In this document: in pieces, positions 1-64,000 of the stretch | How positions within the stretch are numbered: the stretch's first letter is position 1 | How the letters are laid out: each line of letters opens with the position of its first letter | NCBI GenBank assembly: GCA_030066595.1 | Contig: JASJBI010000032.1 | Span: 62,001-126,000 of the forward strand | DNA: 64,000 nt | Origin: Alphaproteobacteria bacterium | GTDB lineage: Bacteria > Pseudomonadota > Alphaproteobacteria > JAJFFI01 | Direction of reading: 5' to 3' | The notes under the pieces: model-generated | What the model was told of the DNA's origin: nothing | The model's database searches: none | Seen by the model: the letters and a program-made list of their open reading frames with translations, nothing else | Made by a program: the position numbers and the translations under genes

Positions 1-185
1 ACGTGCAGGAGGCGTCGAAGGGCACCAGTGAGGTGACGTGCAATATCTCGGGCGTAAACCAGGCGGCCAGTGAGACAGGTAATTCGGCCAGGCAGGTGCT
101 CGACGCGACGGGTCAGTTGACCGAGCAGTCGGACAACCTGCGCACCGAGGTGGCCAGGTTCCTGGAGTTTATCCGGGCGGCGTAA
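1..185 (+). CDS. Methyl-accepting chemotaxis protein, C-terminal fragment
   Basis: Only the last 60 or so residues are in the window; the gene begins upstream of base 1. The fragment is helical and rich in Ala, Ser, Gln and Glu (SGVNQAASETGNSARQVL). It ends in LRTEVARFLEFIRAA, the usual terminus of alphaproteobacterial chemoreceptors after the cytoplasmic coiled-coil signalling domain. The family senses ligands and controls CheA autophosphorylation. The ligand domain is not visible, so the stimulus is unknown. Confidence 0.8.
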   Translation, partial: VQEASKGTSEVTCNISGVNQAASETGNSARQVLDATGQLTEQSDNLRTEVARFLEFIRAA

Positions 186-762
186 AGCCCAACACGAAGA
201 GGAACGGCGTCGAAGCGGCGGCTATGGGGCGAGATCCGATAGGCGCGAATGCCAGACGGACGGTGTGACGGTCGCGCGGTTGCGACCGGAGAGACGGCGG
301 CTCGTCGTCCCGCAACGTGCGGCCAGCCTCTAACTGGCTTCGCAGCACATCGATAACACGCCTGGCGAGGGGAGCCAGTTCACGCCGCGCCTGCCTGCTT
401 TCCGATCGCAAATTCGCAAACGAGGTACCGCTCGAATCACCCGAAGATCAAGACGACTTGACAATCCAACCGGCGCACACAACGGCGCAATTTCCTACCG
501 ACTTAATACCAAAGACAATCGGGGGTTCGAGCAATGATGCGGAAAAGACACACCAAAGCGGAAACCTGGCGCTGTTGCAGACCTATAATGTAGCCGTAAC
601 AGTCTTGTCACAATTACCCTGTTTAACCGGAGGTCAATAGAGGGGTCCTTTGGCCTGCGGCGTTTTTGCGTTGCCGTTGAAGGCCATCGGTATACAATGC
701 CAAGTGCGACTGCGAACCACTCGCAATTAGGGCACCAAGGAAAAGCAGGAGTGGAGAGGGTT
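186..762. other. Intergenic region upstream of the porin gene
   Basis: No convincing gene is seen in this 577-base stretch. A perfect TATAAT lies at 584-589 but has no good -35 hexamer 16-18 bases upstream. A TTGACA at 458-463 has no matching -10. If 584-589 is used, the porin mRNA would carry a leader of about 165 bases with short GGCCT/AGGCC pairing around 650-684. An open frame at 317-640 has no ribosome site and no recognisable protein character. Confidence 0.5.
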
Positions 763-2112
763 ATGACAAGTCAAGCAATCGGGTCTCACCGGATGGACCT
801 ATCGCGCCGGATGGGACGTGGCTTGCTAATGGGCGGTACGGCGCTCGCGCTGGTTCTCACCGTGGCCTCCGGGCCGGCGTCGGCCGAGACCAAGCGGGAA
901 CGGCAACTCGAGAAGCGCATCGAGAACCTCGAGAACATGATGCGCGGTATGCAGGAGGAGCTGAAGCGCGCCCGGGACGAAGCCAAGCAGGCCAAGGAGG
1001 CGGCGACCAAGATCCCGGAGAAGGTCACCCGTTCGGGCAAGAAGGGCATCACGCTCACCGTCTCCGGCCAGGTGAACCGCGCGGTCCTGATGGCCAGCGA
1101 CGGCGAAGACGTCAACTGGTACAACGTGGACAACGATCATTCGTCGACCCGCGTCCGCTTTGAGGGCCGCGGCAAGATCAGCTCGGACTTCACGGTCGGC
1201 ACCAATTTCGAAGTCGAGATGCAGACCAATCCCAGCAACTCGGTCAACAAGTTCAACAACGAGGATCCTGGTGCGACGAGCTTCCGGACCCGTAAGACCG
1301 AGATCTTCTTCGACAGCAAGAAATTCGGCAAGCTGACCCTCGGCCACGGGCCGACCGCCTCGGACGGCTCGTCGGAGATCGATCTCACCGGGACCAACCT
1401 GGTGATCAAGTCCAACCAGGGCGAATTTGCCGGCGGCCAGATCTTCATCCGCGAGCGGAACGAAGGCACCAGCCAGAAGCTGCAGTCGACCAATCCCACG
1501 ATCGGCGGCACCTTCTCGAACTTCGACGGCTTGAGCCGCCAGGACCGTCTGCGCTACGACACGCCCAAGTTCTTTGGATTCCGGGCCGCGGGCTCGTTCC
1601 TGAACGAGTCGGCGATGGACGGCGCCGCCCTTTATGTCGGCAAGCACTTCGGGGTCAAGATGGCTGGCAAGATCGCCTACGCGCACGACCCGCAGGGCAG
1701 CAACGACCGCAACCAGCTGAGCGGCTCGGCCTCGGCCCTGCACGAGAGCACCGGCATCGGCCTAACCTTCGCCTCGGGCTGCCGCAACGCCTTCGGTTTC
1801 TCCGACGGCCCCAACGCGCAGAGCTGTACCGAAAAGTCCTTCTGGTACATCAAGCCCGGCTGGCAGTGGGACATCTTTGACTTCGGGCGCACCCATTTCG
1901 CGATCGACTACTACGACTCCCGCGGCATCGGCACCCGCGGCGACCGTGCCCGCTCGATCGGCGGCGGCATCGTGCAGAAGGTAGACGGCTGGTCGACGGA
2001 GATCTATCTGGGCTTCCGCAACTACGAACTGCAGCGCTCGCCCAGCGGCAACGTGAACTCCGACTTCCAGGACATCTTCGCGATGCTGGCCGGCGCGCGG
2101 ATCAAGTTCTAG
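763..2112 (+). CDS. Outer-membrane porin with N-terminal coiled coil
   Basis: The product is a 449-residue outer-membrane beta-barrel protein for passive uptake of small solutes. I chose the ATG at 763 because a GGAGAGGG ribosome site ends just before it. A signal peptide of about 41 residues ends in GPASA before ETKRER. A charged coiled coil (about residues 43-85) follows, then alternating beta-strand sequence from VSGQVNRAVL onward. The last residue is Phe, as needed for BAM-dependent insertion. The coiled-coil-plus-barrel layout resembles DcaP-type and other proteobacterial porins. Substrate specificity cannot be told. It is monocistronic, with a hairpin after the stop. Confidence 0.85.
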   Translation: MTSQAIGSHRMDLSRRMGRGLLMGGTALALVLTVASGPASAETKRERQLEKRIENLENMMRGMQEELKRARDEAKQAKEAATKIPEKVTRSGKKGITLTVSGQVNRAVLMASDGEDVNWYNVDNDHSSTRVRFEGRGKISSDFTVGTNFEVEMQTNPSNSVNKFNNEDPGATSFRTRKTEIFFDSKKFGKLTLGHGPTASDGSSEIDLTGTNLVIKSNQGEFAGGQIFIRERNEGTSQKLQSTNPTIGGTFSNFDGLSRQDRLRYDTPKFFGFRAAGSFLNESAMDGAALYVGKHFGVKMAGKIAYAHDPQGSNDRNQLSGSASALHESTGIGLTFASGCRNAFGFSDGPNAQSCTEKSFWYIKPGWQWDIFDFGRTHFAIDYYDSRGIGTRGDRARSIGGGIVQKVDGWSTEIYLGFRNYELQRSPSGNVNSDFQDIFAMLAGARIKF

Positions 2113-2116
2113 ACGC

Positions 2117-2141
2117 CCTGGCGGCCCACGGGCCAGGTTTT
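2117..2141 (+). terminator. Rho-independent terminator after porin gene
   Basis: CCTGGC at 2117-2122 pairs with GCCAGG at 2132-2137, and TTTT follows at 2138-2141, five bases after the stop codon. A second, longer inverted repeat lies just beyond it (GCGCCCGTCAAC at 2142-2153 with GTTGACGGGCGC at 2180-2191, then TTCGTTTT), so termination may be double. Confidence 0.6.
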
Positions 2142-2247
2142 GCGCCCGTCAACAGGCTCATGGCCGATGGCAGGAGTCGGTTGACGGGCGCTTCGTTTTG
2201 CGGTCTCTAGAGCCGGTCGGGGCTGGGCCAAGCAAAATCGGTGACGC

Positions 2248-2550
2248 GTGCGTTCAAATTCGATCCTTATGCTTTCCCTGTTGGCCCTCGCGCTTGCGAG
2301 CTGCGGCCCGCGCGAGGATTTCGAGTATATCGACCAAAGCGAGATCCCGCCGGGGCCGGGCCTGTTCACCGGGGACGGCAAGTTCGAGATCATCGGCGTC
2401 ACGACGGGCGGGGACGTCGTCGTCGGGGACGATGCCAGCGAGCTCTCCGATGAAGGAATGCTCGACGCGCCCAAGACCGAGGCCGAACGGGAACAGGTCC
2501 CGGAGGGTCTGGCGCCGGACAAGCGGTATCGCAGCGGCTCCACGAAATAG
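2248..2550 (+). CDS. Small putative lipoprotein, function unknown
   Basis: The 100-residue product has a short hydrophobic leader ending in the lipobox LALASC (Cys19), so it is probably acylated and membrane-anchored. The mature part is acidic and low-complexity (DDASELSDEGM), with no domain I recognise. The GTG at 2248 gives the Arg-containing n-region expected of a lipoprotein signal. An ATG at 2269 is an alternative that would leave no positive charge. The ribosome site is weak for both. It lies alone between the porin and the Pho box. Confidence 0.55.
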   Translation: MRSNSILMLSLLALALASCGPREDFEYIDQSEIPPGPGLFTGDGKFEIIGVTTGGDVVVGDDASELSDEGMLDAPKTEAEREQVPEGLAPDKRYRSGSTK

Positions 2551-2602
2551 CCTGCCGGGGCGCGTCAGGTCGCCAAATCCGGCTCAAGAGACCCCGCGCA
2601 GC

Positions 2603-2642
2603 CTGTCATAAAACCGTAACAAAACGGTCGTAAAAGCTTCCT
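2603..2642 (+). promoter_or_regulatory. Pho box (PhoB operator) upstream of pstS
   Basis: Four 7-base half-sites are spaced exactly 11 bases apart by AAAA or related linkers: CTGTCAT (2603-2609), CCGTAAC (2614-2620), CGGTCGT (2625-2631) and the weaker GCTTCCT (2636-2642). This is the PhoB direct-repeat architecture. A -10-like TATTCT at 2653-2658 begins 10 bases after the last repeat, the usual position in a PhoB-activated promoter. The site implies induction of the pst-pho genes under phosphate limitation by phospho-PhoB, encoded at 8225. Confidence 0.85.
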
Positions 2643-2652
2643 GTCGCGCACC

Positions 2653-2658
2653 TATTCT
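2653..2658 (+). promoter_or_regulatory. -10 element of the Pho-dependent pstS promoter
   Basis: TATTCT lies 10 bases downstream of the Pho box array and about 75 bases before the pstS start. No separate -35 is needed in this promoter class, because the Pho box replaces it. Confidence 0.6.
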
Positions 2659-2733
2659 GCGGCCGCCGACGCCCGGGGGCGATGTCTCGTGCGCTGGCAA
2701 GACACCTCAGGAAAGGTTTGATTGGAGGCAACC

Positions 2734-3774
2734 GTGATCAGGAAATCGATCGCACTTGCCGTCTTGGCCACGGTGGCGATCGCCGCCCAAGCCCAGGCGC
2801 GCGACCAGATTCGAATTGTGGGTTCGTCCACCGTTTACCCCTTTGCCACCGCCGTTGCGGAGGCTTTCGGTAAGACCACGAAGTTCAAGACCCCCGTGGT
2901 CGAGAGCACCGGCTCCGGCGGCGGGCTCAAGCTGTTTTGCGCGGGTGCCGGTGTTGAACACCCGGACATCACCAACGCCTCGCGCCGCATCAAGAAATCG
3001 GAAGTGGAGGCCTGCGCCAAGAACGGCGTCGGCAACATCACCGAGGTCAAGATCGGGTCCGACGGGATCGTCATCGCCAACTCGAAGTCCACCGAGCAGC
3101 TGAACCTGACCTTGCAACAGGTCTTCCTGGCCTTGGCCAAGCAGGTGCCCGAGGGCAACAAGGCCGGGGGCAAGCTGGTCGACAATCCCAACACGATGTG
3201 GAGCGATATCGACCCGAGCCTGCCGAAGGCCAAGATCGAAGTGCTCGGCCCGCCGCCGACCTCCGGCACACGGGATGCCTTTGCCGAGCTTGCCTTGGAG
3301 GGCGGCTGCAAGACCTTCCCTGAGCTCAAGGCCATGAAGAAGACAGACAAGAAGGCCTACAAGGCGATCTGCCATGGCGTCCGCGAAGACGGCGCCTATG
3401 TCGAGGCGGGCGAGAACGACAACCTCATCGTGCAGAAGCTCCAGGCCAACCCCGCCGCTCTGGGCGTATTCGGGTTCAGCTTCCTGGACCAGAATCTCGA
3501 CAAGATTCAGGGCAGCAAGGTGGGCGGCGTCGAGCCCACCTTCGAGAACATCGCCGCAGGCGATTACCCGGTGTCTCGCGCCCTGTTCTTCTACGTCAAG
3601 AACGCCCACGCGGAGTCAATCCCCGGCATTCGCGACTATCTCGCCGAGTTCACCAGCGAGAAGGCGTGGGGGCCGGACGGGTATCTGGCGGAGAAGGGGC
3701 TGATCCCGCTGCCGGAGGCGGAGCGGAAGAATTGGGCCGAATCCGCGGCGCAGCTTGCCCCGCTGAGCATGTAG
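2734..3774 (+). CDS. pstS: Phosphate ABC transporter, periplasmic binding protein PstS
   Basis: PstS captures inorganic phosphate in the periplasm and delivers it to PstCA. The GTG at 2734 is chosen because GGAGG (2723-2727) lies five bases before it; the 346-residue product then has a clean signal peptide ending AAQAQA. Phosphate-binding loops are visible as VGSSTVYPF near the mature N-terminus, STGSGGGLKLF and PTSGTRDAF. It is the first gene of the pst-pho unit, directly behind the Pho box, and is separated from pstC by a hairpin. Confidence 0.95.
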   Translation: MIRKSIALAVLATVAIAAQAQARDQIRIVGSSTVYPFATAVAEAFGKTTKFKTPVVESTGSGGGLKLFCAGAGVEHPDITNASRRIKKSEVEACAKNGVGNITEVKIGSDGIVIANSKSTEQLNLTLQQVFLALAKQVPEGNKAGGKLVDNPNTMWSDIDPSLPKAKIEVLGPPPTSGTRDAFAELALEGGCKTFPELKAMKKTDKKAYKAICHGVREDGAYVEAGENDNLIVQKLQANPAALGVFGFSFLDQNLDKIQGSKVGGVEPTFENIAAGDYPVSRALFFYVKNAHAESIPGIRDYLAEFTSEKAWGPDGYLAEKGLIPLPEAERKNWAESAAQLAPLSM

Positions 3775-3791
3775 CCAGGGCATGCGTTCGG

Positions 3792-3838
3792 AAACCGGCG
3801 GTCGATCAGATGACAAGACTTTCGACGGCCGCCGGTTT
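3792..3838 (+). terminator. Intercistronic hairpin between pstS and pstC
   Basis: AAACCGGCGG at 3792-3801 pairs with CCGCCGGTTT at 3829-3838, and an inner TCGA pair extends the stem. The hairpin starts 18 bases after the pstS stop. No long T-run follows, so it is more likely a partial terminator or 3' stabiliser giving more PstS than PstC than a full stop. Confidence 0.55.
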
Positions 3839-3913
3839 GCCAGCTCTTGATCGTATCGCGCCGCCAACATTCGTTGCTCGGTTTGCGGCCGCCGCCGGAG
3901 GAATGCGTTCACA

Positions 3914-5299
3914 ATGAACCTTGGACTCATCGCCGGCGTCATTCTGGCCCTCGCCTTGTTCAGCTACCATGTGGGACGCGGGCGCGCCCTCCGAACGGCC
4001 GGGGGTCATATCCGCGACCTGCATTCCCTACCCAGCTACTACGGTGCCTATGTCGCGGTTTGGTGCGGTCTGCCCAGCCTGCTCATCCTCGCAGTCTGGG
4101 CTGCGCTCGGCACGACGATTGTGGAAGCGATGGTTGTCGGCGGGCTCCCCGATGACGTTCTGGCCTTGCCGCCCGACCAGCTCAATCTGATCGTCAACGA
4201 CATCCGAAATCTCGCGAACGGCAATCTCACCGCTGGCTCTGCCGATGATCCGGTGGTCCAGGCCGGGGCGGCCCGCTACGCCGAGCTGCGTAGCCTAGGG
4301 CTGCTGGCGACGGCAGGCGCGACTGCGGCTGTTGCCCTGCTTGGTCTCTCCTACGGCCTAAAGCGCGTGCAACCGCGTCTGCGGGCCCGCAACGTCGTCG
4401 AGGTCTTTATCAAGGTGGTCCTGATCGTAAGCTCGACGATCGCCGTTTTCACCACCATCGGCATCGTCCTGTCGCTACTCTTCGAAGCCATCCGGTTCTT
4501 CCAGAAAGTGCCGGTTCACGAATTCCTGTTCGGCCTCGAGTGGAGCCCGCAGACCGCGATCCGGGCCGACCAGGTGGGCAGCTCCGGCGCCTTCGGCGCC
4601 ATACCCGTGTTCGCAGGCACGCTGCTGATCACGCTGATCGCCATGTGCGTGTCGGTTCCGGTCGGGTTGTTCTCTGCCATTTATCTCTCCGAATATGCGG
4701 ACCACCGGATCCGCGCCGCGGTCAAGCCGATCATGGAGGTGCTGGCAGGCATCCCGACGGTCGTCTACGGCTTCTTTGCAGCCTTGATGGTGGCGCCGAC
4801 CATCCGCGGCTTCGGCGAGTTCCTCGGCTTGGACGTGGCCTCCGAGAGCGCCCTGGCCGCGGGACTGGTGATGGGGATCATGATCATCCCCTTCGTCTCG
4901 TCCCTCTCGGACGACGTCATCAGCGCGGTCCCGCAAAGCCTGCGCGAAGGCTCGCTTGGCATAGGCGCCACCAAGTCCGAGACCATTAAGCAGGTCATCC
5001 TGCCGGCCGCGCTGCCAGGGATCGTCGGTGCGATCCTGCTGGCCGTTTCGCGCGCGATCGGCGAGACCATGATCGTTGTGATGGCGGCGGGCCTAGCCGC
5101 CAATCTCACCGCCAACCCGTTCGAGGCCGTTACGACCGTGACCGTGCAGATCGTGACGTTGCTGGTCGGCGATCAGGAGTTCGACAGCGCCAAGACCCTG
5201 GCCGCCTTCGCGCTCGGTCTCGTGCTGTTTGCCATCACCCTCATGCTGAACGTCGTCGCGCTGCGCGTGGTTCAAAAATACCGGGAAAAGTATGACTGA
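3914..5299 (+). CDS. pstC: Phosphate ABC transporter permease PstC
   Basis: This is one of the two inner-membrane channel subunits that move phosphate released by PstS. The 461-residue protein is the long form common in Alphaproteobacteria. An N-terminal pair of membrane segments and a hydrophilic region (about residues 80-120) precede the classical permease domain. The coupling loop to PstB is visible as PQSLREGSLGIGATKSETIKQVILPAALPG, read here in two parts: PQSLREGSLGIGATKS and ETIKQVILPAALPG. Its stop codon overlaps the pstA start by eight bases. Confidence 0.93.
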   Translation: MNLGLIAGVILALALFSYHVGRGRALRTAGGHIRDLHSLPSYYGAYVAVWCGLPSLLILAVWAALGTTIVEAMVVGGLPDDVLALPPDQLNLIVNDIRNLANGNLTAGSADDPVVQAGAARYAELRSLGLLATAGATAAVALLGLSYGLKRVQPRLRARNVVEVFIKVVLIVSSTIAVFTTIGIVLSLLFEAIRFFQKVPVHEFLFGLEWSPQTAIRADQVGSSGAFGAIPVFAGTLLITLIAMCVSVPVGLFSAIYLSEYADHRIRAAVKPIMEVLAGIPTVVYGFFAALMVAPTIRGFGEFLGLDVASESALAAGLVMGIMIIPFVSSLSDDVISAVPQSLREGSLGIGATKSETIKQVILPAALPGIVGAILLAVSRAIGETMIVVMAAGLAANLTANPFEAVTTVTVQIVTLLVGDQEFDSAKTLAAFALGLVLFAITLMLNVVALRVVQKYREKYD

Positions 5300-6602
5300 C
5301 GTGGTGGGAGAGGTGGCTGCCGATCGCCAGAGCCGGGCCGCGCGGGACGCCAAGCTGATCCGCAAGCGCTATGCGGTCGAGCGGCGCTTCCGCCTGTACG
5401 GCATCGCCGGCGTCATCGTCGCGCTGCTGGCGCTGGTCGTGTTGATCGGCAGCATGGCTTGGCGCGGGCATTCGGCATTCATTCAGTCTTACGTGCAGCT
5501 CGAATTCCATCTGGACGCGGAGCGCCTCGATCCACAAGGAACCCGCGACGTTGGCCTGCTCCAGCGCGCGGACTATGGCGGTCTCGTTCGGACCGCAATC
5601 CGCGAGCGGTTTCCCGAGGTCAAGGGCAGACGGGACAAGCGGGCGCTATCCGCACTGATCAGCACCGGTGCGGCAGACAAGCTGCGCAAGATCGTGCTCG
5701 AGGATGCGGACACGATCGGCACGACGGTGAAGATCTGGGTTCCCCTATCCGACGATGCCGACATGTTCCTCAAGGGATACATCGATCGGAACGTGCCGGA
5801 GAGCGAACGTCGCCTCAACGACAAGCAGATCGCCTGGCTCGATCAGCTTGAAGCAGACGGCGCCCTGGAAAAGCGTTTCAATGCCAGGTTTTTTGCATCG
5901 GGCGATTCTCGTGAGCCCGAGCTTGCCGGCATCCGGGGGGCGGTTGCGGGATCGTTCTTCACGCTGCTGGTGACCCTGTTGCTGGCCTTTCCGATGGGCG
6001 TGATGACCGCGATCTATCTGGAGGAGTTTGCCCCCAAGAACCGCTGGACCGATCTGATCGAAGTGAACATCAACAACCTGGCAGCGGTGCCCAGCATCGT
6101 CTTCGGCCTGCTCGGCTTGGCCGTGTTCTTGAACTTCATGAATCTGCCCCGTTCGGCACCGTTGGTTGGCGGCATGGTGCTGGCTCTTATGACCCTGCCG
6201 ACGATCATTATCTCCGGCCGGGCAGCGCTCAAGGCGGTGCCGCCGTCCATCCGCGAGGCGGCCCTAGGGGTTGGCGCATCGCGCACCCAGGCCGTCACGC
6301 AACATGTGCTGCCGCTGGCCATGCCGGGCATGCTGACCGGCACGATCATCGGCATGGCGCAGGCGCTGGGCGAGACGGCCCCGCTGCTGATGATCGGCAT
6401 GGTGGCCTTCATCGTCGACATTCCCGGCGGGCCCACCGATCCGGCTACGGTGTTGCCGGTGCAAATCTTCCTGTGGGCTGACAGTCCGGAGCGGGCCTTC
6501 GTGGAGCGGACCGCGGCTGCTACTCTGGTTCTGCTCGCTTTTCTGGTGCTCATGAACGCAATCGCCGTCGTATTGAGGAAGAAGTTTGAGCGACGCTGGT
6601 AG
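5292..6602 (+). CDS. pstA: Phosphate ABC transporter permease PstA
   Basis: This is the partner of PstC in the phosphate channel. The 436 residues include one early membrane helix and a roughly 170-residue N-terminal extracytoplasmic region of the DUF3333 type found in long alphaproteobacterial PstA. The permease domain follows, with its coupling loop [19 protein letters not shown]. The ATG at 5292 lies inside the end of pstC (ATGACTGA), which suggests translational coupling. pstB follows after a strong ribosome site. Confidence 0.93.
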
Positions 6603-6615
6603 GAGGAGGACAGCC

Positions 6616-7437
6616 ATGGACGTGCAGACAGCGACGGTCACCACGGCCGACGAGCCTCCCGCTATGCAGCCGAAGACCAAACCGTCGCGGTTCAGCTGCC
6701 GCAATGTCGCTGTCTTCTATGGGGAAAAGCAGGCGCTCAAAGACGTCGACCTGGACATTCGGGAAAACGAGATCACGGCGCTGATCGGCCCCTCGGGGTG
6801 CGGCAAATCGACCTTCCTGCGCTGTCTCAATCGGATGAACGATATCATCGAGGGCTGCCGCGTGACCGGCGAGATCCTCCTGGACGGCAAGGATATCTAC
6901 GACAAGGGGATCGACGTCGTGCAGCTGCGCGCGCGTGTCGGCATGGTGTTTCAGAAGCCGAATCCCTTTCCAAAGGCGATCTTCGACAACATCGCCTACG
7001 GACCGCGCATTCACGGCATGGCCAGCAGCAAGTCCGAGCTGGAGGAGATCGTTCGGACCAGCCTGGAGAGGGCCGGTCTCCTCAAGGAGGTCGAGGACCG
7101 GCTCAACGAGCCGGGCACGGGCCTGTCGGGTGGTCAGCAGCAGCGGCTCTGCATCGCCCGCGCCATCGCGGTTCAGCCGGAAGTGATCCTGATGGACGAA
7201 CCCTGCTCCGCGCTGGACCCGATCGCGACCGCGCGCATCGAAGAGCTGATGGAGGAACTCAAGGAGAACTACACCATTGTGATCGTGACGCACTCTATGC
7301 AACAGGCAGCGCGCGTGTCCCAGAGAACCGCATTCTTTCATTTGGGGGAGGTCGTCGAGGTCGGCGACACCGAGATGATCTTCACCAACCCGACGGATGA
7401 GCGCACCCAGGGCTATATCACCGGCCGGTTCGGCTGA
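6616..7437 (+). CDS. pstB: Phosphate ABC transporter ATPase PstB
   Basis: PstB is the cytoplasmic ATPase that powers PstCA. The ATG at 6616 follows AGGAGGAGGA with normal spacing and gives 273 residues; an upstream in-frame TTG at 6586 inside pstA is less likely. Walker A is GPSGCGKST (residues 58-66), the ABC signature is LSGGQQQR and Walker B is VILMDEP, followed by the switch-His region VIVTHSM. The Pst-specific [16 protein letters not shown] segment supports the assignment. Confidence 0.95.
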
Positions 7438-7463
7438 TCGCTCGGCAAAGGAGCCATTCAGGC

Positions 7464-8216
7464 ATGGCAAAGCACCAGCACATCGTGAGTTCCTACGACG
7501 ACGAGTTGCGCCATCTCAACGAGACGGTCGCGCGCATGGGCGGGATCGCGGAAACCGAGCTCGCCTCGGCGGTCGAGGCCGTCGTCAAGCGGGATCGCGC
7601 GCTGGCGGAGAAAGTCATCGAGAGCGATGCGGATGTTGACGCACTCGAGCAGGAGATCGACCAATGCTGCCTGCGGCTTTTCGCCCTGCGCCAGCCCGTT
7701 GCGGATGATCTGCGCGAGATCATCGCCGCGCTGAAGATATCCAGCGATCTCGAGCGCATCGGGGACTACGGGAAGAATATCGGCAAGCGGGCGATCGCGC
7801 TGTCGCATACCCCACCGATCAAGCCGCAATTCGCGATTCCGCGCATGGCGCGCATGGCCCAAGGCATGATCAAGGACATCCTCGACGCCTATGTCCAGCG
7901 GGATGCGGACAAGGCGCATGACGTCTGGGAGCGGGATGAGGAGCTGGACGAGATGTACAACAGCCTGTTCCGCGAGCTTCTGACCTACATGATGGAGGAT
8001 CCGCGCAGCATCTCCGCCTGTACCCATCTGCTGTTCATCGCCAAGAACATCGAACGCGTCGGCGATCACGCCACCAACATCGGCGAGATCATCCATTTCC
8101 TCGTGCACGGGACCCATATCGAGGAAGAACGGCCAAAGGGCGATACCACCAGCAGCAATGTGATCACCGCCGCGCCCGAATCGGATCTGGTGGCGCGGTC
8201 GCGCGACGGGACCTGA
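7464..8216 (+). CDS. phoU: Phosphate signalling protein PhoU
   Basis: PhoU links Pst transport to the PhoR/PhoB two-component system and represses the regulon when phosphate is plentiful. The 250-residue protein carries two PhoU helical repeats. Metal-binding motifs include the region near KISSDLERIGDYGKNIGKR and its second copy AKNIERVGDHATNIGE. It lies 26 bases after pstB and eight bases before phoB. No phoR sits beside it, so the kinase it acts on must be encoded elsewhere. Confidence 0.94.
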   Translation: MAKHQHIVSSYDDELRHLNETVARMGGIAETELASAVEAVVKRDRALAEKVIESDADVDALEQEIDQCCLRLFALRQPVADDLREIIAALKISSDLERIGDYGKNIGKRAIALSHTPPIKPQFAIPRMARMAQGMIKDILDAYVQRDADKAHDVWERDEELDEMYNSLFRELLTYMMEDPRSISACTHLLFIAKNIERVGDHATNIGEIIHFLVHGTHIEEERPKGDTTSSNVITAAPESDLVARSRDGT

Positions 8217-8224
8217 CCATCGCA

Positions 8225-8914
8225 ATGAAACCGTCAATCCTAATCGTCGAGGACGAGACCGATCTCGTCACCATGCTGCGCTATAATCTGGAAGCCGCCG
8301 GCTTCCTGGTCTCCGCCGCAGGCGACGGCGACGAGGCGCTGGTGGCGATCGCCGAAGATCCGCCCGATTTGGTGGTGCTGGACTGGATGCTGCCCAACCT
8401 GTCCGGCATCGAGCTCTGCCGGCAGATCCGTCGCCGGCCCGAGACCCGCAATCTTCCAGTGATTATGCTGACCGCTCGGGGCGAGGAGGCCGATCGGGTG
8501 CGCGGCCTCGAGGCCGGCGCCGACGACTATGTCGCCAAGCCCTTCAGCCCCAACGAGCTAATCGCGCGTATCCGTGCGGTGCTGCGCCGTATCCGGCCGG
8601 CCTTGTCCGAGAATCGGCTGCTGTACGCGGATCTGGAGATGGATCTGGTCGCCCATCGCGTTCTCCGCGGCGGACGGGCCGTACATCTGGGGCCCACGGA
8701 ATACCGATTGTTGCGCTACTTCATGGAGCACCCGGGACGCGTGTTCTCGCGCGAACAGCTCTTGGATGCCGTCTGGGGCCGGGACATCTATATCGAGCCT
8801 CGCACGGTGGACGTCCATATCCGTCGTTTGCGCCGCGCGATCAATGGCCGTAGCGAACGGGATCTGATCCGAACCGTGCGCGCCGCGGGCTATGCGCTGG
8901 ACGCCGGCGCCTGA
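8225..8914 (+). CDS. phoB: Phosphate regulon response regulator PhoB
   Basis: This 229-residue OmpR-family regulator has an N-terminal receiver with acidic pocket EDE (residues 9-11), phospho-acceptor Asp53 (VVLDWMLPN) and the KPF switch. The C-terminal winged helix contains RTVDVHIRRLRRAI. Its position after phoU and the Pho box ahead of pstS make PhoB the specific call. It presumably activates its own operon. It ends the plus-strand unit and converges on the macro-domain gene. Confidence 0.93.
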   Translation: MKPSILIVEDETDLVTMLRYNLEAAGFLVSAAGDGDEALVAIAEDPPDLVVLDWMLPNLSGIELCRQIRRRPETRNLPVIMLTARGEEADRVRGLEAGADDYVAKPFSPNELIARIRAVLRRIRPALSENRLLYADLEMDLVAHRVLRGGRAVHLGPTEYRLLRYFMEHPGRVFSREQLLDAVWGRDIYIEPRTVDVHIRRLRRAINGRSERDLIRTVRAAGYALDAGA

Positions 8915-8946
8915 GCAAGTCGTTGGCAGACGGCTGAGCTGGCCCC

Positions 8947-9480
8947 CTACCCGTCCGCAGCACCCTCCAGAATTTCCCGGTAAACGGCGGTCGTTGCCTC
9001 ATCGAAACAAACAAAGACGACCCGTTCGGGCAGCTCCGAGCTGGCCAGGACCCGGCGCACGGTTTCGACCGCCAAGCGGGTCGCCCGCTCGAGCGGAAAC
9101 CGATAGACGCCGGTGCTGATCGCCGGAAAGGCGATCGAACGGACGCCATGTTCGGCGGCGAGCGCCAGCGAGTTCCGGTAGCAGGCGGCCAGCAGCGCGT
9201 CCTCGTCCTGCCCGCCGCCATGCCAAACAGGGCCGACCGTGTGAATGACGTATTTGGCGGGCAGCCGGTAGCCCTGGGTCAAGCGGGCCTCGCCGGTGGG
9301 ACAACCGCCGACCGAGCGGCATTCCGCCAGGAGTTCGGGACCGGCGGCGCGATGGATCGCACCGTCCACGCCGCCCCCGCCCAAAAGCGACTCGTTGGCG
9401 GCGTTCACGATGGCGTCGACCTGCTGTCGCGTGATGTCGCCCTGCTCGACCGACAGGCGCGTGTCCAACTCGTCGCTCAC
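8947..9480 (-). CDS. Macro-domain protein (probable ADP-ribose deacylase)
   Basis: The 177-residue single-domain protein has a macro fold. The ADP-ribose-binding motif [20 protein letters not shown] sits at about residues 21-40, and a second loop, [11 protein letters not shown], at about 130-140. Family members hydrolyse O-acetyl-ADP-ribose or mono-ADP-ribosyl esters in the cytoplasm. The GTG start at 9480 overlaps the ppa stop as GTGA, so translation is probably coupled to pyrophosphatase. The frame stays open further upstream, but that part lies inside ppa and is not coding. Confidence 0.88.
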
Positions 9481-10028
9481 GCCTTCTCGTCCGCCGCGGC
9501 CTCCTGGGCCGCCCGGTCCACCGCCTCCATGATCATCTTGGTCGCCTCCTCGGCCTCGCCCCAGCGCTTGACCTCGACCCATTTCTCCTTTTCCAGGTCT
9601 TTGTAGTGGCCGAAGAAATGGTTGATCTGGTCGCACAGCACGTCCGGCAACTGGCGATAGGAGGTGACGTTCGAATAGTAGGGATGCAGTTCGTCCACCG
9701 GCACGGCGAGGATCTTTTCGTCCGGCCCGCTCTCGTCCTCCATGACCAGGACGCCGATCGGCCGCGAGCGGATCACCGAGCCCACCGCCACCGGCACCCG
9801 CCCGATCACCATGGCGTCGGTGGGGTCGCCGTCCTCCGAGAGGGTGTGCGGTATGAATCCGTAGTTGGCCGGATAAAACATCGCCGTGTGCAGGAACCGG
9901 TTGACGAATAGCGCACCCGACACCTTGTCGAGCTCGTATTTGACCGGTTCGCCACCCAGTGGGATCTCGATGATGACATTGATGTCCCAAGGCGGGTTTC
10001 GGCCAACCGTGATCTTGTTGATGTCCAT
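9477..10028 (-). CDS. ppa: Inorganic pyrophosphatase, family I
   Basis: This enzyme hydrolyses pyrophosphate to phosphate and pulls biosynthetic reactions forward. The 183-residue length and hexameric-type sequence fit bacterial family I enzymes. Active-site signatures include [27 protein letters not shown] and the metal-binding [10 protein letters not shown]. It lies 10 bases downstream of ald and overlaps the macro-domain gene by four bases. Confidence 0.95.
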
Positions 10029-10038
10029 CTGCTGTTCC

Positions 10039-11157
10039 CTAGGCTGCCAGCACCGTATCGGCGGGGGTGTAGTCGTAACCCAAATCGCGTGCCACCGCCT
10101 CGTAGGTCACGCGCCCGGCATGCACATTGAGGCCGGCCCGCAGATGCGGATCGTCGGCCATCGCCTGCCGGTAGCCCTTGTCCGCGAGCGCCAGGGCAAA
10201 GGGGAGGGTCGCGTTGTTCAGCGCAAAGGTCGAGGTTCGCGGCACTGCGCCCGGCATATTGGTGACGCAATAGTGGACGACCTCCTCGTCCCGATAGGTC
10301 GGCTCGGCATGGGTGGTGGGGCGACTGGTCTCGCAACAGCCGCCCTGGTCGATGGCGATGTCAACGATGACCGACCCCCGACGCATTTGTCGCACCATAT
10401 CGCGGGTGACCAGCTTGGGCGCCGCCGCGCCCGGCAGCAGGACCGTGCCGATCACCAGATCGGCATTGACCACATACTCCTCGATGGCATGCGCCGTAGA
10501 GTAGATGGTGTTGCATTTGGGCGCGAACTGCAGGTCCAACTCATAGAGCCGGTGCAGCGACCGCTCGATGATCGTCACCGAGGCCTCGAGCCCCATGGCC
10601 ATGCGGGCCGCATTGGTCCCGGCCACCCCGCCGCCGATGATCACCACCTTGCCGGGCGCCACCCCCGGCACGCCACCCAACAGGATCCCGGCGCCGCCCT
10701 GCTCCTTCTCGAGACAATGGGCGCCCACCTGCGCCCCCATGCGGCCGGCCACCTCGCTCATCGGCGCCAAGAGCGGTAGGCCGCCGCGATGGTCGGTCAC
10801 GGTCTCGTAGGCAATCGCGGTACAGCCCGAGTCCACCAGGCCGCGGGTCAGGTCGGCCTCCGCCGCGAGATGCAGATAAGTGAACAGGATCTGCCCCTCG
10901 CGCAGCATGCCGACTTCCTCTGGCTGCGGTTCCTTGACCTTGACGATCATGTCCGCCTCGGCGAACACCTGCTCGGCCGTGCCGGCAACCTGTGCGCCGG
11001 CGGCTGCGAAGTCCGCATCGGTGATACCGATGCCCTCGCCGGCCTTCGTCTCGACCAGCAGTTCGTGACCGTGCTGAACCAACTCGCGCACGCTCGAGGG
11101 CACGAGACCAACCCGGAACTCGAGCGTCTTGACTTCCTTTGGCACGCCGATGCGCAT
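10039..11157 (-). CDS. ald: Alanine dehydrogenase
   Basis: This NAD-dependent enzyme interconverts L-alanine and pyruvate plus ammonia. The 372-residue protein begins MRIGVPKEVK, a hallmark of the family. It has the substrate-site segment VKVKEPQPEE, the YLHLAA region and an NAD-binding Rossmann stretch VVIIGGGVAGTNAARMAMG. The C-terminal RTSTFALNNATLPF is also characteristic. It lies downstream of an AmpG-type permease, so a role in using alanine from recycled peptidoglycan is plausible but inferred. Confidence 0.95.
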   Translation of the reverse strand: MRIGVPKEVKTLEFRVGLVPSSVRELVQHGHELLVETKAGEGIGITDADFAAAGAQVAGTAEQVFAEADMIVKVKEPQPEEVGMLREGQILFTYLHLAAEADLTRGLVDSGCTAIAYETVTDHRGGLPLLAPMSEVAGRMGAQVGAHCLEKEQGGAGILLGGVPGVAPGKVVIIGGGVAGTNAARMAMGLEASVTIIERSLHRLYELDLQFAPKCNTIYSTAHAIEEYVVNADLVIGTVLLPGAAAPKLVTRDMVRQMRRGSVIVDIAIDQGGCCETSRPTTHAEPTYRDEEVVHYCVTNMPGAVPRTSTFALNNATLPFALALADKGYRQAMADDPHLRAGLNVHAGRVTYEAVARDLGYDYTPADTVLAA

Positions 11158-11244
11158 GTGCTGCCCCCTGTTGCTCCGCTCCGCTCTTCTGCGCCGGGGC
11201 CTCGCCCGGCAGCGAGGAAAGCATGGATTACCGGCTCACGTGCG

Positions 11245-12618
11245 TCAACGCGATTGCGCGGTCGCCTGTCGGGCCGGCGCCTGGGCGTCGGCGCTCACAT
11301 ACTTCATCAGGTACAGCACCAGGAGGATCGCCGGGATGCCGAGCGACGAAGCATACAGGAAGAAGACGATATAGCCCTCCGCATCGACGATCACGCCCGA
11401 GAAGCCCGCCAGGATCTTGCCCGGCAGTAACATCAACGACGTGAACAGGGCGTACTGGGTGGCGGTGTAGGAGACGCTGGTGAGCGACGACAAATAGGCG
11501 ATGAAGGCAGAGCCCGAGATGCCGAAGGCGAAGTTATCGGCGCTGACCGCGACGGCGATGACCCAGAACTCGCTGGACCCGAACCAGGCCATCCAGGCGA
11601 ACAGCAAATTCGTCAGCATCAACAGCACAGCCGAAATCAAGAGCGCCCACATGACCCCGATACGGTAGACGAGCAGCCCGCCGAACCCGGCGCCGGCGAT
11701 CGTGACGGCGAGGCCGAGCACCTTGGTGGCGGTGGCGATGTCGGACAGGCTGAAGCCCATGTCGATGTAGAAGGGGTTGGCCATCACGCCCAGAGTGATG
11801 TCGGAGAGGCGGAACAAGCCGACAAAGAGCAGAATGACCAAGCCCAAACGGCCGTTGCGGGCGAAGAAGTCGACGAACGGTTCGATGATCGCGCGGACGA
11901 ACCAGCGCAGCGCCTTGCCCGGCAGCCCGATCAGACGCGATCGCGCCGGCGCGGCCACAACGGGCTGCGCGACGCGCTCGGCCGTGTCGGGCTCGCGGAT
12001 GATCAGAACCGTCACGAAACCGACTCCCATGCAGGCAGCCATGATCAGGTAGCTCGTGCTCCAACCGAATTGTTCCGCGATGTAGAGCGCGAAGGCGCCG
12101 CCGACGATGCGCACCCCAAGCATGTAACCTGCTTGGTAGGTCCCCGCCATTCCGCCTTGCAGCTCCAGGTCGACGGCTTCGATACGGTAGGCGTCGATCG
12201 CGATATCCTGCGTCGCGGAGCAAAACGCGACGATGAGCGCGAACAGAGCCATCCTCCAGAGATCCTGGGCCGGGTCCGTCGTGGCCATCCCGACCAGCCC
12301 AGCCGCTACACCGCATATGGCCAGGATCATCCAACTGCGGCGCCGGCCCAGCGCGGAATGCAGCACCGGGATCTTGACGTGATCCACGATCGGCGACCAC
12401 AGCACCTTGATCGAGTATGTGAGCGCGACCCAGGAGACAAACCCGATCGCGGTTCGGGAAACGCCAACGTCGCGCAGCCAAGCCGACAGAGTGGCGAAGA
12501 CCAGCACCAGCGGCAGCCCGGCCGAAAAGCCCAGGAACAGCATGCCGATGACGCGAGGGTGGCGATAGACGGATAGGGATTCGCGCCAGCTGTGCTTTGC
12601 CGTAGCGGCGTGGCTCAC
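11245..12618 (-). CDS. ampG: AmpG-like MFS permease
   Basis: The 457-residue major-facilitator protein has about 12-14 hydrophobic segments. AmpG-type features near the N-terminus are LGFSAGLPLVLVFATLSAWL and the following helix with KVLWSPIVD. The family imports GlcNAc-anhydroMurNAc peptides into the cytoplasm for cell-wall recycling. The GTG at 12618 overlaps the adenosine kinase stop (GTGA). The frame stays open upstream, but there it runs antisense to normal kinase codon use. A different substrate within the PAT/MFS group cannot be excluded. Confidence 0.82.
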   Translation of the reverse strand: MSHAATAKHSWRESLSVYRHPRVIGMLFLGFSAGLPLVLVFATLSAWLRDVGVSRTAIGFVSWVALTYSIKVLWSPIVDHVKIPVLHSALGRRRSWMILAICGVAAGLVGMATTDPAQDLWRMALFALIVAFCSATQDIAIDAYRIEAVDLELQGGMAGTYQAGYMLGVRIVGGAFALYIAEQFGWSTSYLIMAACMGVGFVTVLIIREPDTAERVAQPVVAAPARSRLIGLPGKALRWFVRAIIEPFVDFFARNGRLGLVILLFVGLFRLSDITLGVMANPFYIDMGFSLSDIATATKVLGLAVTIAGAGFGGLLVYRIGVMWALLISAVLLMLTNLLFAWMAWFGSSEFWVIAVAVSADNFAFGISGSAFIAYLSSLTSVSYTATQYALFTSLMLLPGKILAGFSGVIVDAEGYIVFFLYASSLGIPAILLVLYLMKYVSADAQAPARQATAQSR

Positions 12619-13607
12619 CCCAGCCTCTCCTTGACCAAGGCCTGCAACGGCCGCTCGGGCCGAGCGCCCATGTGACTGATCACCTCGCCGGCGGCAATCG
12701 CCGCGATGCGGCCGGCCACGGCCAGGCCCAGCCCGTGGGTGTAGCCATAGAGGAACCCGGAGGCATAGAGATCGCCCGCACCGGTGGTGTCGACCACCTG
12801 TGCGACCGGCTCGGCGTCGATCACATGCACCTCGTCGCCCGCGACGATCAACGAGCCCTTCTCGCTGCGCGTCAGGCAAGCCACGTCACAGTCGGCGCGT
12901 ACCCGTTGCAGGCCCTCGTCGAACTCCTCTACCTGGTAGAGCGAAGCCAGCTCGGTCTCGTTGGCGAACAGGATATCGATGTGCCCCGCGACCAGATCGA
13001 GAAAGGCATCTCTATGCCGGTCCACGCAAAACGGGTCGGACAAGGACAACGCCACCTTGCGCCCGGCCGCGTGCGCGATCTCCGCCGCCTTGACGAAGGC
13101 CTCTTTCGCGTGTGGCGGATCATAGAGATAGCCCTCGAGATAGGTCACCTGGGCGGAGCGAACCAAATTGGCGTCGATGTCCGCCGGGCCCAGATCGATG
13201 CACGCACCCAGAAAGGTCTGCATGGTGCGTTGCGCATCCGGGGTCACGACGATCAGGCAGCGCGCGGTGCCTTCGCCGTCTTGCGCCCGTGGCGTGTCGA
13301 AGTGCACGCCGGTCGCCCGGATGTCGTGGCTGAACACCTGGCCGAGCTGATCATCGCGGACCTTGCCGATATACGCTGCAGAGCCACCGAGCGAGGCCAG
13401 ACCGGCCATGGTGTTGGCGGCGGATCCGCCGGAAACCTCAACGGCAGGACCCATCCCGGCGTAGATCGTTTCCGCCTCGGTCGCGTCGACCAAAGCCATC
13501 GTCCCTTTGACCAACCCATGCCGCTGGAGGAACGCCTCGTCGCCATGCGCCAACACGTCGACGATCGCGTTGCCGATGCCGACCGCATCGAAAGCCGTCT
13601 GCGTCAC
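12615..13607 (-). CDS. Adenosine kinase / PfkB-family sugar kinase
   Basis: The 330-residue PfkB-fold kinase probably converts adenosine to AMP, as its alphaproteobacterial homologues are annotated. The N-terminal GIGNAIVDVLAH, substrate-side SGGSAANTMAGLASLGG and the C-terminal PfkB signature with anion hole and catalytic Asp, DTTGAGDLYASGFLYG, are all present. It heads the minus-strand unit kinase-ampG-ald-ppa-macro. Substrate choice among nucleosides and sugars cannot be fixed from sequence alone. Confidence 0.88.
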   Translation of the reverse strand: MTQTAFDAVGIGNAIVDVLAHGDEAFLQRHGLVKGTMALVDATEAETIYAGMGPAVEVSGGSAANTMAGLASLGGSAAYIGKVRDDQLGQVFSHDIRATGVHFDTPRAQDGEGTARCLIVVTPDAQRTMQTFLGACIDLGPADIDANLVRSAQVTYLEGYLYDPPHAKEAFVKAAEIAHAAGRKVALSLSDPFCVDRHRDAFLDLVAGHIDILFANETELASLYQVEEFDEGLQRVRADCDVACLTRSEKGSLIVAGDEVHVIDAEPVAQVVDTTGAGDLYASGFLYGYTHGLGLAVAGRIAAIAAGEVISHMGARPERPLQALVKERLG

Positions 13608-14131
13608 AGCCGTAGTCTCCTGAAAGCGTGGCGGCGCCGTTCGGCCGCGCCGGGAGTATATAGAGTGCCGAGACGGATCGCACGCAAGGGCCGCCGGAAG
13701 GCGATTCCCGGCGCGGCGAACGCACCCTCCCGACCTGAACCTCCCGGCAGGAAAGAGCGGACGAATGGGCGAATCAAACCAGGCACTAGCGGCAAGTCCC
13801 GGCGAGCGCTCCTAGGGCCTTGATATTCCATACCTTCAAGCGGAACCAAATGCGAACATCGCCGATGGTAGGGCTTCCGGCAGACGTTTCAACGACCGCT
13901 CGACCGCATGGTCTCCCGTCTTCCAGCGCCCAAAGGAGGGTCGGCGGGCCGTATCCTGCTGCCATGAGACTGCATAGAGATCAGGGGATTAGGGTCTCTT
14001 GTTTGCTTAGCGTGGGAATTGTGTTCTTGATTTGATCGATTGCGGCGGACGAATTGCAGGCGCGGGCGTGGCGCGGTCCGGCCTGGGCGGGTAGGATGCG
14101 CCCCCGAACCCGTGCTCTCCGTTTCACGCTC
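13608..14131. other. Intergenic region between adenosine kinase and EI24-like gene
   Basis: This 524-base stretch contains no convincing coding region or RNA gene. On the minus strand a weak promoter for the kinase could be formed by TTGCGT (13682-13687) and TATATA/TATACT (13655-13662), but the spacing is long. The region becomes more AT-rich around 13975-14040, ahead of the plus-strand gene. Short open frames here have no ribosome site. Confidence 0.4.
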
Positions 14132-14818
14132 ATGATCGGACAATTCCTGAAGGCGGTTGGACAGCTGGACGACCCGCGGGTGCGGGGCGTGATCCTGGGC
14201 AGCCTTGTCGCCACCTTGCTGTTGTTCTTTCTTGTCGGGGTCGCGGTCGTGACCGGCCTCGGCTTCTTGGAGCTGACCGGCGTGCCGGCGTTCGAATGGC
14301 TGATCGAACTGCTGGGCGCGGCAGCCGTCGTTCTGCTCGCTTGGTTCGCCTTCCCGGCCTTCATGGGCGTGATCGCCTCGCTCTTTCTCGAGCGGGTGGT
14401 CGATGCGGTCGAGCATCGCCATTACCCGGGCCTGCCCGCGCCCCGCAACCTCGGCGTTTCAACCAGCATTGTGATGGCAACGCGTTTTGCCGGCGTGGTT
14501 CTCCTGGTCAACCTGGTCGCCCTGCCGTTCTACGCCATCTTTCTGTTCTTCCCGGTGCTGAGCTTCGCCTTGTTCATCTGCGTGAACGGCTACCTCTTGG
14601 GACGGGAATATTTCGAACTGGTCGCGGCGCGGCGCATGGACCAGACCGGCTTCCGCGCCCTGTTCCGGGCAAACCGCGCCACCCTGTTCCTCGCGGGCAT
14701 CGTGGTGGCCCTTCTGACCACGGTGCCGATCATCAATCTGTTGGCCCCGGTGGTCGCCACCGCGTTCATCACCCATGTCTTCCACGGCCTCTATGCGCAA
14801 GCACCGGCGCACGCCTAG
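14132..14818 (+). CDS. EI24/CysZ-like integral membrane protein
   Basis: The 228-residue protein has at least four long hydrophobic segments (for example ILGSLVATLLLFFLVGVAVV and the helix around LVNLVALPFYAIFLFF). The motif NGYLLGREYFELVAARR is typical of the EI24/CysZ family. CysZ members are sulfate channels, but most alphaproteobacterial relatives are uncharacterised. The ATG at 14132 begins the conserved part; in-frame ATGs at 14096 and 14054 are possible but would add an Arg-rich, non-conserved leader. It overlaps the next lipoprotein gene. Confidence 0.75.
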   Translation: MIGQFLKAVGQLDDPRVRGVILGSLVATLLLFFLVGVAVVTGLGFLELTGVPAFEWLIELLGAAAVVLLAWFAFPAFMGVIASLFLERVVDAVEHRHYPGLPAPRNLGVSTSIVMATRFAGVVLLVNLVALPFYAIFLFFPVLSFALFICVNGYLLGREYFELVAARRMDQTGFRALFRANRATLFLAGIVVALLTTVPIINLLAPVVATAFITHVFHGLYAQAPAHA

Positions 14819-15170
14819 ATCGCCCGCATGGGGCCTGGTCGCCGCCATGATGCTGTTTGCCGCCTGTTCGGAGGACGGCGCAGACGTGGACGCCGTACTC
14901 GACGACCCGGGTCGCCTGCGCGGCCAAAGCCCGGAACAGATCCAAGCCATGTTCGGCGCGCCCGGCTTCAAACGGCGGGAAGGTCCCGCCCGGATCTGGC
15001 AGTACACCGGGCCGACCTGTAATCTCGATTTGTTCTTCTATCCCGCAAAGGACGCACCCGACGGACCGATTGCCGTGGTTCATTTCGAGATCCGCGACGT
15101 CACGGCGCAGCCGGTCACCAGTCGCGGCTGCCTTGCGACCCTCGCCAATGCACAAAGCGCGGCACGATAA
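14793..15170 (+). CDS. Small lipoprotein, BamE/OmlA-like
   Basis: The 125-residue product has an Arg-rich n-region and a lipobox MLFAAC (Cys25), so it is a likely lipoprotein. The mature part contains LRGQSPEQIQAMFGAPGFKR followed by IWQYTGPTCNLDLFFY. This resembles the helix-then-sheet pattern of BamE/SmpA-type domains, although similarity is only by eye. The start lies inside the EI24-like gene (26-base overlap); an in-frame ATG at 14775 is possible. It converges on nth. Confidence 0.6.
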   Translation: MRKHRRTPRSPAWGLVAAMMLFAACSEDGADVDAVLDDPGRLRGQSPEQIQAMFGAPGFKRREGPARIWQYTGPTCNLDLFFYPAKDAPDGPIAVVHFEIRDVTAQPVTSRGCLATLANAQSAAR

Positions 15171-15176
15171 GGGTCC

Positions 15177-15812
15177 TTAAACTGTGGTCTTTGCCTTGTA
15201 GCCGCAGAGGTCGCTGACCACGCAGTTCGGACAGTCCGGTTTGCGCGCCTTGCACACATAGCGCCCATGCAGGATCAGCCAGTGGTGCGCGTGCAGCTTG
15301 TAATGCGGGGGCACGACCTTCTCGAGACCGCGTTCCACCTCCAGCGGAGTCTTGCCCGGCGCCAGGCCGGTGCGATTGCCGACCCGGAAGATATGCGTGT
15401 CGACGGCGATGGTCGGCTCGCCGAAGGCAACGTTCAGTACGACATTCGCGGTCTTGCGCCCGACGCCCGGCAGCTTCTCCAGCGCTTCGCGATCCCTCGG
15501 CACTTTGCCGCCATGCTCTTCCAGCAGGATCTGGCTGAGCCGGATCACGTTCTTGGCCTTGCTGTTGAACAGGCCGATCGTGCGGATGTGCTCTTTGAGC
15601 CCGGCTTCGCCGAGCGCCAGCATCTCTTCCGGTGTGTCGGCCACCTTGAACAGGGTCGCCGTCGCCTTGTTCACGCCGGCGTCGGTCGCCTGGGCCGAGA
15701 GGACCACCGCGACCAGCAGGGTGTAGGGGTCGACATGCTCGAGCTCGCTGCGCGGGGCGGGGGTCTTCTCGGCGAGCCGTCGGAAGAATTCTTCGATGTG
15801 GGCGCGTTTCAT
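15177..15812 (-). CDS. nth: Endonuclease III
   Basis: This base-excision repair glycosylase/AP lyase removes oxidised pyrimidines. The 211-residue protein has the helix-hairpin-helix LPGVGRKTANVVLNVAFG with the catalytic Lys, and the conserved catalytic Asp in VDTHIFRVGNRTG. A C-terminal [4Fe-4S] cluster motif with C-x6-C-x2-C-x5-C spacing runs CKARKPDCPNCVVSDLC. It is transcribed away from the DUF2244 gene and ends seven bases from the lipoprotein stop. Confidence 0.96.
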   Translation of the reverse strand: MKRAHIEEFFRRLAEKTPAPRSELEHVDPYTLLVAVVLSAQATDAGVNKATATLFKVADTPEEMLALGEAGLKEHIRTIGLFNSKAKNVIRLSQILLEEHGGKVPRDREALEKLPGVGRKTANVVLNVAFGEPTIAVDTHIFRVGNRTGLAPGKTPLEVERGLEKVVPPHYKLHAHHWLILHGRYVCKARKPDCPNCVVSDLCGYKAKTTV

Positions 15813-15911
15813 GGCGGCAAAGGTATAACAGAAGCCCCCGCCTTAGGCCGCAACGACCCGCTGCACAAACGCAGATTGCCGCCTTCCCCCGGACCGGCCT
15901 ATGATGACCCC

Positions 15912-16412
15912 ATGTCTGGGGACGACACGATCATCGCCGACAACTCCGCCGATCTGCATCTGGTCTTGCGCCCGCATCGGAGTCTCGGACCGGTGGGCTT
16001 CTGGATCCTGATGAGCGCCATCTGCGCGGTCAGCTTCGCTGCCGGCATCTATTTTTACGTCCATGGGGCGTGGCCGGTGGTGGGCTTCCTCGGCCTGGAC
16101 GTGCTGGCCATCTATTGGGCGTTCCGCGCCAGCTACCGCAGCGGCCAGCTGATGGAAACCGTGGAGTTGACCCGCGACAAGCTCACCGTGCGCCGACTGA
16201 TGCCCGGCGGCCGGCTGTATCAGTGGGAATTCCAACCTTATTGGCTCAACGTCGATCTCGACGAGCCGATCGAGCACGCAAGCCAGATCCGGCTGCGCTC
16301 GCACGGTCGTTCCCTCGTGATCGGTTCCTATCTGCCGCCCGATGAACGCAAGGAGGTGGCCGACGCACTGCGCCGCGCGCTTGCCCGGCAGCGGGCGCCC
16401 GCCGCGTCCTAA
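15912..16412 (+). CDS. DUF2244 membrane protein
   Basis: The 166-residue protein has two adjacent membrane helices (about residues 30-70, including VGFWILMSAICAVSFAAGIY) and a soluble C-terminal part. The motif RPHRSLGPVGFW and the cytoplasmic VELTRDKLTVRR are characteristic of the DUF2244 family, for which no biochemical role is established. The ATG at 15912 was chosen because the open frame further upstream runs through nth on the opposite strand. Confidence 0.72.
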   Translation: MSGDDTIIADNSADLHLVLRPHRSLGPVGFWILMSAICAVSFAAGIYFYVHGAWPVVGFLGLDVLAIYWAFRASYRSGQLMETVELTRDKLTVRRLMPGGRLYQWEFQPYWLNVDLDEPIEHASQIRLRSHGRSLVIGSYLPPDERKEVADALRRALARQRAPAAS

Positions 16413-16435
16413 AGCACCGCCGTCCGTCGTCTCCC

Positions 16436-17368
16436 GTGCCTGGCAAGATCCGCCCTCTGGACGTGGCAATGTTGTTTTTCCTGGGCTCGGCCTGGGGCTC
16501 GTCCTTCATGTTCATCAAGATCGGCATCGGCTCGATCCCGCCGGTGACGCTGGCCGCGGCGCGGGTCTTGATCGGCGCCGCACTGTTGGCCGCAATCGCC
16601 CGGGCGCAAGGCCGCCATTTCCCGCCGATCGGACGCGTGTGGCTGCTGTTCCTGCTCATCGGGCTGACCGGAAATGCCCTGCCCTTCGCGCTGATCGGAG
16701 TGGGCGAGACCCTGATCGACAGCGCGCTGGCTGCGGTCCTTATAGCGACGGTGCCTTTGTTCACAATGTGCCTGGCGCATTTCTTTGCGGCCGATGACCG
16801 CTTGAGCGCAGGCAAGATCCTCGGGCTGGTGCTCGGCTTTTCGGGTGTGGTGCTGTTGATCGGTCCGGACGCGTTGGCCGGCGCGCAGGCCGACGTGCTG
16901 GGGGCCGCCGCGATCGTCGGTGCGGCCCTGGGCTATGCGGTCACCAATATTGCCGCGCAACAGGCCCGCAGGTTGCCGGCCGTAGTAGCAGGCGCCTGTA
17001 CGCTCGCCTGTGCCGCGCTTTGGGCGGTGCCCGCAAGTCTGCTGCTCGAGCGCCCGTGGACCGTCTCACCGGGGACGGACGCGCTGCTCGCGCTTCTGGC
17101 TTTGACCTTGGTCAGCACAGCGGCCGGCAATCTCGTTTTCTTCCGGCTGATCGCGCGCACCGGCCCGAGCTTTGTGTCCTTCAACAACTACCTCATCCCA
17201 GGGATGGGCGTGATTTTCGGCACGCTCTTCCTGGGGGAAGAGATCGGCCTGCGAACCCTCGGCGCGCTGGCGCTCATCCTGTTGGGCATCGCCGCGGCGA
17301 CCGACGCCGGCCCCCGGCTCTGGCGTAGCCTGCAATCCCGGCGTACCGGGCGGATGCCGCGGGCTTAG
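16436..17368 (+). CDS. DMT-family (EamA) transporter
   Basis: The 310-residue inner-membrane protein has two EamA repeats of about five helices each, beginning with LDVAMLFFLGSAWGSSFMFI. The second repeat ends with a family-typical PGMGVIFGTLFLGEEIG. Such carriers export amino acids or other metabolites; the substrate is not predictable. It starts at a GTG 23 bases after the DUF2244 gene and overlaps the convergent Smr gene by four bases. Confidence 0.85.
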   Translation: MPGKIRPLDVAMLFFLGSAWGSSFMFIKIGIGSIPPVTLAAARVLIGAALLAAIARAQGRHFPPIGRVWLLFLLIGLTGNALPFALIGVGETLIDSALAAVLIATVPLFTMCLAHFFAADDRLSAGKILGLVLGFSGVVLLIGPDALAGAQADVLGAAAIVGAALGYAVTNIAAQQARRLPAVVAGACTLACAALWAVPASLLLERPWTVSPGTDALLALLALTLVSTAAGNLVFFRLIARTGPSFVSFNNYLIPGMGVIFGTLFLGEEIGLRTLGALALILLGIAAATDAGPRLWRSLQSRRTGRMPRA

Positions 17369-17979
17369 CGGCGGCGACGCAGGAGAACATAGAGCGCGCC
17401 CGCGCCGCCGTCTTTGGGGCGGGCCGGCGCCGTCGCCAGCACAAGCGCTGCGTTCGGCGGTCCTGAAAGCCATTGCGGCACGGCCTGGCGCAAGACTCCT
17501 GTTCGTTGCGTTGTCGAAACATCCTCCGCCCGGCCGCCTTTGCCGGTGATGACCAACACGCAGCGCCGGCCGGCATCGTGCGAAATCGCGATGAAATCGG
17601 CCAGGGCCCGGTGCGCCTCGGCCTGGGTCATGCCGTGCAGGTCGAGCCTGGCGTCGATGGGCAGCTGCCCGCGCCTGAGCCGCATCTCGAGGCGACGGTC
17701 GAGCCCAAAACCCGGCCGAGGAACCGGTACCGCTTCGGCTGGTGGGGAAGGCTTCGTAGGCGACGGACCCTTTGCGGGCGTGGCTGACCTCGCCCGGACC
17801 TCCTCGGGGTCCCCGGCCTCAGTCTGCGAGGGGCGGGTCCGCTTGCCCGGCTCCAATGGCCGGGCGCCGGCCTTCACCTTCGCCCAGAGCGCGGCCTCGG
17901 CATGGGTCAGTCCAGAGGATTTTGCTCGGTCGCCCGCCTTGCGGGCGCGGTCAGGACGCTTGTCGTCCTTGCCCGACAT
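17365..17979 (-). CDS. Smr-domain protein
   Basis: The 204-residue protein has a low-complexity, Pro/Arg/Lys-rich N-terminal half and a C-terminal Smr domain (about residues 110-200). The domain contains the motif DARLDLHGMTQAEAHRAL and the later VITGKGG. Smr domains are DNA or RNA nicking or binding modules related to the MutS2 C-terminus. It begins 29 bases before the end of lutC, so it is probably the last gene of that minus-strand transcript. A link to lactate metabolism is not implied. Confidence 0.85.
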   Translation of the reverse strand: MSGKDDKRPDRARKAGDRAKSSGLTHAEAALWAKVKAGARPLEPGKRTRPSQTEAGDPEEVRARSATPAKGPSPTKPSPPAEAVPVPRPGFGLDRRLEMRLRRGQLPIDARLDLHGMTQAEAHRALADFIAISHDAGRRCVLVITGKGGRAEDVSTTQRTGVLRQAVPQWLSGPPNAALVLATAPARPKDGGAGALYVLLRRRR

Positions 17980-18661
17980 AGTCCGCCACGAGCAGGATGT
18001 GCAGCCGCCGGGGCCCGTGCGCGCCCATCTGAATGGTTTGCTCGATATCCGCGCTCCTGGACGGCCCGGTCACGAACAATACGGTGCGCGGCAATCGCTT
18101 TTCTCCGTCGCCTTGCGCCCGGCGCAGCAGATCCCAGCCGTCCTCATACGCACCGACGATCTGGTTCTCATGCAAAACTACCATGTGAGAGTCCGGCAAC
18201 AGGTTCAAGGTGGACGGATGATGCGCCCCCGAGATCACCATCAAAGTGCCGGACTCGGCGATGCCCGCAAACGCGGCGGTCAGGCTGACCTCGTCCGCCG
18301 GATCGGCCTTGCCCTGGCGCAGGGCGAGCATCGGCTCCAGCTTCCAGGGAATTCGATCCAGCGAAGAGTCCGGCGCCATGGTGACCCGCATCGGCAAGTT
18401 GTGGCGCGCCAGATAGCTGACCACGGCGCGCGGGATGGCCCCAGCGTGACTGACGCGCTGAACGGTCGCCGCCGCTTCCTCCGCCATGGAGACGAACAGG
18501 TCGACGAGGCGCGTCCGGTCCAGATCGCTTCGCGCGGGCACGAGGTTGCGCTTCGGGGACTCGAGCCTATCGATCAGCTCCCGTGCCTTCTCGTCGTCCA
18601 GCGCATCGTCACGGCCAATGCCGGCACGAATCCGCGCGAAGATCTCGCCACGCGTCGTCAC
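17951..18661 (-). CDS. lutC: LutC-type LUD protein, lactate oxidation subunit
   Basis: The 236-residue LUD-domain protein is the third component of the LutABC (LldEFG) iron-sulfur L-lactate dehydrogenase. The C-terminal half has the family's SGTLMVISGAHHPSTLNLLP and RTVLFVTGPSRSADIEQTI. The GTG start at 18661 overlaps the lutB stop (GTGA). The frame extends upstream but there it lies inside lutB and is non-coding. Confidence 0.88.
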   Translation of the reverse strand: MTTRGEIFARIRAGIGRDDALDDEKARELIDRLESPKRNLVPARSDLDRTRLVDLFVSMAEEAAATVQRVSHAGAIPRAVVSYLARHNLPMRVTMAPDSSLDRIPWKLEPMLALRQGKADPADEVSLTAAFAGIAESGTLMVISGAHHPSTLNLLPDSHMVVLHENQIVGAYEDGWDLLRRAQGDGEKRLPRTVLFVTGPSRSADIEQTIQMGAHGPRRLHILLVADYVGQGRQAS

Positions 18662-20097
18662 GCGAGTTCTTCCTCCAAGATCTGGCGTTGATGCGCCCGC
18701 CATTGATCGACAAAGGTTGACCCTTCCGGCACGGGAAATTCCCGGTACGCAGTCCAGCCTTTGGCCATCGGCAACCGCTGCAGACGGGCGCCGCCGTGGG
18801 CCCAGCTCGCCAGCATGTGCACGGCAAAGCCGGTCAGCCGCCGATAGAGCCATGGCCTGCGCACCATGAACGCCCACAAACGCAGGCCGGTGCGCGCCAC
18901 CGTCGGCCGGATCTGCCGCTCGAACTCGCGCTCGCGCCAGTGCCGCATCATCTTGGGCAGCGGAATACGCATCGGGCAGACCTCTTCGCACCGGCCGCAG
19001 AACGAGGACGCATTCGGAAGATGCCCGGCCTCGCCAATGCCGATCAGGCTCGGCGTCAACACGGCGCCCATCGGTCCCGAATAGACCCAGCCATAGGCGT
19101 GCCCGCCAACGGCGCCATAGACCGGGCAATGGTTCAAGCACGCGCCGCAGCGGATGCAGCGCAGCATCTCTTGGAACTCGGTCCCGATCATATCGCTGCG
19201 TCCGTTGTCCAGGAGCACCACATGGTACTGCTCGGGCCCGTCAAGATCGTCAGCCCGCCGTGCCCCGGTTGAGAAGGTCGTGTAGACCGAGAACTCCTGC
19301 CCGGTCGCCGACCGGGCTAACACGCGCAAGATGGTCGAGGCGTCTTCCAGGGTCGGGACCACCTTCTCGAGGCTCGCCAGAACGATGTGCACCCGCGGCA
19401 ACGTCTGGGTGAGATCGCCGTTTCCCTCATTGGTGACGATCACCGACGAGCCGGTTTCCGCAATCAGGAAGTTCGCGCCGGTGATCCCGACATCCGCGGC
19501 CAGGAACTTGTCGCGCATTTCCTGGCGCGCCTCGGCCAGAAGTTGCGGCGGATCGTCCAGCAACCGGCCCGGCTCCAGATGCGTATGCTCCTTGCGGAAG
19601 GCCTCCGCGACCTGCTCCTTGTTGACGTGGATCGCGGGGGCAATGATGTGACTCGGCGTCTCGTTGCGCAGTTGAATAATGTACTCGCCCAGGTCGGTCT
19701 CGACCGGCGTGATGCCGTGTTCGGCCAGGAAATCGTTGATGCCGATCTCCTCGCCGATCATGGTCTTTCCCTTGGTGACGGTCTTGGCACCCACCAGTCG
19801 GCAGACGCTCAGGATCGCCCGGCGCGCATCTTCCGCGGTCCGGCACCAGTGCACGGTGCCGCCGTTATCCACGACCTTCTGCTCGAAGCGCTCGAGATAG
19901 AAGTCGAGATGGGCCAGGGTATGGTTCTTGATTTCCCGCGCTTGGTCCCGAAGCGCCTCGAACTCAGGCAAGCGCGCGGCCGCCTTGCGCCGCTTCTGGA
20001 TAAAACCGTGCTTGATGTTGCCGAGCGCCTTCTGGAGGGGCGCATCGGCCATCGCCTCATGAGCATTCTGCTTGAATCTTCTGGCGGTCGACTGCAT
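18658..20097 (-). CDS. lutB: LutB-type iron-sulfur protein, lactate oxidation subunit
   Basis: The 479-residue protein joins a LUD domain to a two-[4Fe-4S] ferredoxin-like segment. The cluster ligands are visible in RCIRCGACLNHCPVYGAVG and SSFCGRCEEVCPMRIPLPK. The LUD part includes VTKGKTMIGEEIGINDFL and the GSSVIVTNEGNGDL loop. In LutABC it carries electrons from lactate oxidation toward the respiratory chain. It lies five bases after lutA. Confidence 0.92.
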   Translation of the reverse strand: MQSTARRFKQNAHEAMADAPLQKALGNIKHGFIQKRRKAAARLPEFEALRDQAREIKNHTLAHLDFYLERFEQKVVDNGGTVHWCRTAEDARRAILSVCRLVGAKTVTKGKTMIGEEIGINDFLAEHGITPVETDLGEYIIQLRNETPSHIIAPAIHVNKEQVAEAFRKEHTHLEPGRLLDDPPQLLAEARQEMRDKFLAADVGITGANFLIAETGSSVIVTNEGNGDLTQTLPRVHIVLASLEKVVPTLEDASTILRVLARSATGQEFSVYTTFSTGARRADDLDGPEQYHVVLLDNGRSDMIGTEFQEMLRCIRCGACLNHCPVYGAVGGHAYGWVYSGPMGAVLTPSLIGIGEAGHLPNASSFCGRCEEVCPMRIPLPKMMRHWREREFERQIRPTVARTGLRLWAFMVRRPWLYRRLTGFAVHMLASWAHGGARLQRLPMAKGWTAYREFPVPEGSTFVDQWRAHQRQILEEELA

Positions 20098-20102
20098 GAG
20101 CG

Positions 20103-20918
20103 TCAGTCCTGCACCGATGCCGAGGCCGGCGGCCAGGACGGCACGTCGCGCTTTGGCTTGATCTCGCCGATCGGTGGCCGATCCAGCATGCCGGCCAGCA
20201 CTTCAGCCACGTGACGCACCTGAATGTCGACGCCGTCGCGGCGCAACTTGCCCCAAATATTCATCAGACAGCCCAGATCGCCGGCCAGCAACATCTCAGC
20301 CCCGGTCTCTTGCACGTTCTTGACCTTCTCCTCAACCATGCGGTTGGAAATCTCGGGATACTTGACGCAGAAGGTTCCGCCAAACCCGCAGCACACATCG
20401 GAATCGGGCAATTCATGGAGATCCAGACCAAACACGCTGCGCAACAGCGTTCGCGGCTGCTCCCGAACGCCGAGTTCGCGCAGGCCGGAACAGGAATCGT
20501 GATAGGTGCAGCTACCGTCATGACGGGCCACCACGGCACGCCGCCCCCGGACGTCCGTGATGAAGGAGACCAGCTCGTAGGTTCGGTCTGCCAGATCTTG
20601 TGCGGCCTCCGCCCGCTTGGGATCGTCCTTGAACAGCTCCGGGTAGTGCCGGCGGATCATCGCCGCACAGGATCCGGACGGCGCGACCACATAGTCGTAC
20701 CCGGCAAATGCCTTGATCACCTTGGCGGCGATGCGCCGCGTGTCTTTGCGATCGCCGTTGTTGTAGGCCGGCTGTCCGCAGCAGGTTTGCACGTGGGGGA
20801 CGGACACTTCACAGCCCGCATCCTCGAGCAATCGCGCCGCAGCAAATCCGACCGTCGGGCGAAACAAGTCTACCAAACAGGTTGCGAACAGGGCGACGTT
20901 CGGTTTCTCGTCTGCCAT
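20103..20918 (-). CDS. lutA: LutA-type (Fe-S)-binding protein, lactate oxidation subunit
   Basis: The 271-residue protein has two CCG domains, with motifs VQTCCGQPAYNNGD and DVCCGFGGTFCVKYPEIS. It also has the conserved GSCAAMIRRHYPELF and SCTYHDSCSGLRELG segments. It resembles LutA/LldE, the CCG-domain subunit of L-lactate oxidation. It is first in the lutA-lutB-lutC-smr unit. No lactate permease or LutR-type regulator is adjacent. Confidence 0.92.
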   Translation of the reverse strand: MADEKPNVALFATCLVDLFRPTVGFAAARLLEDAGCEVSVPHVQTCCGQPAYNNGDRKDTRRIAAKVIKAFAGYDYVVAPSGSCAAMIRRHYPELFKDDPKRAEAAQDLADRTYELVSFITDVRGRRAVVARHDGSCTYHDSCSGLRELGVREQPRTLLRSVFGLDLHELPDSDVCCGFGGTFCVKYPEISNRMVEEKVKNVQETGAEMLLAGDLGCLMNIWGKLRRDGVDIQVRHVAEVLAGMLDRPPIGEIKPKRDVPSWPPASASVQD

Positions 20919-21048
20919 CGTAGCGGGCCGTCTCCGAATTCTGGGAAAGGCAATGAACGTCAGGAGCTTCAGAACGGAAGAATGTGCCGTGTCGGTGCGG
21001 AAAGCAAGGTCCGGCTGGTCCGTCGCCGCGGATATCGCGCGCCAGAGG

Positions 21049-22218
21049 CTACGAACGGCCGCCCGCCCGCGGCAGCAAGAGATAGTAGCTGCCGGGCTCG
21101 TTCATGCGTCCGGCTTGCTCGAGTGCGGTTTCGCCCGTGCCCCAGTATACATCTCCCCGATGTACGCCCTTGATTGCGGCCCCGGTATCCTGGGCCATCA
21201 TCAAGCGTTGGAACGGCCGGTCACGTCGGCCGGGCCAGAAGGTGTCCACCCACACCGGCGCACCCAGAGGCAGATAAGTCGGATCGATCGCAAGGCTTCG
21301 GCCCGGGGTCAGCGGCACGCCCTCCGCGCCCACCGGGCCCTCGCGCCCGACGATCCGAAAGAAAATGTAGCGGGGATTCTCCGCCATCAGCTCTCTGGCC
21401 TGTTTCGGATGCGCCTTGAGCCAGGCTCTGACCGACTGGGCTGAGACCTTCCCGGCTCCCAGCAGGCCCCGCTCGCGCATCAGTCGCCCAACCGCAACGA
21501 ACCGGTGCCCATTGTCCGCGGCGTAGCCGATCCGAACCACTCGACCGTCCTTGAGCTTGACGCGACCGGATCCCTGCACGTGCAGAAAGAACACATCGAC
21601 CGGGTCTTGCGCCCAGAACAGGACGGATGCGCCGGACCGTTTTCGCCAACGGCCCGGGTCCCGCTCGATCTCGGCGCGGCTGGTCCGCTTGGCAACCGCC
21701 AAGTCACGTGGAACGCCAAGGATCGGCACGGTGTAGGAGCCGTGTCGTCGGCGCGAACCGTTCAGTTCGATCTCGAAATATCCGGTGAACTTGCCAGAAC
21801 CCTTCGCCGGGTTCGCCCTGGTTCCAGTGATCTTGTACGGCACGAAGCGGCTCTCCATAAGGGCGCGCACCGTTCCGTCATCGCCGGTCTCGCCAGCCGC
21901 AAGTTCGGCACAGGCCGACTGCCAGTCGCTGGCGGTGCGCCCCATTTCCTCGGGTCCGACCGACTTGTCAGGCGGCTGGCGCTTCAGTCGGCCACAGGAC
22001 CGTCGCAATGCAGGCAGCACATCTGCGACGCTATCCGCACGCCAACCCGGAAGATCGTCATAGGCGACCGCAGTATAGGTCGCAACGGACGTTTCAAAGG
22101 TCTGCGGAAGGGCGGAGTCCGATGCCTCGCATGCGGCCAGCAGCAGTGCTGCACAAGCGGGCGCGGCCCAGACGAGTTTCAGCGGGGAGACGGGATCAGT
22201 TCGGGCTGCGCGTTTCAA
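21049..22218 (-). CDS. mltA: Membrane-bound lytic murein transglycosylase A
   Basis: MltA cleaves peptidoglycan with formation of 1,6-anhydro-muropeptides at the outer membrane. The catalytic region includes KFTGYFEIELNGSRR and VFFLHVQGSGRVKL. The C-terminal 3D domain carries the Asp-containing DTGAAIKGVHRGDVYWGTG. The start is uncertain: no ATG or GTG precedes the leader, and TTG at 22218 gives 389 residues with a lipobox LLLAAC (Cys30). It would overlap the Tim44-like gene by 23 bases. The product could supply the substrate class of the AmpG-like permease at 11245. Confidence 0.87.
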   Translation of the reverse strand: MKRAARTDPVSPLKLVWAAPACAALLLAACEASDSALPQTFETSVATYTAVAYDDLPGWRADSVADVLPALRRSCGRLKRQPPDKSVGPEEMGRTASDWQSACAELAAGETGDDGTVRALMESRFVPYKITGTRANPAKGSGKFTGYFEIELNGSRRRHGSYTVPILGVPRDLAVAKRTSRAEIERDPGRWRKRSGASVLFWAQDPVDVFFLHVQGSGRVKLKDGRVVRIGYAADNGHRFVAVGRLMRERGLLGAGKVSAQSVRAWLKAHPKQARELMAENPRYIFFRIVGREGPVGAEGVPLTPGRSLAIDPTYLPLGAPVWVDTFWPGRRDRPFQRLMMAQDTGAAIKGVHRGDVYWGTGETALEQAGRMNEPGSYYLLLPRAGGRS

Positions 22219-22897
22219 CGAGAACCCAGTTCGGGTCCCGCGATTGGGTATCGCGCATAAACGTCCAAATGTCAGTGACTTCGGATACCCGGTCTTCCTC
22301 GCCATCGACCACCTCGCCGGCCGAGTTCCGTACCACGTTGATCTGTTCGCTGACGAATTTGGTGGTCAGCAGTGCGTTGCGGCCTTCCATGCGCGCTTCG
22401 AGGATATCCGACTTGTTGATGCCGACGATCGTGTTTTCGAGCGTTTCGCCGCTTTCTTCCCGGCTGGCGATCGCGTCCTCGAAGTTGCGGTAGACGTCGG
22501 CCGCAACGAACGTCTTGACCGGCTCCATATCTCCCGCAGCGAAGGCCTCGAGGATCATCTCGAACGCGGCGCAGGCTCCGGTCAGGAACTCGTCAGCGTT
22601 GAACGTCTTGTCGGCCTTCTTGATCTGCCTGAGCCCCAGCTCCAACGCTGAGCCCGGTTTGGCCCGCTCATAGGTCAGATCCATGCCGGTCTTGCGGGTG
22701 GTCGTCTCGGGGAAGTTGACGACCTTCTTGTCGGCATCCCGATCTTTGCGGCTTGCCTCCCGATCCCGGCCGAAGGTCACCGGAGGCGGTCGCTCATTGC
22801 CGGTCCGCCGCCCCAACACGCTGCGCAAGCGCAGCACGATGAACGCAGCGATAGCCGCGAAAATAATGATGTCGATCGGCAACCCGTCAACTCCCAT
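22196..22897 (-). CDS. Tim44-like domain protein (TimA family)
   Basis: The 233-residue protein has one N-terminal membrane helix (IDIIIFAAIAAFIVLRLRSVLG), read as IDIIIFAAIAAF then IVLRLRSVLG, a charged linker and a C-terminal Tim44-like fold (from ADEFLTGACAAFEMILEAF). Alphaproteobacterial TimA is the bacterial relative of mitochondrial Tim44; its role in the inner membrane is poorly defined. The ATG at 22897 begins right before the helix; the open frame upstream lacks family character. It is divergent from fxsA and cotranscribed with mltA. Confidence 0.85.
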   Translation of the reverse strand: MGVDGLPIDIIIFAAIAAFIVLRLRSVLGRRTGNERPPPVTFGRDREASRKDRDADKKVVNFPETTTRKTGMDLTYERAKPGSALELGLRQIKKADKTFNADEFLTGACAAFEMILEAFAAGDMEPVKTFVAADVYRNFEDAIASREESGETLENTIVGINKSDILEARMEGRNALLTTKFVSEQINVVRNSAGEVVDGEEDRVSEVTDIWTFMRDTQSRDPNWVLVETRSPN

Positions 22898-23040
22898 CCT
22901 GGATCCCTTCCGGTGGAGACGGGCGGTTCGGCGAAGGTGCCAGCGTTCCCCGCGCTGCCCTCCGCTGGACCCGGCACTGCGCTTCAGATAAACACAGTGG
23001 CACGACTCGCCGGAGACCGCTTCCGCGGCCAATCAATGAA

Positions 23041-23080
23041 CCCCTATCGTTTACATAGGGGGTTGCTCGGGAAAGAGCAA
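23041..23080 (+). promoter_or_regulatory. Tandem hairpins in the fxsA leader
   Basis: CCCCTAT (23041-23047) pairs with ATAGGGG (23055-23061) across the loop CGTTTAC. TTGCTC (23063-23068) pairs with GAGCAA (23075-23080) across GGGAAA. The second hairpin contains the only purine-rich ribosome-binding stretch before the ATG at 23083. Folding could therefore limit initiation. This is inferred from pairing only. Confidence 0.45.
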
Positions 23081-23082
23081 GA

Positions 23083-23586
23083 ATGGCTCTTATTCTTTTC
23101 CTGACATTTATTACCGTTCCCTTACTGGAGATCGGTGTTTTTATCGAGGTTGGCGGTCGTATCGGCACCTGGCCCACGGTGGGAATCGTCATCCTGACCG
23201 CGATCATCGGCACCTGGATGATCCGACTGCAAGGGCTGTCTGTCCTGGCCCGGGCGCAACAGGCGCTGGAGCAGGACCGGTTGCCGGTCACCGAGATCTT
23301 CGATGGCCTCTGCCTGCTGATCGCCGGCGCGCTCTTGCTGACGCCAGGTTTTGTCACGGACACGGTAGGCTTTGCCCTCCTGTTGCCGCCGGTGCGCCTC
23401 TGGGCCGGCCGCTGGATCTGGAGAGTGCTGCAGGCCCGCGGAGGGATCACCATCGTCGGGCGCGCCGCTCACCGGAGGTCACCCGAGGACGATACGATCA
23501 TCGACGGCGAATACCGCGAGGTGACGCCGGACGACGACACACCGCCCCGCGATCCGCCGGACCCTGACCAACGTAGATTGCGGTAG
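23083..23586 (+). CDS. fxsA: FxsA family membrane protein
   Basis: The 167-residue protein has an N-terminal hydrophobic block with the FxsA pattern PLLEIGVFIEVGGRIGTWPT, and a second block LLIAGALLLTPGFVTDTVGF. The C-terminal tail is acidic and cytoplasmic. E. coli FxsA suppresses F-factor exclusion of phage T7, but the general role is unknown. It is divergent from the Tim44-like gene and is followed by a histidine phosphatase. In many Alphaproteobacteria fxsA sits near timA and secB, as here. Confidence 0.88.
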   Translation: MALILFLTFITVPLLEIGVFIEVGGRIGTWPTVGIVILTAIIGTWMIRLQGLSVLARAQQALEQDRLPVTEIFDGLCLLIAGALLLTPGFVTDTVGFALLLPPVRLWAGRWIWRVLQARGGITIVGRAAHRRSPEDDTIIDGEYREVTPDDDTPPRDPPDPDQRRLR

Positions 23587-23617
23587 ACATGGCGAAACCT
23601 TCGCTGGTGCACGGCAG

Positions 23618-24139
23618 ATGATCCTAATTCGACATGGCCAGTCCGAGTTCAACGTGGTCTATGGACAAAGCCGTATAGACCCCGGCATCGAAGACCCGCA
23701 GCTGACCGAAGAAGGCCGCCGTCAAATCGAGGCCGCGGTGGATGAAGTCGCGGCGCTTGGGGCGCGGATCTTGATCTCGAGCCCCTACTCCCGGGCCCTT
23801 CAAACCGCAGACATCATCGCGGCGGCCCTCGAGCTGCCGATTTCGGTCGAGCCACTGGTCCGCGAGCGGCGCGCCTTCACCTGCGATATCGGATCACCCC
23901 GATCGGCGCTCGCCGGGTCATGGCCTGAGCTGGACTTCGACCATCTCGAGGAACAATGGTGGTCGGCCGGAGAAGAAGCAGAGACAGAGCTCCTGGTCCG
24001 CTGCGCGCGGTTTCAGAGCCACATGGCCTCGCGCGAGGACTGGCGCGATGTCGCGGTCGTCAGTCACTGGGGCTTTATACGCGGCCTCACCGGCCACACT
24101 CTCGGCAATGGCGAAATCGTCCGGTTCGATCCGACGTGA
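23618..24139 (+). CDS. Histidine phosphatase family protein
   Basis: The 173-residue protein has the phosphohistidine motif RHGQSEFN at residues 5-12, the Arg-containing SSPYSRALQTADI loop and the second catalytic His in VVSHWGFIRGLTGH. It belongs to the phosphoglycerate-mutase-like superfamily, but the substrate is unknown. It lies 31 bases after fxsA and about 115 bases before secB. Confidence 0.85.
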   Translation: MILIRHGQSEFNVVYGQSRIDPGIEDPQLTEEGRRQIEAAVDEVAALGARILISSPYSRALQTADIIAAALELPISVEPLVRERRAFTCDIGSPRSALAGSWPELDFDHLEEQWWSAGEEAETELLVRCARFQSHMASREDWRDVAVVSHWGFIRGLTGHTLGNGEIVRFDPT

Positions 24140-24254
24140 TTCCTTCGCGTTGCGGTCAGCGGGGCCAACAGTTGCGGCTCCGGGTCAGACGTGCTAGCCC
24201 AAGCCACGTCCTGCGGAGACAGCGATCTCTGACCTTTCCGAGAGGAGAGCCGGC

Positions 24255-24785
24255 ATGGCCGACACGCCTTCGAACACTTCCGACGAGAACGACAACAGCG
24301 GAGCCAAAGAGGAATCCGCGGCAGCGCAGGCGAGTCCGGCCGAGGCGGCTACACCACAGATCACTGTCCTGTCCCAGTATGTCAAGGATCTGTCCTTCGA
24401 GAACCCGCGCGCGCCGAACAGCGTCTCCCCGGAGGAAGAGCCGCCGCAGGTGAACGTCAACGTCAATGTGGGCGCCCAATCGCTCGACGACGAAAACTAC
24501 GAAGTCAGCATCAGCATCGAGGCGACGGCCGAGCAGGGCGAAAACACAGTCTTTGTGGTCGAACTGCTGTATGCGGGCGTCTTCTCGCTCGGCAATGTCA
24601 CGGATGAGCAGCGGCAGATGCTGTTATTGATCGAATGTCCGCGCGTCCTGTTCCCGTTCGCGCGCAACATCGTGGCCGAAGTCACGCGTGACGGCGGCTT
24701 TCCGCCGTTGCTGATCCAGCCGATCGATTTCGTTGCTCTGTATCAACGGCAACAGGCACAGGCGGAGGCGGCTGGAACCGCCTAA
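24255..24785 (+). CDS. secB: Protein-export chaperone SecB
   Basis: SecB holds precursor proteins unfolded and hands them to SecA. The core is recognisable from VLSQYVKDLSFENPRAP, through the beta strands with VNVNVNVGAQ, to LIECPRVLFPFARNIVAEVT and GGFPPLLIQPIDFVALYQ. The 176-residue protein has an unusually long (about 37 residues) Ala/Ser/Glu-rich N-terminal extension before the core. A GAGAGGAGAG ribosome site precedes the ATG. It converges on dnaQ. Confidence 0.95.
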   Translation: MADTPSNTSDENDNSGAKEESAAAQASPAEAATPQITVLSQYVKDLSFENPRAPNSVSPEEEPPQVNVNVNVGAQSLDDENYEVSISIEATAEQGENTVFVVELLYAGVFSLGNVTDEQRQMLLLIECPRVLFPFARNIVAEVTRDGGFPPLLIQPIDFVALYQRQQAQAEAAGTA

Positions 24786-24803
24786 ACCCGCTGACCGGCG
24801 GCG

Positions 24804-25487
24804 TCACCGTCGCCAGATCGGATCCCTAAGTTTCTCCAAGAACGCGGCATGGGCGGCGACCTCCGCCTCGCTGGCGGCGTGTGGCCGCGGCTCGCGCACG
24901 ACGATCGGCGCAGACGGTCCCTGTTCCTCTCGGTCCGGTCCGCTTGCGGCATCGCTGGCCAAGCCGAGGCTCGGCTGCTTGCCGCCGAGAAGTTCGAGAT
25001 AGACTTGAGCCAGCAGCGTGCAGTCGACCAAGGCGCCGTGTTTTTCGCGTCCCGAAAGATCGATATCGAAACGCCGACAGAGTGCATCCAGACTTGCCTG
25101 CGCGCCGGGATATCTACGACGGGCAAGATGGATGGTATCGATGGCGCGGCTGATCGCGATCGCCGGGCGTTCGAGACGCGCGAGCTCCGCATTCAAAAAA
25201 CCGATGTCGAACTCGGCGTTGTGAATTACGAATATCGCTTCGCCAACGAAGGCGAGAAAGCCCTCGACCACGTCGGCAAAGACAGGATGCTGGCGCAGAA
25301 ACTCGTCGGACAGGCCGTGCACGCGATAGGCCTCAATCGGCATGTCGCGTTCCGGATTGACGTATGTATGGAACTCGCGGCCGGTCGGCACGTGATTGAT
25401 CAGCTCGAGACATCCGATTTCGACGATACGATGGCCGTCATGCGGACTCAGTCCCGTGGTCTCAGTATCCAGCACGATTTCACGCAT
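24804..25487 (-). CDS. dnaQ: DNA polymerase III epsilon subunit (proofreading exonuclease)
   Basis: The 227-residue 3'-5' exonuclease has DEDDh motifs: Exo I VLDTETTGL, Exo II FVIHNAEFDIGFLN and Exo III KHGALVDCTLLAQVYLEL. The C-terminal tail would bind the alpha subunit. The ATG at 25487 starts MREIVLDTE. The open frame further upstream lies inside coaE. It is the last gene of the ppsR-maf-aroE-coaE-dnaQ unit, which reads away from the predicted origin. Confidence 0.95.
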   Translation of the reverse strand: MREIVLDTETTGLSPHDGHRIVEIGCLELINHVPTGREFHTYVNPERDMPIEAYRVHGLSDEFLRQHPVFADVVEGFLAFVGEAIFVIHNAEFDIGFLNAELARLERPAIAISRAIDTIHLARRRYPGAQASLDALCRRFDIDLSGREKHGALVDCTLLAQVYLELLGGKQPSLGLASDAASGPDREEQGPSAPIVVREPRPHAASEAEVAAHAAFLEKLRDPIWRR

Positions 25488-25501
25488 GGCTCGAATCCGA
25501 T

Positions 25502-26092
25502 TCAGGAAGGGGTGACCAGTTTGATGACCGCCGCGAGGGAGTCCAACGTCCGTCGCCGGCCGTCGCCCGTGTGTACCACAAAATCGGCGCGTCGACGCTT
25601 CTCCCCGTCCGGCATCTGGCGGGCGCGAATTCCGGCAAGCTTCTCCGGTGTCATGCCCGGTCGGCGCAACACGCGCAGGTCTTGCAGAAAGCGCGGGGCC
25701 GTGACCACGACGACGGCGTCGCAATTGGCCTCACCGCCGGTCTCGAACAGCAATGGAATATCGAGCACCACGACAGGCGCGTGCCGTCGGCGTGCCATGG
25801 CCAAGAACCGCTGTTGTGCCGTTCTCGCCATGGGATGCAGGATGGCCTCAAGCTTGGCAAGTGCCTTGGAATCGGCAAAGACCCGCTTGCCCAGCGCATC
25901 CCGGTCCACTTGGCCGGCGTGCACAACGCCTGGAAAGGCCTTGCCGACCAGCGGCACCGCCCGCCCACCGGGCGCCAGCAGACGATGTATTTCGGCATCG
26001 GCGTCGTAGACCGGCACACCGAGCCGCCGAAACAGCTCCGCCGCTGTGCTCTTGCCCATGCCGATCGAGCCGGTCAAACCGAGGACCACCAT
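25502..26092 (-). CDS. coaE: Dephospho-CoA kinase
   Basis: This enzyme carries out the last step of coenzyme A synthesis, phosphorylating the 3'-OH of dephospho-CoA. The 196-residue protein opens with a P-loop, MVVLGLTGSIGMGKST. It has the substrate motif VPVYDADAEIHRLL and the LID-region VLDIPLLFETG. The ATG at 26092 lies seven bases after the aroE stop; earlier in-frame codons lie inside aroE. Confidence 0.95.
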   Translation of the reverse strand: MVVLGLTGSIGMGKSTAAELFRRLGVPVYDADAEIHRLLAPGGRAVPLVGKAFPGVVHAGQVDRDALGKRVFADSKALAKLEAILHPMARTAQQRFLAMARRRHAPVVVLDIPLLFETGGEANCDAVVVVTAPRFLQDLRVLRRPGMTPEKLAGIRARQMPDGEKRRRADFVVHTGDGRRRTLDSLAAVIKLVTPS

Positions 26093-26099
26093 TGCCCTG

Positions 26100-26948
26100 T
26101 CAGCTCCGCAGGGTCTCGAGGACCGCGGCGCGCAGCTCGGGCGTGACATCCGGTTCGACCCCGAACCAGGCCGCAAAGCCGGGCCGCGCTTGATGCAACA
26201 ACATGCCCAGCCCGTCGACGATTGGATTTCCCCGGCTCCGCGCCAGCTGCAGCAGGTCTGTGTCCAGCGGGTCGTAGACCAGGTCGGTTACAATGGCGCC
26301 GGCCGGCAGACCATCGAGATCGACAGCCAGCGGCGGCTGGCCCGTCATCCCCAAGCTCGTGCTGTTGACCAGGAGCGCGGCTTCGCGCAGCGCCGCTTCC
26401 TTCGGGGGCCAGGGTAAAGCGTGACATCGCGGCCCGAACTCGGCCGCCAGCGCCTCGGCTCGTGCCGGGGTGCGGTTGACGATCCTGATTTCGGGCGCCC
26501 CGGCGTCCAGCAACGCCACGATGACGGCGCGGGCTGCGCCACCCGCCCCGAGGAGCACGGCTGGATCTCCAGCCGCATCAAACTCCGGCACATCGTCGAT
26601 CAAGCTCTGCAAAAAGCCAAAGCCATCGGTGTTGCGGCCCTCGATTGTCCCGTCCGGCGCGACCACCAGTGTATTCACGGCACCGATCCGCCCGGCTGCG
26701 TCTTCGACCCGATCGACGACATCCAGGGCCGCGACCTTGTGGGGCACCGTGACATTTGCGCCTTGAAACCCCAATCGCGGCAGGGCCCGAATCGCCTCCG
26801 CCAGATGCTCCGGCCGCACCGGCAGAGGTACAAAGGCACCGTCGATATCGTACCGCTCCAGCCAAAAGCCGTGCAGGGTGGGCGAGCGGCTGTGTCCGAT
26901 CGGCCAGCCGATCACGCCGGCGACTTTGGCATGGCCGGTGAGTCTCAC
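26100..26948 (-). CDS. aroE: Shikimate dehydrogenase
   Basis: AroE reduces 3-dehydroshikimate to shikimate with NADPH in aromatic amino acid synthesis. The 282-residue protein has the shikimate-binding [13 protein letters not shown], catalytic Lys in [14 protein letters not shown], the NADP loop [17 protein letters not shown] and C-terminal [14 protein letters not shown]. The GTG start at 26948 overlaps the maf stop (GTGA). Confidence 0.95.
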
Positions 26949-27562
26949 GACCGGATCACGCCCTGATCGCGGAGAAATCCGAGCAGCGGCAGCAAAGGCA
27001 AACCGAGGACGGTGAAATAGTCGCCGCGCACGCTCGTGAACAGTTGTGCCCCGACGCCTTCGAGACGGTAACAACCGACCGAACCCAGCACGCTGTCTCC
27101 AGCCTTGCCCAAATAGTCATCGAGGAACGCATCGCTGAACGGCCGCATAGCCAGCTCCGCGCTGTCGGTCTGATGCCAAAGCCGCTCCCCGTTGCGTATG
27201 ACGACGGCACTGCTCACCAGTCGGTGACTGCGGCCTCGCAACGCCTCTAGGTTCTTCCGAGCCGCCGCCAGATCGACAGGTTTATCGAACCAGGCGCCGT
27301 CACATTCAAGGATTTGATCCGCGCCGATCACCAAAGCGCCGGGCGCACGAGCGCTGACTCGCTGTGCCTTGAGCGCGGCCAGCGCCTCGGCCGTGTCGCC
27401 GGCGCTGGCGCCTTCGGCCCGCAGAGACTCTTTGAGCTCCGCCTCGTCGACAAGAGCCGGCGAGACCTCCATCTCGATGCCGGCTTCGGTCAACAACCGT
27501 GCCCGAGTCGCCGATCCCGAGGCCAGGATCACTTTGGGCCTCTTGGGTTCAATGTCGCTCAC
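26945..27562 (-). CDS. maf: Maf-family nucleotide pyrophosphatase
   Basis: Maf proteins hydrolyse non-canonical or excess nucleoside triphosphates. The 205-residue protein has the signature [17 protein letters not shown] near the N-terminus, the catalytic Asp region [12 protein letters not shown] and the later [12 protein letters not shown]. The GTG at 27562 overlaps the ppsR stop (GTGA). Open sequence upstream lies within ppsR. Confidence 0.92.
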
Positions 27563-28464
27563 GGGCGCCGATCCCGCCGGCGCTGTCCATAGAGATGTAG
27601 AATGGCCGCTGCTGTCTCCTCGATCGACCGTCGGGTCACGTCTATCACCGGCCAACCCTGCTGGCGAAACAAGCGTCGTGCCGCAGCGACCTCCTCTTTG
27701 ATCCGGTCCAGATCCGTGTATTCGGTTTCCTGGTCTTCCTTGAGCATTCGAAGCCGGTTTCGGCGGATCTGCACAAGGGTTGACGGGTTCTCGGTCAGCC
27801 CGACAATCAACGACTCGCTGGCCCCGAACAGTTCCGCCGGCAACGGACAGCCGGGAACGATCGGCACGTTGGCTGCTTTGATCCCGCGGTTCGCCAGGTA
27901 GACACACGTAGGGGTCTTTGATGTCCGAGAGACGCCGACCAGGATGATATCCGCTTCCGTCAGATCCGCGGTTGCCTGGCCGTCGTCATGAGCCAGCACA
28001 TAGTTCATGGCGTCGATGCGGGTAAAATATTCCGCGTCCATGGCGTGCTGCCGTCCGGGTCGTCCCGCGCTCTCCACGCCCAAATGACTTGCCAGGGCGG
28101 CGATGACCGGATCCAAGACCGCAATACAGGGCACGTTCTCCTTCCGGCAGAAGTCCTGAAGACTGACCCTGAGAGTGTCGTCAACCAGGGTAAACAACAC
28201 GATGCCGGGTTCGGCGGCGATCTCTGCCTTGACTTGTTCCAGCTGGCCTTTCGTTCGCACCAGCGGCCAAAGATGTTCCATGACGGCGACGCTCTCGAAC
28301 TGGACTAAGCAGGCGCGCGCAACCGCCGTGAGTGTTTCGCCGGTGGCATCGGAGACCAGATGCAGATGATAGGTTTCAGCTCCGATGGCTGCGGGAAGAT
28401 CAGTGGACAAGCGGTGGCCTTTCTCTGAATATCTCGAGCGCTTGGAGTCTGTCGGCTTTTCCAC
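27559..28464 (-). CDS. ppsR: Pyruvate, phosphate dikinase / PEP synthase regulatory protein (DUF299)
   Basis: Proteins of this family are bifunctional kinase/phosphorylases that switch PPDK or PEP synthase. The 301-residue product has [13 protein letters not shown] at the start of the conserved part and the P-loop-like [19 protein letters not shown] start at GTG 28464 adds about 30 variable residues; a later start is possible. Homologues (RP001 in Rickettsia) flank the replication origin opposite hemE in Alphaproteobacteria, and the same arrangement is seen here. Confidence 0.9.
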
Positions 28465-28818
28465 CCCCGCTCAAGGGAATCAGCGCGATCGGTTCTGAGC
28501 CTGTGCGAAACTCATTCGCAGCCGGTGCAGAAAAAGTTATCAGCAATGCAGTCCACAGCCAGATCCTCTGGATTCTCCTTTTTCGATCCGGTGGAGAGTA
28601 CTTTTAGTCGATATATTACAAGGACTTAGATTTGATACCGTTACTTTGCGCACAAGCGGTCCGCGCGCCTATGGCATTTCATCCAGAGCCCGGGACAGTC
28701 TTGTGTATGACGGCCAATCCACTGGACTCACAGGCCCAACCACCACCACCACTTCTTATTTCAATATATATGTTTGTTTGTAGAGGGATCGCCGTTCTGC
28801 GAAACCGGGGAGACCGTA
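28465..28818. other. Predicted chromosomal replication origin (oriC)
   Basis: This 354-base gap separates divergent ppsR and hemE, the position of oriC in Caulobacter and Rickettsia. Two AT-rich stretches (about 28600-28647 and 28751-28781) are candidate unwinding elements. DnaA-box-like 9-mers compared with TTATNCACA are the reverse-strand site at 28702-28710 (one mismatch) and weaker two-mismatch sites at 28457-28465, 28502-28510, 28537-28545 and 28646-28654. Two-mismatch sites are about as frequent as chance allows, so the call rests mainly on gene context. It also holds the hemE promoter region. No TTAA-N7-TTAA CtrA site was seen. Confidence 0.7.
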
Positions 28819-29862
28819 TTGCCGCAAGCCAGTAGAAAGCCGCTGCTAGAGACCCTCTCCGGACAGGCGACCGGCCGAGCTCCGTTCTGGTTCATGCGGC
28901 AGGCAGGACGATATCTGCCCGAATATCGAGAAATTCGCGCGCGTGCGGGGAGTTTCCTGGATTTGTGCTACGCGCCGGATTTGGCGACCGAGGTAACCTT
29001 GCAGCCGCTTCGCCGGTTCTCGATGGACGCAGCGATCTTGTTCTCGGACATCCTGGTGGTTCCGCATGGTTTGGGCCAACAGGTCGACTTCCGCGAAGGA
29101 GAAGGGCCGGTCTTGGACCCGGTCGAGTCGGCAGCGGACCTCGCGAGACTGGATCTCAACCGAATTGGAGTCGCGCTTGCGCCTGTCTATGAGGCCGTTG
29201 CCCGGATCTCGGGCGAGCTGCCGTCCAATGTCACCTTGATCGGGTTTGCCGGAGCCCCCTGGACGGTTGCGAGCTACATGGTTGAGGGAAGCACCAGTCG
29301 CGACTTTGCCCGGGTCAAAGCCTGGGCCTATGGTGATCCAGCCGGGTTCAAGGAGCTCGTCAATCTATTGGTCAAGGCGACCGTCGAGCATCTGTCCCGT
29401 CAGATCGGAGCTGGGGCGGAAGTCGTACAACTCTTCGACAGCTGGGCGGGCGTGCTGCCGGATGAGCAGTTCCAACTCTGGTGCGTGGAACCCGTGGCGG
29501 AAATCGTGACTCTGTTGAAGGCCCGTCACCCGCATATCCCGGTCATCGGATTTCCGAGAGGAGCGGGAGGTCAGTATCTCGGCTATGCGACAAACACGGG
29601 AGTCGACTGCGTCGGTCTGGACACGACAGTGCCTCTTGACTGGGCGGTCGAGCGCTTATCCGATGCGCGCGTGCTGCAAGGCAATCTGGATCCGGTGGCC
29701 TTGATTACCGGCGGTGAAGCGATGCGTAGCATGGCGGCAACAATCCTGGAGCGTCTTGCCGGTCGGCCGTTGGTGTTCAATCTGGGTCACGGCATTCTGC
29801 CAAGCACACCCCCGGAGCATGTTGCCGAGTTGTGTGAGCTGTTGCGAGCAGATGGGGACTGA
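28819..29862 (+). CDS. hemE: Uroporphyrinogen decarboxylase
   Basis: HemE converts uroporphyrinogen III to coproporphyrinogen III in haem synthesis. The signature RAPFWFMRQAGRYLPEY is near the N-terminus, followed by FSDILVVPHGLG and GFAGAPWTVASYMVEG. The TTG at 28819 is preceded by GGGGAG at normal spacing and gives 347 residues, the usual family length; upstream in-frame codons would add non-conserved sequence. It heads hemE-hemH-hemJ next to the origin. Confidence 0.93.
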   Translation: MPQASRKPLLETLSGQATGRAPFWFMRQAGRYLPEYREIRARAGSFLDLCYAPDLATEVTLQPLRRFSMDAAILFSDILVVPHGLGQQVDFREGEGPVLDPVESAADLARLDLNRIGVALAPVYEAVARISGELPSNVTLIGFAGAPWTVASYMVEGSTSRDFARVKAWAYGDPAGFKELVNLLVKATVEHLSRQIGAGAEVVQLFDSWAGVLPDEQFQLWCVEPVAEIVTLLKARHPHIPVIGFPRGAGGQYLGYATNTGVDCVGLDTTVPLDWAVERLSDARVLQGNLDPVALITGGEAMRSMAATILERLAGRPLVFNLGHGILPSTPPEHVAELCELLRADGD

Positions 29863-30906
29863 ATGAGCAAGACAGCAATCGTGCTTTTCAATTTGGGCGG
29901 ACCTGACAAGCCTGAAGCGGTCAAACCATTTCTGTTCAATTTGTTCAACGACCCAGCGATCATTGGCTTACCGACGCCGTTGCGGTGGTTGGTGGCCAAG
30001 GTGATTTCCAGCCGACGCGCGCCCATCGCACAAGAGATCTACGCGCATCTGGGCGGCGGTTCGCCCCTGCTGCCGAATACGGAAGCCCAGGCTCTGGCGT
30101 TGCAGTCTGCTCTCGGTGCAGACTTCAAGACCTTCATTGCCATGCGCTACTGGCATCCGCGCAGCGATGAGACCGCCGCTGCGGTCAAGGCCTGGGGGCC
30201 GGATCGGATCGTCTTGTTGCCGCTCTATCCCCAGTTCTCGACCACGACGACGGCGTCCTCCATCGCCGACTGGGGCGAAGCCGCTCGGACGGCGGGGCTC
30301 AATGTTCCGACGCAGAGCATATGCTGCTATCCCACCGCGGACGGGTTCGTTTCAGCCTTGGCGGATCGCATTCGTCCGCGCCTGGCCGAGGCGCGAACAT
30401 CGGGGACACCGCGTCTGCTGCTGACTGCACATGGGCTGCCTAAGAAAACCGTGGCGAAAGGCGACCCTTATCAGTGGCAGGTAGAACAGACCGCCGATCG
30501 GATTGTGCAGACACTGGCGATCCATGATCTGGACTGGGTGGTCTGTTACCAAAGCCGGGTGGGCCCACTCGAATGGATCGGGCCCGCCACGGAGGACGAG
30601 ATTCAGCGGGCCGGACGAGATGGCGTTCCGGTCGTCATGGCGCCGATCGCCTTCGTATCGGAGCATTCCGAGACATTGGTCGAACTCGACATCGAGTATG
30701 GCAACTTGGCCACGGAATGCGGCGTTCCCGCCTATCTCCGCGTGCCGACCGTTGACGCAGAAGTTGCGTTCATCCAGGGTCTTGCCGGGTCCATCCGGGA
30801 TACGCTCGCCTCGTCCAGTGAGATCTACGGCGAGGGACGGTGTCCCGCATCCTTCGGGACATGTCCTTGTCTGAGTCGGGTGGCGACGACGCAGCAAGCG
30901 GCTTGA
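29863..30906 (+). CDS. hemH: Ferrochelatase, probable [2Fe-2S] type
   Basis: HemH inserts Fe2+ into protoporphyrin IX. The 347-residue protein has VLFNLGGPDKPEAV, the loop LYPQFSTTTTASS and the catalytic His in LLTAHGLPKKTVAKGDPY. The C-terminus carries C327-x6-C334-x-C336 (RCPASFGTCPC). Together with internal Cys154/155, this matches the ligand pattern of [2Fe-2S] ferrochelatases known from Caulobacter and Mycobacterium. The start codon follows the hemE stop directly (TGAATG). Confidence 0.95.
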   Translation: MSKTAIVLFNLGGPDKPEAVKPFLFNLFNDPAIIGLPTPLRWLVAKVISSRRAPIAQEIYAHLGGGSPLLPNTEAQALALQSALGADFKTFIAMRYWHPRSDETAAAVKAWGPDRIVLLPLYPQFSTTTTASSIADWGEAARTAGLNVPTQSICCYPTADGFVSALADRIRPRLAEARTSGTPRLLLTAHGLPKKTVAKGDPYQWQVEQTADRIVQTLAIHDLDWVVCYQSRVGPLEWIGPATEDEIQRAGRDGVPVVMAPIAFVSEHSETLVELDIEYGNLATECGVPAYLRVPTVDAEVAFIQGLAGSIRDTLASSSEIYGEGRCPASFGTCPCLSRVATTQQAA

Positions 30907-30916
30907 GGAGGGGCAT

Positions 30917-31357
30917 TTGCAGGATCTGGGAGACAGCTATGTTTGGGTGCTGGCGCTGCACGTCATCAGCGTGATCGCCTGGATGGCGGGATTGCTCTAT
31001 CTGCCGCGGCTCTTCGTGTATCACGCCGAGGCCACGCCCGGATCCGAGATGTCGGAAACATTCAAGGTCATGGAACGCCGCTTGCTGCGGGTGATCATGA
31101 ACCCAGCCATGATTGGCGTCTGGATATTCGGGATCTGGAATCTGGTGCTGGGCGAATGGTGGCGCGAGCCGTGGATGCACGCGAAGCTGACCCTGGTCGT
31201 CATCTTGACCGTGTATCACCATCTGCTGGCCCGCTGGCGCAAGGACTTTGCCGAAGATCGAAATACCCGCTCGGCCAAGTTCTACAGAATGACCAACGAA
31301 GTGCCGACCGTGATCATGATCGGCATTGTGATCTTGGTCCTGGTCAAACCGTTTTGA
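30917..31357 (+). CDS. hemJ: Protoporphyrinogen oxidase HemJ
   Basis: HemJ is the membrane-bound protoporphyrinogen IX oxidase of many Alphaproteobacteria. The 146-residue protein has four hydrophobic segments. Conserved motifs are ALHVISVIAWMAGLLYLPRL with the essential His, HAKLTLVVILTVYHHLL and the C-terminal NEVPTVIMIGIVILVLVKPF. The TTG start at 30917 is preceded by a strong GAGGAGGGG. It completes the hemE-hemH-hemJ module. Confidence 0.93.
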   Translation: MQDLGDSYVWVLALHVISVIAWMAGLLYLPRLFVYHAEATPGSEMSETFKVMERRLLRVIMNPAMIGVWIFGIWNLVLGEWWREPWMHAKLTLVVILTVYHHLLARWRKDFAEDRNTRSAKFYRMTNEVPTVIMIGIVILVLVKPF

Positions 31358-31647
31358 GCGCCGTCGTCGCCTATTCTTAATTTGACTGCATCGATCCGAT
31401 GGTGCACTCTCGATTGGTCCAATTCGGCGCCGGTGCGCATTCGGCGTTTACCCCAATTTAATGCTCTCGGGCGAACACTGACGCGCCCCGTCCTGATCGG
31501 ACCGGTCTACCCTTCCTTCGATGGACCGCTTGTTACCCTTCTGCGGTCTCCCGGCCTCTGGGTCGCTACGACACAACAAGCCAACATATCGGCGTCGTCG
31601 GAACGTCACCCGGAAGCGAGAACCGCAGCCTTAGCCAAGGCTTCGTC
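31358..31647 (+). promoter_or_regulatory. rho leader region with RBS-overlapping hairpin
   Basis: This 290-base non-coding stretch precedes rho. AGCCTT (31627-31632) pairs with AAGGCT (31637-31642) across AGCC, five bases before the ATG. AAGG in the 3' arm is the only Shine-Dalgarno-like element, so pairing would hide it. No clear sigma-70 promoter was found; TTGACT at 31382-31387 lacks a good -10. rho leaders are often long and autoregulated, which fits. Confidence 0.4.
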
Positions 31648-32904
31648 ATGGATCTCCAAGAACTAAAAGCGAAATCCCCCGCGGACCTCCTCGCCTTTGC
31701 CGAAGAGCTCGACGTCGAGAACGCGAGCTCCCTGCGCAAGCAGGACATGATGTTCGCGATCCTCAAACAGCTGGCCGTCAACGACGTTGCCATCTTTGGC
31801 AGCGGCGTCCTGGAGGTCTTGCAGGACGGCTTTGGCTTCCTCAGATCGCCCGAGGCCAACTATCTGCCGGGCCCGGACGACATCTATGTCTCCCCCAGCC
31901 AGGTGCGGCGGTTCAGTTTGCGCACGGGTGATACCGTCAAGGGCGAGATCCGCGCGCCCAAGGACGGGGAGCGCTATTTCGCGCTCCTGAAGGTTGACGA
32001 GATCAACTTCAGCCAGGTCGAGGAGTCGCGCCACCGGATCAATTTCGACAATCTCACGCCGCTGTATCCGGAAGAGAAGCTGAACCTCGAGATCGAGGAC
32101 CCGGGCTTCAAAGACGTGACCTGCCGGGTGATCGATCTGATCGCGCCCCAGGGCAAGGGTCAGCGCGGTCTCATCGTGGCACCGCCGCGTACCGGCAAGA
32201 CCGTCATGTTGCAGAACATTGCCCACTCCATCGCGGTCAATCATCCCGAGGTGTACCTCATCGTCCTGCTGATCGACGAGCGGCCGGAAGAGGTGACCGA
32301 CATGGACCGGTCCGTTAAAGGCGAAGTGATCAGCTCGACCTTCGACGAGCCGGCCTCGCGCCACGTTCAGGTTGCCGAGATGGTGATCGAGAAGGCCAAG
32401 CGGCTGGTCGAGCACAAACGCGACGTGGTCATCCTTCTCGACTCGATCACCCGGCTCGCCCGCGCCTACAACACGGTGGTGCCGAGCTCGGGCAAGGTGC
32501 TCACCGGCGGCGTGGACGCCAACGCGCTGCAGCGGCCGAAGCGGTTCTTCGGCGCCGCCCGGAACATCGAGGAGGGCGGCTCGCTGACCATCATTGCCAC
32601 CGCGCTGATCGACACCGGCTCGCGGATGGACGAAGTGATCTTCGAAGAGTTCAAGGGCACCGGCAACTCCGAGATCATTCTCGACCGCAAGCTCTCGGAC
32701 AAGCGCACCTTCCCCTCGATCGACATCACCAAGTCGGGCACGCGCAAGGAAGAGCTGCTGCTCGAGAAGGGCATCCTGTCGAAGATGTGGGTGCTGCGCC
32801 GCGTGCTGATGCCGATGGGCGTCTCGGACGCGATGGAGTTCCTCTTGGACAAGCTCAAGACGTCGAAGAACAATTCCGACTTCTTCGACGCGATGAACAC
32901 CTGA
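31648..32904 (+). CDS. rho: Transcription termination factor Rho
   Basis: The hexameric RNA helicase Rho ends transcription at unstructured C-rich RNA. The 418-residue protein has the N-terminal helix bundle, the cold-shock-like RNA-binding domain ([19 protein letters not shown]) and the ATPase core with Walker [10 protein letters not shown] and RPEEVTDM. The secondary RNA site, or Q-loop, includes [14 protein letters not shown]. The ATG follows a possible occluding hairpin. It lies between hemJ and the minus-strand oxidoreductase block. Confidence 0.97.
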
Positions 32905-32974
32905 TCAGTGGGCCCTCTAGACCCATCTGTCTAACCCGACTCCGCGCCTCACCGAAACGCGTCGTCGAACCAGT

Positions 32975-33952
32975 CTACGGCAGCAGAACCGTGGACCCGG
33001 TCGTCTTACGGCCCTCGAGGTCGCGGTGCGCCTGCGCCGCTTCCGCCAGGGGATAGGTCTGGTTGACCTCGATCTTGACCGCGCCGGACTGCACCACGTC
33101 GAAGAGTTCGCCCGCGCTCGCGATCAAGTCCTCGTGCTTGGCGGTATAGGTCATCAGCGTTGGACGGGTGATGTAGAGCGAACCCTTGGCCGCCAGCACG
33201 CCCAGATCGACCGGCGGCACCGGTCCCGATGCGGAGCCGAACAGCACCATGAGCCCAAGCGGGGCGAGGCAGTCCAGCGAAGCCTCGAAGGTGTCCTTGC
33301 CGATCGAGTCGTAGACCACCGGTACACCGGCGCCGTCGGTCAGCTCGCGCACCCGTTCGGTGAAGTTCTCGCGCGTGTAGAGGATCGGGTGGGTGCAGCC
33401 ATGCGCCTTGGCAAGCTCGGCTTTCTCCTCGGTGCTGACCGTGCCGATCACCGTGGCGCCCAAATGCTTGGCCCATTGGCACAGGATTAGGCCGACGCCG
33501 CCTGCGGCCGCGTGGATCAGAACGGTGTCGCCTTCCCGCACCCGATAGGTCCGGCGCAGCAGATACTGCACGGTCATGCCCTGGAGCATCATACCGGCCG
33601 CCTGGACATCCTCGATCCCGTCCGGCGTCGCCACCACCCGGTCGGCGGGCATGATGCGTTCCTCGGCATACGCGCCCGGAGGCAGGCTGGCATAGCAGAC
33701 GCGGTCGCCCGGCTTGAACGCGGTGACGCCCTCGCCGACGGCGTCAACCACAGCGGCACCTTCCATACCGATCACGGCCGGCAGCCCGCGCAGCGGATAG
33801 AGGCCGCTGCGATGATACGTATCGATATAGTTGAGCCCGACCGCGGTCTGTTTGAGACGCAACTCGCCGGGACCGGGATCGCCGACTTCGACGTCGTCCC
33901 AGGACAGCACATCCGGCCCGCCGGTCTCATGAATACGGATCGCTTTTGTCAT
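32975..33952 (-). CDS. NADPH:quinone oxidoreductase, zeta-crystallin type
   Basis: The 325-residue MDR-family reductase lacks the structural zinc lobe. It contains the Qor-type motifs VIGMEGAAVVDAVGEGV, DTVLIHAAAGGVGLILCQWA (NADPH loop) and VVYDSIGKDTFEASLDCL. The family transfers electrons from NADPH to quinones or reduces activated alkenes. It is followed upstream on the same strand by the dienelactone hydrolase gene, with a 48-base gap. Confidence 0.88.
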   Translation of the reverse strand: MTKAIRIHETGGPDVLSWDDVEVGDPGPGELRLKQTAVGLNYIDTYHRSGLYPLRGLPAVIGMEGAAVVDAVGEGVTAFKPGDRVCYASLPPGAYAEERIMPADRVVATPDGIEDVQAAGMMLQGMTVQYLLRRTYRVREGDTVLIHAAAGGVGLILCQWAKHLGATVIGTVSTEEKAELAKAHGCTHPILYTRENFTERVRELTDGAGVPVVYDSIGKDTFEASLDCLAPLGLMVLFGSASGPVPPVDLGVLAAKGSLYITRPTLMTYTAKHEDLIASAGELFDVVQSGAVKIEVNQTYPLAEAAQAHRDLEGRKTTGSTVLLP

Positions 33953-34000
33953 GCCTGCTCACTCCCTCCGAGGTTATGGGGCGGCGAATGGATCGCGCGC

Positions 34001-34687
34001 TCAGCCCAGATGTTCTTTGAAGAAGGCAGCCGTGCGCCCGTTGGCGAGATCGGCCTGGTCTTGATCGTAGTGCGCGCCGCCGACCCGGGCGAAGGCGTGA
34101 TCCATGCCCGCGTAATCGTGGATGGTGACATGCGGATTGCCATCCAGCGCGGCGTGCACTTTCTGTTGGGCGTCCTTGGGGACGAACTCGTCCTCCTCGG
34201 CGACATGCAGTAGGAGCGGCTTGGAGATGTTGCCAGCCTCCTCGACCGCCGCCTCGATACCGACCCCGTAATAGCCGACATTGCAATCGGCATCCGATCG
34301 CGTGGCCATCAGATAGGCGAGCTTTCCGCCGAGACAGTAGCCCACCGTGCCGACCTTGCCGCTGCAGCCGTCGACGCCGCGAAGATGGGCCAAGGTGGCG
34401 ATCAGATCGTCGACGCCCTTTGCCTCGTCGAAGCCCTGGTACAGTTCAAAGGCTCGGGCCCACTCTTCATCGGTCTTGTCCGTGATCTGTATGCCGGGCT
34501 CCTGCCGCCAGAACAGATCCGGGCAGATAGCCAGATAGCCCTGCGCGGCGAACCCGTCGGCCAGATCGCGCATGACGTGGTTGACGCCGAAGATCTCCTG
34601 GCAGATCAGGATACCGGGGCCGCCGTCGCCGGCGAGATACGCGGAGAACGAACCGCCGTCGCCGGCGGCAATGGTCACGTCGGGCAT
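34001..34687 (-). CDS. Dienelactone hydrolase family protein
   Basis: The 228-residue alpha/beta hydrolase has the DLH nucleophile Cys in VGYCLGGKLAYL, the acidic residue near LLLHVAEEDEFVP and the His in YAGMDHAFARV. The oxyanion-region motif GPGILICQEIFGVN with its Glu is also typical. Family members hydrolyse dienelactones or related esters. The true substrate is unknown, because no aromatic-degradation genes are nearby. Confidence 0.88.
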   Translation of the reverse strand: MPDVTIAAGDGGSFSAYLAGDGGPGILICQEIFGVNHVMRDLADGFAAQGYLAICPDLFWRQEPGIQITDKTDEEWARAFELYQGFDEAKGVDDLIATLAHLRGVDGCSGKVGTVGYCLGGKLAYLMATRSDADCNVGYYGVGIEAAVEEAGNISKPLLLHVAEEDEFVPKDAQQKVHAALDGNPHVTIHDYAGMDHAFARVGGAHYDQDQADLANGRTAAFFKEHLG

Positions 34688-34767
34688 GTGTTATCTCCCC
34701 TGGGCTGCAGTCGGGCCGGTCATGTACGTGTTTTGCGCGAGCATATACCCGCGCCAAATGGTTGTCA

Positions 34768-35232
34768 TCAGCACGCCAGCGGCAATGTCTCGGCGCCTTC
34801 GAGCGCGAGCAGATAGCGCTTGGTTTCAAGCTTTCCTTTGCCGGAATAGCCGCCCAGCCCGGTCCCCGCAACGACGCGATGGCAGGGGATGATGATCGGG
34901 ATCGGATTGCAGCCGCAGGCGCCGCCAACGGCGCGGGCGGCGCTGTCGAGACTCCTGGCCAGCTCTCCGTAACGCCGGACTTGGCCATAGGGGATGGCAA
35001 GCATCTCCCGCCAGACGGCATTCTGGAAAGCCGTGCCCTTTGGTTGTAGCGGCAGATCGAACGCAGTGAGGCGACGGGCGAAATAGGCGGCCAGCTGGGT
35101 CGCTGCTTCCCGGAGCAACGGAGTCTCGGCTCCGGCTTCGGGTACCGTGCCCCATGTGAGTTCGGTGACGTTCTGGCTGGTGGCGTGGATGGTCAGCGCA
35201 CCAACCGGGCTGTCGACGGTCAAGTGCATCAT
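34768..35232 (-). CDS. ogt: Methylated-DNA-protein-cysteine methyltransferase
   Basis: This suicide repair protein transfers O6-alkyl groups from guanine to its own Cys. The 154-residue protein has the active-site PCHRVVAGTGLGGYSGKG, the Arg-finger region YGQVRRYGELARSL and the DNA-binding helix-turn-helix between. The ATG at 35232 overlaps the stop of the upstream YyaL-type gene (ATGA). Confidence 0.94.
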   Translation of the reverse strand: MMHLTVDSPVGALTIHATSQNVTELTWGTVPEAGAETPLLREAATQLAAYFARRLTAFDLPLQPKGTAFQNAVWREMLAIPYGQVRRYGELARSLDSAARAVGGACGCNPIPIIIPCHRVVAGTGLGGYSGKGKLETKRYLLALEGAETLPLAC

Positions 35233-37259
35233 CGGCTTCGCAGTTCGGCCGCGATCTCTGCCGGCTCAGTCAGCGGAAGCGAGCAGGTGGTGCCGCGACA
35301 GACATAAGCGGTGGCAAGTCCATCCTTCGGGGTCTTGCCATGAGCCGGGTGCAGCGCCGGCAGCTCTGTCCCCGGCGGCACGACCGTCAATACCAGGTCG
35401 GGGACCGAGCTCTGCCCGACCGCGGCCAGGAGGGAGGTCGTGTCCGCTGCGCCACGTTCGCCGATGACGGCGACTTGCACGGCGTTCTGCAATAGCTCGT
35501 TCGCGTTCAGCAGGGTCGCCAAGGGAAATATGTTCCGCTGCAGCTCGCCCGAAAATGCCAAGACAATTCTGTCTGCCCGGTCGCGCCAGCTGGCATCCCC
35601 GGTGAGATAGAACAGGCGCGCGAAGACCGCGGCAATGGTCCCGTTTCCCGCGGGCGTGGCATTGTCGGCAACGGTCCGCGTCCGGGCGATGACATCGGTG
35701 ACGTCGTCGGCGCTGAAGTAGTAGCTGCCCGTGTCAGGGTCGAGGTAGTGGGTATCGAGCACCGCGAGCCAGCTCTTGACTTGGTCGAGATAGCTGGCGT
35801 CGCCCCCGTTCTCATAAAGGACCAAAGCGGCCCGGCACATGTTCGCATAGTCGTCGAGCGTGGCCGGGTGTTCCGCCCGGCCGGCGCACCAGCTGTGGCG
35901 CACCCGTGCCGTCCCGCCGGTGGTCTCCGTCATGCGCTCCCGCACGAAGGCAAAGGCCTCGCGTGCCGCAGCCGAGGCCTCGGGTAGATCGAAGACCTGC
36001 GCCGCCCGCGCCAGAGCGGAGATGATCAGGCCGTTCCAGTCGACCAGCACTTTGTCGTCGCGGCCGGGGCGGATCCGGTTCGCGCGCGCCGCGAGCAGCT
36101 TTGCCCGACAGGCGGCGAGACGCGCCTCGTCTTCGTCCGACAGGAGCGCGGGGCGGGCGCTGCGGTTCAGGATGGTCTTGCCTTCCCAGTTGCCCAGCGG
36201 CGTCACGTCATAGGCGGACTTGAAGAGATCGGCGTCGTCTCCGAGCAGCGCATCGATCTCCTCGGCCCGCCAGACGTAGAACTTGCCTTCCTGCCCTTCG
36301 CTGTCCGCATCCAGCGTGCCGGCGAAGCCGCCACCCTCGACGCGCATCTCGCGCAGCAGCCAGGCAATGCTCTCGCGCACGCGCATCTCGTAGACCGGCT
36401 CGCGTGTGTCCTGCCAGACCAAGGTCAAGAGATCGATCAACTGGGCATTGTCGTACAGCATCTTCTCGAAATGCGGCACCAGCCATGCCGGATCGGTGGC
36501 ATAGCGGGCGAAGCCGCCGCCCAAATGATCGTAAATCCCGCCCTGGCACATGCGATCGAGCGTGAGCGTCACCGCGTCGCGGAAGGCTCGTTCACCGGTG
36601 CGCAGCCAGGCGCGCCAGAACAGCTCCAGGATCGAAGGCTGCGGGAACTTGGGTGCGCCGCCGATGCCGCCGTAAACCCGGTCCACCTCTTGCACCAAGC
36701 GGCCAGCGATTTGAGTCGTCGCGTTCAGCGAGATTCCGTCCCCGCTGCGCGCTTCGGAGATGCCGGCTAGACCCGCGATCAGGGCCTTCGCGTTCTGCTG
36801 GATCTTGTCCGGCTCGCGGGCATAGATCTCTGCGACGCGCTGGAGGATCTGCGGGAACCCGGGACGTCCGTAACGGGGCGTCGGCGGGAAATAGGTGCCG
36901 CCCCAGAAAGGCTCGCCCTTGGGCGTGAGAAACATGGTCAGCGGCCAGCCACCCTGTTCGCCGAGCAGCGCCAGCGCGTGCTGATAGATGGTGTCGAGAT
37001 CGGGCCGTTCCTCGCGATCCACCTTGATGTTGATGAAGTGCTCGTTCATCAGGGCCGCGATGTCGTCGTCTTCGAAGCTCTCATGGGCCATGACATGGCA
37101 CCAATGACAGGCGGCATAGCCGATGGAGAGCAGGATCGGCTTGTTCTGCTGTTGTGCGTGCCCCAGGGCAGCCTCGCTCCAGGTCTGCCAGTGAACCGGG
37201 TTTTCTGCGTGTTGTCGGAGGTAAGGGCTGGCTGCTTGTGCGAGAACGTTTTCGGCCAT
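35229..37259 (-). CDS. YyaL-type thioredoxin-domain protein (DUF255)
   Basis: The 676-residue cytoplasmic protein has an N-terminal thioredoxin-like domain with the CHWCHVMAHESFED active site and IKVDREERPDLD. A long alpha/alpha-barrel part resembling N-acylglucosamine epimerases and glycosidases follows (for example GGIYDHLGGGFARYATDPAW). This is the YyaL/SPATA20 family, whose biochemical function is unresolved. The ATG at 37259 begins the conserved NVLAQAASPYLRQHAENPV. It is coupled to ogt and divergent from mnmE. Confidence 0.9.
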   Translation of the reverse strand: MAENVLAQAASPYLRQHAENPVHWQTWSEAALGHAQQQNKPILLSIGYAACHWCHVMAHESFEDDDIAALMNEHFINIKVDREERPDLDTIYQHALALLGEQGGWPLTMFLTPKGEPFWGGTYFPPTPRYGRPGFPQILQRVAEIYAREPDKIQQNAKALIAGLAGISEARSGDGISLNATTQIAGRLVQEVDRVYGGIGGAPKFPQPSILELFWRAWLRTGERAFRDAVTLTLDRMCQGGIYDHLGGGFARYATDPAWLVPHFEKMLYDNAQLIDLLTLVWQDTREPVYEMRVRESIAWLLREMRVEGGGFAGTLDADSEGQEGKFYVWRAEEIDALLGDDADLFKSAYDVTPLGNWEGKTILNRSARPALLSDEDEARLAACRAKLLAARANRIRPGRDDKVLVDWNGLIISALARAAQVFDLPEASAAAREAFAFVRERMTETTGGTARVRHSWCAGRAEHPATLDDYANMCRAALVLYENGGDASYLDQVKSWLAVLDTHYLDPDTGSYYFSADDVTDVIARTRTVADNATPAGNGTIAAVFARLFYLTGDASWRDRADRIVLAFSGELQRNIFPLATLLNANELLQNAVQVAVIGERGAADTTSLLAAVGQSSVPDLVLTVVPPGTELPALHPAHGKTPKDGLATAYVCRGTTCSLPLTEPAEIAAELRSR

Positions 37260-37516
37260 GATCCGTTGAAGCCCTGCCGACACGGGTGGTAAGTGGTAGC
37301 GGGTGCGTGCGTCTCTTTGGAACATATAGACTCGTCGGACCAGGAGGCGAGTCGGAATGGTGACATAGATCCGGATATGGCAAGGAACATAATCCTATTC
37401 TTGTTTACCGGCGTTGAGCGGGGAACCAGAGTGCACGCAACAGCCTGGAAATCCTTGTGTATTACGAATTCGAAACGATAGGGAAAGACGGTTCCGAGGA
37501 AACGACAGCGGCGGTA
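37260..37516. other. Divergent spacer between YyaL-type gene and mnmE
   Basis: This 257-base region must hold promoters for both directions. No clear sigma-70 hexamer pair was identified. In-frame codons upstream of the mnmE ATG (from 37457) could extend MnmE by 20 residues, but the extension is not family-like. Confidence 0.4.
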
Positions 37517-38854
37517 ATGCAGGACGACACGATCTTTGCGATTTCGAGCGGCGCTGGGCCGGCGGCGATCGCGGTGCTGCGCGTGTCGGGAGCCCGGGCG
37601 AAGCAGGTCCTCGAGAGCTTGGCCGACCGACCAGTGGTCGCGCCCCGCGAGGCGATGCGGGTCTGGCTGCGGGACGCGAAGGGTGAACCCTTGGATGACG
37701 GGCTGGCGCTCTGGTTCCCAGGGCCGGCGAGCTACAGCGGAGAAGATATTGTCGAGCTGCACCTGCATGGCGGGCGGGCGGTCATTGCCGGCGTGGTCGA
37801 TGTCGTCGCCGCAATGGAGGGCCTGCGGCCCGCGGAGCCGGGCGAGTTCACCCGACGGGCATTCGAGAACGGCAAGCTGGATCTCACCGCAGCGGAGGGG
37901 GTCGGCGACCTGATCGCGGCCGAGACCGAGGCGCAGCGGCGGCAGGCGCTGCGGCAGATGGATGGAGCCCTCGCCAGACTCTATGACGGCTGGCGGGAGC
38001 AGCTGATCCGCGCGCTCGCACATCTCGAGGCCGCGATCGATTTTGCCGACGAGGATCTGCCGGAACAGATCGCCCGGGACAGCGCTGCGACGCTCGAGCA
38101 AGTGGAGACGGAAATCGCGGCGCATCTGGACGACGATCACCGCGGCGAGCGATTGCGGGACGGGCTTTATGTGGCGATCCTGGGCGCACCCAATGTCGGC
38201 AAATCGACCCTGTTGAACCGGTTGGCACGGCGGGAGGCGGCCATCGTCTCCGCGCAGGCAGGCACCACGCGGGACGTGATCGAGGTGCATCTGAACCTTG
38301 CGGGATATCCGGTCATCCTGGCCGACACGGCGGGACTGCGGGACGCGGCCGACGAGATCGAGGAAGAGGGGGTGCGCCGGGCGCGGGAACGGGCAGCGGC
38401 CGCGGATCTGAAGATCGCCGTGTTCGACGCGAAGAGCCTGCCGGAACTGGATCAAACGACGGCAGCGCTGGTCGACGAGGATTGCGTGCCCGTTTTGAAT
38501 AAGGCGGATCTCTTGGAGGACAAAGGGTCAGGCTTGCCGGGGGTCGACGGTCGGGCGCTGATGCCTTTGTCGGCGCGGACCGGGGAGGGGGTCGAGGAGG
38601 TCCTGACGGTCGTTTCCGGCGAGGTCGCGCAACGCTGGCCGACGAGCGCGGCGCCTGCGCTGACCCGCGTGCGCCACCGACGGGCGTTGGAGGAATGTGT
38701 GTCGGCGCTCGCCCGCGCGCGCGGAGCTAGCCTGCCGGAGCTCGTGGCGGAGGACGCCCGTCTGGCGGTGCGGGCGCTCGGGCGGATTACCGGACGCGTC
38801 GATGTGGAAGATCTCTTGGACGTGATCTTCCGCGATTTCTGTATCGGCAAGTAG
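37517..38854 (+). CDS. mnmE: tRNA modification GTPase MnmE
   Basis: With MnmG, MnmE installs the (carboxymethyl)aminomethyl group on U34 of certain tRNAs. The 445-residue protein has an N-terminal folate-binding domain (TIFAISSGAGPAAIAVLRVS), a G domain with GAPNVGKST (residues 223-231), the switch DTAGLRDAADEIE and NKADLL. It ends in the catalytic CIGK. The ATG at 37517 matches the usual N-terminus. mnmG follows, as in most origin-proximal clusters. Confidence 0.95.
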   Translation: MQDDTIFAISSGAGPAAIAVLRVSGARAKQVLESLADRPVVAPREAMRVWLRDAKGEPLDDGLALWFPGPASYSGEDIVELHLHGGRAVIAGVVDVVAAMEGLRPAEPGEFTRRAFENGKLDLTAAEGVGDLIAAETEAQRRQALRQMDGALARLYDGWREQLIRALAHLEAAIDFADEDLPEQIARDSAATLEQVETEIAAHLDDDHRGERLRDGLYVAILGAPNVGKSTLLNRLARREAAIVSAQAGTTRDVIEVHLNLAGYPVILADTAGLRDAADEIEEEGVRRARERAAAADLKIAVFDAKSLPELDQTTAALVDEDCVPVLNKADLLEDKGSGLPGVDGRALMPLSARTGEGVEEVLTVVSGEVAQRWPTSAAPALTRVRHRRALEECVSALARARGASLPELVAEDARLAVRALGRITGRVDVEDLLDVIFRDFCIGK

Positions 38855-38874
38855 TCGGCTCGATCGGCGGCCGC

Positions 38875-38890
38875 TGTTTCACGTGAAACG
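38875..38890. promoter_or_regulatory. parS centromere site 1
   Basis: The palindrome GTTTCACGTGAAAC (38876-38889), within TGTTTCACGTGAAACG, lies between mnmE and mnmG. It matches the conserved bacterial parS consensus, and parA-parB is encoded 3 kb downstream. ParB would load here to build the segregation complex. Confidence 0.92.
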
Positions 38891-38922
38891 CCACAAGACG
38901 CCTGATTGGGGCGTGACGCGCT

Positions 38923-38951
38923 TTGACAAGGGTCGGGTCGATTCCTAGATT
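38923..38951 (+). promoter_or_regulatory. Sigma-70 promoter of mnmG
   Basis: A perfect -35 TTGACA (38923-38928) is followed after exactly 17 bases by -10 TAGATT (38946-38951). The expected start of transcription, about 38957-38959, falls on or next to the mnmG ATG at 38959. The transcript would be leaderless or nearly so. Confidence 0.7.
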
Positions 38952-38958
38952 ACCGGCC

Positions 38959-40893
<1,935 letters not shown>

Positions 40894-40914
40894 GAGCAAA
40901 TCCGGGAATGGCGT

Positions 40915-41571
40915 GTGGGCGACCTCAGCCTCGAGGAGTTCTCTGAACGGATCACTGTTTCACGTGAAACAGCGGCGCGGCTCGATCGGTACCTCTCCCT
41001 GCTGCGGATCTGGCAAAAACGAATCAACCTGGTCGGCGCCCGCACGCTGAGCGAGCCCTGGCGCCGGCATATGCTCGACTCCGCCCAGCTTTGGCCAATC
41101 ATTCAATCCCTTAGCACCTCTCGGGGCGGCGAACCCTTGGTCGTGGACCTGGGCAGCGGCGCTGGCTTTCCGGGATTGGTCCTGGCCATCCTCGGCGGCG
41201 TCCAAGTCCACCTGATCGAGAGCGACGCCCGCAAATGCGCCTTCCTGCGCACCGTTGCGGACGCCACCGAGACCCCTGTCGCCATTCACGCGAGGCGTGC
41301 GGAAGATATTGATCCAACAGCCGTTTTGGGCCCTCGCTTGGCCGACTGGGTGACCGCCCGGGCCTGTGCGCCGCTGCCCCGGCTGCTCGAGCTCGCTCAT
41401 CCCTTCCTAGCCCCCCAGGGACGATGCCTCTTTCATAAGGGTGCGCGCTGGGCCGAAGAATTGACGGAGGCAAAAAAAACCTGGAAGATCGCCAGCGAAT
41501 GCTTGCCCAGCATGTCCCACGAGTCTGGTGTGCTTCTCAAGATCACGGAACTGAGCCCTGATGGACTCTGA
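40915..41571 (+). CDS. rsmG: 16S rRNA (guanine-527-N7) methyltransferase RsmG
   Basis: The 218-residue SAM-dependent enzyme methylates G527 of 16S rRNA. SAM motif I is VDLGSGAGFPGLVLAILGG, and the family region WQKRINLVG precedes it. A parS palindrome is embedded in its 5' coding sequence and encodes TVSRETA, a feature shared by many alphaproteobacterial rsmG genes. The GTG at 40915 gives the normal length. Its end overlaps parA by 11 bases. Confidence 0.95.
   Translation: MGDLSLEEFSERITVSRETAARLDRYLSLLRIWQKRINLVGARTLSEPWRRHMLDSAQLWPIIQSLSTSRGGEPLVVDLGSGAGFPGLVLAILGGVQVHLIESDARKCAFLRTVADATETPVAIHARRAEDIDPTAVLGPRLADWVTARACAPLPRLLELAHPFLAPQGRCLFHKGARWAEELTEAKKTWKIASECLPSMSHESGVLLKITELSPDGL
40956..40971. 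promoter_or_regulatory. parS centromere site 2 (inside rsmG)
   Basis: TGTTTCACGTGAAACA is a perfect 16-base palindrome matching the parS consensus, within codons 14-19 or so of rsmG. It lies 2.08 kb from site 1 and 0.6 kb before parA. Confidence 0.95.
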
Positions 41572-42382
41572 GCTCGGCCAGCCCGCCACGGCGGTCGATT
41601 TCCCGCGCGCGCCGCGGATCATTACGGTTGCGAATCAAAAAGGCGGCGTCGGCAAGACCACCACCGCCATCAATCTGGGCACCGCATTGGCCGCCGTGCG
41701 CAAGGACGTACTGGTCATCGACATGGACCCCCAGGGCAATGCCACCACCGGTCTGGGCATTGATCGGGGGGCGATCCCTTACACCAGCTACGAACTGGTC
41801 ATGGGGGAGGCGACCGTCGAGCAGGCGGCGCTCGAGACCCAGGTGCCGCAGCTCGACATCATCGGCTCGACCGTCGATCTGTCCGGCGCGGAGATCGAGC
41901 TGGTCGACACGCCTCGGCGGGAGTACCGCCTGCGCGAGGCCCTGGCCGGACAGGTCGGCGGCTACGACTATGTCCTGATCGACTGCCCGCCGGCGCTCGG
42001 TCTTCTGACGCTGAATTCTCTGGTCGCGGCCGACGCCGTGCTGGTTCCCTTGCAATGCGAGTACTACGCCCTCGAAGGGGTCAGCCACTTGGTGCGCACC
42101 ATCGATCGGGTGAAGCGCGCGCTCAATCCCGGCCTGGAGATTCAGGGCGTGGTGCTGACCATGTTCGACCGCCGAAACAACCTTTCGTCCATGGTGGCGG
42201 ACGACGTGCGCAGCCATTTCGGCGATAAGGTCTACAAGACCATCATCCCGCGCAATGTCCGCGTTTCGGAGGCGCCGTCCCACGGCAAGCCGGTGCTGCT
42301 TTATGACCTGACCTGTGTTGGCTCGCAGGCGTATATGCACCTGGCGAGCGAAGTGCTCAAACGGGAGCACGCGACAGCATGA
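41561..42382 (+). CDS. parA: Chromosome partitioning ATPase ParA
   Basis: ParA forms a nucleoid-bound ATP gradient that moves the ParB-parS complex. The 273-residue protein has the deviant Walker A NQKGGVGKTTTAINLG, switch I DMDPQGNATTGLG and the Walker B region YVLIDCPPALGLLTLNSL. The start lies inside the end of rsmG. The stop overlaps parB (ATGA). Its location about 13 kb from the predicted origin is as expected. Confidence 0.96.
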   Translation: MDSELGQPATAVDFPRAPRIITVANQKGGVGKTTTAINLGTALAAVRKDVLVIDMDPQGNATTGLGIDRGAIPYTSYELVMGEATVEQAALETQVPQLDIIGSTVDLSGAEIELVDTPRREYRLREALAGQVGGYDYVLIDCPPALGLLTLNSLVAADAVLVPLQCEYYALEGVSHLVRTIDRVKRALNPGLEIQGVVLTMFDRRNNLSSMVADDVRSHFGDKVYKTIIPRNVRVSEAPSHGKPVLLYDLTCVGSQAYMHLASEVLKREHATA

Positions 42383-43272
42383 CCGAACGCGAGGCCAAAC
42401 GACGCAGCCTCGGCCGCGGCCTCGACGCACTCCTCGGGAGCCGGGCGGAAGCGGAGAGCGCGCCAGCCGATGTCAGTCGCACATCGCAGTCCTTGCCCAT
42501 CGAGTTCGTCCATCCCAGCCGGTTTCAGCCCCGGCGAGACTTCGGCGGCGAGGAGTTCGAAGAACTCGTCATTTCGGTTCGGGAAAACGGCATCCTGCAA
42601 CCGATCCTCGTAAGGCCCGATCCGGACAAGGCCGGCGGCTATCAGATCGTCGCCGGCGAGCGCCGCTGGCGCGCGGCTCAACAGGCGCAGCTGCACGAAG
42701 TGCCGGTGGTGATCCGCGAGCTCGACGATGCAGAGGCGCTCGAAGCCGCGCTCGTTGAAAACCTGCAGCGCAAGGACCTTTCGCCGCTCGAGGAAGCGGA
42801 GGGCTACCGTCGCCTGATGGACGAGTTCAGTCACACCCAGGAACAGCTGGCACAAGTTGTCGGCAAGAGCCGCAGTCATGTCGCCAACATGCTTCGGCTT
42901 CTGGGCTTACCCGCAGCGGTGAAAGCGCTCTTGCAAAGGGGAGACCTGACGGCGGGTCACGCCAGAGCGCTGCTCAATTCGACGGACCCCGAAGCCCTGG
43001 CGCAGCAGGTGGTGCTGCGAGAGCTCAGCGTTCGCCAAACGGAAAAGCTCTCCCAGGCGGGCCGAACCACGCCAAGAGCGACGCAGAAGAGCACGCCCCC
43101 CAAGGGTGCCGACACCCTCGCGCTCGAACATGAACTCAGTGAGGAGCTGGGCCTGTCCGTGACCATCCGCGAGCGTGCCCGCGGCGGCGAAGTGGTGATC
43201 CGCTATGCCACCCTGGAGCAGCTCGACGAGGTGCTCGGTCGCCTTGGCCGCCGCTCTGTGGCTTCCACTTAA
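42379..43272 (+). CDS. parB: Chromosome partitioning CTPase/DNA-binding protein ParB
   Basis: The 297-residue protein begins RRSLGRGLDALLG, the usual ParA-interacting N-terminus. CTP-binding motifs follow (GGYQIVAGERRWRAAQ and ALVENLQRKDLSPLEEAEGY). The helix-turn-helix that reads parS is around QEQLAQVVGKSRSHVANML, and a C-terminal dimerisation domain closes the protein. Its targets are the two parS sites at 38875 and 40956. Confidence 0.96.
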   Translation: MTEREAKRRSLGRGLDALLGSRAEAESAPADVSRTSQSLPIEFVHPSRFQPRRDFGGEEFEELVISVRENGILQPILVRPDPDKAGGYQIVAGERRWRAAQQAQLHEVPVVIRELDDAEALEAALVENLQRKDLSPLEEAEGYRRLMDEFSHTQEQLAQVVGKSRSHVANMLRLLGLPAAVKALLQRGDLTAGHARALLNSTDPEALAQQVVLRELSVRQTEKLSQAGRTTPRATQKSTPPKGADTLALEHELSEELGLSVTIRERARGGEVVIRYATLEQLDEVLGRLGRRSVAST

Positions 43273-43290
43273 AGTTGTAGTTCTTACGAA

Positions 43291-44358
43291 TTATGCACCC
43301 GAAGTGCCGGTGCGCCGCCGGGATGCTGCGCTGCCGATACGCATCAGGGCACGTTCGGCCAGGGCCGCGTCCGGTGCACCGGTCCGCTTGCATGCCTGCT
43401 CGGCTGTCAGCAGCACGGACATGGCCTCGCCGATGCGATCCGCCGACCAGACCCGGAGCTGCGCCTTGAACCGCGCCCGATGTTTGTAGAACACCGGGGG
43501 GCGCAATGTCTGCAACGCCTGGTCAGGCGATTTCCCATCCGCCACGGCGGCCGCCGCCACATGCAAGCGCTGCAGGTGCCTGAGGGCGGTGCGCAACAGC
43601 GCCACCGGACTGGTGCCCTCCAGCATCAGCCGTGCGAATCCGCGATCCAGCGCCGCGAAGTCTCCCTCGAACGCCGCGAAGACGGCGTCCTCGGCTGCCA
43701 GGCTCGCAAGATCGCCGACACATGCGAACACATCTTCCACGCTGACCTCGGACTTGTTGTCACCGGCCGAGGCATAGAGCGCGAGCTTCTCCAACTCGCT
43801 GCGCGTCGCCAACCGGTCGTTGCCGAGACAATCCTGTAGAACGGCCAGAGCGTCGGGCGCGATACTCAGGCCGTGCGCGGACAGGCTGCTGCGGATGAGG
43901 TCCGCCAGGTCGCGTGGCTCGTCCCCATAACAAGGCACCGCGGCCGCGCGAGCCGCCGGTTCGAGCAGCTTGCGCAACGACGAGCGCGGTCCCAGTTCGC
44001 CGGCTTCCACGACCACCAGGGCAACGGCCCCGGGCTCGGTCTCTGCGGTCTCGTCCAGAAAGTCGGCAAGCGCGCGGCTGGTGCTGTCGGTTGCCGCCGA
44101 GATGCGAACGACACGTCGTCCGCCGGTCATGCTCAGTGTGCGCGCTTCGTCGCCCAGACGTGATGGATCGTCCTTGAGAGCGGCCGCATCCATGATTGCA
44201 ACCCGGAAGGGGTCAGCCGGATCTTTCGCCACCGACTTGACGAGATTAGCGGCACGTTCCCGTACCAGGCCGAGATCCGGACCGTAGATCAGGACGACAT
44301 TCACGGCCGGGTCCGGATCTCGGACAAACGCGTCGCCACGTGCCGCCGGGACCTTCAT
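43291..44358 (-). CDS. holA: DNA polymerase III delta subunit
   Basis: HolA opens the sliding clamp within the clamp loader. The 355-residue protein has VVLIYGPDLGLVRERAANLV near the N-terminus, the LLEPA/ACYGDEPRDL region and the C-terminal collar with RALMRIGSAASRR. It converges on parB with an 18-base gap and is 42 bases downstream of lptE on the minus strand, the usual leuS-lptE-holA order. Confidence 0.93.
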   Translation of the reverse strand: MKVPAARGDAFVRDPDPAVNVVLIYGPDLGLVRERAANLVKSVAKDPADPFRVAIMDAAALKDDPSRLGDEARTLSMTGGRRVVRISAATDSTSRALADFLDETAETEPGAVALVVVEAGELGPRSSLRKLLEPAARAAAVPCYGDEPRDLADLIRSSLSAHGLSIAPDALAVLQDCLGNDRLATRSELEKLALYASAGDNKSEVSVEDVFACVGDLASLAAEDAVFAAFEGDFAALDRGFARLMLEGTSPVALLRTALRHLQRLHVAAAAVADGKSPDQALQTLRPPVFYKHRARFKAQLRVWSADRIGEAMSVLLTAEQACKRTGAPDAALAERALMRIGSAASRRRTGTSGA

Positions 44359-44400
44359 GCCGATCCCGTCAGGATCATCAGCGCGCCCGACCGCCTGATG

Positions 44401-44934
44401 TCAGGTGCCACCGGACCGGCTGTTCAAATGCAGGGCCACGCGCAACACGATCTGATCGCTCAGCTCCCTAAGCGCACGCTTCCGTGCATCGGTCTCCGCT
44501 GCCAGGGTGGCGAACTGGGACTGGACGATGTTGAAACTGCTGACCGATCGGCTGCGGCCAACGAGAACGATGTCGGCCTGTCCGACCTTGCGGAGCTCAT
44601 AGTTTGCCTGCACGGTCAAGTCCGCGCGGGTCGCCGTCTCGTCCTTCCGCAGACCGAGATTGCGCCGGTCCTCCGTCAGTTCAACCTCCAGCTCGTATTC
44701 GGGGTTCGCGGGCTCGCCATTGGGATTCATCCGATCGAGCAAGAGATTGCGCAAAGCTTGGCCCGACCGGTCTTCGATCAGTCTGACCTTGACCGTAGAC
44801 ATGTCAGGCGCCGCAGCCGGATCCTGCGGCGCATAAAGAGGTCGGTAGCCGCAGGCGGTCAACATGAGACCGACCGTCAGCGCCACCGCCCAACGGTTCG
44901 CGCGGCGCAGCGCGTTTCCGCTACACAACCACAT
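44401..44934 (-). CDS. lptE: LPS-assembly lipoprotein LptE
   Basis: LptE plugs the LptD barrel and helps insert lipopolysaccharide in the outer membrane. The 177-residue product has the lipobox [10 protein letters not shown] (Cys28) and the alphaproteobacterial LptE pattern around [19 protein letters not shown]. Its start overlaps the end of leuS by 14 bases, and holA follows. The assignment relies strongly on context, because LptE is poorly conserved. Confidence 0.9.
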
Positions 44935-47485
44935 TGACGATCTTGTTTGGCACCACGATGACCTTTCGGATCGTCTTGCCGGCTACCAATGGCGCCACGG
45001 TCGGCAGCGCGAGCGCCGCTTCCTGGGCGGACTGATCCGCCGCGTCGCGTGCCAGGTCGATGGTGCCGCGCTTCTTGCCGTTGACCTGAACCGCGAGGGT
45101 CACGCTCTCCTCGATGATGAGCGCCGGATCCGCCTTGGGCCAGGGCTGATCCACCAGAAGGGACTCATGCCCCAACATCTGCCACAGCTCTTCCGCCAGA
45201 TGGGGCATGAGCGGCCCAATCAATTGTGCCAGGACCTCGAAACTCCGGCGCATGGCCCAGCCCATGTCCTCGCTGTCGGGTCTTAGGTCCTGAAGCAGAT
45301 TGGTCAGCTCGTGCACCCGGGCCACCGCGCGATTGAAGGCGAACTTCTCGAGATCGTCGGTGACCTGATGGATCGTGCGATGCGTCGCGCGATGGATCTG
45401 TTCCGCCTCGGCGTCCAGCGTCTTCGGCTTGGCGGCGCCGGCCGCGGGCAAATCGGTGTGCGCCTTGCTGACGATTCGGTGCAGGCGATTGACGAACCGC
45501 CAGGCGCCTTCGACGCCTGCGTCGGTCCACTCCATGTCGCGGTCGGGGGGACTGTCCGAAAGCATGAACCAGCGCGCCGTGTCCGCGCCATAGGCTTCGA
45601 TGATCGATTCGGGGTCGACCACGTTGCGTTTGGACTTGCTCATCGATTCGGATCGGCCGATCGAGACGGGCTCACTGGTCTCGGCGTGCACGAGGGTACC
45701 GTCCGCGGTTCGTCGGACCTCCTCCGGATAGAGCCAGTTGCCGGTCTCGTCGCGATAGGTCTCGTGGCACACCATGCCTTGCGTGAAAAGCCCGGCGAAC
45801 GGCTCGTCCACGCTGAGATAGCCGCACTGCTTCATCGCGCGGGTAAAGAAGCGCGCATACAACAGATGCAGGATGGCGTGCTCGATGCCGCCGATATACT
45901 GGTCGACCGGAAGCCAGTACTCGACGTCCGACGCGTCCACCGGCGCCTCCGACCGTGGCGAGCAAAAGCGTGCGAAGTACCAGGCCGAATCGACGAAGGT
46001 GTCCATGGTATCGGTATCGCGCACCGCCGGTTTGCCGCAGCGCGGGCAGTCCGCGTGCTTCCAAGTCGGATGCTGGTCCAGGGGATTGCCCGGCACGTCG
46101 AAGCTGACATCCTCGGGCAGCTCCACGGGCAGCGCGTCCTTCGGGACCGGCACCGCGCCGCAGTCGTCACAGTGGATCACCGGAATCGGGCAGCCCCAAT
46201 ACCGCTGTCGGGAAATACCCCAGTCGCGCAGCCGGAAGCTGGTCGTGGCGCAGCCATGGCCGATCCCCGAGAGGCGCTTGGCCATCTCGGATTTCGCGGC
46301 CTCCACCCCAAGGCCGTCGAGAAAGTCGGAGTTGATCATCACCCCGTCTTCGAGATAGGCCTCCATCCCGATGGTCATGTCCGCCGGGTCCATGTCCGGC
46401 GGCGCCACCACCGGGATCACCGGCAGCGCGTACTTGCGGGCGAAGTCCAGATCCCTCTGATCATGACCGGGGCAGCCGAAGATCGCGCCGCTGCCATACT
46501 CCATGAGCACGAAGTTGGCGACATAGACCGGTAGTTCTGTATCGGTCTGGATGGGGTGGATCGCTTTGAGCCCGGTGTCGTAGCCCTTTTTCTCGGCGGT
46601 CTCGATGGCTTCTTCGCTGGTGCCCAGCCGATCGCATTCGGCAATGAAATCAGCCAGCGCTGGATCGGACTGCGCCAGCTCCATGGCGATGGGATGGTGG
46701 GGCGACAGGGCGCAGAAGGTCGCGCCGAACAGCGTGTCGTGTCGCGTTGTGAACACCTCGAGCTGGTCGCTCCGCCCCTTCAGGTCGAACAGGATCTCGG
46801 CGCCGTGCGACTTGCCGATCCAGTTCTGCTGCATCAGCCGGACCCGCTCCGGCCAGCGGTCCATGCTGTCCAGCGCGGCCAACAACTCTTCGGCATAGGC
46901 CGTGATCCGGAAGAACCACTGCTTCAGCTTGCGCCGCTCGATCTGTGCGCCGGATCGCCAGCCGCGTCCGTCGATCACCTGTTCGTTGGCCAACACCGTG
47001 TTGTCGACCGGATCCCAGTTGACCCAGGATTCCGCCTGATAGGCGAGGTCGTTTTCGAAGAGGTCCAGGAACAGCCGCTGCTGGTGTTCATAGTAACCCA
47101 CGTGGCAAGTGGCGATCTCCCGAGCCCAGTCGAGCGACAGGCCCATCTGCTTGAGCTGGCCGCGCATGGTGGCGATGTTGGAATAGGTCCATTCCGCCGG
47201 GTGGATCTTGCGCTCCATGGCGGCGTTCTCGGCCGGCAGTCCGAAGGCGTCCCAGCCCATAGGGTGGATCACGTTGAAGCCCTGCGCGCGCTTGTACCGC
47301 GCCACCACGTCGCCCATGGTGTAGTTGCGCACGTGCCCCATATGGATCTTGCCCGAAGGATAGGGGAACATCTCGAGCACGTAGTACTTCGGCCGGTCGG
47401 CCTCGGTCGAAACCTGAAAGCAGTCCTGGCTCTCCCAAGCCTGTTGCCAGCGGGCTTCGGCTTCTTTGTGATTGTAGCGCGCCAT
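44921..47485 (-). CDS. leuS: Leucyl-tRNA synthetase
   Basis: This 854-residue class I synthetase charges tRNA-Leu. The HIGH motif appears as [14 protein letters not shown], and the KMSKS motif as [13 protein letters not shown]. The editing (CP1) domain includes the Thr-rich [12 protein letters not shown], and zinc-binding Cys pairs occur in HCDDCGAV and CPRCGKPA. The ATG at 47485 starts [15 protein letters not shown]; upstream open sequence is not conserved. lptE and holA follow. Confidence 0.97.
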
Positions 47486-47568
47486 CGGCCGATTCTTCCC
47501 TACGCTTGTTTCCTGCCCGCACCCCGCTCTGCGGATGGCGCGACCGGGCCCGTGGCGGACCGATAAGG

Positions 47569-48126
47569 TCAGTCGGTTCGGTTCTGCTGCTCGTTGCGCA
47601 ACGACCGGGCCTGGGACAGGATGATGTTCTCCATGTCGATCTGGGTGTTGTTTTCCACGGATGAATCCACCCAAAGGCCGGTCGGATCCCGCTGTTGCCG
47701 GAAGATCGTCACCTTAACGCCGTCCGAGCGAAGGTCTTCGCCCCGGACCAGCACCGTCACCTTGAACCGTTCGGCCGGCGTATCGGGTGGGGAGTACCAG
47801 TCGGTTATGATGACCCCGCCATAAGGATCGGCCGAGGCGAGCGGCATGAAGGACACGGTGTCCAGGGCGGCCCGCCAGAGGTAACCGTTGACCTGGACCT
47901 CGCCCGTGCGCAGGTTGTTGCCGCTCTGCCGCGTGAATGCGCGCCGCTCTCCAACCGGGCCGGTCGTGCCTTTTTGTTCGATCCGTCCCGACCCGATCCG
48001 ATCCGAGTCGGTGGTGGTCTGATAGGGTTTGTTGCAGGCGGCAAGTGACAGACCTGCGCCGATCAGCAGCACAAGTCCCCAGCGCTGCGCCCTTGGCATC
48101 TGCCCGCCAGCCAGAAAGTCCATCAT
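47569..48126 (-). CDS. DUF3576 lipoprotein
   Basis: The 185-residue protein has a signal ending in SLAAC (Cys31 from this start) and a mature domain beginning with a disordered stretch. The segment [28 protein letters not shown] is typical of DUF3576, quoted here as [18 protein letters not shown] and [10 protein letters not shown]. The function is unknown; homologues commonly sit upstream of leuS in Alphaproteobacteria, as here. Two adjacent ATGs (48126, 48123) follow a GGGAGA ribosome site. Confidence 0.8.
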
Positions 48127-48271
48127 CGGTGTGCCGTCTCCCGCTCCCGGTACGCCCCGCGGTGCCACGCGATTCTTTGAGGAATGGCCAGGCTTTATAG
48201 TCGCAAAGCCAAGGCCTGTGAAGGCCGCGTATTGACCGACGTCAGGGGCCTCGTCTGCTGTGAATCACCTG

Positions 48272-48299
48272 TTGCGATACCGGTTTTCGCCTCTATGAT
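48272..48299 (+). promoter_or_regulatory. Candidate promoter of cysNC
   Basis: TTGCGA (48272-48277), a 16-base spacer and TATGAT (48294-48299) lie about 65 bases before the cysNC ATG. No riboswitch fold was recognised in the spacer. Confidence 0.45.
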
Positions 48300-48365
48300 C
48301 TGCGCCCGCGCGCGTATCCGGCCGGGTTAACCGATTAGCCAGAGAGTCGAGGACATATTAAAGGC

Positions 48366-50291
48366 ATGTCGGAGCTGCCAACAACCACACGCGCAGGGTC
48401 GATGACCCTGCCGGCCAGCGGGCGGCGCGCGCTGCGTGTTGCCATCGTCGGTCATGTCGACCATGGGAAATCCACCGTCGTGGGTCGCATGCTGCACGAG
48501 ACCGGCTGTTTGCCGGAAGGCAAGGTCGAGCAGGTGGCAGAGACCTGTAAACAGCGCGGCATGCCGTTCGAATGGGCCTTTGTGACCGATGCGCTTCAGG
48601 CGGAGCGCAATCAAGGCGTCACCATCGATGTGAGCTATATCCGACTGGCGACGCCCAACCGCCACTATCTTCTGGTTGACGCGCCCGGTCACCGGGAATT
48701 CCTCCGCAATATGATCAGCGGAACGGCCGGATCGGACGCCGCTTTGCTGGTCATCGACGCCGCCGAAGGCGTGCGCCAGCAGTCGCGCCGGCACGGCTAT
48801 CTGCTGCACCTGCTTGGTGTTCCTCAGGTCGTGGTCGCGGTCAACAAGATGGACCTGGTCGACTACTCGGCCGAGCGCTTTGCCCAGATCGAAAAAGAAT
48901 ACCGCGCCTATCTGGGTGAGTTGGGAATCGTGCCCCTGGCCGTCGTCCCGGTTTCGGCCCGCGAGGGAGATCACATCACCGGGCCGTCCCGCGCCATGCC
49001 CTGGTATCAAGGACCCAGCGTTGTGGAGGCCTTGGACGAGTTCGCCGAGCCGCCGGCGCCGATCGACCTGCCGCTGCGCTTTCCGGTGCAGGACGTCTAC
49101 AAGTTCGATGACCGTCGCCTGGTCGCCGGCCGCATCGAAAGCGGCCGACTGGCCGTCGGCGACCAGATCCTTTTTTCGCCCTCGAACAAGACCGCGCGGG
49201 TGAAATCGATAGAGATCTGGAACCGCGAAGCCCCGGTGTCGGTCATGGCCGGCGAGTCCGTGGCCATCACCCTCGACGAGCAAGTCTTCGTGGAACGCGG
49301 CGAGGTCATCAGTCACGAGCACAGCCCGCCGCTCGAGAGCAATGTCTTCCGGGCCCGGCTCTTCTGGTTGAGCAAGAAACCTTTGACCAACGGCACCCGT
49401 CTGACGCTCAAGCTCGGCACCCAGTCGGCGCCCGTCCGGGTGCAGGAAATCGAGAAGGTCATCGATACCGACAGCCTCGACAGCAAGAGCTCCGAGAAGG
49501 CCCCGCAGGATGCGATTGCCGAGGTGGTGATTCGCTCGCGCGGCATGTTGGCGCTCGACACCTTCAATCAGAACCCGCGCACCGGCCGCTTCGTCCTGGT
49601 CGACGAGTACGATCTGGTTGCCGGCGGCGTCATCAACATGAAGGGCTATCCGGACCAACGGGCGCTGGTCACGGTGAAGTCGAGCAATCTCTATGAGGTG
49701 GAGCACCGGGTCACGCAAACTATGCGGGCGGCCCAGATCGGTCACCATGGCGGCGTTCTCTGGTTCACCGGGCTGTCCGGCGCGGGGAAGTCCACGCTCG
49801 CGATCGAGGCGGAGCGGCAGTTGTTCCGCAAGGGCTATCACGTCTATGTGCTGGACGGCGACAATGTCCGCAGCGGTCTCAACGCGAATCTGGGTTTTTC
49901 GCCAGAGGATCGCGCGGAGAACATCCGCCGTGTCGGCGAGGTGGCCGCGTTGTTTGCCGACTCCGGCATGATCGTCATCACCGCCTTCATCTCTCCTTAC
50001 CGGGCGGACCGGGATCGGGCGCGACAGGCTGCCGGCGAGTACTTCCACGAAGTTTACGTCAACGCCGGTCTCAACGTATGCGAGTCGCGTGACCCCAAAG
50101 GTCTCTACAAGAAGGCGCGCCGCGGCGAGATCCCCGAGTTCACCGGTATCTCGGCGCCTTACGAGCCGCCCGACGGGCCGGAGCTCGTGGTCGATACCGA
50201 AGGACTCTCGGTCGACGAGTCGGTACAACAGGTGATCGACTACGTGGAGCGCAATTTCGAGTTCGCCAAGGAACCGGAGTCCGGGGATTGA
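48366..50291 (+). CDS. cysNC: Bifunctional sulfate adenylyltransferase subunit 1 / APS kinase
   Basis: The 641-residue fusion joins CysN and CysC. CysN is an EF-Tu-like GTPase with GHVDHGKST at residues 29-37, [12 protein letters not shown] and NKMDLV. CysC is an APS kinase with P-loop GLSGAGKST at 469-477 and the canonical [20 protein letters not shown]. Together with CysD it would make PAPS from sulfate. CysD, which normally precedes and overlaps CysN, is not encoded in the window. It overlaps the next gene by TTGA. Confidence 0.94.
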
Positions 50292-50962
50292 GCGGAACGG
50301 ACGTCGCCGCGAATTTGCGCGACGTCGACGGCCGTATCGCAGAGGCCGTGCGGGCGGCCGACCGGCGCTCCGACAGCGTGGCCTTGGTCGCCGTCGCGAA
50401 AAAGCAGCCGCTGGATCGCATCGAGGCCGCATTGAAGGCCGGCCATCGGATTTTCGGCGAGAACCGGGTGCAGGAGGCCGCATCCAAGTGGCCGGCATTC
50501 CGGGAACGCTACGCCGACATCCAGCTTCACTTGGTCGGACCTTTGCAGACCAACAAGGTGCGCGACGCGGTGGCATTGTTCGACGTCATCGAAACCCTGG
50601 ACCGGCCCAAGCTGATCAAGGCGCTGAGCACGGAGATGGAGCGCAGCGGCCGGCGGCCCAACTGCTTCGTCCAGGTCAACACCGGGCGCGAGCCACAGAA
50701 GGCAGGCGTCGCGCCGGAGGATGCGGACGCTCTGGTCGCGGCCGCGCGGGAAGACTACCGGCTCCCGGTGGTGGGCCTGATGTGCATCCCGCCACTGGAC
50801 GAGGAACCGGCATTGCATTTCGCCCTCTTGGCCAAGCTCGCCAAGCGCATGGAGCTGCCGCTGCTCAGCATGGGCATGAGCGCGGACTTCGAAACCGCCA
50901 TCCGCTTCGGCGCCACCCATGTTCGGGTCGGGACTGCGATCTTCGGGCCGCGCCCGGGATAG
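50288..50962 (+). CDS. YggS/PLPBP family PLP-homeostasis protein
   Basis: The 224-residue alanine-racemase-fold protein binds pyridoxal phosphate through the Lys in [17 protein letters not shown]. Other family motifs are [24 protein letters not shown] and [21 protein letters not shown] (shortened: [13 protein letters not shown]). It maintains vitamin B6 balance and is not catalytic. The TTG start overlaps the cysNC stop. It converges on the L,D-transpeptidase with a four-base gap. Confidence 0.92.
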
Positions 50963-50966
50963 GTCT

Positions 50967-51488
50967 TTAGCGTTGCTCTATTGGCGCCGGATCCAGATGC
51001 ACGCGGATCCGGCCGTCCTTGCCGCAACCGGCCAGCATCTCCAACAGATCCGCAAGCGCGACAGCGACGCATCCTTCGGTCGGGGTGTAGCCCGGCCGCG
51101 CGACATGCAGAAAGATCGCGCTGCCGAGACCCGGTCGCGGCGGGTCGTCATTGTGGCCCAGCACGACGATTAGATCGTAGATCTCGTCCTCGCGCCAGAG
51201 CGCCTCGCACCGCGCCGGGTAAGGCAGCGGGACCTGGCGGTTGTAGTGTCGATCGGTCGGGTCGTCGCACCAGCCGTCCAGCGGCGTGAGTTCGCTGATC
51301 GGCAGGTCCGTGCGCGGCCGCGCGATCCGGTCGGCCCGATACAGCACCCGTCGGAGCGGGAACTCTCCGGCCGGTGTTGCGCGGTTGCCCTCGCGCTTGT
51401 TGGCGGTCACGCCGGCTGACCCCAGGCTGCATCGGTAGCGTCGTTCCCGCCAATCCAAGTAGCCGTCCGACCAAACGTCGATCACCAT
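50967..51488 (-). CDS. L,D-transpeptidase catalytic-domain protein
   Basis: The 173-residue protein is of the YkuD superfamily. It has His in IFLHVARPGYTPTEGCVAV, with the T-E-G-C catalytic Cys motif, and the preceding VVLGHNDDPPRPGLGSAI. Such enzymes cross-link peptidoglycan or attach proteins to it. No signal peptide is visible, which is unusual for a periplasmic enzyme; the true start could lie elsewhere, or the protein could use another route. Confidence 0.85.
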   Translation of the reverse strand: MVIDVWSDGYLDWRERRYRCSLGSAGVTANKREGNRATPAGEFPLRRVLYRADRIARPRTDLPISELTPLDGWCDDPTDRHYNRQVPLPYPARCEALWREDEIYDLIVVLGHNDDPPRPGLGSAIFLHVARPGYTPTEGCVAVALADLLEMLAGCGKDGRIRVHLDPAPIEQR

Positions 51489-51564
51489 GCAAGCGGTTGT
51501 AGAGCCCGATGCGGCGCTATGGAATCAATTCCGTTGCGACCGGGCCGCGATACGAGATGCCATT

Positions 51565-52350
51565 TCAGGTGTGCAGGTCGACGGCCGGCGAGGCGCCGTT
51601 GCGGTCGCTCATCATGCGACGGTACTGGTCCAGAGCGTTCAGCATGCTGTCCGCGATCCAAGGACCCGGCGGCAGGGGCGCGGGCCTCTGGACCGCATGC
51701 GGATTGGAGTCGGGGGACTCGGCGTTGCTTGCAGAGATCCGTGGCCGCTGGTCCGCGGCGGGCGGAGCAGACGGTCGGGCGGCAGCGATCGACGGCTCGG
51801 TTGGCACGCCGACGACCGCAGGGTTCGGCAGCGGCTTGGCGGATGTTGGCTGCTGCGGTGGGAGCGGGGGCACCGCGGAAGCCGGCTGTTCGATCGGCGT
51901 GTACGGTGTGGGTGAGGCGAGAGCCACGGCAGACGGCACGACCGCCGGCGTGTTCTCTGACGAGTTGGCGTCGGCAATTGCGGTCGGCGGCGGCGCCTCG
52001 TCGTCTCCGTCGAAGAGCATGGCGACGGCATGCTCTCCGATATCCTTTCCGGTGCCGTCTTCGATGATGACATTGAACAGCGACACGGCGGCGCCGATCA
52101 GGCCGCCGAACAAGGCGCCGCCCGCGATCCGGGGTGCCGGCCCGATCTCGTCGCCGGTGATTTCCCGGTAGATGGTGGAGACGATGGGGATGTGCTGCAG
52201 CGGGTTGATCGCGTCCAGGATGTCGCCGAAATCGAACTCCCCGCCGTCCCACAGGGAGAAGTCTCTGTCCTCCGATGCCGGTGGATCGGTGGGCATGGGG
52301 ACCGCATTGGCCACCACCACATAGTCCATTGGGCTGTCGCCCAGGCGCAT
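51565..52350 (-). CDS. Hypothetical protein with Pro/Ala-rich C-terminal half
   Basis: The 261-residue protein has a conserved-looking N-terminal part (SLWDGGEFDFGDILDAINPL, then GDEIGPAPRIAGGALFGGL, then VEHAV-like GKDIGEHAVAMLFDG). A long low-complexity Pro/Ala/Ser region makes up the remainder. A glycine-rich hydrophobic stretch (GGALFGGLIGAAVSLFNVII) could touch a membrane. Function is unknown. GGGAGGA precedes the ATG at 52350. The opposite-strand frame over the same bases was rejected. It is divergent from the RibD-like gene. Confidence 0.65.
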   Translation of the reverse strand: MRLGDSPMDYVVVANAVPMPTDPPASEDRDFSLWDGGEFDFGDILDAINPLQHIPIVSTIYREITGDEIGPAPRIAGGALFGGLIGAAVSLFNVIIEDGTGKDIGEHAVAMLFDGDDEAPPPTAIADANSSENTPAVVPSAVALASPTPYTPIEQPASAVPPLPPQQPTSAKPLPNPAVVGVPTEPSIAAARPSAPPAADQRPRISASNAESPDSNPHAVQRPAPLPPGPWIADSMLNALDQYRRMMSDRNGASPAVDLHT

Positions 52351-52613
52351 GACGAAGTCCTCCCGCCGCTCCTGCGATCGGGACGCAACAAAGATGCCAA
52401 GTCATTCATTCAGCAAATACAATGGGTTGTCTTGCAGCTGCCGCACGAACGGTCGGGGCAGGAGGGCAAGTTTTGCCGCCTGGGTGGCGCGAACTGTCGC
52501 TCCCGACCGGACGCTGCGGCGCCGCTTTGCGGTTGTGCCCCGGCGGGCCGGGCGGCATCCTGGATAGGGGTAAGGACGCGCGCACCCATTTGGAAGCTTG
52601 GCGCAGGCAATTG
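52351..52613. other. Divergent spacer upstream of the RibD-like operon
   Basis: This 263-base region separates the Pro-rich gene from the RibD-like gene and must hold both promoters. An in-frame open stretch leads into the RibD-like gene, but no conserved residues are seen before about 52590. A TTG at 52590 is an alternative start. No confident promoter hexamers were found. Confidence 0.4.
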
Positions 52614-53570
52614 ATGCTCGAGGACAGAGAAGCTTGGCGGCTGGTCCTGGCGCTGGTCGAAAGACTGGATCGGACCGTGGCGGCCCGCCCGGCGGCTCTC
52701 GCCGGGACGGGCCGGTCGCAGCGGCCGGACACGTGGTCGCTCGCGGTACCGGGCCTGACGACGGCGGACGGCGTCCCGGGCGGGGGCCCAGGGCTGGTGG
52801 TGACGCCCGAGGGCGACTGGCAAAGCAGTCATCCGGTCGCGCCTCAGGCGAAGGCTCTGTTCGACCTGTATGTGCCGCTGTGTCTCGCCGCAGCGGCACG
52901 CGCGCGCAAGGGCAGCGTGTTCACCGTCGCCCATCTGGGCCAGAGCCTCGACGGCCGTATCGCAACCACGGGCGGCGCCTCGCAATGGATCACCGGCGAG
53001 CCCGATAGGACGCATACCCACCGCATGCGGGCTCTGTCCCAAGCGGTCGTCGTCGGCGCCGGCACCGTCCGGCACGACGATCCTCAGCTCACGGTACGTC
53101 ACTGCGAGGGCGCCAATCCCCTGCGCGTGGTGATCGATACCGAACGCCGGCTGGGCGAAGGCCATACCGTGTTCCAGGGCGACGCGGCGCCGACTTTGCT
53201 GGTCTGCGCTGAGGAGCTCGCGACGGAGTCACACCATGGCGCGGCCAGGGTTGTCGGCTTGCCGAGGTATCGCGGCAACGAGAGCGATACGGTCGGGGAG
53301 GGCATCGATCCCAACGCAGTCTTGGAGGAACTCGCCCTTGCGGGCCTCACGCGTGTCTTCGTCGAAGGCGGAGGCATTACCGTGTCGCGTTTCCTGCGGG
53401 CGGCGTGTCTCGACCGACTGCAGGTCACGGTCTCGCCGTTGATTATCGGCGCCGGCCGTCCCGGCATTTCGCTTCCCGAAGTCGATAGCGTCAGTGGCGG
53501 TCTGCGTCCAGCCACACGGCGCTTTGAGCTCGGCGAGGATGTCATGTTCGAGTGCGACTTTGGCGGCTGA
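52614..53570 (+). CDS. RibD C-terminal-like reductase, stand-alone
   Basis: The 318-residue protein has about 100 N-terminal residues of unknown function, then a RibD-C/dihydrofolate-reductase-type domain. The reductase motifs are LGQSLDGRIATTGGASQWIT, AVVVGAGTVRHDDPQLTVR and VFVEGGGITVSRFL. In riboflavin synthesis this fold reduces a ribosylamino-pyrimidine. The zinc deaminase half of RibD is absent. It starts a five-gene tight operon, which suggests a role outside normal riboflavin synthesis. Confidence 0.83.
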   Translation: MLEDREAWRLVLALVERLDRTVAARPAALAGTGRSQRPDTWSLAVPGLTTADGVPGGGPGLVVTPEGDWQSSHPVAPQAKALFDLYVPLCLAAAARARKGSVFTVAHLGQSLDGRIATTGGASQWITGEPDRTHTHRMRALSQAVVVGAGTVRHDDPQLTVRHCEGANPLRVVIDTERRLGEGHTVFQGDAAPTLLVCAEELATESHHGAARVVGLPRYRGNESDTVGEGIDPNAVLEELALAGLTRVFVEGGGITVSRFLRAACLDRLQVTVSPLIIGAGRPGISLPEVDSVSGGLRPATRRFELGEDVMFECDFGG

Positions 53571-53574
53571 GGCG

Positions 53575-54561
53575 GTGACGGACGTGACCGCATCCGAATG
53601 TCGTGCCTTCTGGGTTACAGCACCGGGTCGGAGCGAAATCCGCACGGTGCCTTTGCCCGAGTCGGAACCCGACCAGGCGCTTGTGCGCACCCGCCTTTCG
53701 GCGATCAGCCGCGGGACCGAGAGCTTGGTGTTCCATGGCCACGTGCCGCAAAGCCAATACCAGGCCATGCGATGTCCTTTTCAGGAAGGCGACTTCCCGG
53801 GGCCGGTGAAGTACGGCTACATCTCCGTCGGTGACGTCGAGCGCGGCGCGGCAGACTGGGCGGGACGGCGGGTGTTCTGTCTCTACCCGCATCAGGATCT
53901 CTACGTGGTGCCGGTCGACGCCCTGCTGCCAATTCCCGATGCGGTCCCCGACGAGCGCGCGGCCCTTGCCGCCAATCTCGAGACTGCGATCAACGGACTC
54001 TGGGACGGCGCGCCCGGGATCGGCGACCAGGTCGCGGTTGTGGGCGCCGGGGTTGTCGGTCTCTTGGCGGCCACGCTGGTCGCTCGCATCCCCGGAGTCG
54101 CGGTCCAGGTGATCGACATCGATCCGACCAAGGCCGAGGTCTGTGACCGGCTGGGCCTGGCGCTGACCTCGCCAGACGGCGCGTCGGACGGGGCGGATCT
54201 GGTGATTCACGCCAGTGGGTCGCCCGATGGGCTCGACACGGCGCTCGGCATTGCCGGGATGGAGGCCACCGTTCTCGAGCTGAGCTGGTATGGCGACAAG
54301 TCGGTTTCCGTGAGGCTGGGCGCCGACTTTCATGCCCGGCGTCTGACCCTGAAATCGTCACAGGTGGGCCGGGTGCCGTCCCAAAGGCGTTCGCGCTGGA
54401 CCAGCCGGCGGCGGCTTGCCCTCGCGCTCGATCTGCTCACGGACCCCGTCTTCGACGCCCTGATCGGCGGGCACAGCGCCTTCGCGGATCTGCCCGCGAC
54501 CATGGCGCGATTGGCTGCGGACCCCGCCGGCGAGCTGTGCCACATTGTTCGCTACGACTAG
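53575..54561 (+). CDS. MDR-family (zinc-type alcohol dehydrogenase-like) oxidoreductase
   Basis: The 328-residue protein has an N-terminal GroES-like domain with SAISRGTESLVFHGHVP. A Rossmann domain with VAVVGAGVVGLLAATLVARI and the acidic VQVIDIDPTK follows, favouring NAD over NADP. The usual zinc motif GHE is replaced by the region KYGYISVGDV, so it resembles BchC-like members rather than classical zinc alcohol dehydrogenases. GTG at 53575 lies five bases after the previous stop; GTG 53584 is possible. The substrate is unknown. Confidence 0.82.
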   Translation: MTDVTASECRAFWVTAPGRSEIRTVPLPESEPDQALVRTRLSAISRGTESLVFHGHVPQSQYQAMRCPFQEGDFPGPVKYGYISVGDVERGAADWAGRRVFCLYPHQDLYVVPVDALLPIPDAVPDERAALAANLETAINGLWDGAPGIGDQVAVVGAGVVGLLAATLVARIPGVAVQVIDIDPTKAEVCDRLGLALTSPDGASDGADLVIHASGSPDGLDTALGIAGMEATVLELSWYGDKSVSVRLGADFHARRLTLKSSQVGRVPSQRRSRWTSRRRLALALDLLTDPVFDALIGGHSAFADLPATMARLAADPAGELCHIVRYD

Positions 54562-54571
54562 GGAGCCTGCG

Positions 54572-54979
54572 ATGTACGCTTTGTCCGTCCGGGACCATGT
54601 GATGATCGCCCACAGCCTCAAAGGCGATGTGTTCGGACCGGCCCGGCAGCTGCACGGTGCCACCTATGTGGTCGATGCCGAGTTCCGCCGGAGCCACCTC
54701 GACGCCGATGGCCTGGTCCTCGACATCGGTCTTGCCGGGCGTCTGCTGAAAGAAGTGCTGGCACCGCTGAACTACCGGAACCTGGACGAGCTTCCCGACT
54801 TTCAGGGCCGCAACACCACGACGGAGGCGCTGTCCCGGCATGTGTTTGTCGGCTTGCGGAACAAGTTGGTCGCATCGGGCGTCGCATTGGGCGAGAACGG
54901 CCTCGACCATCTCAAGATCACCTTGCACGAATCCCATGTCGCCTGGGCGAGCTACGAAGGCGCGCTGGTTGCCGACTGA
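54572..54979 (+). CDS. 6-pyruvoyl-tetrahydropterin synthase-like protein, divergent active site
   Basis: The 135-residue T-fold protein is of the PTPS/QueD superfamily. It keeps the first zinc-type His (MIAHSL), LHG and the pterin-anchoring Glu region HLKITLHESHVAWASYEG. The catalytic Cys before LHG is replaced (GPARQLHGA), and the usual HGH zinc pair is HGA. It is therefore unlikely to do the standard QueD reaction in the standard way. A GGGAG ribosome site precedes the ATG. Spacing is 10 bases on each side within the operon. Confidence 0.8.
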   Translation: MYALSVRDHVMIAHSLKGDVFGPARQLHGATYVVDAEFRRSHLDADGLVLDIGLAGRLLKEVLAPLNYRNLDELPDFQGRNTTTEALSRHVFVGLRNKLVASGVALGENGLDHLKITLHESHVAWASYEGALVAD

Positions 54980-54989
54980 TCGAAGGTCC

Positions 54990-56054
54990 ATGACAGACGC
55001 GGTGATTCATTTCGCTGTGCCCGGATCGCTGGACCGGCGCACCGGCGGAACGATCTATGACCGGCGGATGATCGAGGCGCTGCGCGCCGCCGGGCGCGAG
55101 GTCGTGGCGCATGAGCTGCCGGGACCGTTTCCGCAGTCGGACAGCACGGGGCAGGCAGCGGCGGCCCAGATCCTGCGAGCCGCGGACGCAACTGCGGTCG
55201 TGGTGATCGATGGCCTGGCCCTGCCGGCCTTCGAGCCTGGTCTCGGAGCCATGGCTGGGTCGCGTCCGCGCTGTGTGGTGTTGTGCCATCATCCCCTGGC
55301 CTTGGAGACGGGCCTGGACCCGGCCATGCAGGCCGATCTGCGTCGGCGCGAAGGCGCGTTGTTCAGCCAGGCGGATCGCGTCATTGCGCCCAGCGACCAC
55401 ACCGCCCATGCCGTCGGCGGCTACGGCGTGGCGGCCAGACGGATCACCGTGGTGCGCCCCGGGGCCGACATCCCGCCGGGCGGCGTCGCGGCGGCGCGGA
55501 GCGAACCGAAGGATCCCGCCTGGCTGCTATGCGTCGGCAACCTGATCCCCCGCAAAGGGCACCGGGTGCTGATCGATGCGCTGGCCCGGCTTCCGGATCT
55601 ACCCTGGCGGCTGTGCTGCGTCGGAGCGCTGGACCACGACACGGAGACGGTCCGCGACGTGCGCGCCGCCGTCGACCGCCATGGGCTCGGCGATCGCATC
55701 AGGTTCATGGGTTCGATCGAGGGCACGGCGCTGAATGCACCCTACCGGGAGGCGGACCTGTTCGTGCTGCCGTCCTTCTACGAGGGCTATGGCATGGTCT
55801 TCGCCGAAGCGATGCTGCGCGCTTTGCCGATCGTCGCGGCCAAGGGCGGGGCTGTGCCCGAGACGGTGCCGGCCACGGCAGGCCTGCTGGTTCCGCCCGG
55901 CGACGCAGCCGCCTTTGCCGATACGCTGCGCCGCGTCCTGTGCGACCGGGCGCTCTACCGGCGGCTGTCCGAAGGTGCGGCGGCCGCCGCTCGTTCGCTG
56001 CCGTCCTGGTCCCAGGCGGCGCAGGCCTTCGCCGCCGCGCTCGACGCTGCTTGA
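54990..56054 (+). CDS. Glycosyltransferase family 4 protein
   Basis: The 354-residue GT-B enzyme has the donor-binding region LLCVGNLIPRKGHRVLIDAL. Its E-x7-E motif (YEGYGMVFAEAMLRALP) is followed by KGGAVPETV, typical of retaining GT4 enzymes. It would transfer a sugar from a nucleotide-sugar donor; donor and acceptor are unknown. Its place between a PTPS-like gene and a methyltransferase, rather than among polysaccharide genes, suggests a small-molecule acceptor. Confidence 0.86.
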   Translation: MTDAVIHFAVPGSLDRRTGGTIYDRRMIEALRAAGREVVAHELPGPFPQSDSTGQAAAAQILRAADATAVVVIDGLALPAFEPGLGAMAGSRPRCVVLCHHPLALETGLDPAMQADLRRREGALFSQADRVIAPSDHTAHAVGGYGVAARRITVVRPGADIPPGGVAAARSEPKDPAWLLCVGNLIPRKGHRVLIDALARLPDLPWRLCCVGALDHDTETVRDVRAAVDRHGLGDRIRFMGSIEGTALNAPYREADLFVLPSFYEGYGMVFAEAMLRALPIVAAKGGAVPETVPATAGLLVPPGDAAAFADTLRRVLCDRALYRRLSEGAAAAARSLPSWSQAAQAFAAALDAA

Positions 56055-56061
56055 GCGGATC

Positions 56062-56868
56062 ATGGGTGGTTTCCCTCTGGATTGGCTCGACCTGCGCGCA
56101 CCTCAGGATCGCAAGTCTCGCTCCGCCACGCTCGCTGCGCGCTTTGCGGCAGCCGTTGCGGGTGCGCACAGGCCGGCAACGGTTCTCGATCTGGGTGCGG
56201 GGGCGGGCGCGAACGCGCTCTATCTGGCTCCATACCTGGACCGCCGCTCCCGCTGGATTCTGGTCGACAACGACCCGGCGCTGCTGCAGATGGCGCAGGA
56301 CCGCGCGGCCGGCGTCGGGCTGGCGGCCGAGATCCTTCGCCTGGATCTCGCAGCGGACCTGGGATCGCTCTCCCTGGACCGGGCTGCGGGCGTGTCTGCG
56401 TCGGCGCTGATGGATCTGGTGTCGGGGTCCTGGTTTGCCGATCTGGCGGGCCGCTGCGCGGCCGCCCGCCTGCCGCTGTTGTTCGTCCTGACCTATGACG
56501 GGCGTCTGGCATTCTCCCCCGCGGATCCCGCGGACGGCTGGATCTGCGACGGATTCAACGTCCACCAGCGGCAGGACAAGGGCTTCGGGCCGGCCCTGGG
56601 TCCATCCGCGGTCTCGGAGATGGCCCGAATCCTCGCGGATTTCGGATATCGTGTCGATTTCGAAACGAGCGATTGGAGCGTGACGACTGAGGATGGCGAT
56701 CTGCTGCGGGAGGTTGTCGACGGGGTCGCGGATGCAGTGCTGTCCGTGCGCAAGGGCGACGTCCCCCGAATCGAAAGCTGGCGGGGGCGTCGACACGCGG
56801 AGATCGCAGACCGGGCCCTCTCACTGGTCATCGGCCATGCCGATCTCCTCGCCTTGCCGCCCGTTTGA
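56062..56868 (+). CDS. Class I SAM-dependent methyltransferase
   Basis: The 268-residue protein has SAM motif I TVLDLGAGAGANALYL and motif II-type acidic WILVDNDPALLQMA. The later part (ALMDLVSGSWFADLAGR) is family-like. The acceptor is unknown. It starts seven bases after the glycosyltransferase stop, so it is probably coupled to it, and ends the core five-gene cluster. Confidence 0.82.
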   Translation: MGGFPLDWLDLRAPQDRKSRSATLAARFAAAVAGAHRPATVLDLGAGAGANALYLAPYLDRRSRWILVDNDPALLQMAQDRAAGVGLAAEILRLDLAADLGSLSLDRAAGVSASALMDLVSGSWFADLAGRCAAARLPLLFVLTYDGRLAFSPADPADGWICDGFNVHQRQDKGFGPALGPSAVSEMARILADFGYRVDFETSDWSVTTEDGDLLREVVDGVADAVLSVRKGDVPRIESWRGRRHAEIADRALSLVIGHADLLALPPV

Positions 56869-56966
56869 CCTCGCATCGGCAGGCTTGGGATGCGGCCTCT
56901 GGCGTCGCCTTGACTGTTTCCCGTAGTATGACCGCCGCTTTGGGAATGGGCGTGAGAGAGGGACAC

Positions 56967-57851
56967 GTGGCGATCTATCGGCAGTACGATCAGGCGGCGC
57001 TGGATTCGCAATACAACAATCGCGCCCGGGTGCCAGATTTCGCCGACTATTTTCAGCGTTGGGACGAGCAGAGCGCCGCGGTCCGGTCCGCCGCCGACGC
57101 GGCACTGAACATCGCCTACGGATCCGATCCGCGTCATCGGCTCGACATATTTCCCGCGGGCCCCAGACCGGCGCCGACGCTGGTCTTTATTCACGGTGGT
57201 TACTGGCAGTTCCTGGATAAGGATCACTTCAGCTATCTCGCGCCCAGTTTCGCCGAGAAGGGGGCCGCCTATGTGGCCGTCGGCTATCCGCTCGCGCCGG
57301 CCGTAACCCTGGACGACATCACGGCCAGCGTCCGATCCGCCTTGGCGTGGCTGTGGCGGTACGGTCGGGAGCACGGGGTTGATCCGAGCCGCCTGCATGT
57401 CGCGGGCCATTCCGCTGGCGGTCATCTGGCGGTCGAGGCCTTGGCCACCGACTGGCCGGCCTTCGCCGACGACCTGCCGGACGGCCTCGTGAAAAGCGCC
57501 ACGGCGATCAGCGGTCTCTACGATCTCGAGCCCATCCGCGTGAGCTATCACAACGCCGGCCTGCACCTCGATCCGGCGGCCGCTGACCGAAACAGTCCGA
57601 TCCACCACATACCCGGCCAAGCCGGACCGCTGCTGCTGGCAGTTGGCGGCGAGGAGTCCGAGGAGTTTCACAGGCAGCAGGCGGATTTTTGTGCTGCCTG
57701 GCGTGGTGAGGGCCGTCCGGTGACCGCGCTCGAGCTCCCCGGACGGAACCACTTCAGCGTGGTCGAGGATCTGCACCAGGGCGATAACCCCTTGTTTCAT
57801 GGGGTGTGCGACCTGATATGGGGAACGGAAGAGAGGATATGCAGCCCTTGA
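56967..57851 (+). CDS. Alpha/beta hydrolase, arylformamidase-like
   Basis: The 294-residue cytoplasmic hydrolase has the oxyanion-hole motif FIHGGYWQFLDK, the nucleophile elbow VAGHSAGGHLAVEAL and a C-terminal His in LPGRNHFSVVEDL. This resembles kynurenine formamidase-like esterases. The GTG at 56967 is chosen for its AGAGAGGGA ribosome site; GTG 56952 is an alternative. A 98-base gap follows the methyltransferase, so it may or may not belong to the cluster. No other kynurenine genes are nearby. Confidence 0.82.
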   Translation: MAIYRQYDQAALDSQYNNRARVPDFADYFQRWDEQSAAVRSAADAALNIAYGSDPRHRLDIFPAGPRPAPTLVFIHGGYWQFLDKDHFSYLAPSFAEKGAAYVAVGYPLAPAVTLDDITASVRSALAWLWRYGREHGVDPSRLHVAGHSAGGHLAVEALATDWPAFADDLPDGLVKSATAISGLYDLEPIRVSYHNAGLHLDPAAADRNSPIHHIPGQAGPLLLAVGGEESEEFHRQQADFCAAWRGEGRPVTALELPGRNHFSVVEDLHQGDNPLFHGVCDLIWGTEERICSP

Positions 57852-57944
57852 TCGCCGCGCGCCGGCTGGTCCAAACTGGCGCGAGAGCGCGTGCCAATGC
57901 GCCTGTTGCGGCCGGGCCGGCGATGGCAATGACCATGGGGACGA

Positions 57945-58640
57945 ATGAGTCAAGGTAAGAAGGTCTTTTTGGTGGACGACGACTCGGCGTTGCGCCAGTC
58001 GCTGGCCGAGCAGTTGCAACTCCATGAGGAGTTCCTGACCGAGGAAGCGGAGAGCGGCGCGCAGGCGCTCGACCGGGTCAAGAACGAGTATTTCGACGCC
58101 ATCCTGCTCGACGTCGGACTGCCCGATATGGATGGCCGCGAAGTCTGTCGTCTGATGCGGCGCAACGGCGTCAAATCGCCGATCATCATGCTGACCGCCT
58201 CGGACACCGAGGCAGACACCATCTTGGGCCTGGAGGCGGGCGCCAACGATTACGTGACCAAGCCGTTTCGGCTTGGCGTCCTGCTGGCGCGGCTGCGGGC
58301 GCAAATGCGACAACACGAGCAGAGCGAGGATGCGGTGTTCGCCATCGGGCACTACAGCTTCCGGCCGGCGGCGAAGCTCTTGCTCGATGGCGACACCGGC
58401 AAGAAAGTGAGGCTTACGGAAAAGGAAACGGCGATTCTCAAGTTTCTGTTCCGCGCTGGCGACAAGGTGGTCAGCCGCGACGTCCTTCTGAACGAGGTTT
58501 GGGGATACAACGCGGGTGTAACAACCCATACGCTCGAGACCCACGTCTATCGGTTGCGACAGAAGATCGAGCACGATCCCTCGAGCGCCCAGATCCTGGT
58601 CACCGAACCGGGCGGCTACCGGCTTCATTCGAAGGCATGA
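57945..58640 (+). CDS. OmpR-family response regulator
   Basis: The 231-residue regulator has the acidic pocket DDD (residues 11-13), phospho-acceptor Asp56 (AILLDVGLPDMDG), the KPF switch and a winged helix with THTLETHVYRLRQKIEHD. No histidine kinase is adjacent, so it is an orphan here. Its target genes cannot be inferred. A CRP-like palindrome follows its stop. Confidence 0.9.
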   Translation: MSQGKKVFLVDDDSALRQSLAEQLQLHEEFLTEEAESGAQALDRVKNEYFDAILLDVGLPDMDGREVCRLMRRNGVKSPIIMLTASDTEADTILGLEAGANDYVTKPFRLGVLLARLRAQMRQHEQSEDAVFAIGHYSFRPAAKLLLDGDTGKKVRLTEKETAILKFLFRAGDKVVSRDVLLNEVWGYNAGVTTHTLETHVYRLRQKIEHDPSSAQILVTEPGGYRLHSKA

Positions 58641-58665
58641 ACGGGAACACCGATGTGACCTGCCC

Positions 58666-58681
58666 TGTGATGGCCGTCACA
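58666..58681. promoter_or_regulatory. CRP/FNR-type operator TGTGA-N6-TCACA
   Basis: TGTGATGGCCGTCACA matches the cAMP-receptor-protein core exactly and lies 93 bases before the MBL gene. A possible promoter downstream is TTGTCA (58688-58693), 17 bases, TTATCC (58711-58716). Because the operon encodes a nucleotide cyclase, cAMP feedback is plausible. The palindrome could alternatively form part of a hairpin after the regulator gene, but no T-run follows. Confidence 0.6.
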
Positions 58682-58773
58682 CCCATATTGTCATAAGCAT
58701 TGTTATTTCTTTATCCGGGCTAGTGTAAGTTGAACCAGCGGCCGGTTCGGGGCGGTCGATTGGAACGGGAACG

Positions 58774-59607
58774 GTGGCAGACAAGACTGGGTTCACGGTG
58801 ACATTCTGGGGCGTGCGCGGCAGCCTTGCCACGGCGGGCCCAGGAACCGTGCGTTACGGTGGCAACACTTCCTGCGTTGAGATCCGCTGTGACGGCGAAC
58901 TGATCATCTTCGATGCGGGGACCGGCCTTCGCACGCTGGGGCTTGCGCTCGACGGCAACGGGCCGGTGGACGCAGATCTGTTCTTCAGCCATACCCATCT
59001 GGATCATGTGGTCGGGCTGCCCTTCTTCGCGCCGCTGTTCCAGCCGGAGAACAATGTTCGTATGTGGGCAGGGCACTTGCAGCCCGAGCACGATCTGCAG
59101 GAAGTGATCTGCAGCATGATGCGGGCGCCGCTGTTTCCCGTGCCGCCGGACATGTTCGGGGCAGAGCCCCACTACAACGATTTCCTTTGTGGCGAAACGC
59201 TGACCCCCAAGCCCGGGGTCACGATCAAGACCGCGCCCCTCAATCATCCCGACCGTGCGACTGCGTACCGGGTCGAGTTCGAGGGCAAATCGGTGTGCTA
59301 CGTGACCGACACGGAACACGACCCGTCCGGGCTCGACGAGAACATCCTGGGTCTGATCCGCGGTGCCGACCTCTTCATCTACGACAGCACCTACACGGAC
59401 GAGGAGTACCCGAGCTACAAGGGCTGGGGGCATTCCACCTGGCAGGAAGGGGTTCGTCTGAGCGACGCGGCCGGTGTCAAGACGCTGGTGCTCTTTCATC
59501 ACGATCCGTCCCATGACGATGTCTTCATGGACGGCGTCGCCGCTGCGGCCGAGCAGATGCGACCCGGTACAATCGTCGCCCGGGAAGGGCTCTCACTGGA
59601 TCCTTGA
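58774..59607 (+). CDS. MBL-fold metallohydrolase
   Basis: The 277-residue protein has FWGVRGSLATAGPG and the metal site FFSHTHLDHVVGLPFF, plus further His and Asp ligands (APLNHPDR, CYVTDTEHDP, LFHHDPSHDD). The HxHLDHxxG pattern is shared with RNase Z/PhnP-like hydrolases and with class II cyclic-nucleotide phosphodiesterases. Because its stop is adjacent to a class III cyclase, a cyclic-nucleotide phosphodiesterase role is a reasonable guess, not established. GTG start. Confidence 0.82.
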   Translation: MADKTGFTVTFWGVRGSLATAGPGTVRYGGNTSCVEIRCDGELIIFDAGTGLRTLGLALDGNGPVDADLFFSHTHLDHVVGLPFFAPLFQPENNVRMWAGHLQPEHDLQEVICSMMRAPLFPVPPDMFGAEPHYNDFLCGETLTPKPGVTIKTAPLNHPDRATAYRVEFEGKSVCYVTDTEHDPSGLDENILGLIRGADLFIYDSTYTDEEYPSYKGWGHSTWQEGVRLSDAAGVKTLVLFHHDPSHDDVFMDGVAAAAEQMRPGTIVAREGLSLDP

Positions 59608-59672
59608 CTCCCTCCGATCAGTCTCGGCTGAACGCGCGGACCCAAATCGTGCCTGAACGACAGGACACAGCG

Positions 59673-60971
59673 ATGCCCGCGCGCGTGCGCGACGCGATCC
59701 GGACCCAGCAGGAGAACAGCGAGATCCTGGTCGGCTGGATCCAGCTCAGCGTTGTGGTCACCTTCGGCAGCCTTTATCTGATCTCGCCCAAGACCTTCTC
59801 GGAGGACGCTCCCTTCCAGCCCGTGCCTTGGGCGTTGGCAGGTTATCTGCTGTTCACCGCGGTCCGGCTGGCGCTGGCCTATTTGAGGCGGCTGCCGGCC
59901 TGGTTCTTGGCCCTCTCGGTGGTGGTCGACATCGGCCTCTTGATGGGCCTGATCTTCAGCTTTCATGTGCAATACGAGCAGCCGGCGTCGTTCTATCTGA
60001 AGGCGCCGACTCTGCTCTACGTTTTCATCTTCATCGCGCTCCGGGCCTTGCGATTCGAGGCCGGGTATGTGGCGCTCACCGGGCTGGTGGCCGCGGCCGG
60101 CTGGGCGCTGATGGTCCTCTACGTGGTCATGGCCAAGCCGTTCGACACCATGATCACCCAGGACTATGTGGAGTACATGACCTCCAACTCGGTCCTGCTG
60201 GGCGCCGAGTTCGACAAGATCGTCTCCATTCTGGTGGTCACGGCGATCATTTCCCTGGCCCTGTTCCGGGCGCGCAGGCTGTTGGTGCGGGCCGTCGCCG
60301 AGCAGGCCGCGGCCGAGGATCTGTCGCGTTTCTTCGCGCCCGAGATCGCCGACAAGATCGTGCACTCGGAGCAACAGGTCATGGCCGGCCAGGGGGAGCT
60401 GCGCCAGGCGGCCATCCTGTCCGTCGACCTGCGCGGGTTCACCAAGCTGGCCATGGAGTCGGAGCCGGACCAGGTGATCGGCATGCTGACCGAGTATCAG
60501 TCGCGCCTGGTGCCGGCGATCCAATCTTGCGGCGGCAGCATCGACAAGTTCCTGGGCGACGGCATCATGGCGACCTTCGGGGCGGCGATGGAGACCGACA
60601 GCTATGCGGCGGACGCCCTGCGCGCGGTCGATGCGATCATGGCGTCGGTCGACGACTGGAACGCGGATCGACGGGCCGCCGGGCAAGGCGAGCTTAGGGT
60701 CGGCGCCTCCGTGGCCACCGGTCCGGTGATCTTCGGCGCCGTGGGCGCCCAGTCGCGGCTCGAATATACGGTCATCGGCGAGGCCGTGAACCTCGCCGCA
60801 AAACTGGAAAAGCACACCAAGGCCGAGGCGGTGCGCGCGCTCACCACCGCGGAGACCTGGGAGCTGGCCCGGCAGCAGGGCCTGGACGCCGCGCGCCCGC
60901 CCGAGATGCGCCCCGGCCGGCCCGTGGACGGCGTGGCCGGGACTCTGGATCTGGTGGTGCTTGCCGCCTAG
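59673..60971 (+). CDS. Membrane adenylate/guanylate cyclase, class III
   Basis: From this start the protein has 432 residues: six hydrophobic N-terminal segments (about residues 20-215) and a cytoplasmic class III cyclase domain. Metal-binding Asp residues lie in AILSVDLRGFTKLAME and GDGIMATFG, and the purine-selecting Lys in DKFLGDG. In the helix YTVIGEAVNLAAKLE the usual transition-state Arg is Lys. AGGACA precedes the ATG; TTG 59604, overlapping the previous stop, would add 23 residues. Confidence 0.87.
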   Translation: MPARVRDAIRTQQENSEILVGWIQLSVVVTFGSLYLISPKTFSEDAPFQPVPWALAGYLLFTAVRLALAYLRRLPAWFLALSVVVDIGLLMGLIFSFHVQYEQPASFYLKAPTLLYVFIFIALRALRFEAGYVALTGLVAAAGWALMVLYVVMAKPFDTMITQDYVEYMTSNSVLLGAEFDKIVSILVVTAIISLALFRARRLLVRAVAEQAAAEDLSRFFAPEIADKIVHSEQQVMAGQGELRQAAILSVDLRGFTKLAMESEPDQVIGMLTEYQSRLVPAIQSCGGSIDKFLGDGIMATFGAAMETDSYAADALRAVDAIMASVDDWNADRRAAGQGELRVGASVATGPVIFGAVGAQSRLEYTVIGEAVNLAAKLEKHTKAEAVRALTTAETWELARQQGLDAARPPEMRPGRPVDGVAGTLDLVVLAA

Positions 60972-60986
60972 GGCTTGATCGCGGGT

Positions 60987-62177
60987 TTACTTGTAGGGGT
61001 CGGCCGCGTCCCGCAGCCCGTCGCCCAGGAAGTTGTACGCCAGGACCACGATGATGACCGGCATGACCGGCAGCATGAGCCACGGGTACAAGGCGACCAC
61101 GTTGATGTTCTGGGCCTCGAACAACAGCACGCCCCAGCTGGTGACCGGCGGGCGCAGCCCCAGTCCCAGGAAACTCAGCGCGGTCTCGCCCAGGATCATC
61201 GCCGGGATGGACAGTGTTGCCGAGGCGATCAGATGGCTCATGAAGCTGGGCAACAGATGGCGGCCGATGATCCGGCTCGGCGACGCGCCCATCAGCTGGG
61301 CCGCCGTACAGAAATCCTCCTCGCGCAGAGCGAGCAGCTTCGACCGCACCGCCCGGGCCAGGCCGGTCCAGTCGAGGAACCCGAGAATCAGGGTGATGCC
61401 GAAAAAGATCAGGATCGGACTCCAGGTGACCGGCAGTGCCGCCGACAGCGCCATCCACAAAGGCAGCTCGGGGAACGAGCGCAGGATCTCGATGATCCGC
61501 TGGACCAGGGAATCGACCCAGCCGCCGTAATAGCCCGCGACGCCGCCGATGGTGATGCCGAGGACGAAGCTGATGGTGATCCCGATCAGGCCGATGGTCA
61601 GAGAAATGCGGGCACCGTGCACGATACGAGAAAACATGTCGCGGCCCAGCCGGTCGGTGCCGAAGAGGAACAGCGTGCCCGCCTTGGCCGGGCAGACCAG
61701 ATGGAAACTGCCGGGGATTATGCCCCAGAATTCGTACTCGTCGCCGGAACAGAAGAACCGCAGTTTCTGAACCTTGCGCGGGTTGGGCGTGTAGACCCGC
61801 TGCAGCGTTTCCATGTCCAGCCGATAGTCCAGGCCATAGGTGAACGGACCGATGAACTCGCCTTCGTGAAACAGGTGGATGCCCTGCGGTGGGGCATAGA
61901 TGAAGTCCGTGTGGCGGCTGTGCAAATCGTAGGGCGCGATGATCTCGGAGATCAGGATCGAGGCGTACATCACCAGCAAGACGATGCCCGAGGCGACCGC
62001 CAGCTTGTGCCGCTGCAGCTTCCACCACATCAGCTTCCACTGGCCGGCCATGAAGTAGCGTTCCTGCTCGGGCGTTAGCTGCTCGATCGAGTACGGATCG
62101 AACGGCGCTTGCGACACGAAGTGCTCGAGCCGGCCGGTGGCCGCCCGCCCGCCGCCGGGTTTCGCCGCGTCGCTCAT
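60987..62177 (-). CDS. Peptide-type ABC transporter permease, DppC/OppC class
   Basis: The 396-residue permease is longer than the usual 280-300. After the first membrane helix it has a periplasmic insert of about 110 residues (from HSRHTDFIYAPPQG to LFLFGTDRLGRD). The transport domain includes the coupling loop TAAQLMGASPSRIIGRHLLP and the conserved GETALSFLGLGL. It overlaps the partner permease by ATGA. YejE-like transporters have a similar build. The substrate is unknown. Confidence 0.9.
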   Translation of the reverse strand: MSDAAKPGGGRAATGRLEHFVSQAPFDPYSIEQLTPEQERYFMAGQWKLMWWKLQRHKLAVASGIVLLVMYASILISEIIAPYDLHSRHTDFIYAPPQGIHLFHEGEFIGPFTYGLDYRLDMETLQRVYTPNPRKVQKLRFFCSGDEYEFWGIIPGSFHLVCPAKAGTLFLFGTDRLGRDMFSRIVHGARISLTIGLIGITISFVLGITIGGVAGYYGGWVDSLVQRIIEILRSFPELPLWMALSAALPVTWSPILIFFGITLILGFLDWTGLARAVRSKLLALREEDFCTAAQLMGASPSRIIGRHLLPSFMSHLIASATLSIPAMILGETALSFLGLGLRPPVTSWGVLLFEAQNINVVALYPWLMLPVMPVIIVVLAYNFLGDGLRDAADPYK

Positions 62178-63172
62178 CGGGTCTGACCCCCTTCAAGGCG
62201 AATGCGCGGGTCGAGCATCGCAAGCAACAGGTCCGAAACCAGCACGCCCACCACGGTCAAGGCGGCGAGAAACATCAGAAACGATCCCGCCAGATACATG
62301 TCCTGGTTCTGCAGGGCCTCCAGCAGCATCTTGCCCGTGGTTTCGAGCCCCAACACGATGGAGACGATGGCCGCACCAGAGATCACCTGGGGCAAAAGGT
62401 TGCCGATGTCGGCGACGAACGGATTGAGGGCCATGCGCAACGGATATTTGACCAGCAGCTTGAACGGGTGCAGGCCCTTGGCCCGGCCGGTCACCACATA
62501 CTGCTTCTGCAGCTCGTCCAAGAGATTGGCGCGCAGGCGGCGGATCATGCCCGCGGTGCCCGAGGTGCCGATCACCACGACCGGAACCCAAAGATGCTCC
62601 AGGATCGAAACGAATTTGTTCCAGCTCCAGGGCTGGTCGATGTACTGCTCGTCCATCAACCCGCCGATCGAGGTGCCGAACCAGACATTGGCCAGATAGA
62701 GAAGCACCAGGGCCAAGAGGAAGTTCGGCGTGGCCAGCCCCAGGAAGCCCAAAAAGGTGAGGCCGTGATCGGTCCAGCTGTACTGGTGGGTGGCCGAATA
62801 GACGCCGATCGGAAAGGACACCACCCAGATGAACAGGATGGTGGTGAAGGAGATCAGAAAGCTGAGCAGCAACCGGTCGCCCACTACGTCCGTGACGGGC
62901 AGGCTGAACTCAAAAGAGTAACCGAAGTCGCCCTGCAGCATGCCGAACAGCCACAGCCCGTACTGCTCGTGGAACGGCCGGTCGAAACCGTACTGCTCGC
63001 GCAGGAAAGCGATCTTTGCGGGATCGACCGATTCGCCCTGGCTCTCGAGCTGCGCGATGTAGCTCGACAGGTAGTCGCCTTCCGGCAGCTGGATGATCAC
63101 GAACACGATGAAGCTGATCGCCAACAGCGTCGGGATCATGATCAGTAGGCGGTGAATGATGTAACGGAACAT
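62174..63172 (-). CDS. Peptide-type ABC transporter permease, DppB/OppB class
   Basis: The 332-residue permease has the typical N-terminal YIIHRLLIMIPTLLAISFIV with the large periplasmic domain following. Its coupling loop is TGRAKGLHPFKLLVKYPLR. It pairs with the DppC-type subunit through a four-base overlap. It lies 38 bases downstream of the binding-protein gene on the same strand. No ATPase gene is visible before the window edge. Confidence 0.9.
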   Translation of the reverse strand: MFRYIIHRLLIMIPTLLAISFIVFVIIQLPEGDYLSSYIAQLESQGESVDPAKIAFLREQYGFDRPFHEQYGLWLFGMLQGDFGYSFEFSLPVTDVVGDRLLLSFLISFTTILFIWVVSFPIGVYSATHQYSWTDHGLTFLGFLGLATPNFLLALVLLYLANVWFGTSIGGLMDEQYIDQPWSWNKFVSILEHLWVPVVVIGTSGTAGMIRRLRANLLDELQKQYVVTGRAKGLHPFKLLVKYPLRMALNPFVADIGNLLPQVISGAAIVSIVLGLETTGKMLLEALQNQDMYLAGSFLMFLAALTVVGVLVSDLLLAMLDPRIRLEGGQTR

Positions 63173-63210
63173 GTGCCGATCTGCGCCGTGCCTACCTGGC
63201 CTTCTCTGGT

Positions 63211-64000
63211 CTAGCGGACGGCCGACGCGTGCCGGCGCTGCCGGAGCTCGATCCGGTCGCCGTCACCGCTCTGTTCAGCCTTCTTCTCGAACCAGAAGGT
63301 GTCGGGTCTGTACATGCCGAAGAAAGCTCCCGGATCCCAGTTGTAGATACCCTTTTCGGGAACGTTGCGCAGCCCGACATTGACCACGACCGGTTGCAGA
63401 ACGCCGGAGATGATGCCGATGCTGTACACCTGATCGGTATAGATCTCCAACATGCGGTGCCAAATGCGCTCCCGCTCTTCGCGGTCGGGCGCAAACCGCC
63501 ATGCCTTGTCCAACTGACTCAGTTCGATGGCTTCCGGAAGATCGGGAGGCTCGCCGGCGCGGCCGCTCGACTGATAATGCTGGCCCCATTTCGACCACTG
63601 CAGCTGCATCTGGTTCGTCGGCGCCAGCTCCTCCGGGCTCATGTCCGCGGTGGGCAGGCCGTTCTCGAACCCCGACCAGACGGACATCAGCGTATCGCCG
63701 GCAAAGATCCGGTTTCGGAAGACCTGGCGCTGGGACGGCTTGGTGAACAGCTTGACGCCGACTTCCGACCAGGAATCACGAATCAACTCCAGCACGTCCG
63801 ACTGCTCCGTGCTTTCGCCCGCCGTCTCCACGATGATCTCCAGTGGCCTGCCGTCGGCCATCAGCCGTACGCCGCGGTCGTCCCGCTGCACCAGTCCCAT
63901 CTTGTCCAGGAGGGCGTTGGCGGTATCGACGTCGTACTTCGCCCAGGCGTCCGTATACTTGTCCCGGTGCAGCGGGCTCCGCGGCAGGGGTGCGTTGGCG
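63211..64000 (-). CDS. Peptide-type ABC transporter substrate-binding protein, partial
   Basis: The C-terminal 260 or so residues of an SBP family 5 protein are present; the start lies beyond base 64000. Family patterns are IIVETAGESTEQSDVLELI, WSEVGVKLFTKPSQRQVF and the late RIWHRMLEIYTDQVYSIGI. The mature protein would deliver a peptide or similar ligand to the two downstream permeases. The frame is open to the edge, so an internal ATG at 63900 is not the start. Confidence 0.9.
   Translation of the reverse strand, partial: ANAPLPRSPLHRDKYTDAWAKYDVDTANALLDKMGLVQRDDRGVRLMADGRPLEIIVETAGESTEQSDVLELIRDSWSEVGVKLFTKPSQRQVFRNRIFAGDTLMSVWSGFENGLPTADMSPEELAPTNQMQLQWSKWGQHYQSSGRAGEPPDLPEAIELSQLDKAWRFAPDREERERIWHRMLEIYTDQVYSIGIISGVLQPVVVNVGLRNVPEKGIYNWDPGAFFGMYRPDTFWFEKKAEQSGDGDRIELRQRRHASAVR

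Follow-up and report, generated by a model that had tools for sequence, protein, structure and literature searches.

Cori of Caulobacter crescentus depends on two classes of weak DnaA site, the G-boxes (TGATCCACA) and the W-boxes (TCCCCA) (PMC4468827, PMC4285127). In Hyphomonas neptunium, the marker-frequency peak lies near hemE, skew and DnaA boxes gave no clear answer, and parAB is found about 7 kb from the origin together with two parS sites (PMC6650430). The mechanics of opening are best compared with the basal unwinding system (BUS) of Bacillus subtilis, in which tandem DnaA boxes and a GC-rich motif are followed by trinucleotides that are bound single-stranded by a DnaA filament (PMC8287927, PMC8235120, PMC10721633). 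There, GGCC separates the last DnaA box from the unwinding element (PMC8235120), and trios with a central G or T work poorly (PMC10721633).

The DNA analysed here (the window) is a stretch of 64,000 nucleotides, positions 62001-126000 of a contig of 176606 bp (C32) in an assembly of 5.08 Mb, 119 contigs and 90% completeness from an uncultured alphaproteobacterium. Only one other genome of the same order was present in our collection, and the closest hemE relative in the named collection was 64% identical. The intergenic region between ppsR and hemE (28411-28818) is very probably the chromosomal origin of replication, orthologous to the hemE-linked origins of other Alphaproteobacteria; the prediction draws on synteny, on the density of DnaA-box cores and on a strand change point at 28.0 kb. 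A preliminary description had placed an origin here on context alone, and that placement is now supported by a unique sequence module, the adjacency of this module to hemE, the strand change point and the skew turn of a complete relative (G010). The position of the predicted origin is now narrowed to tens of bases, in a lineage without obvious skew whose order has only two genomes in our collection.

The gap itself exists as described, but its left edge had to be moved. The start of ppsR is a TTG at 28410-28408, judged from homology and a ribosome-binding site, giving a gap of 408 bp instead of 28465-28818; the earlier edge arose because the longest ppsR frame had been taken. The right edge agrees with the earlier one, hemE starting at a TTG at 28819. 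The flanking genes are divergent, with ppsR of the RP001 family on the minus strand (27559-28410 after trimming of the start by homology; NF003742, 5.9e-105) and hemE on the plus strand (28819-29862; TIGR01464, 6.4e-121). The neighbours read outward locally, ppsR-maf-aroE on the minus strand and hemE-hemH-hemJ-rho on the plus strand. Farther right, rho is followed on the plus strand by mnmE, mnmG, rsmG, parA and parB, with holA on the minus strand. The order aroE-maf-ppsR / hemE-hemH-hemJ-rho was kept in nearly all of about 100 fetched alphaproteobacterial loci, and ppsR was divergent from hemE in nearly all loci (fetched by hemE similarity) that reached far enough. Neither hemE nor ppsR was found in the same-order genome, G001. 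Between rho and mnmE, the minus strand carries a frame of 698 aa (35229-37325) with only weak thioredoxin-like matches (DsbH/TsoB).

The partitioning sites and genes (parS and parAB) lie 10-14.5 kb from the gap, in agreement with the 10-14 kb noted earlier. One parS site with a single mismatch was matched between mnmE and mnmG (38875-38890) and one exact site, TGTTTCACGTGAAACA, within the first part of the rsmG frame, shortly ahead of parAB (40956-40971); the called genes parA (41561-42382) and parB (42379-43272) occupy 41561-43272 on the plus strand. ParB bound to parS, 10-12 kb to the right of the origin, would segregate the duplicated origin. The arrangement resembles that of H. neptunium in its hemE-near origin, two parS sites and unclear skew and DnaA boxes, a resemblance drawn from these features, and differs in that parAB is about 7 kb from the origin there and about 13 kb in the window. 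With Cori the gap shares a position flanking hemE and weak DnaA sites.

DnaA-box matches in the gap are weak in the literal sense. The consensus TTATNCACA was absent, and a single site had one mismatch to it, the inverted TCATACACA at 28702-28710 (minus strand). Across 94 orthologous gaps, sites differing from the consensus at no more than one position numbered 246, compared to 28.5 expected from shuffles, and by full-length DnaA-box PWM score our gap ranked in the lowest 3% of orthologs. Within the ortholog PWM, the shorter core TCC[AC]C shows the highest conservation. This core occurred at 12.3/kb in the gap, which falls in the top 0.9% among 216 intergenic gaps of the same genome, a ranking that was semi-blind in that the repeated TCCAC in the gap had already been noticed. 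The median was 2.7/kb for the intergenic gaps of this genome vs 14.9/kb for orthologous gaps. TCCAC cores were located in TTTTCCACC (28460-28464, plus), CAGTCCACA (28552-28556, plus) and CTCTCCACC (28591-28595, minus). Domain IV of the genome's own DnaA looks canonical.

AT-rich patches are present as reported: the second of them (28531-28640) holds the most AT-rich 100-bp segment of the window, starting at 28531 (59% AT), a value exceeded by intergenic stretches elsewhere in the genome. Single-strand folding of the full gap gave no more structure than shuffles, and Rfam gave no match across window positions 20-46 kb. Just left of the window, at C32:59600-59800 (window about -2400), a 150-bp stretch is 70% AT vs a far lower contig mean.

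Alignment of the gaps revealed a hemE-proximal block common to the orthologs. A 36-bp PWM of this block, whose seed consensus was written after inspection of an alignment that included our genome and whose refinement used orthologs alone, scored 31.2 bits at 28716, the highest value among the 353142 positions of the contig (both strands counted); the next score was 15.7. We also built a sequence-only profile from an 80-bp alignment of 45 orthologs with our own genome left out. Searched against the 5.08-Mb genome, it returned one significant match, C32:90701-90774 (window 28701-28774, plus strand; 41.1 bits, E 4.8e-10), the next having E 0.84; these E-values are rough, as they come from a shortened calibration. 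In a draw from the class, 72 of 115 genomes contained a module match at E <= 0.01. Among the 21 held-out genomes (those not in the profile) in which both module and hemE were located, the module stood immediately 5' of hemE, no more than about 400 bp away, in 15 (G006, G009, G016, G019, G021, G024, G026, G027, G034, G035, G041, G051, G052, G054 and G058), the places being compared by eye. It matched away from hemE in the remaining six (G011, G014, G020, G031, G046 and G050); five of these matches were weak, with E above 0.001, and that in G020 was near a contig end. The profile locates likely origins in many Alphaproteobacteria, draft genomes included.

The first element of the module is the inverted site at 28702-28710, where a DnaA site had been suspected; orthologs align there with GTGGATAA/GTGCATAA-like sequence. 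Two tandem DnaA-box-like sites, recognized by alignment and PWM, follow on the plus strand: CAATCCACT at 28715-28723 (AATCCCCG/A in orthologs) and GGACTCACA at 28724-28732 (TTATCCACA or GGATTCACA in orthologs). Next come a GC-rich linker, GGCCC (28733-28737, plus), the final C of which doubles as the first base of the repeats, and the DnaA-trio-like trinucleotide repeats CAA CCA CCA CCA CCA CTT CTT ATT (28737-28760, plus), which read 3'-GTT GGT GGT GGT GGT GAA GAA TAA-5' on the lower strand. The sequence past 28760 is TTCAATATATATGTTTGTTTG, and the AT-rich DNA that covers the last repeats and the bases beyond them (28752-28782) is likely the first part to unwind (the DUE); AT-rich tails come after the repeats in orthologs too. 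In 48 non-redundant modules, our own included, phased C-N-A repeats gave 3.21 observed vs 1.45 shuffled (z = 17.2). NTN phasing, the pattern expected of a central adenine on the lower strand, was depleted in the orthologous modules (z = -4.1). The centres of the lower-strand 3'-GNT-5' units across modules were T in 44%, A in 28% and G in 28%. In our module, the box-adjacent repeats have the centres T, G, G, G and G, and central A occurs in the last three alone (GAA GAA TAA).

Conservation just 5' of hemE would also be seen if the sequence were merely the promoter region of the divergent ppsR and hemE genes, which require promoters. That reading is extremely unlikely, given tandem DnaA-type boxes, phased trinucleotides and a turn in strand composition, none of them promoter features, and a search of the gap for sigma-70-like promoters that found none.

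As a predicted origin, the module resembles BUS in its order of parts: two tandem DnaA boxes, a GC-rich linker, repeated trinucleotides and then AT-rich DNA. The phased trinucleotide repeats follow the tandem boxes directly, which is one of the BUS criteria. Under the published box rule, the trios adjoin either one box with no more than 2 mismatches or two boxes with no more than 2 and 4; each of our tandem boxes has at least 3 mismatches to TTATNCACA, and many orthologs do better. The trio rule calls for at least three trinucleotides near a box with a central adenine on the trio strand, and our box-adjacent repeats lack central A. The module is therefore most likely BUS-like in its working, and not a textbook member. 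The trios differ too: those of B. subtilis are 3'-GAT-5' with a conserved central A, whereas the module has 3'-GNT-5' with a free centre. In B. subtilis, the captured G of the trio contacts Arg202 and Glu228 of DnaA, and the central A contacts Asn187. When our DnaA was aligned to 8btg, Lys, Glu and Tyr stood at the places of Arg202, Glu228 and Asn187; Asn187 and Arg202 of B. subtilis are here replaced by Tyr and Lys. Tyr was found at the Asn187 place in 28 of 29 alphaproteobacterial DnaAs (our own included) and Phe in the other. Lys at the Arg202 position was also observed in the alphaproteobacterial DnaAs of loci L124-L153.

Most likely, by analogy, DnaA would bind weak boxes across the gap and be seeded at the tandem pair (28715-28732). 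A DnaA-ATP filament would then grow across the GGCCC linker to reach the lower strand of the repeats at 28737-28760 and stretch the DNA, opening it into the AT-rich 28752-28782, where helicase would load. We tentatively propose, as a possibility that we hold with less than even confidence, that a variant trio, 3'-GNT-5' with the outer G and T kept, together with a DnaA carrying Asn187 to Tyr and Arg202 to Lys, is used class-wide, and that GANTC methylation could tune initiation. We infer that the changes in the DNA repeat and in the DnaA residues are matched; because both are class-wide, they may represent one evolutionary event and not many. Only the variant trinucleotide element is uncommon; the predicted origin is otherwise of a known kind. 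If the variant trio is true, the base-capture model of DnaA unwinding becomes testable in a second bacterial class.

Regulatory sites in the gap set it apart from Cori: no CtrA site (TTAA-N7-TTAA) was found within one mismatch, and a search of our assembly (90% complete) gave no CcrM RAMA domain. GcrA is present. Four GANTC sites lie in the 408-bp gap, at 28445, 28477, 28571 and 28725 (9.8/kb vs 2.1/kb for the contig), and the orthologous gaps show a similar abundance. The last of them (GACTC, 28725-28729) lies inside tandem box 2 at an exact offset shared by 16 of 53 modules; overlap of GANTC with this box was seen in 32% of modules vs 1.8% expected. Methylation control of the predicted origin is offered as a suggestion.

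The preliminary description looked to cumulative GC skew for a turn at the gap. The window minimum is indeed at 28762, but no V appears here across the 176.6-kb contig, and in the source genome raw GC skew is too faint a signal to decide the origin. With gene strand corrected for, third-position skew switched sign at the gap when 20-30 kb on either side were considered (p = 0.005), while over the whole contig the sign change was insignificant (p = 0.2). The tests of strand asymmetry covered fetched stretches from eight contigs. To tell leading from lagging genes, a codon-usage classifier was trained on six other contigs, themselves oriented by KOPS and third-position skew. It placed a change point on C32 at window 28011 (p = 0.004); it is a weak classifier, with a held-out accuracy of 0.49-0.63. 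Of the change-point bootstraps, half fell within 28.0-32.3 kb and 90% within 28.0-46.3 kb. Contig C104 also had a classifier minimum (p = 0.017). Of the 32 label sets possible, the one used, which was inferred and not known, gave the largest effect, as would be expected of a real signal. KOPS to the right of the gap were all forward (5:0), and those to the left were 4 forward and 5 reverse.

Initiation elsewhere in the gene cluster, between hemJ-rho and parAB, would accommodate both the bootstrap range reaching to 46.3 kb and the largest local skew rise, which is at 37-39 kb. It is nevertheless highly improbable, since no other position on the contig exceeded 15.7 bits with the module PWM. We also regard as highly improbable that the gap is the relic of an ancestral origin, the active one having moved, for example to the vicinity of dnaA on contig C21. 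Such a move would agree with weak DnaA boxes and with raw skew that lacks a contig-scale turn, but the module is intact and unique, the density of the core motif is ortholog-like and the strand change point falls at the gap. Moreover, no box cluster was found in the fetched dnaA neighbourhood or around any of the 12 exact TTATCCMCA matches in the rest of the genome, and the tested C21 stretch had no significant change point (p = 0.09).

The placement of the predicted origin in the ppsR-hemE gap is consistent with the complete relative G010, which has clean skew and strongly polar KOPS. Its steep skew fall ends at 3605 kb, followed by a flat stretch and then a rise, and its module lies at 3605266-3605339; the absolute minimum falls within this flat stretch, at 3617 kb. 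A second complete relative, G029, was rejected as a skew reference, its GC skew being too weak. On C32, the corrected third-position skew was negative again beyond about window 62 kb (C32 124-176 kb), 35 kb to the right of the predicted origin, in contrast to the part of this arm closer to the gap; a local inversion, an import or a misassembly is a possible cause of this reversal.

Follow-up and report, generated by a model that had tools for sequence, protein, structure and literature searches.

A conserved operon with a PTPS-IV protein may encode most of a dedicated pathway to a pterin-like, glycosylated and methylated small molecule

Introduction

What kind of product would call for a riboflavin-type reductase, a dehydrogenase, a protein of the 6-pyruvoyltetrahydropterin synthase (PTPS) fold, a glycosyltransferase and a methyltransferase, all encoded by one compact gene cluster? 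The question is raised by five genes in the window, that is, the whole 64,000-nucleotide stretch of alphaproteobacterial DNA that was analysed. A sequence-only reading had taken them for a dedicated pathway, distinct from standard riboflavin, queuosine or folate synthesis, leading to a pterin or pyrimidine product. Here we follow up this proposal by profile, structure and genome comparisons. We put the odds at about even that the greater part of a dedicated pathway is encoded by the operon, one in which a GTP-derived pterin-like small molecule is made and then glycosylated and methylated.

The operon and its enzymes

All five open reading frames were confirmed on the plus strand, with gaps of 4, 10, 10 and 7 bases between consecutive genes (Table 1). 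The family assignments proposed earlier are borne out by profile matches for the reductase lacking a deaminase domain, the PTPS-fold protein and the GT4 glycosyltransferase, and by weak matches for the methyltransferase (MT) and the medium-chain (MDR) dehydrogenase. In line with that reading, no riboflavin or queuosine genes were found among the neighbouring genes scanned.

Table 1. Genes of the operon and the gene that follows it, in window coordinates.
Feature	Position	Strand	Supporting match
RibD_C-type reductase without deaminase domain	52614..53570	+	PF01872, 147 bits
MDR-family dehydrogenase, polyol-dehydrogenase/BchC-like, GTG start	53575..54561	+	weak profile matches
PTPS-fold protein, PTPS-IV/SCO6650 subfamily	54572..54979	+	PF01242, 84 bits; PDB 3d7j, E 5e-44
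GT4 glycosyltransferase, E-x7-E motif, MshA-like	54990..56054	+	PF00534, 105 bits
Class I SAM-dependent methyltransferase, small-molecule type	56062..56868	+	PF13649, 29 bits (weak)
Hormone-sensitive-lipase-type alpha/beta hydrolase	56928..57851	+	NF058665, 181 bits, below cut-off 320

The canonical ribD and GTP cyclohydrolase II (GCH2) genes of this genome lie in a riboflavin operon on another contig (C20), on which ground riboflavin synthesis was rejected as the role of the cluster. That GCH2 is the only copy found in the genome, and no GCH2 dedicated to the operon was found there. A creatininase gene (contig C14) and a CDP-alcohol transferase gene with a YceI gene (contig C21) are likewise unlinked to the operon. 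The lipase-like hydrolase is possibly a lineage-specific addition outside the conserved core: a 52%-identical gene follows the MT at a single locus (L005) among the best 80 of at least 483 relatives.

The best PDB match of the RibD_C protein is the 2,5-diamino-6-ribosylamino-pyrimidinone 5'-phosphate reductase 6p8c (E 3e-21), while its N-terminal ~95 residues match no known family. The family alignment shows an invariant EGG motif and a strongly conserved GQSLDG motif, and the protein has the RibD_C domain and NADPH-site residues of a stand-alone ribosylaminopyrimidine reductase (RED/Rib7-like). It is therefore predicted to reduce a ribosylaminopyrimidine to the ribityl form. The archaeal reductase model TIGR01508 scores 99 bits against a cut-off of 186. 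A bifunctional RibD was rejected, given the missing deaminase domain and 123 bits against a cut-off of 156 for TIGR00326.

The dehydrogenase is harder to place by profile. It scores 21.7 bits with PF00107, under the cut-off of 31.8, and the BchC and threonine dehydrogenase models are weak too; a BchC identity was discarded (41 bits, cut-off 291). Its best match is a polyol dehydrogenase, and the MDR fold that it shares with BchC and polyol dehydrogenases makes an alcohol-to-ketone oxidation plausible. Unlike sorbitol dehydrogenase, it has no zinc ligands: C45 is replaced by Ser and H70 by Tyr in 64/64 aligned members, the E71 position varies with Glu not kept (n=64), and E156 has become Ala or Gly. 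With every catalytic Cys, His and Glu ligand lost, a zinc-dependent MDR alcohol dehydrogenase was also rejected.

The glycosyltransferase has a Glycos_transf_1 domain with the E-x7-E motif (EGYGMVFAE) and resembles MshA and related structures. Its match to the tetrahydrobiopterin glucosyltransferase structure is weak (E 3e-5), no better than to many other GT4 enzymes. For the MT, of which 40 orthologs were aligned, the best Foldseek matches of an AlphaFold model (pLDDT 96.7) are all class I methyltransferases, which gave no closer indication of the substrate. GT4 and MT are fused in many halomonads. The presence of both genes suggests a glycosylated and methylated product.

A PTPS fold without the catalytic triad

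The third gene had been read as encoding a PTPS-fold protein. The fold assignment stands, while a working PTPS or QueD does not, because the protein belongs to the PTPS-IV subfamily, which lacks the catalytic triad. Judged by sequence, it is an ortholog of Streptomyces coelicolor SCO6650, whose structure (PDB 3d7j) is matched by phmmer over residues 1-132 and is the only PDB match. With SCO6650 and PTPS-IV it shares full-length orthology, the triad loss and an FGPAQ-type signature, here in the conservative variant FGPAR (Gln in 74/79 family members, Arg in 4/79). In essentially all members (n=79) the Cys/Asp/His triad is absent, with no Cys before HG and LNYR in place of LDHH, and the third zinc His is lost as LHGA replaces LHGH. 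The pterin-anchoring Glu120, in turn, is kept in 79/79. The window protein thus looks catalytically inactive as a PTPS. QueD (PTPS-I) was rejected on a score of 36 bits with TIGR03367 (cut-off 89.25) and the absence of CxxxHGH, and the PTPS-II and PTPS-III motifs, CxxxxxHGH and ExxHGH (PMC5041015), are not found either. The subfamily is easily misnamed PTPS or QueD.

The association of PTPS-IV with GCH2 (PF00925) and RibD_C (PF01872) was already published in 2017 (PMC5445326), a work that gives neither the wider gene set nor a product. In the window RibD_C is a neighbour of the PTPS gene; GCH2 is not, in contrast to the published neighbourhood, yet it lies within the cluster at 48/80 loci (best 80 of at least 483). 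A literature search on the gene combination, on SCO6650/SCO6655 and on a pterin-lipid link found no full pathway or product.

Conservation across phyla

Of at least 483 confirmed PTPS relatives, the best 80, which span Proteobacteria, Actinobacteria and Acidobacteria, had their neighbourhoods examined using a codon-model gene call. Among these loci MDR is present at 80, GT4 at 78, MT at 61 and RibD_C at 57 (PTPS counts 81, the window's own copy included). Besides GCH2, the partner predicted from the sequence, creatininase occurs at 45, and the membrane proteins CDP-alcohol transferase and LPG_synthase_TM at 60 and 49. The order MDR-PTPS-GT4-MT recurs in all three phyla, so the anticipated synteny is real, and the earlier label 'pterin or pyrimidine' points to the right chemical neighbourhood. 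Orthologs of PTPS-IV and MDR occupy exactly the same 36 of 288 alphaproteobacterial genomes (Fisher p 1e-46), the presence calls being separated from the next matches by a clear E-value gap. Cross-phylum order and exact co-occurrence together place the operon far beyond chance.

Other partners are often encoded apart. CDP-alcohol transferase orthologs are found in 20/36 PTPS-IV genomes and 0/252 others (p 2e-21), often at unlinked loci such as CDP-OH-YceI (G000), GCH2-CDP-OH (G156), RibD_C-FkbM-YceI-CDP-OH-GT2 (G027) and CDP-OH-YceI-FkbM (G014). Creatininase, a family with numerous paralogs, therefore shows only moderate co-occurrence (19/36 against 31/252; p 1e-7). Two streamlined genomes (G144 and G231) carry a bare cluster of GCH2, creatininase, RibD_C, MDR, PTPS, GT4 and MT, and these minimal clusters define the soluble core. 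The five genes were rightly seen as a tight cluster, but the pathway extends to a seven-gene soluble core, joined in most lineages by a membrane module.

The cluster GCH2s keep the zinc Cys residues and Arg128. At the Tyr105 position many actinobacteria have Met or His; Met here marks known formamide-producing enzymes, which would need a deformylase. Proteobacteria keep Tyr; the idea that every cluster GCH2 produces the formamide thus failed there, and creatininase in that phylum would not have to act as a deformylase. The cluster creatininases retain their metal-site residues and, by family description, can be likened to the ArfB/creatininase formamide hydrolases of archaeal riboflavin and F420 synthesis, with which they share the creatininase fold and a GCH2 neighbour.

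Proposed chemistry

From the observed gene content, order, co-occurrence and residue losses we infer every reaction, the step order and the product as follows. GCH2, dedicated in many lineages and in the window genome probably that of the riboflavin operon, would open GTP to a 5-phosphoribosylated diaminopyrimidine or its formamide, from which the creatininase-family amidohydrolase could strip the formyl group where needed. RibD_C would convert the ribosyl into a ribityl group, and the zinc-less MDR enzyme would oxidise a ribityl hydroxyl, most simply at C2'; the 1-deoxy-pentulosylamine so formed would be the one that arises in the Amadori rearrangement catalysed by GTP cyclohydrolase I. With its conserved Glu, PTPS-IV could then hold the 2-aminopyrimidinone and help the ring to close into a product of the 7,8-dihydropterin type; this closure and the C2' oxidation we infer on chemical grounds. 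GT4 and MT would decorate the side chain or the ring. In lineages with the membrane module, the CDP-alcohol phosphatidyltransferase may link the product to a phospholipid or take part in membrane processing, helped by a flippase-like protein and the periplasmic carrier YceI. The two minimal clusters have no such module, so not every lineage can attach its product to lipid.

Two further known systems come close. The GCH2-RibD arm of riboflavin synthesis in its archaeal and fungal order, with reduction before deamination, shares GCH2 and the ribosylaminopyrimidine reductase; the cluster has no deaminase domain, lumazine synthase or riboflavin synthase and adds MDR, the PTPS-fold protein, GT4 and MT. 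The predicted glycosylated-pterin logic resembles pterin glycoside pathways such as the cyanobacterial UDP-glucose:tetrahydrobiopterin glucosyltransferase and limipterin-type routes. Those routes start with GTP cyclohydrolase I and use an active PTPS, whereas the cluster is associated with GCH2 and an inactive-looking PTPS.

Alternative explanations

The alternative that survives best, possible if on balance unlikely, keeps the dedicated pathway and drops the pterin ring: the product would be a glycosylated, methylated (ribityl)diaminopyrimidine or a lumazine- or deazaflavin-like compound, with PTPS-IV as a binder or later-acting protein. The riboflavin-type character of RibD_C and GCH2, the loss of the triad and one zinc ligand, and a role of PTPS-IV in F420 mentioned as unpublished (PMC5041015) would all suit such a product. 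The universally kept pterin-anchoring Glu argues against it, as does the set of recurrent partners at the best 80 of at least 483 loci, where neither a lumazine synthase nor an F420 gene was recognised.

An improbable reading sees the cluster mainly as a bypass of GTP cyclohydrolase I that feeds dihydroneopterin into folate synthesis. The chemistry of the cluster fits dihydroneopterin phosphate, and both genomes with minimal clusters have folK and folP without FolE, which makes such a bypass possible. folB is seen in G144, G231 has a folB-sized gap between folP and folK, and FolE2 was not detected in the ~1.65 Mb of G144 examined, nor in the 817 kb examined of the ~1.4 Mb of G231. However, FolE is present in 33/36 cluster-bearing genomes, where plain dihydroneopterin made by the cluster would be redundant; genome incompleteness alone predicts ~0.9 FolE losses (from the summed genome completeness values); and even the minimal clusters retain GT4 and MT, neither of which folate requires.

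Still harder to sustain is a cell-envelope glycolipid system (CDP-alcohol transferase, flippase-like protein, sulfatase-like transferase, GT2/GT4) in which the pyrimidine-type enzymes merely modify a head group. Membrane genes do occur at most of the 80 best loci, the CDP-alcohol transferase is confined to PTPS-IV genomes, and in halomonads as well as some alphaproteobacteria the cluster has glucan-synthase-like GT2 genes (OPGH) as neighbours; yet 16/36 genomes have PTPS-IV and MDR without a CDP-alcohol transferase ortholog, and the two streamlined genomes retain just the seven soluble genes. Accidental clustering of standard riboflavin, queuosine or polysaccharide genes, to which the housekeeping relatives of each protein might point, is hardly credible in view of the separate canonical ribD and GCH2, the lack of a QueD motif, the cross-phylum synteny and the perfect PTPS/MDR co-occurrence.

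Implications

Within the favoured reading, a dedicated pathway to a decorated pterin-like molecule, a more specific version can be formulated, which we regard as speculative and rather doubtful in its entirety. The seven-gene core would be a second, GTP-cyclohydrolase-I-independent dihydropterin route, running through GCH2, ribityl reduction, oxidation at C2' by the zinc-less MDR and closure on a catalytically rebuilt PTPS fold. Its product would be a glycosylated and methylated pterin in most lineages, attached to phospholipid in many, and the same intermediate would also feed folate in those streamlined alphaproteobacteria that have no FolE and no detected FolE2.

Retention in very small genomes and the strict co-occurrence of sometimes distant genes argue that the product is an important metabolite and not one of occasional secondary metabolism. 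SCO6650 and PTPS-IV, whose structure was solved with the function unknown, now stand in a full pathway context that can be put to the test, in many bacteria of several phyla. If the idea of ring closure on PTPS-IV is true, it would represent a new way of making pterins and might account for how genomes lacking GTP cyclohydrolase I synthesise folate.

Conservation of the gene cluster

We regard the genes around the PTPS-fold protein as a real, conserved and dedicated pathway, with a probability of about 0.95. As described from the sequence alone, they form a tight cluster of five same-strand ORFs (gaps of 4, 10, 10 and 7 bases), and Pfam and NCBIfam back the family assignments. The genome holding the window (5.08 Mb, 119 contigs, about 90% complete) has a single PTPS gene. 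The scanned neighbours, namely leucyl-tRNA synthetase, CysN/CysC-type, Ala_racemase_N, L,D-transpeptidase, hydrolase, response regulator, cyclase, oligopeptide permease and ParA/ParB genes, are housekeeping or unrelated to the cluster. The hydrolase directly after the methyltransferase gene (MT) has a 52% identical counterpart in a relative, at L005.

Coordinates in the window and at related loci
Feature	Position	Strand	Support
RibD_C, deaminase absent	52614-53570	+	Pfam, NCBIfam
MDR dehydrogenase, divergent	53575-54561	+	Pfam, NCBIfam
PTPS-fold protein	54572-54979	+	Pfam, NCBIfam
GT4 glycosyltransferase	54990-56054	+	Pfam, NCBIfam
SAM methyltransferase, class I (MT)	56062-56868	+	Pfam, NCBIfam
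Putative gene just upstream of cluster, 307 aa, without family match	51482-52405	-
Hormone-sensitive-lipase-type hydrolase	56928-57851
Downstream 432-aa protein, adenylate/guanylate cyclase catalytic domain	59673-60971
Counterpart of the hydrolase gene	L005 3948-4823
Bare seven-gene clusters of streamlined folK+/folP+, FolE-less alphaproteobacteria	L138 8136-14068; L139 5837-11771
Cluster GCH2s with extra N-terminal region (and similar)	L074 12201-13325; L138 12911-14068
Divergent FolE paralog of genome G206	C121:19535-20065 (L131)

Searched with the window PTPS protein, species genomes yielded at least 483 confirmed relatives, and the neighbourhoods of the best 80 were read. These loci come chiefly from Proteobacteria, Actinobacteria and Acidobacteria, and single contigs carry other labels; a short contig labelled Natrialbaceae archaeon (L079) bears the cluster and could be a binning error. 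The sequence-only reading had proposed to survey genomes for the five genes together and for partners such as GTP cyclohydrolase II (GCH2), and the genes indeed recur. Counted as lower bounds, since contig ends cut some loci, the best 80 hold MDR 80 times, PTPS 81 (including the window copy), GT4 78, MT 61 and RibD_C 57, with GCH2 at 48 and creatininase at 45 (families verified). Membrane genes are also frequent (CDP-alcohol phosphatidyltransferase 60, LPG_synthase_TM 49), and rarer partners are sulfatase-like (31), FkbM methyltransferase (20), YceI (16) and glucan-synthase-like GT2 (15) genes. The order is MDR-PTPS-GT4-MT, where the gaps have medians of 22, -4 and -4 bases, and many Halomonas loci encode GT4 and MT as a single protein. 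The GT2 (OPGH) and FkbM genes repeatedly adjoin the cluster or a second locus (L016, L021, L015, L053, L146).

Co-occurrence and unlinked partners

Among 288 evenly drawn genomes of one class, the alphaproteobacteria, PTPS-IV orthologs occur in 36 (E <=1.6e-29; next match 2e-6) and MDR orthologs in the identical 36 (E <=5e-50; next match 8e-11). Together with the cross-phylum recurrence in the best 80 loci, this supports the dedicated pathway inferred from the sequence. The CDP-alcohol transferase is found in 20/36 of these genomes versus 0/252 others; Fisher p values of 1e-46 for PTPS-IV/MDR and 2e-21 for the transferase overstate the evidence, since related genomes do not count independently, but more than 140 families are represented in the sample. 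Creatininase enrichment is less sharp (19/36 versus 31/252).

In the window's genome the closest relative of the cluster creatininase (52% identity) lies on contig C14, the closest relatives of the CDP-alcohol transferase (50%) and YceI (56%) are adjacent on C21, and the sole GCH2 found is the riboflavin-operon copy on C20. Elsewhere, a second locus carries RibD_C-FkbM-YceI-CDP-OH-GT2 about 65 kb from MDR-PTPS-GT4-MT (G027), GCH2 beside CDP-OH (G156) or CDP-OH-YceI-FkbM (G014). Such splitting over separate loci favours a functional connection over an inherited neighbourhood. Two streamlined genomes of 26-28% GC, G144 with 1.65 Mb and G231 with 1.4 Mb, hold creatininase, MDR, PTPS, GT4, MT, RibD_C and GCH2 in a single block without membrane genes, which we take as the soluble core. 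The five genes first recognized are present as stated, but the conserved set is larger, comprising this seven-gene core plus, in most lineages, membrane genes.

Residue evidence

The window PTPS is orthologous to SCO6650 (PDB 3d7j, E 5e-44). In their structure paper of 2008, Spoonamore et al. reportedly found that SCO6650 lacks zinc, the triad and PTPS activity. Judged by its FGPAQ-type signature, the subfamily to which these proteins belong is PTPS-IV, in whose neighbourhood PF00925 and PF01872 have been noted (PMC5445326). Across 79 aligned members LHGA replaces the zinc-ligand motif LHGH, the catalytic Cys is lost, LNYR or a similar sequence stands where E. coli QueD has the catalytic Asp and His (LDHH), and the pterin-anchoring Glu (E120) is invariant. 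The 64 aligned MDR members have lost all four zinc-site residues and kept the nucleotide-binding motif.

The cluster GCH2s retain the three zinc Cys as well as Arg128. At the position of E. coli Tyr105, those of Proteobacteria, Acidobacteria and Micromonospora carry Tyr, those of Streptomyces Met and those of many other actinobacteria His. Met at this place reportedly makes S. coelicolor SCO6655 release the formamide, which would explain an adjoining, putative creatininase-family deformylase of ArfB type; metal-site residues of the cluster creatininase are conserved. The N-terminal ~165 aa of several cluster GCH2s have no Pfam match and could be a DHBP-synthase half of RibBA that has degenerated. 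The predicted MT model has an ordinary class I fold (pLDDT 96.7).

Folate genes

FolE (GTP cyclohydrolase I) is present in 33/36 cluster genomes and absent from G144, G204 and G231. In the fetched 1.65 Mb of G144 (some overlap), tblastn located folK and folP, in a run with folB, pabC, pabA and pabB (assigned from position and sequence); ribA and ribD are present and separate, and FolE/FolE2 were not found there even at weak thresholds, with an approximate FolE2 query. In G231, folP and folK are separated by a gap about the size of folB, and FolE2 was not found in the 58% of that genome read. Three FolE-less genomes against ~0.9 losses expected from incompleteness is suggestive only. In G206 the divergent FolE paralog lies directly beside the cluster MDR, and the genome has two other FolE genes.

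A proposed route

The pathway probably builds on a GTP-derived pyrimidine or pterin. GCH2 would supply the 5-phosphoribosylated diaminopyrimidine, or a formamide that the creatininase would deformylate, and RibD_C, whose best structure match is ribosylaminopyrimidine reductase, would yield the ribityl compound. Its C2'-OH could be oxidised by the MDR, which comes closest to polyol dehydrogenases, giving the intermediate that GTP cyclohydrolase I makes via Amadori rearrangement; closure of the C2' ketone with the 5-amino group would produce a 7,8-dihydropterin bearing a trihydroxypropyl side chain. PTPS-IV is the natural candidate for this step, given its T-fold, the kept Glu and the removal of PTPS chemistry. 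That the pterin ring is made by such a closure is a tentative proposal. GT4 and MT would decorate the product after ring closure. In lineages with the membrane genes, its attachment or carriage at the membrane would fall to the CDP-alcohol transferase, the flippase-like protein and YceI; attachment to lipid in these lineages is likewise a tentative proposal.
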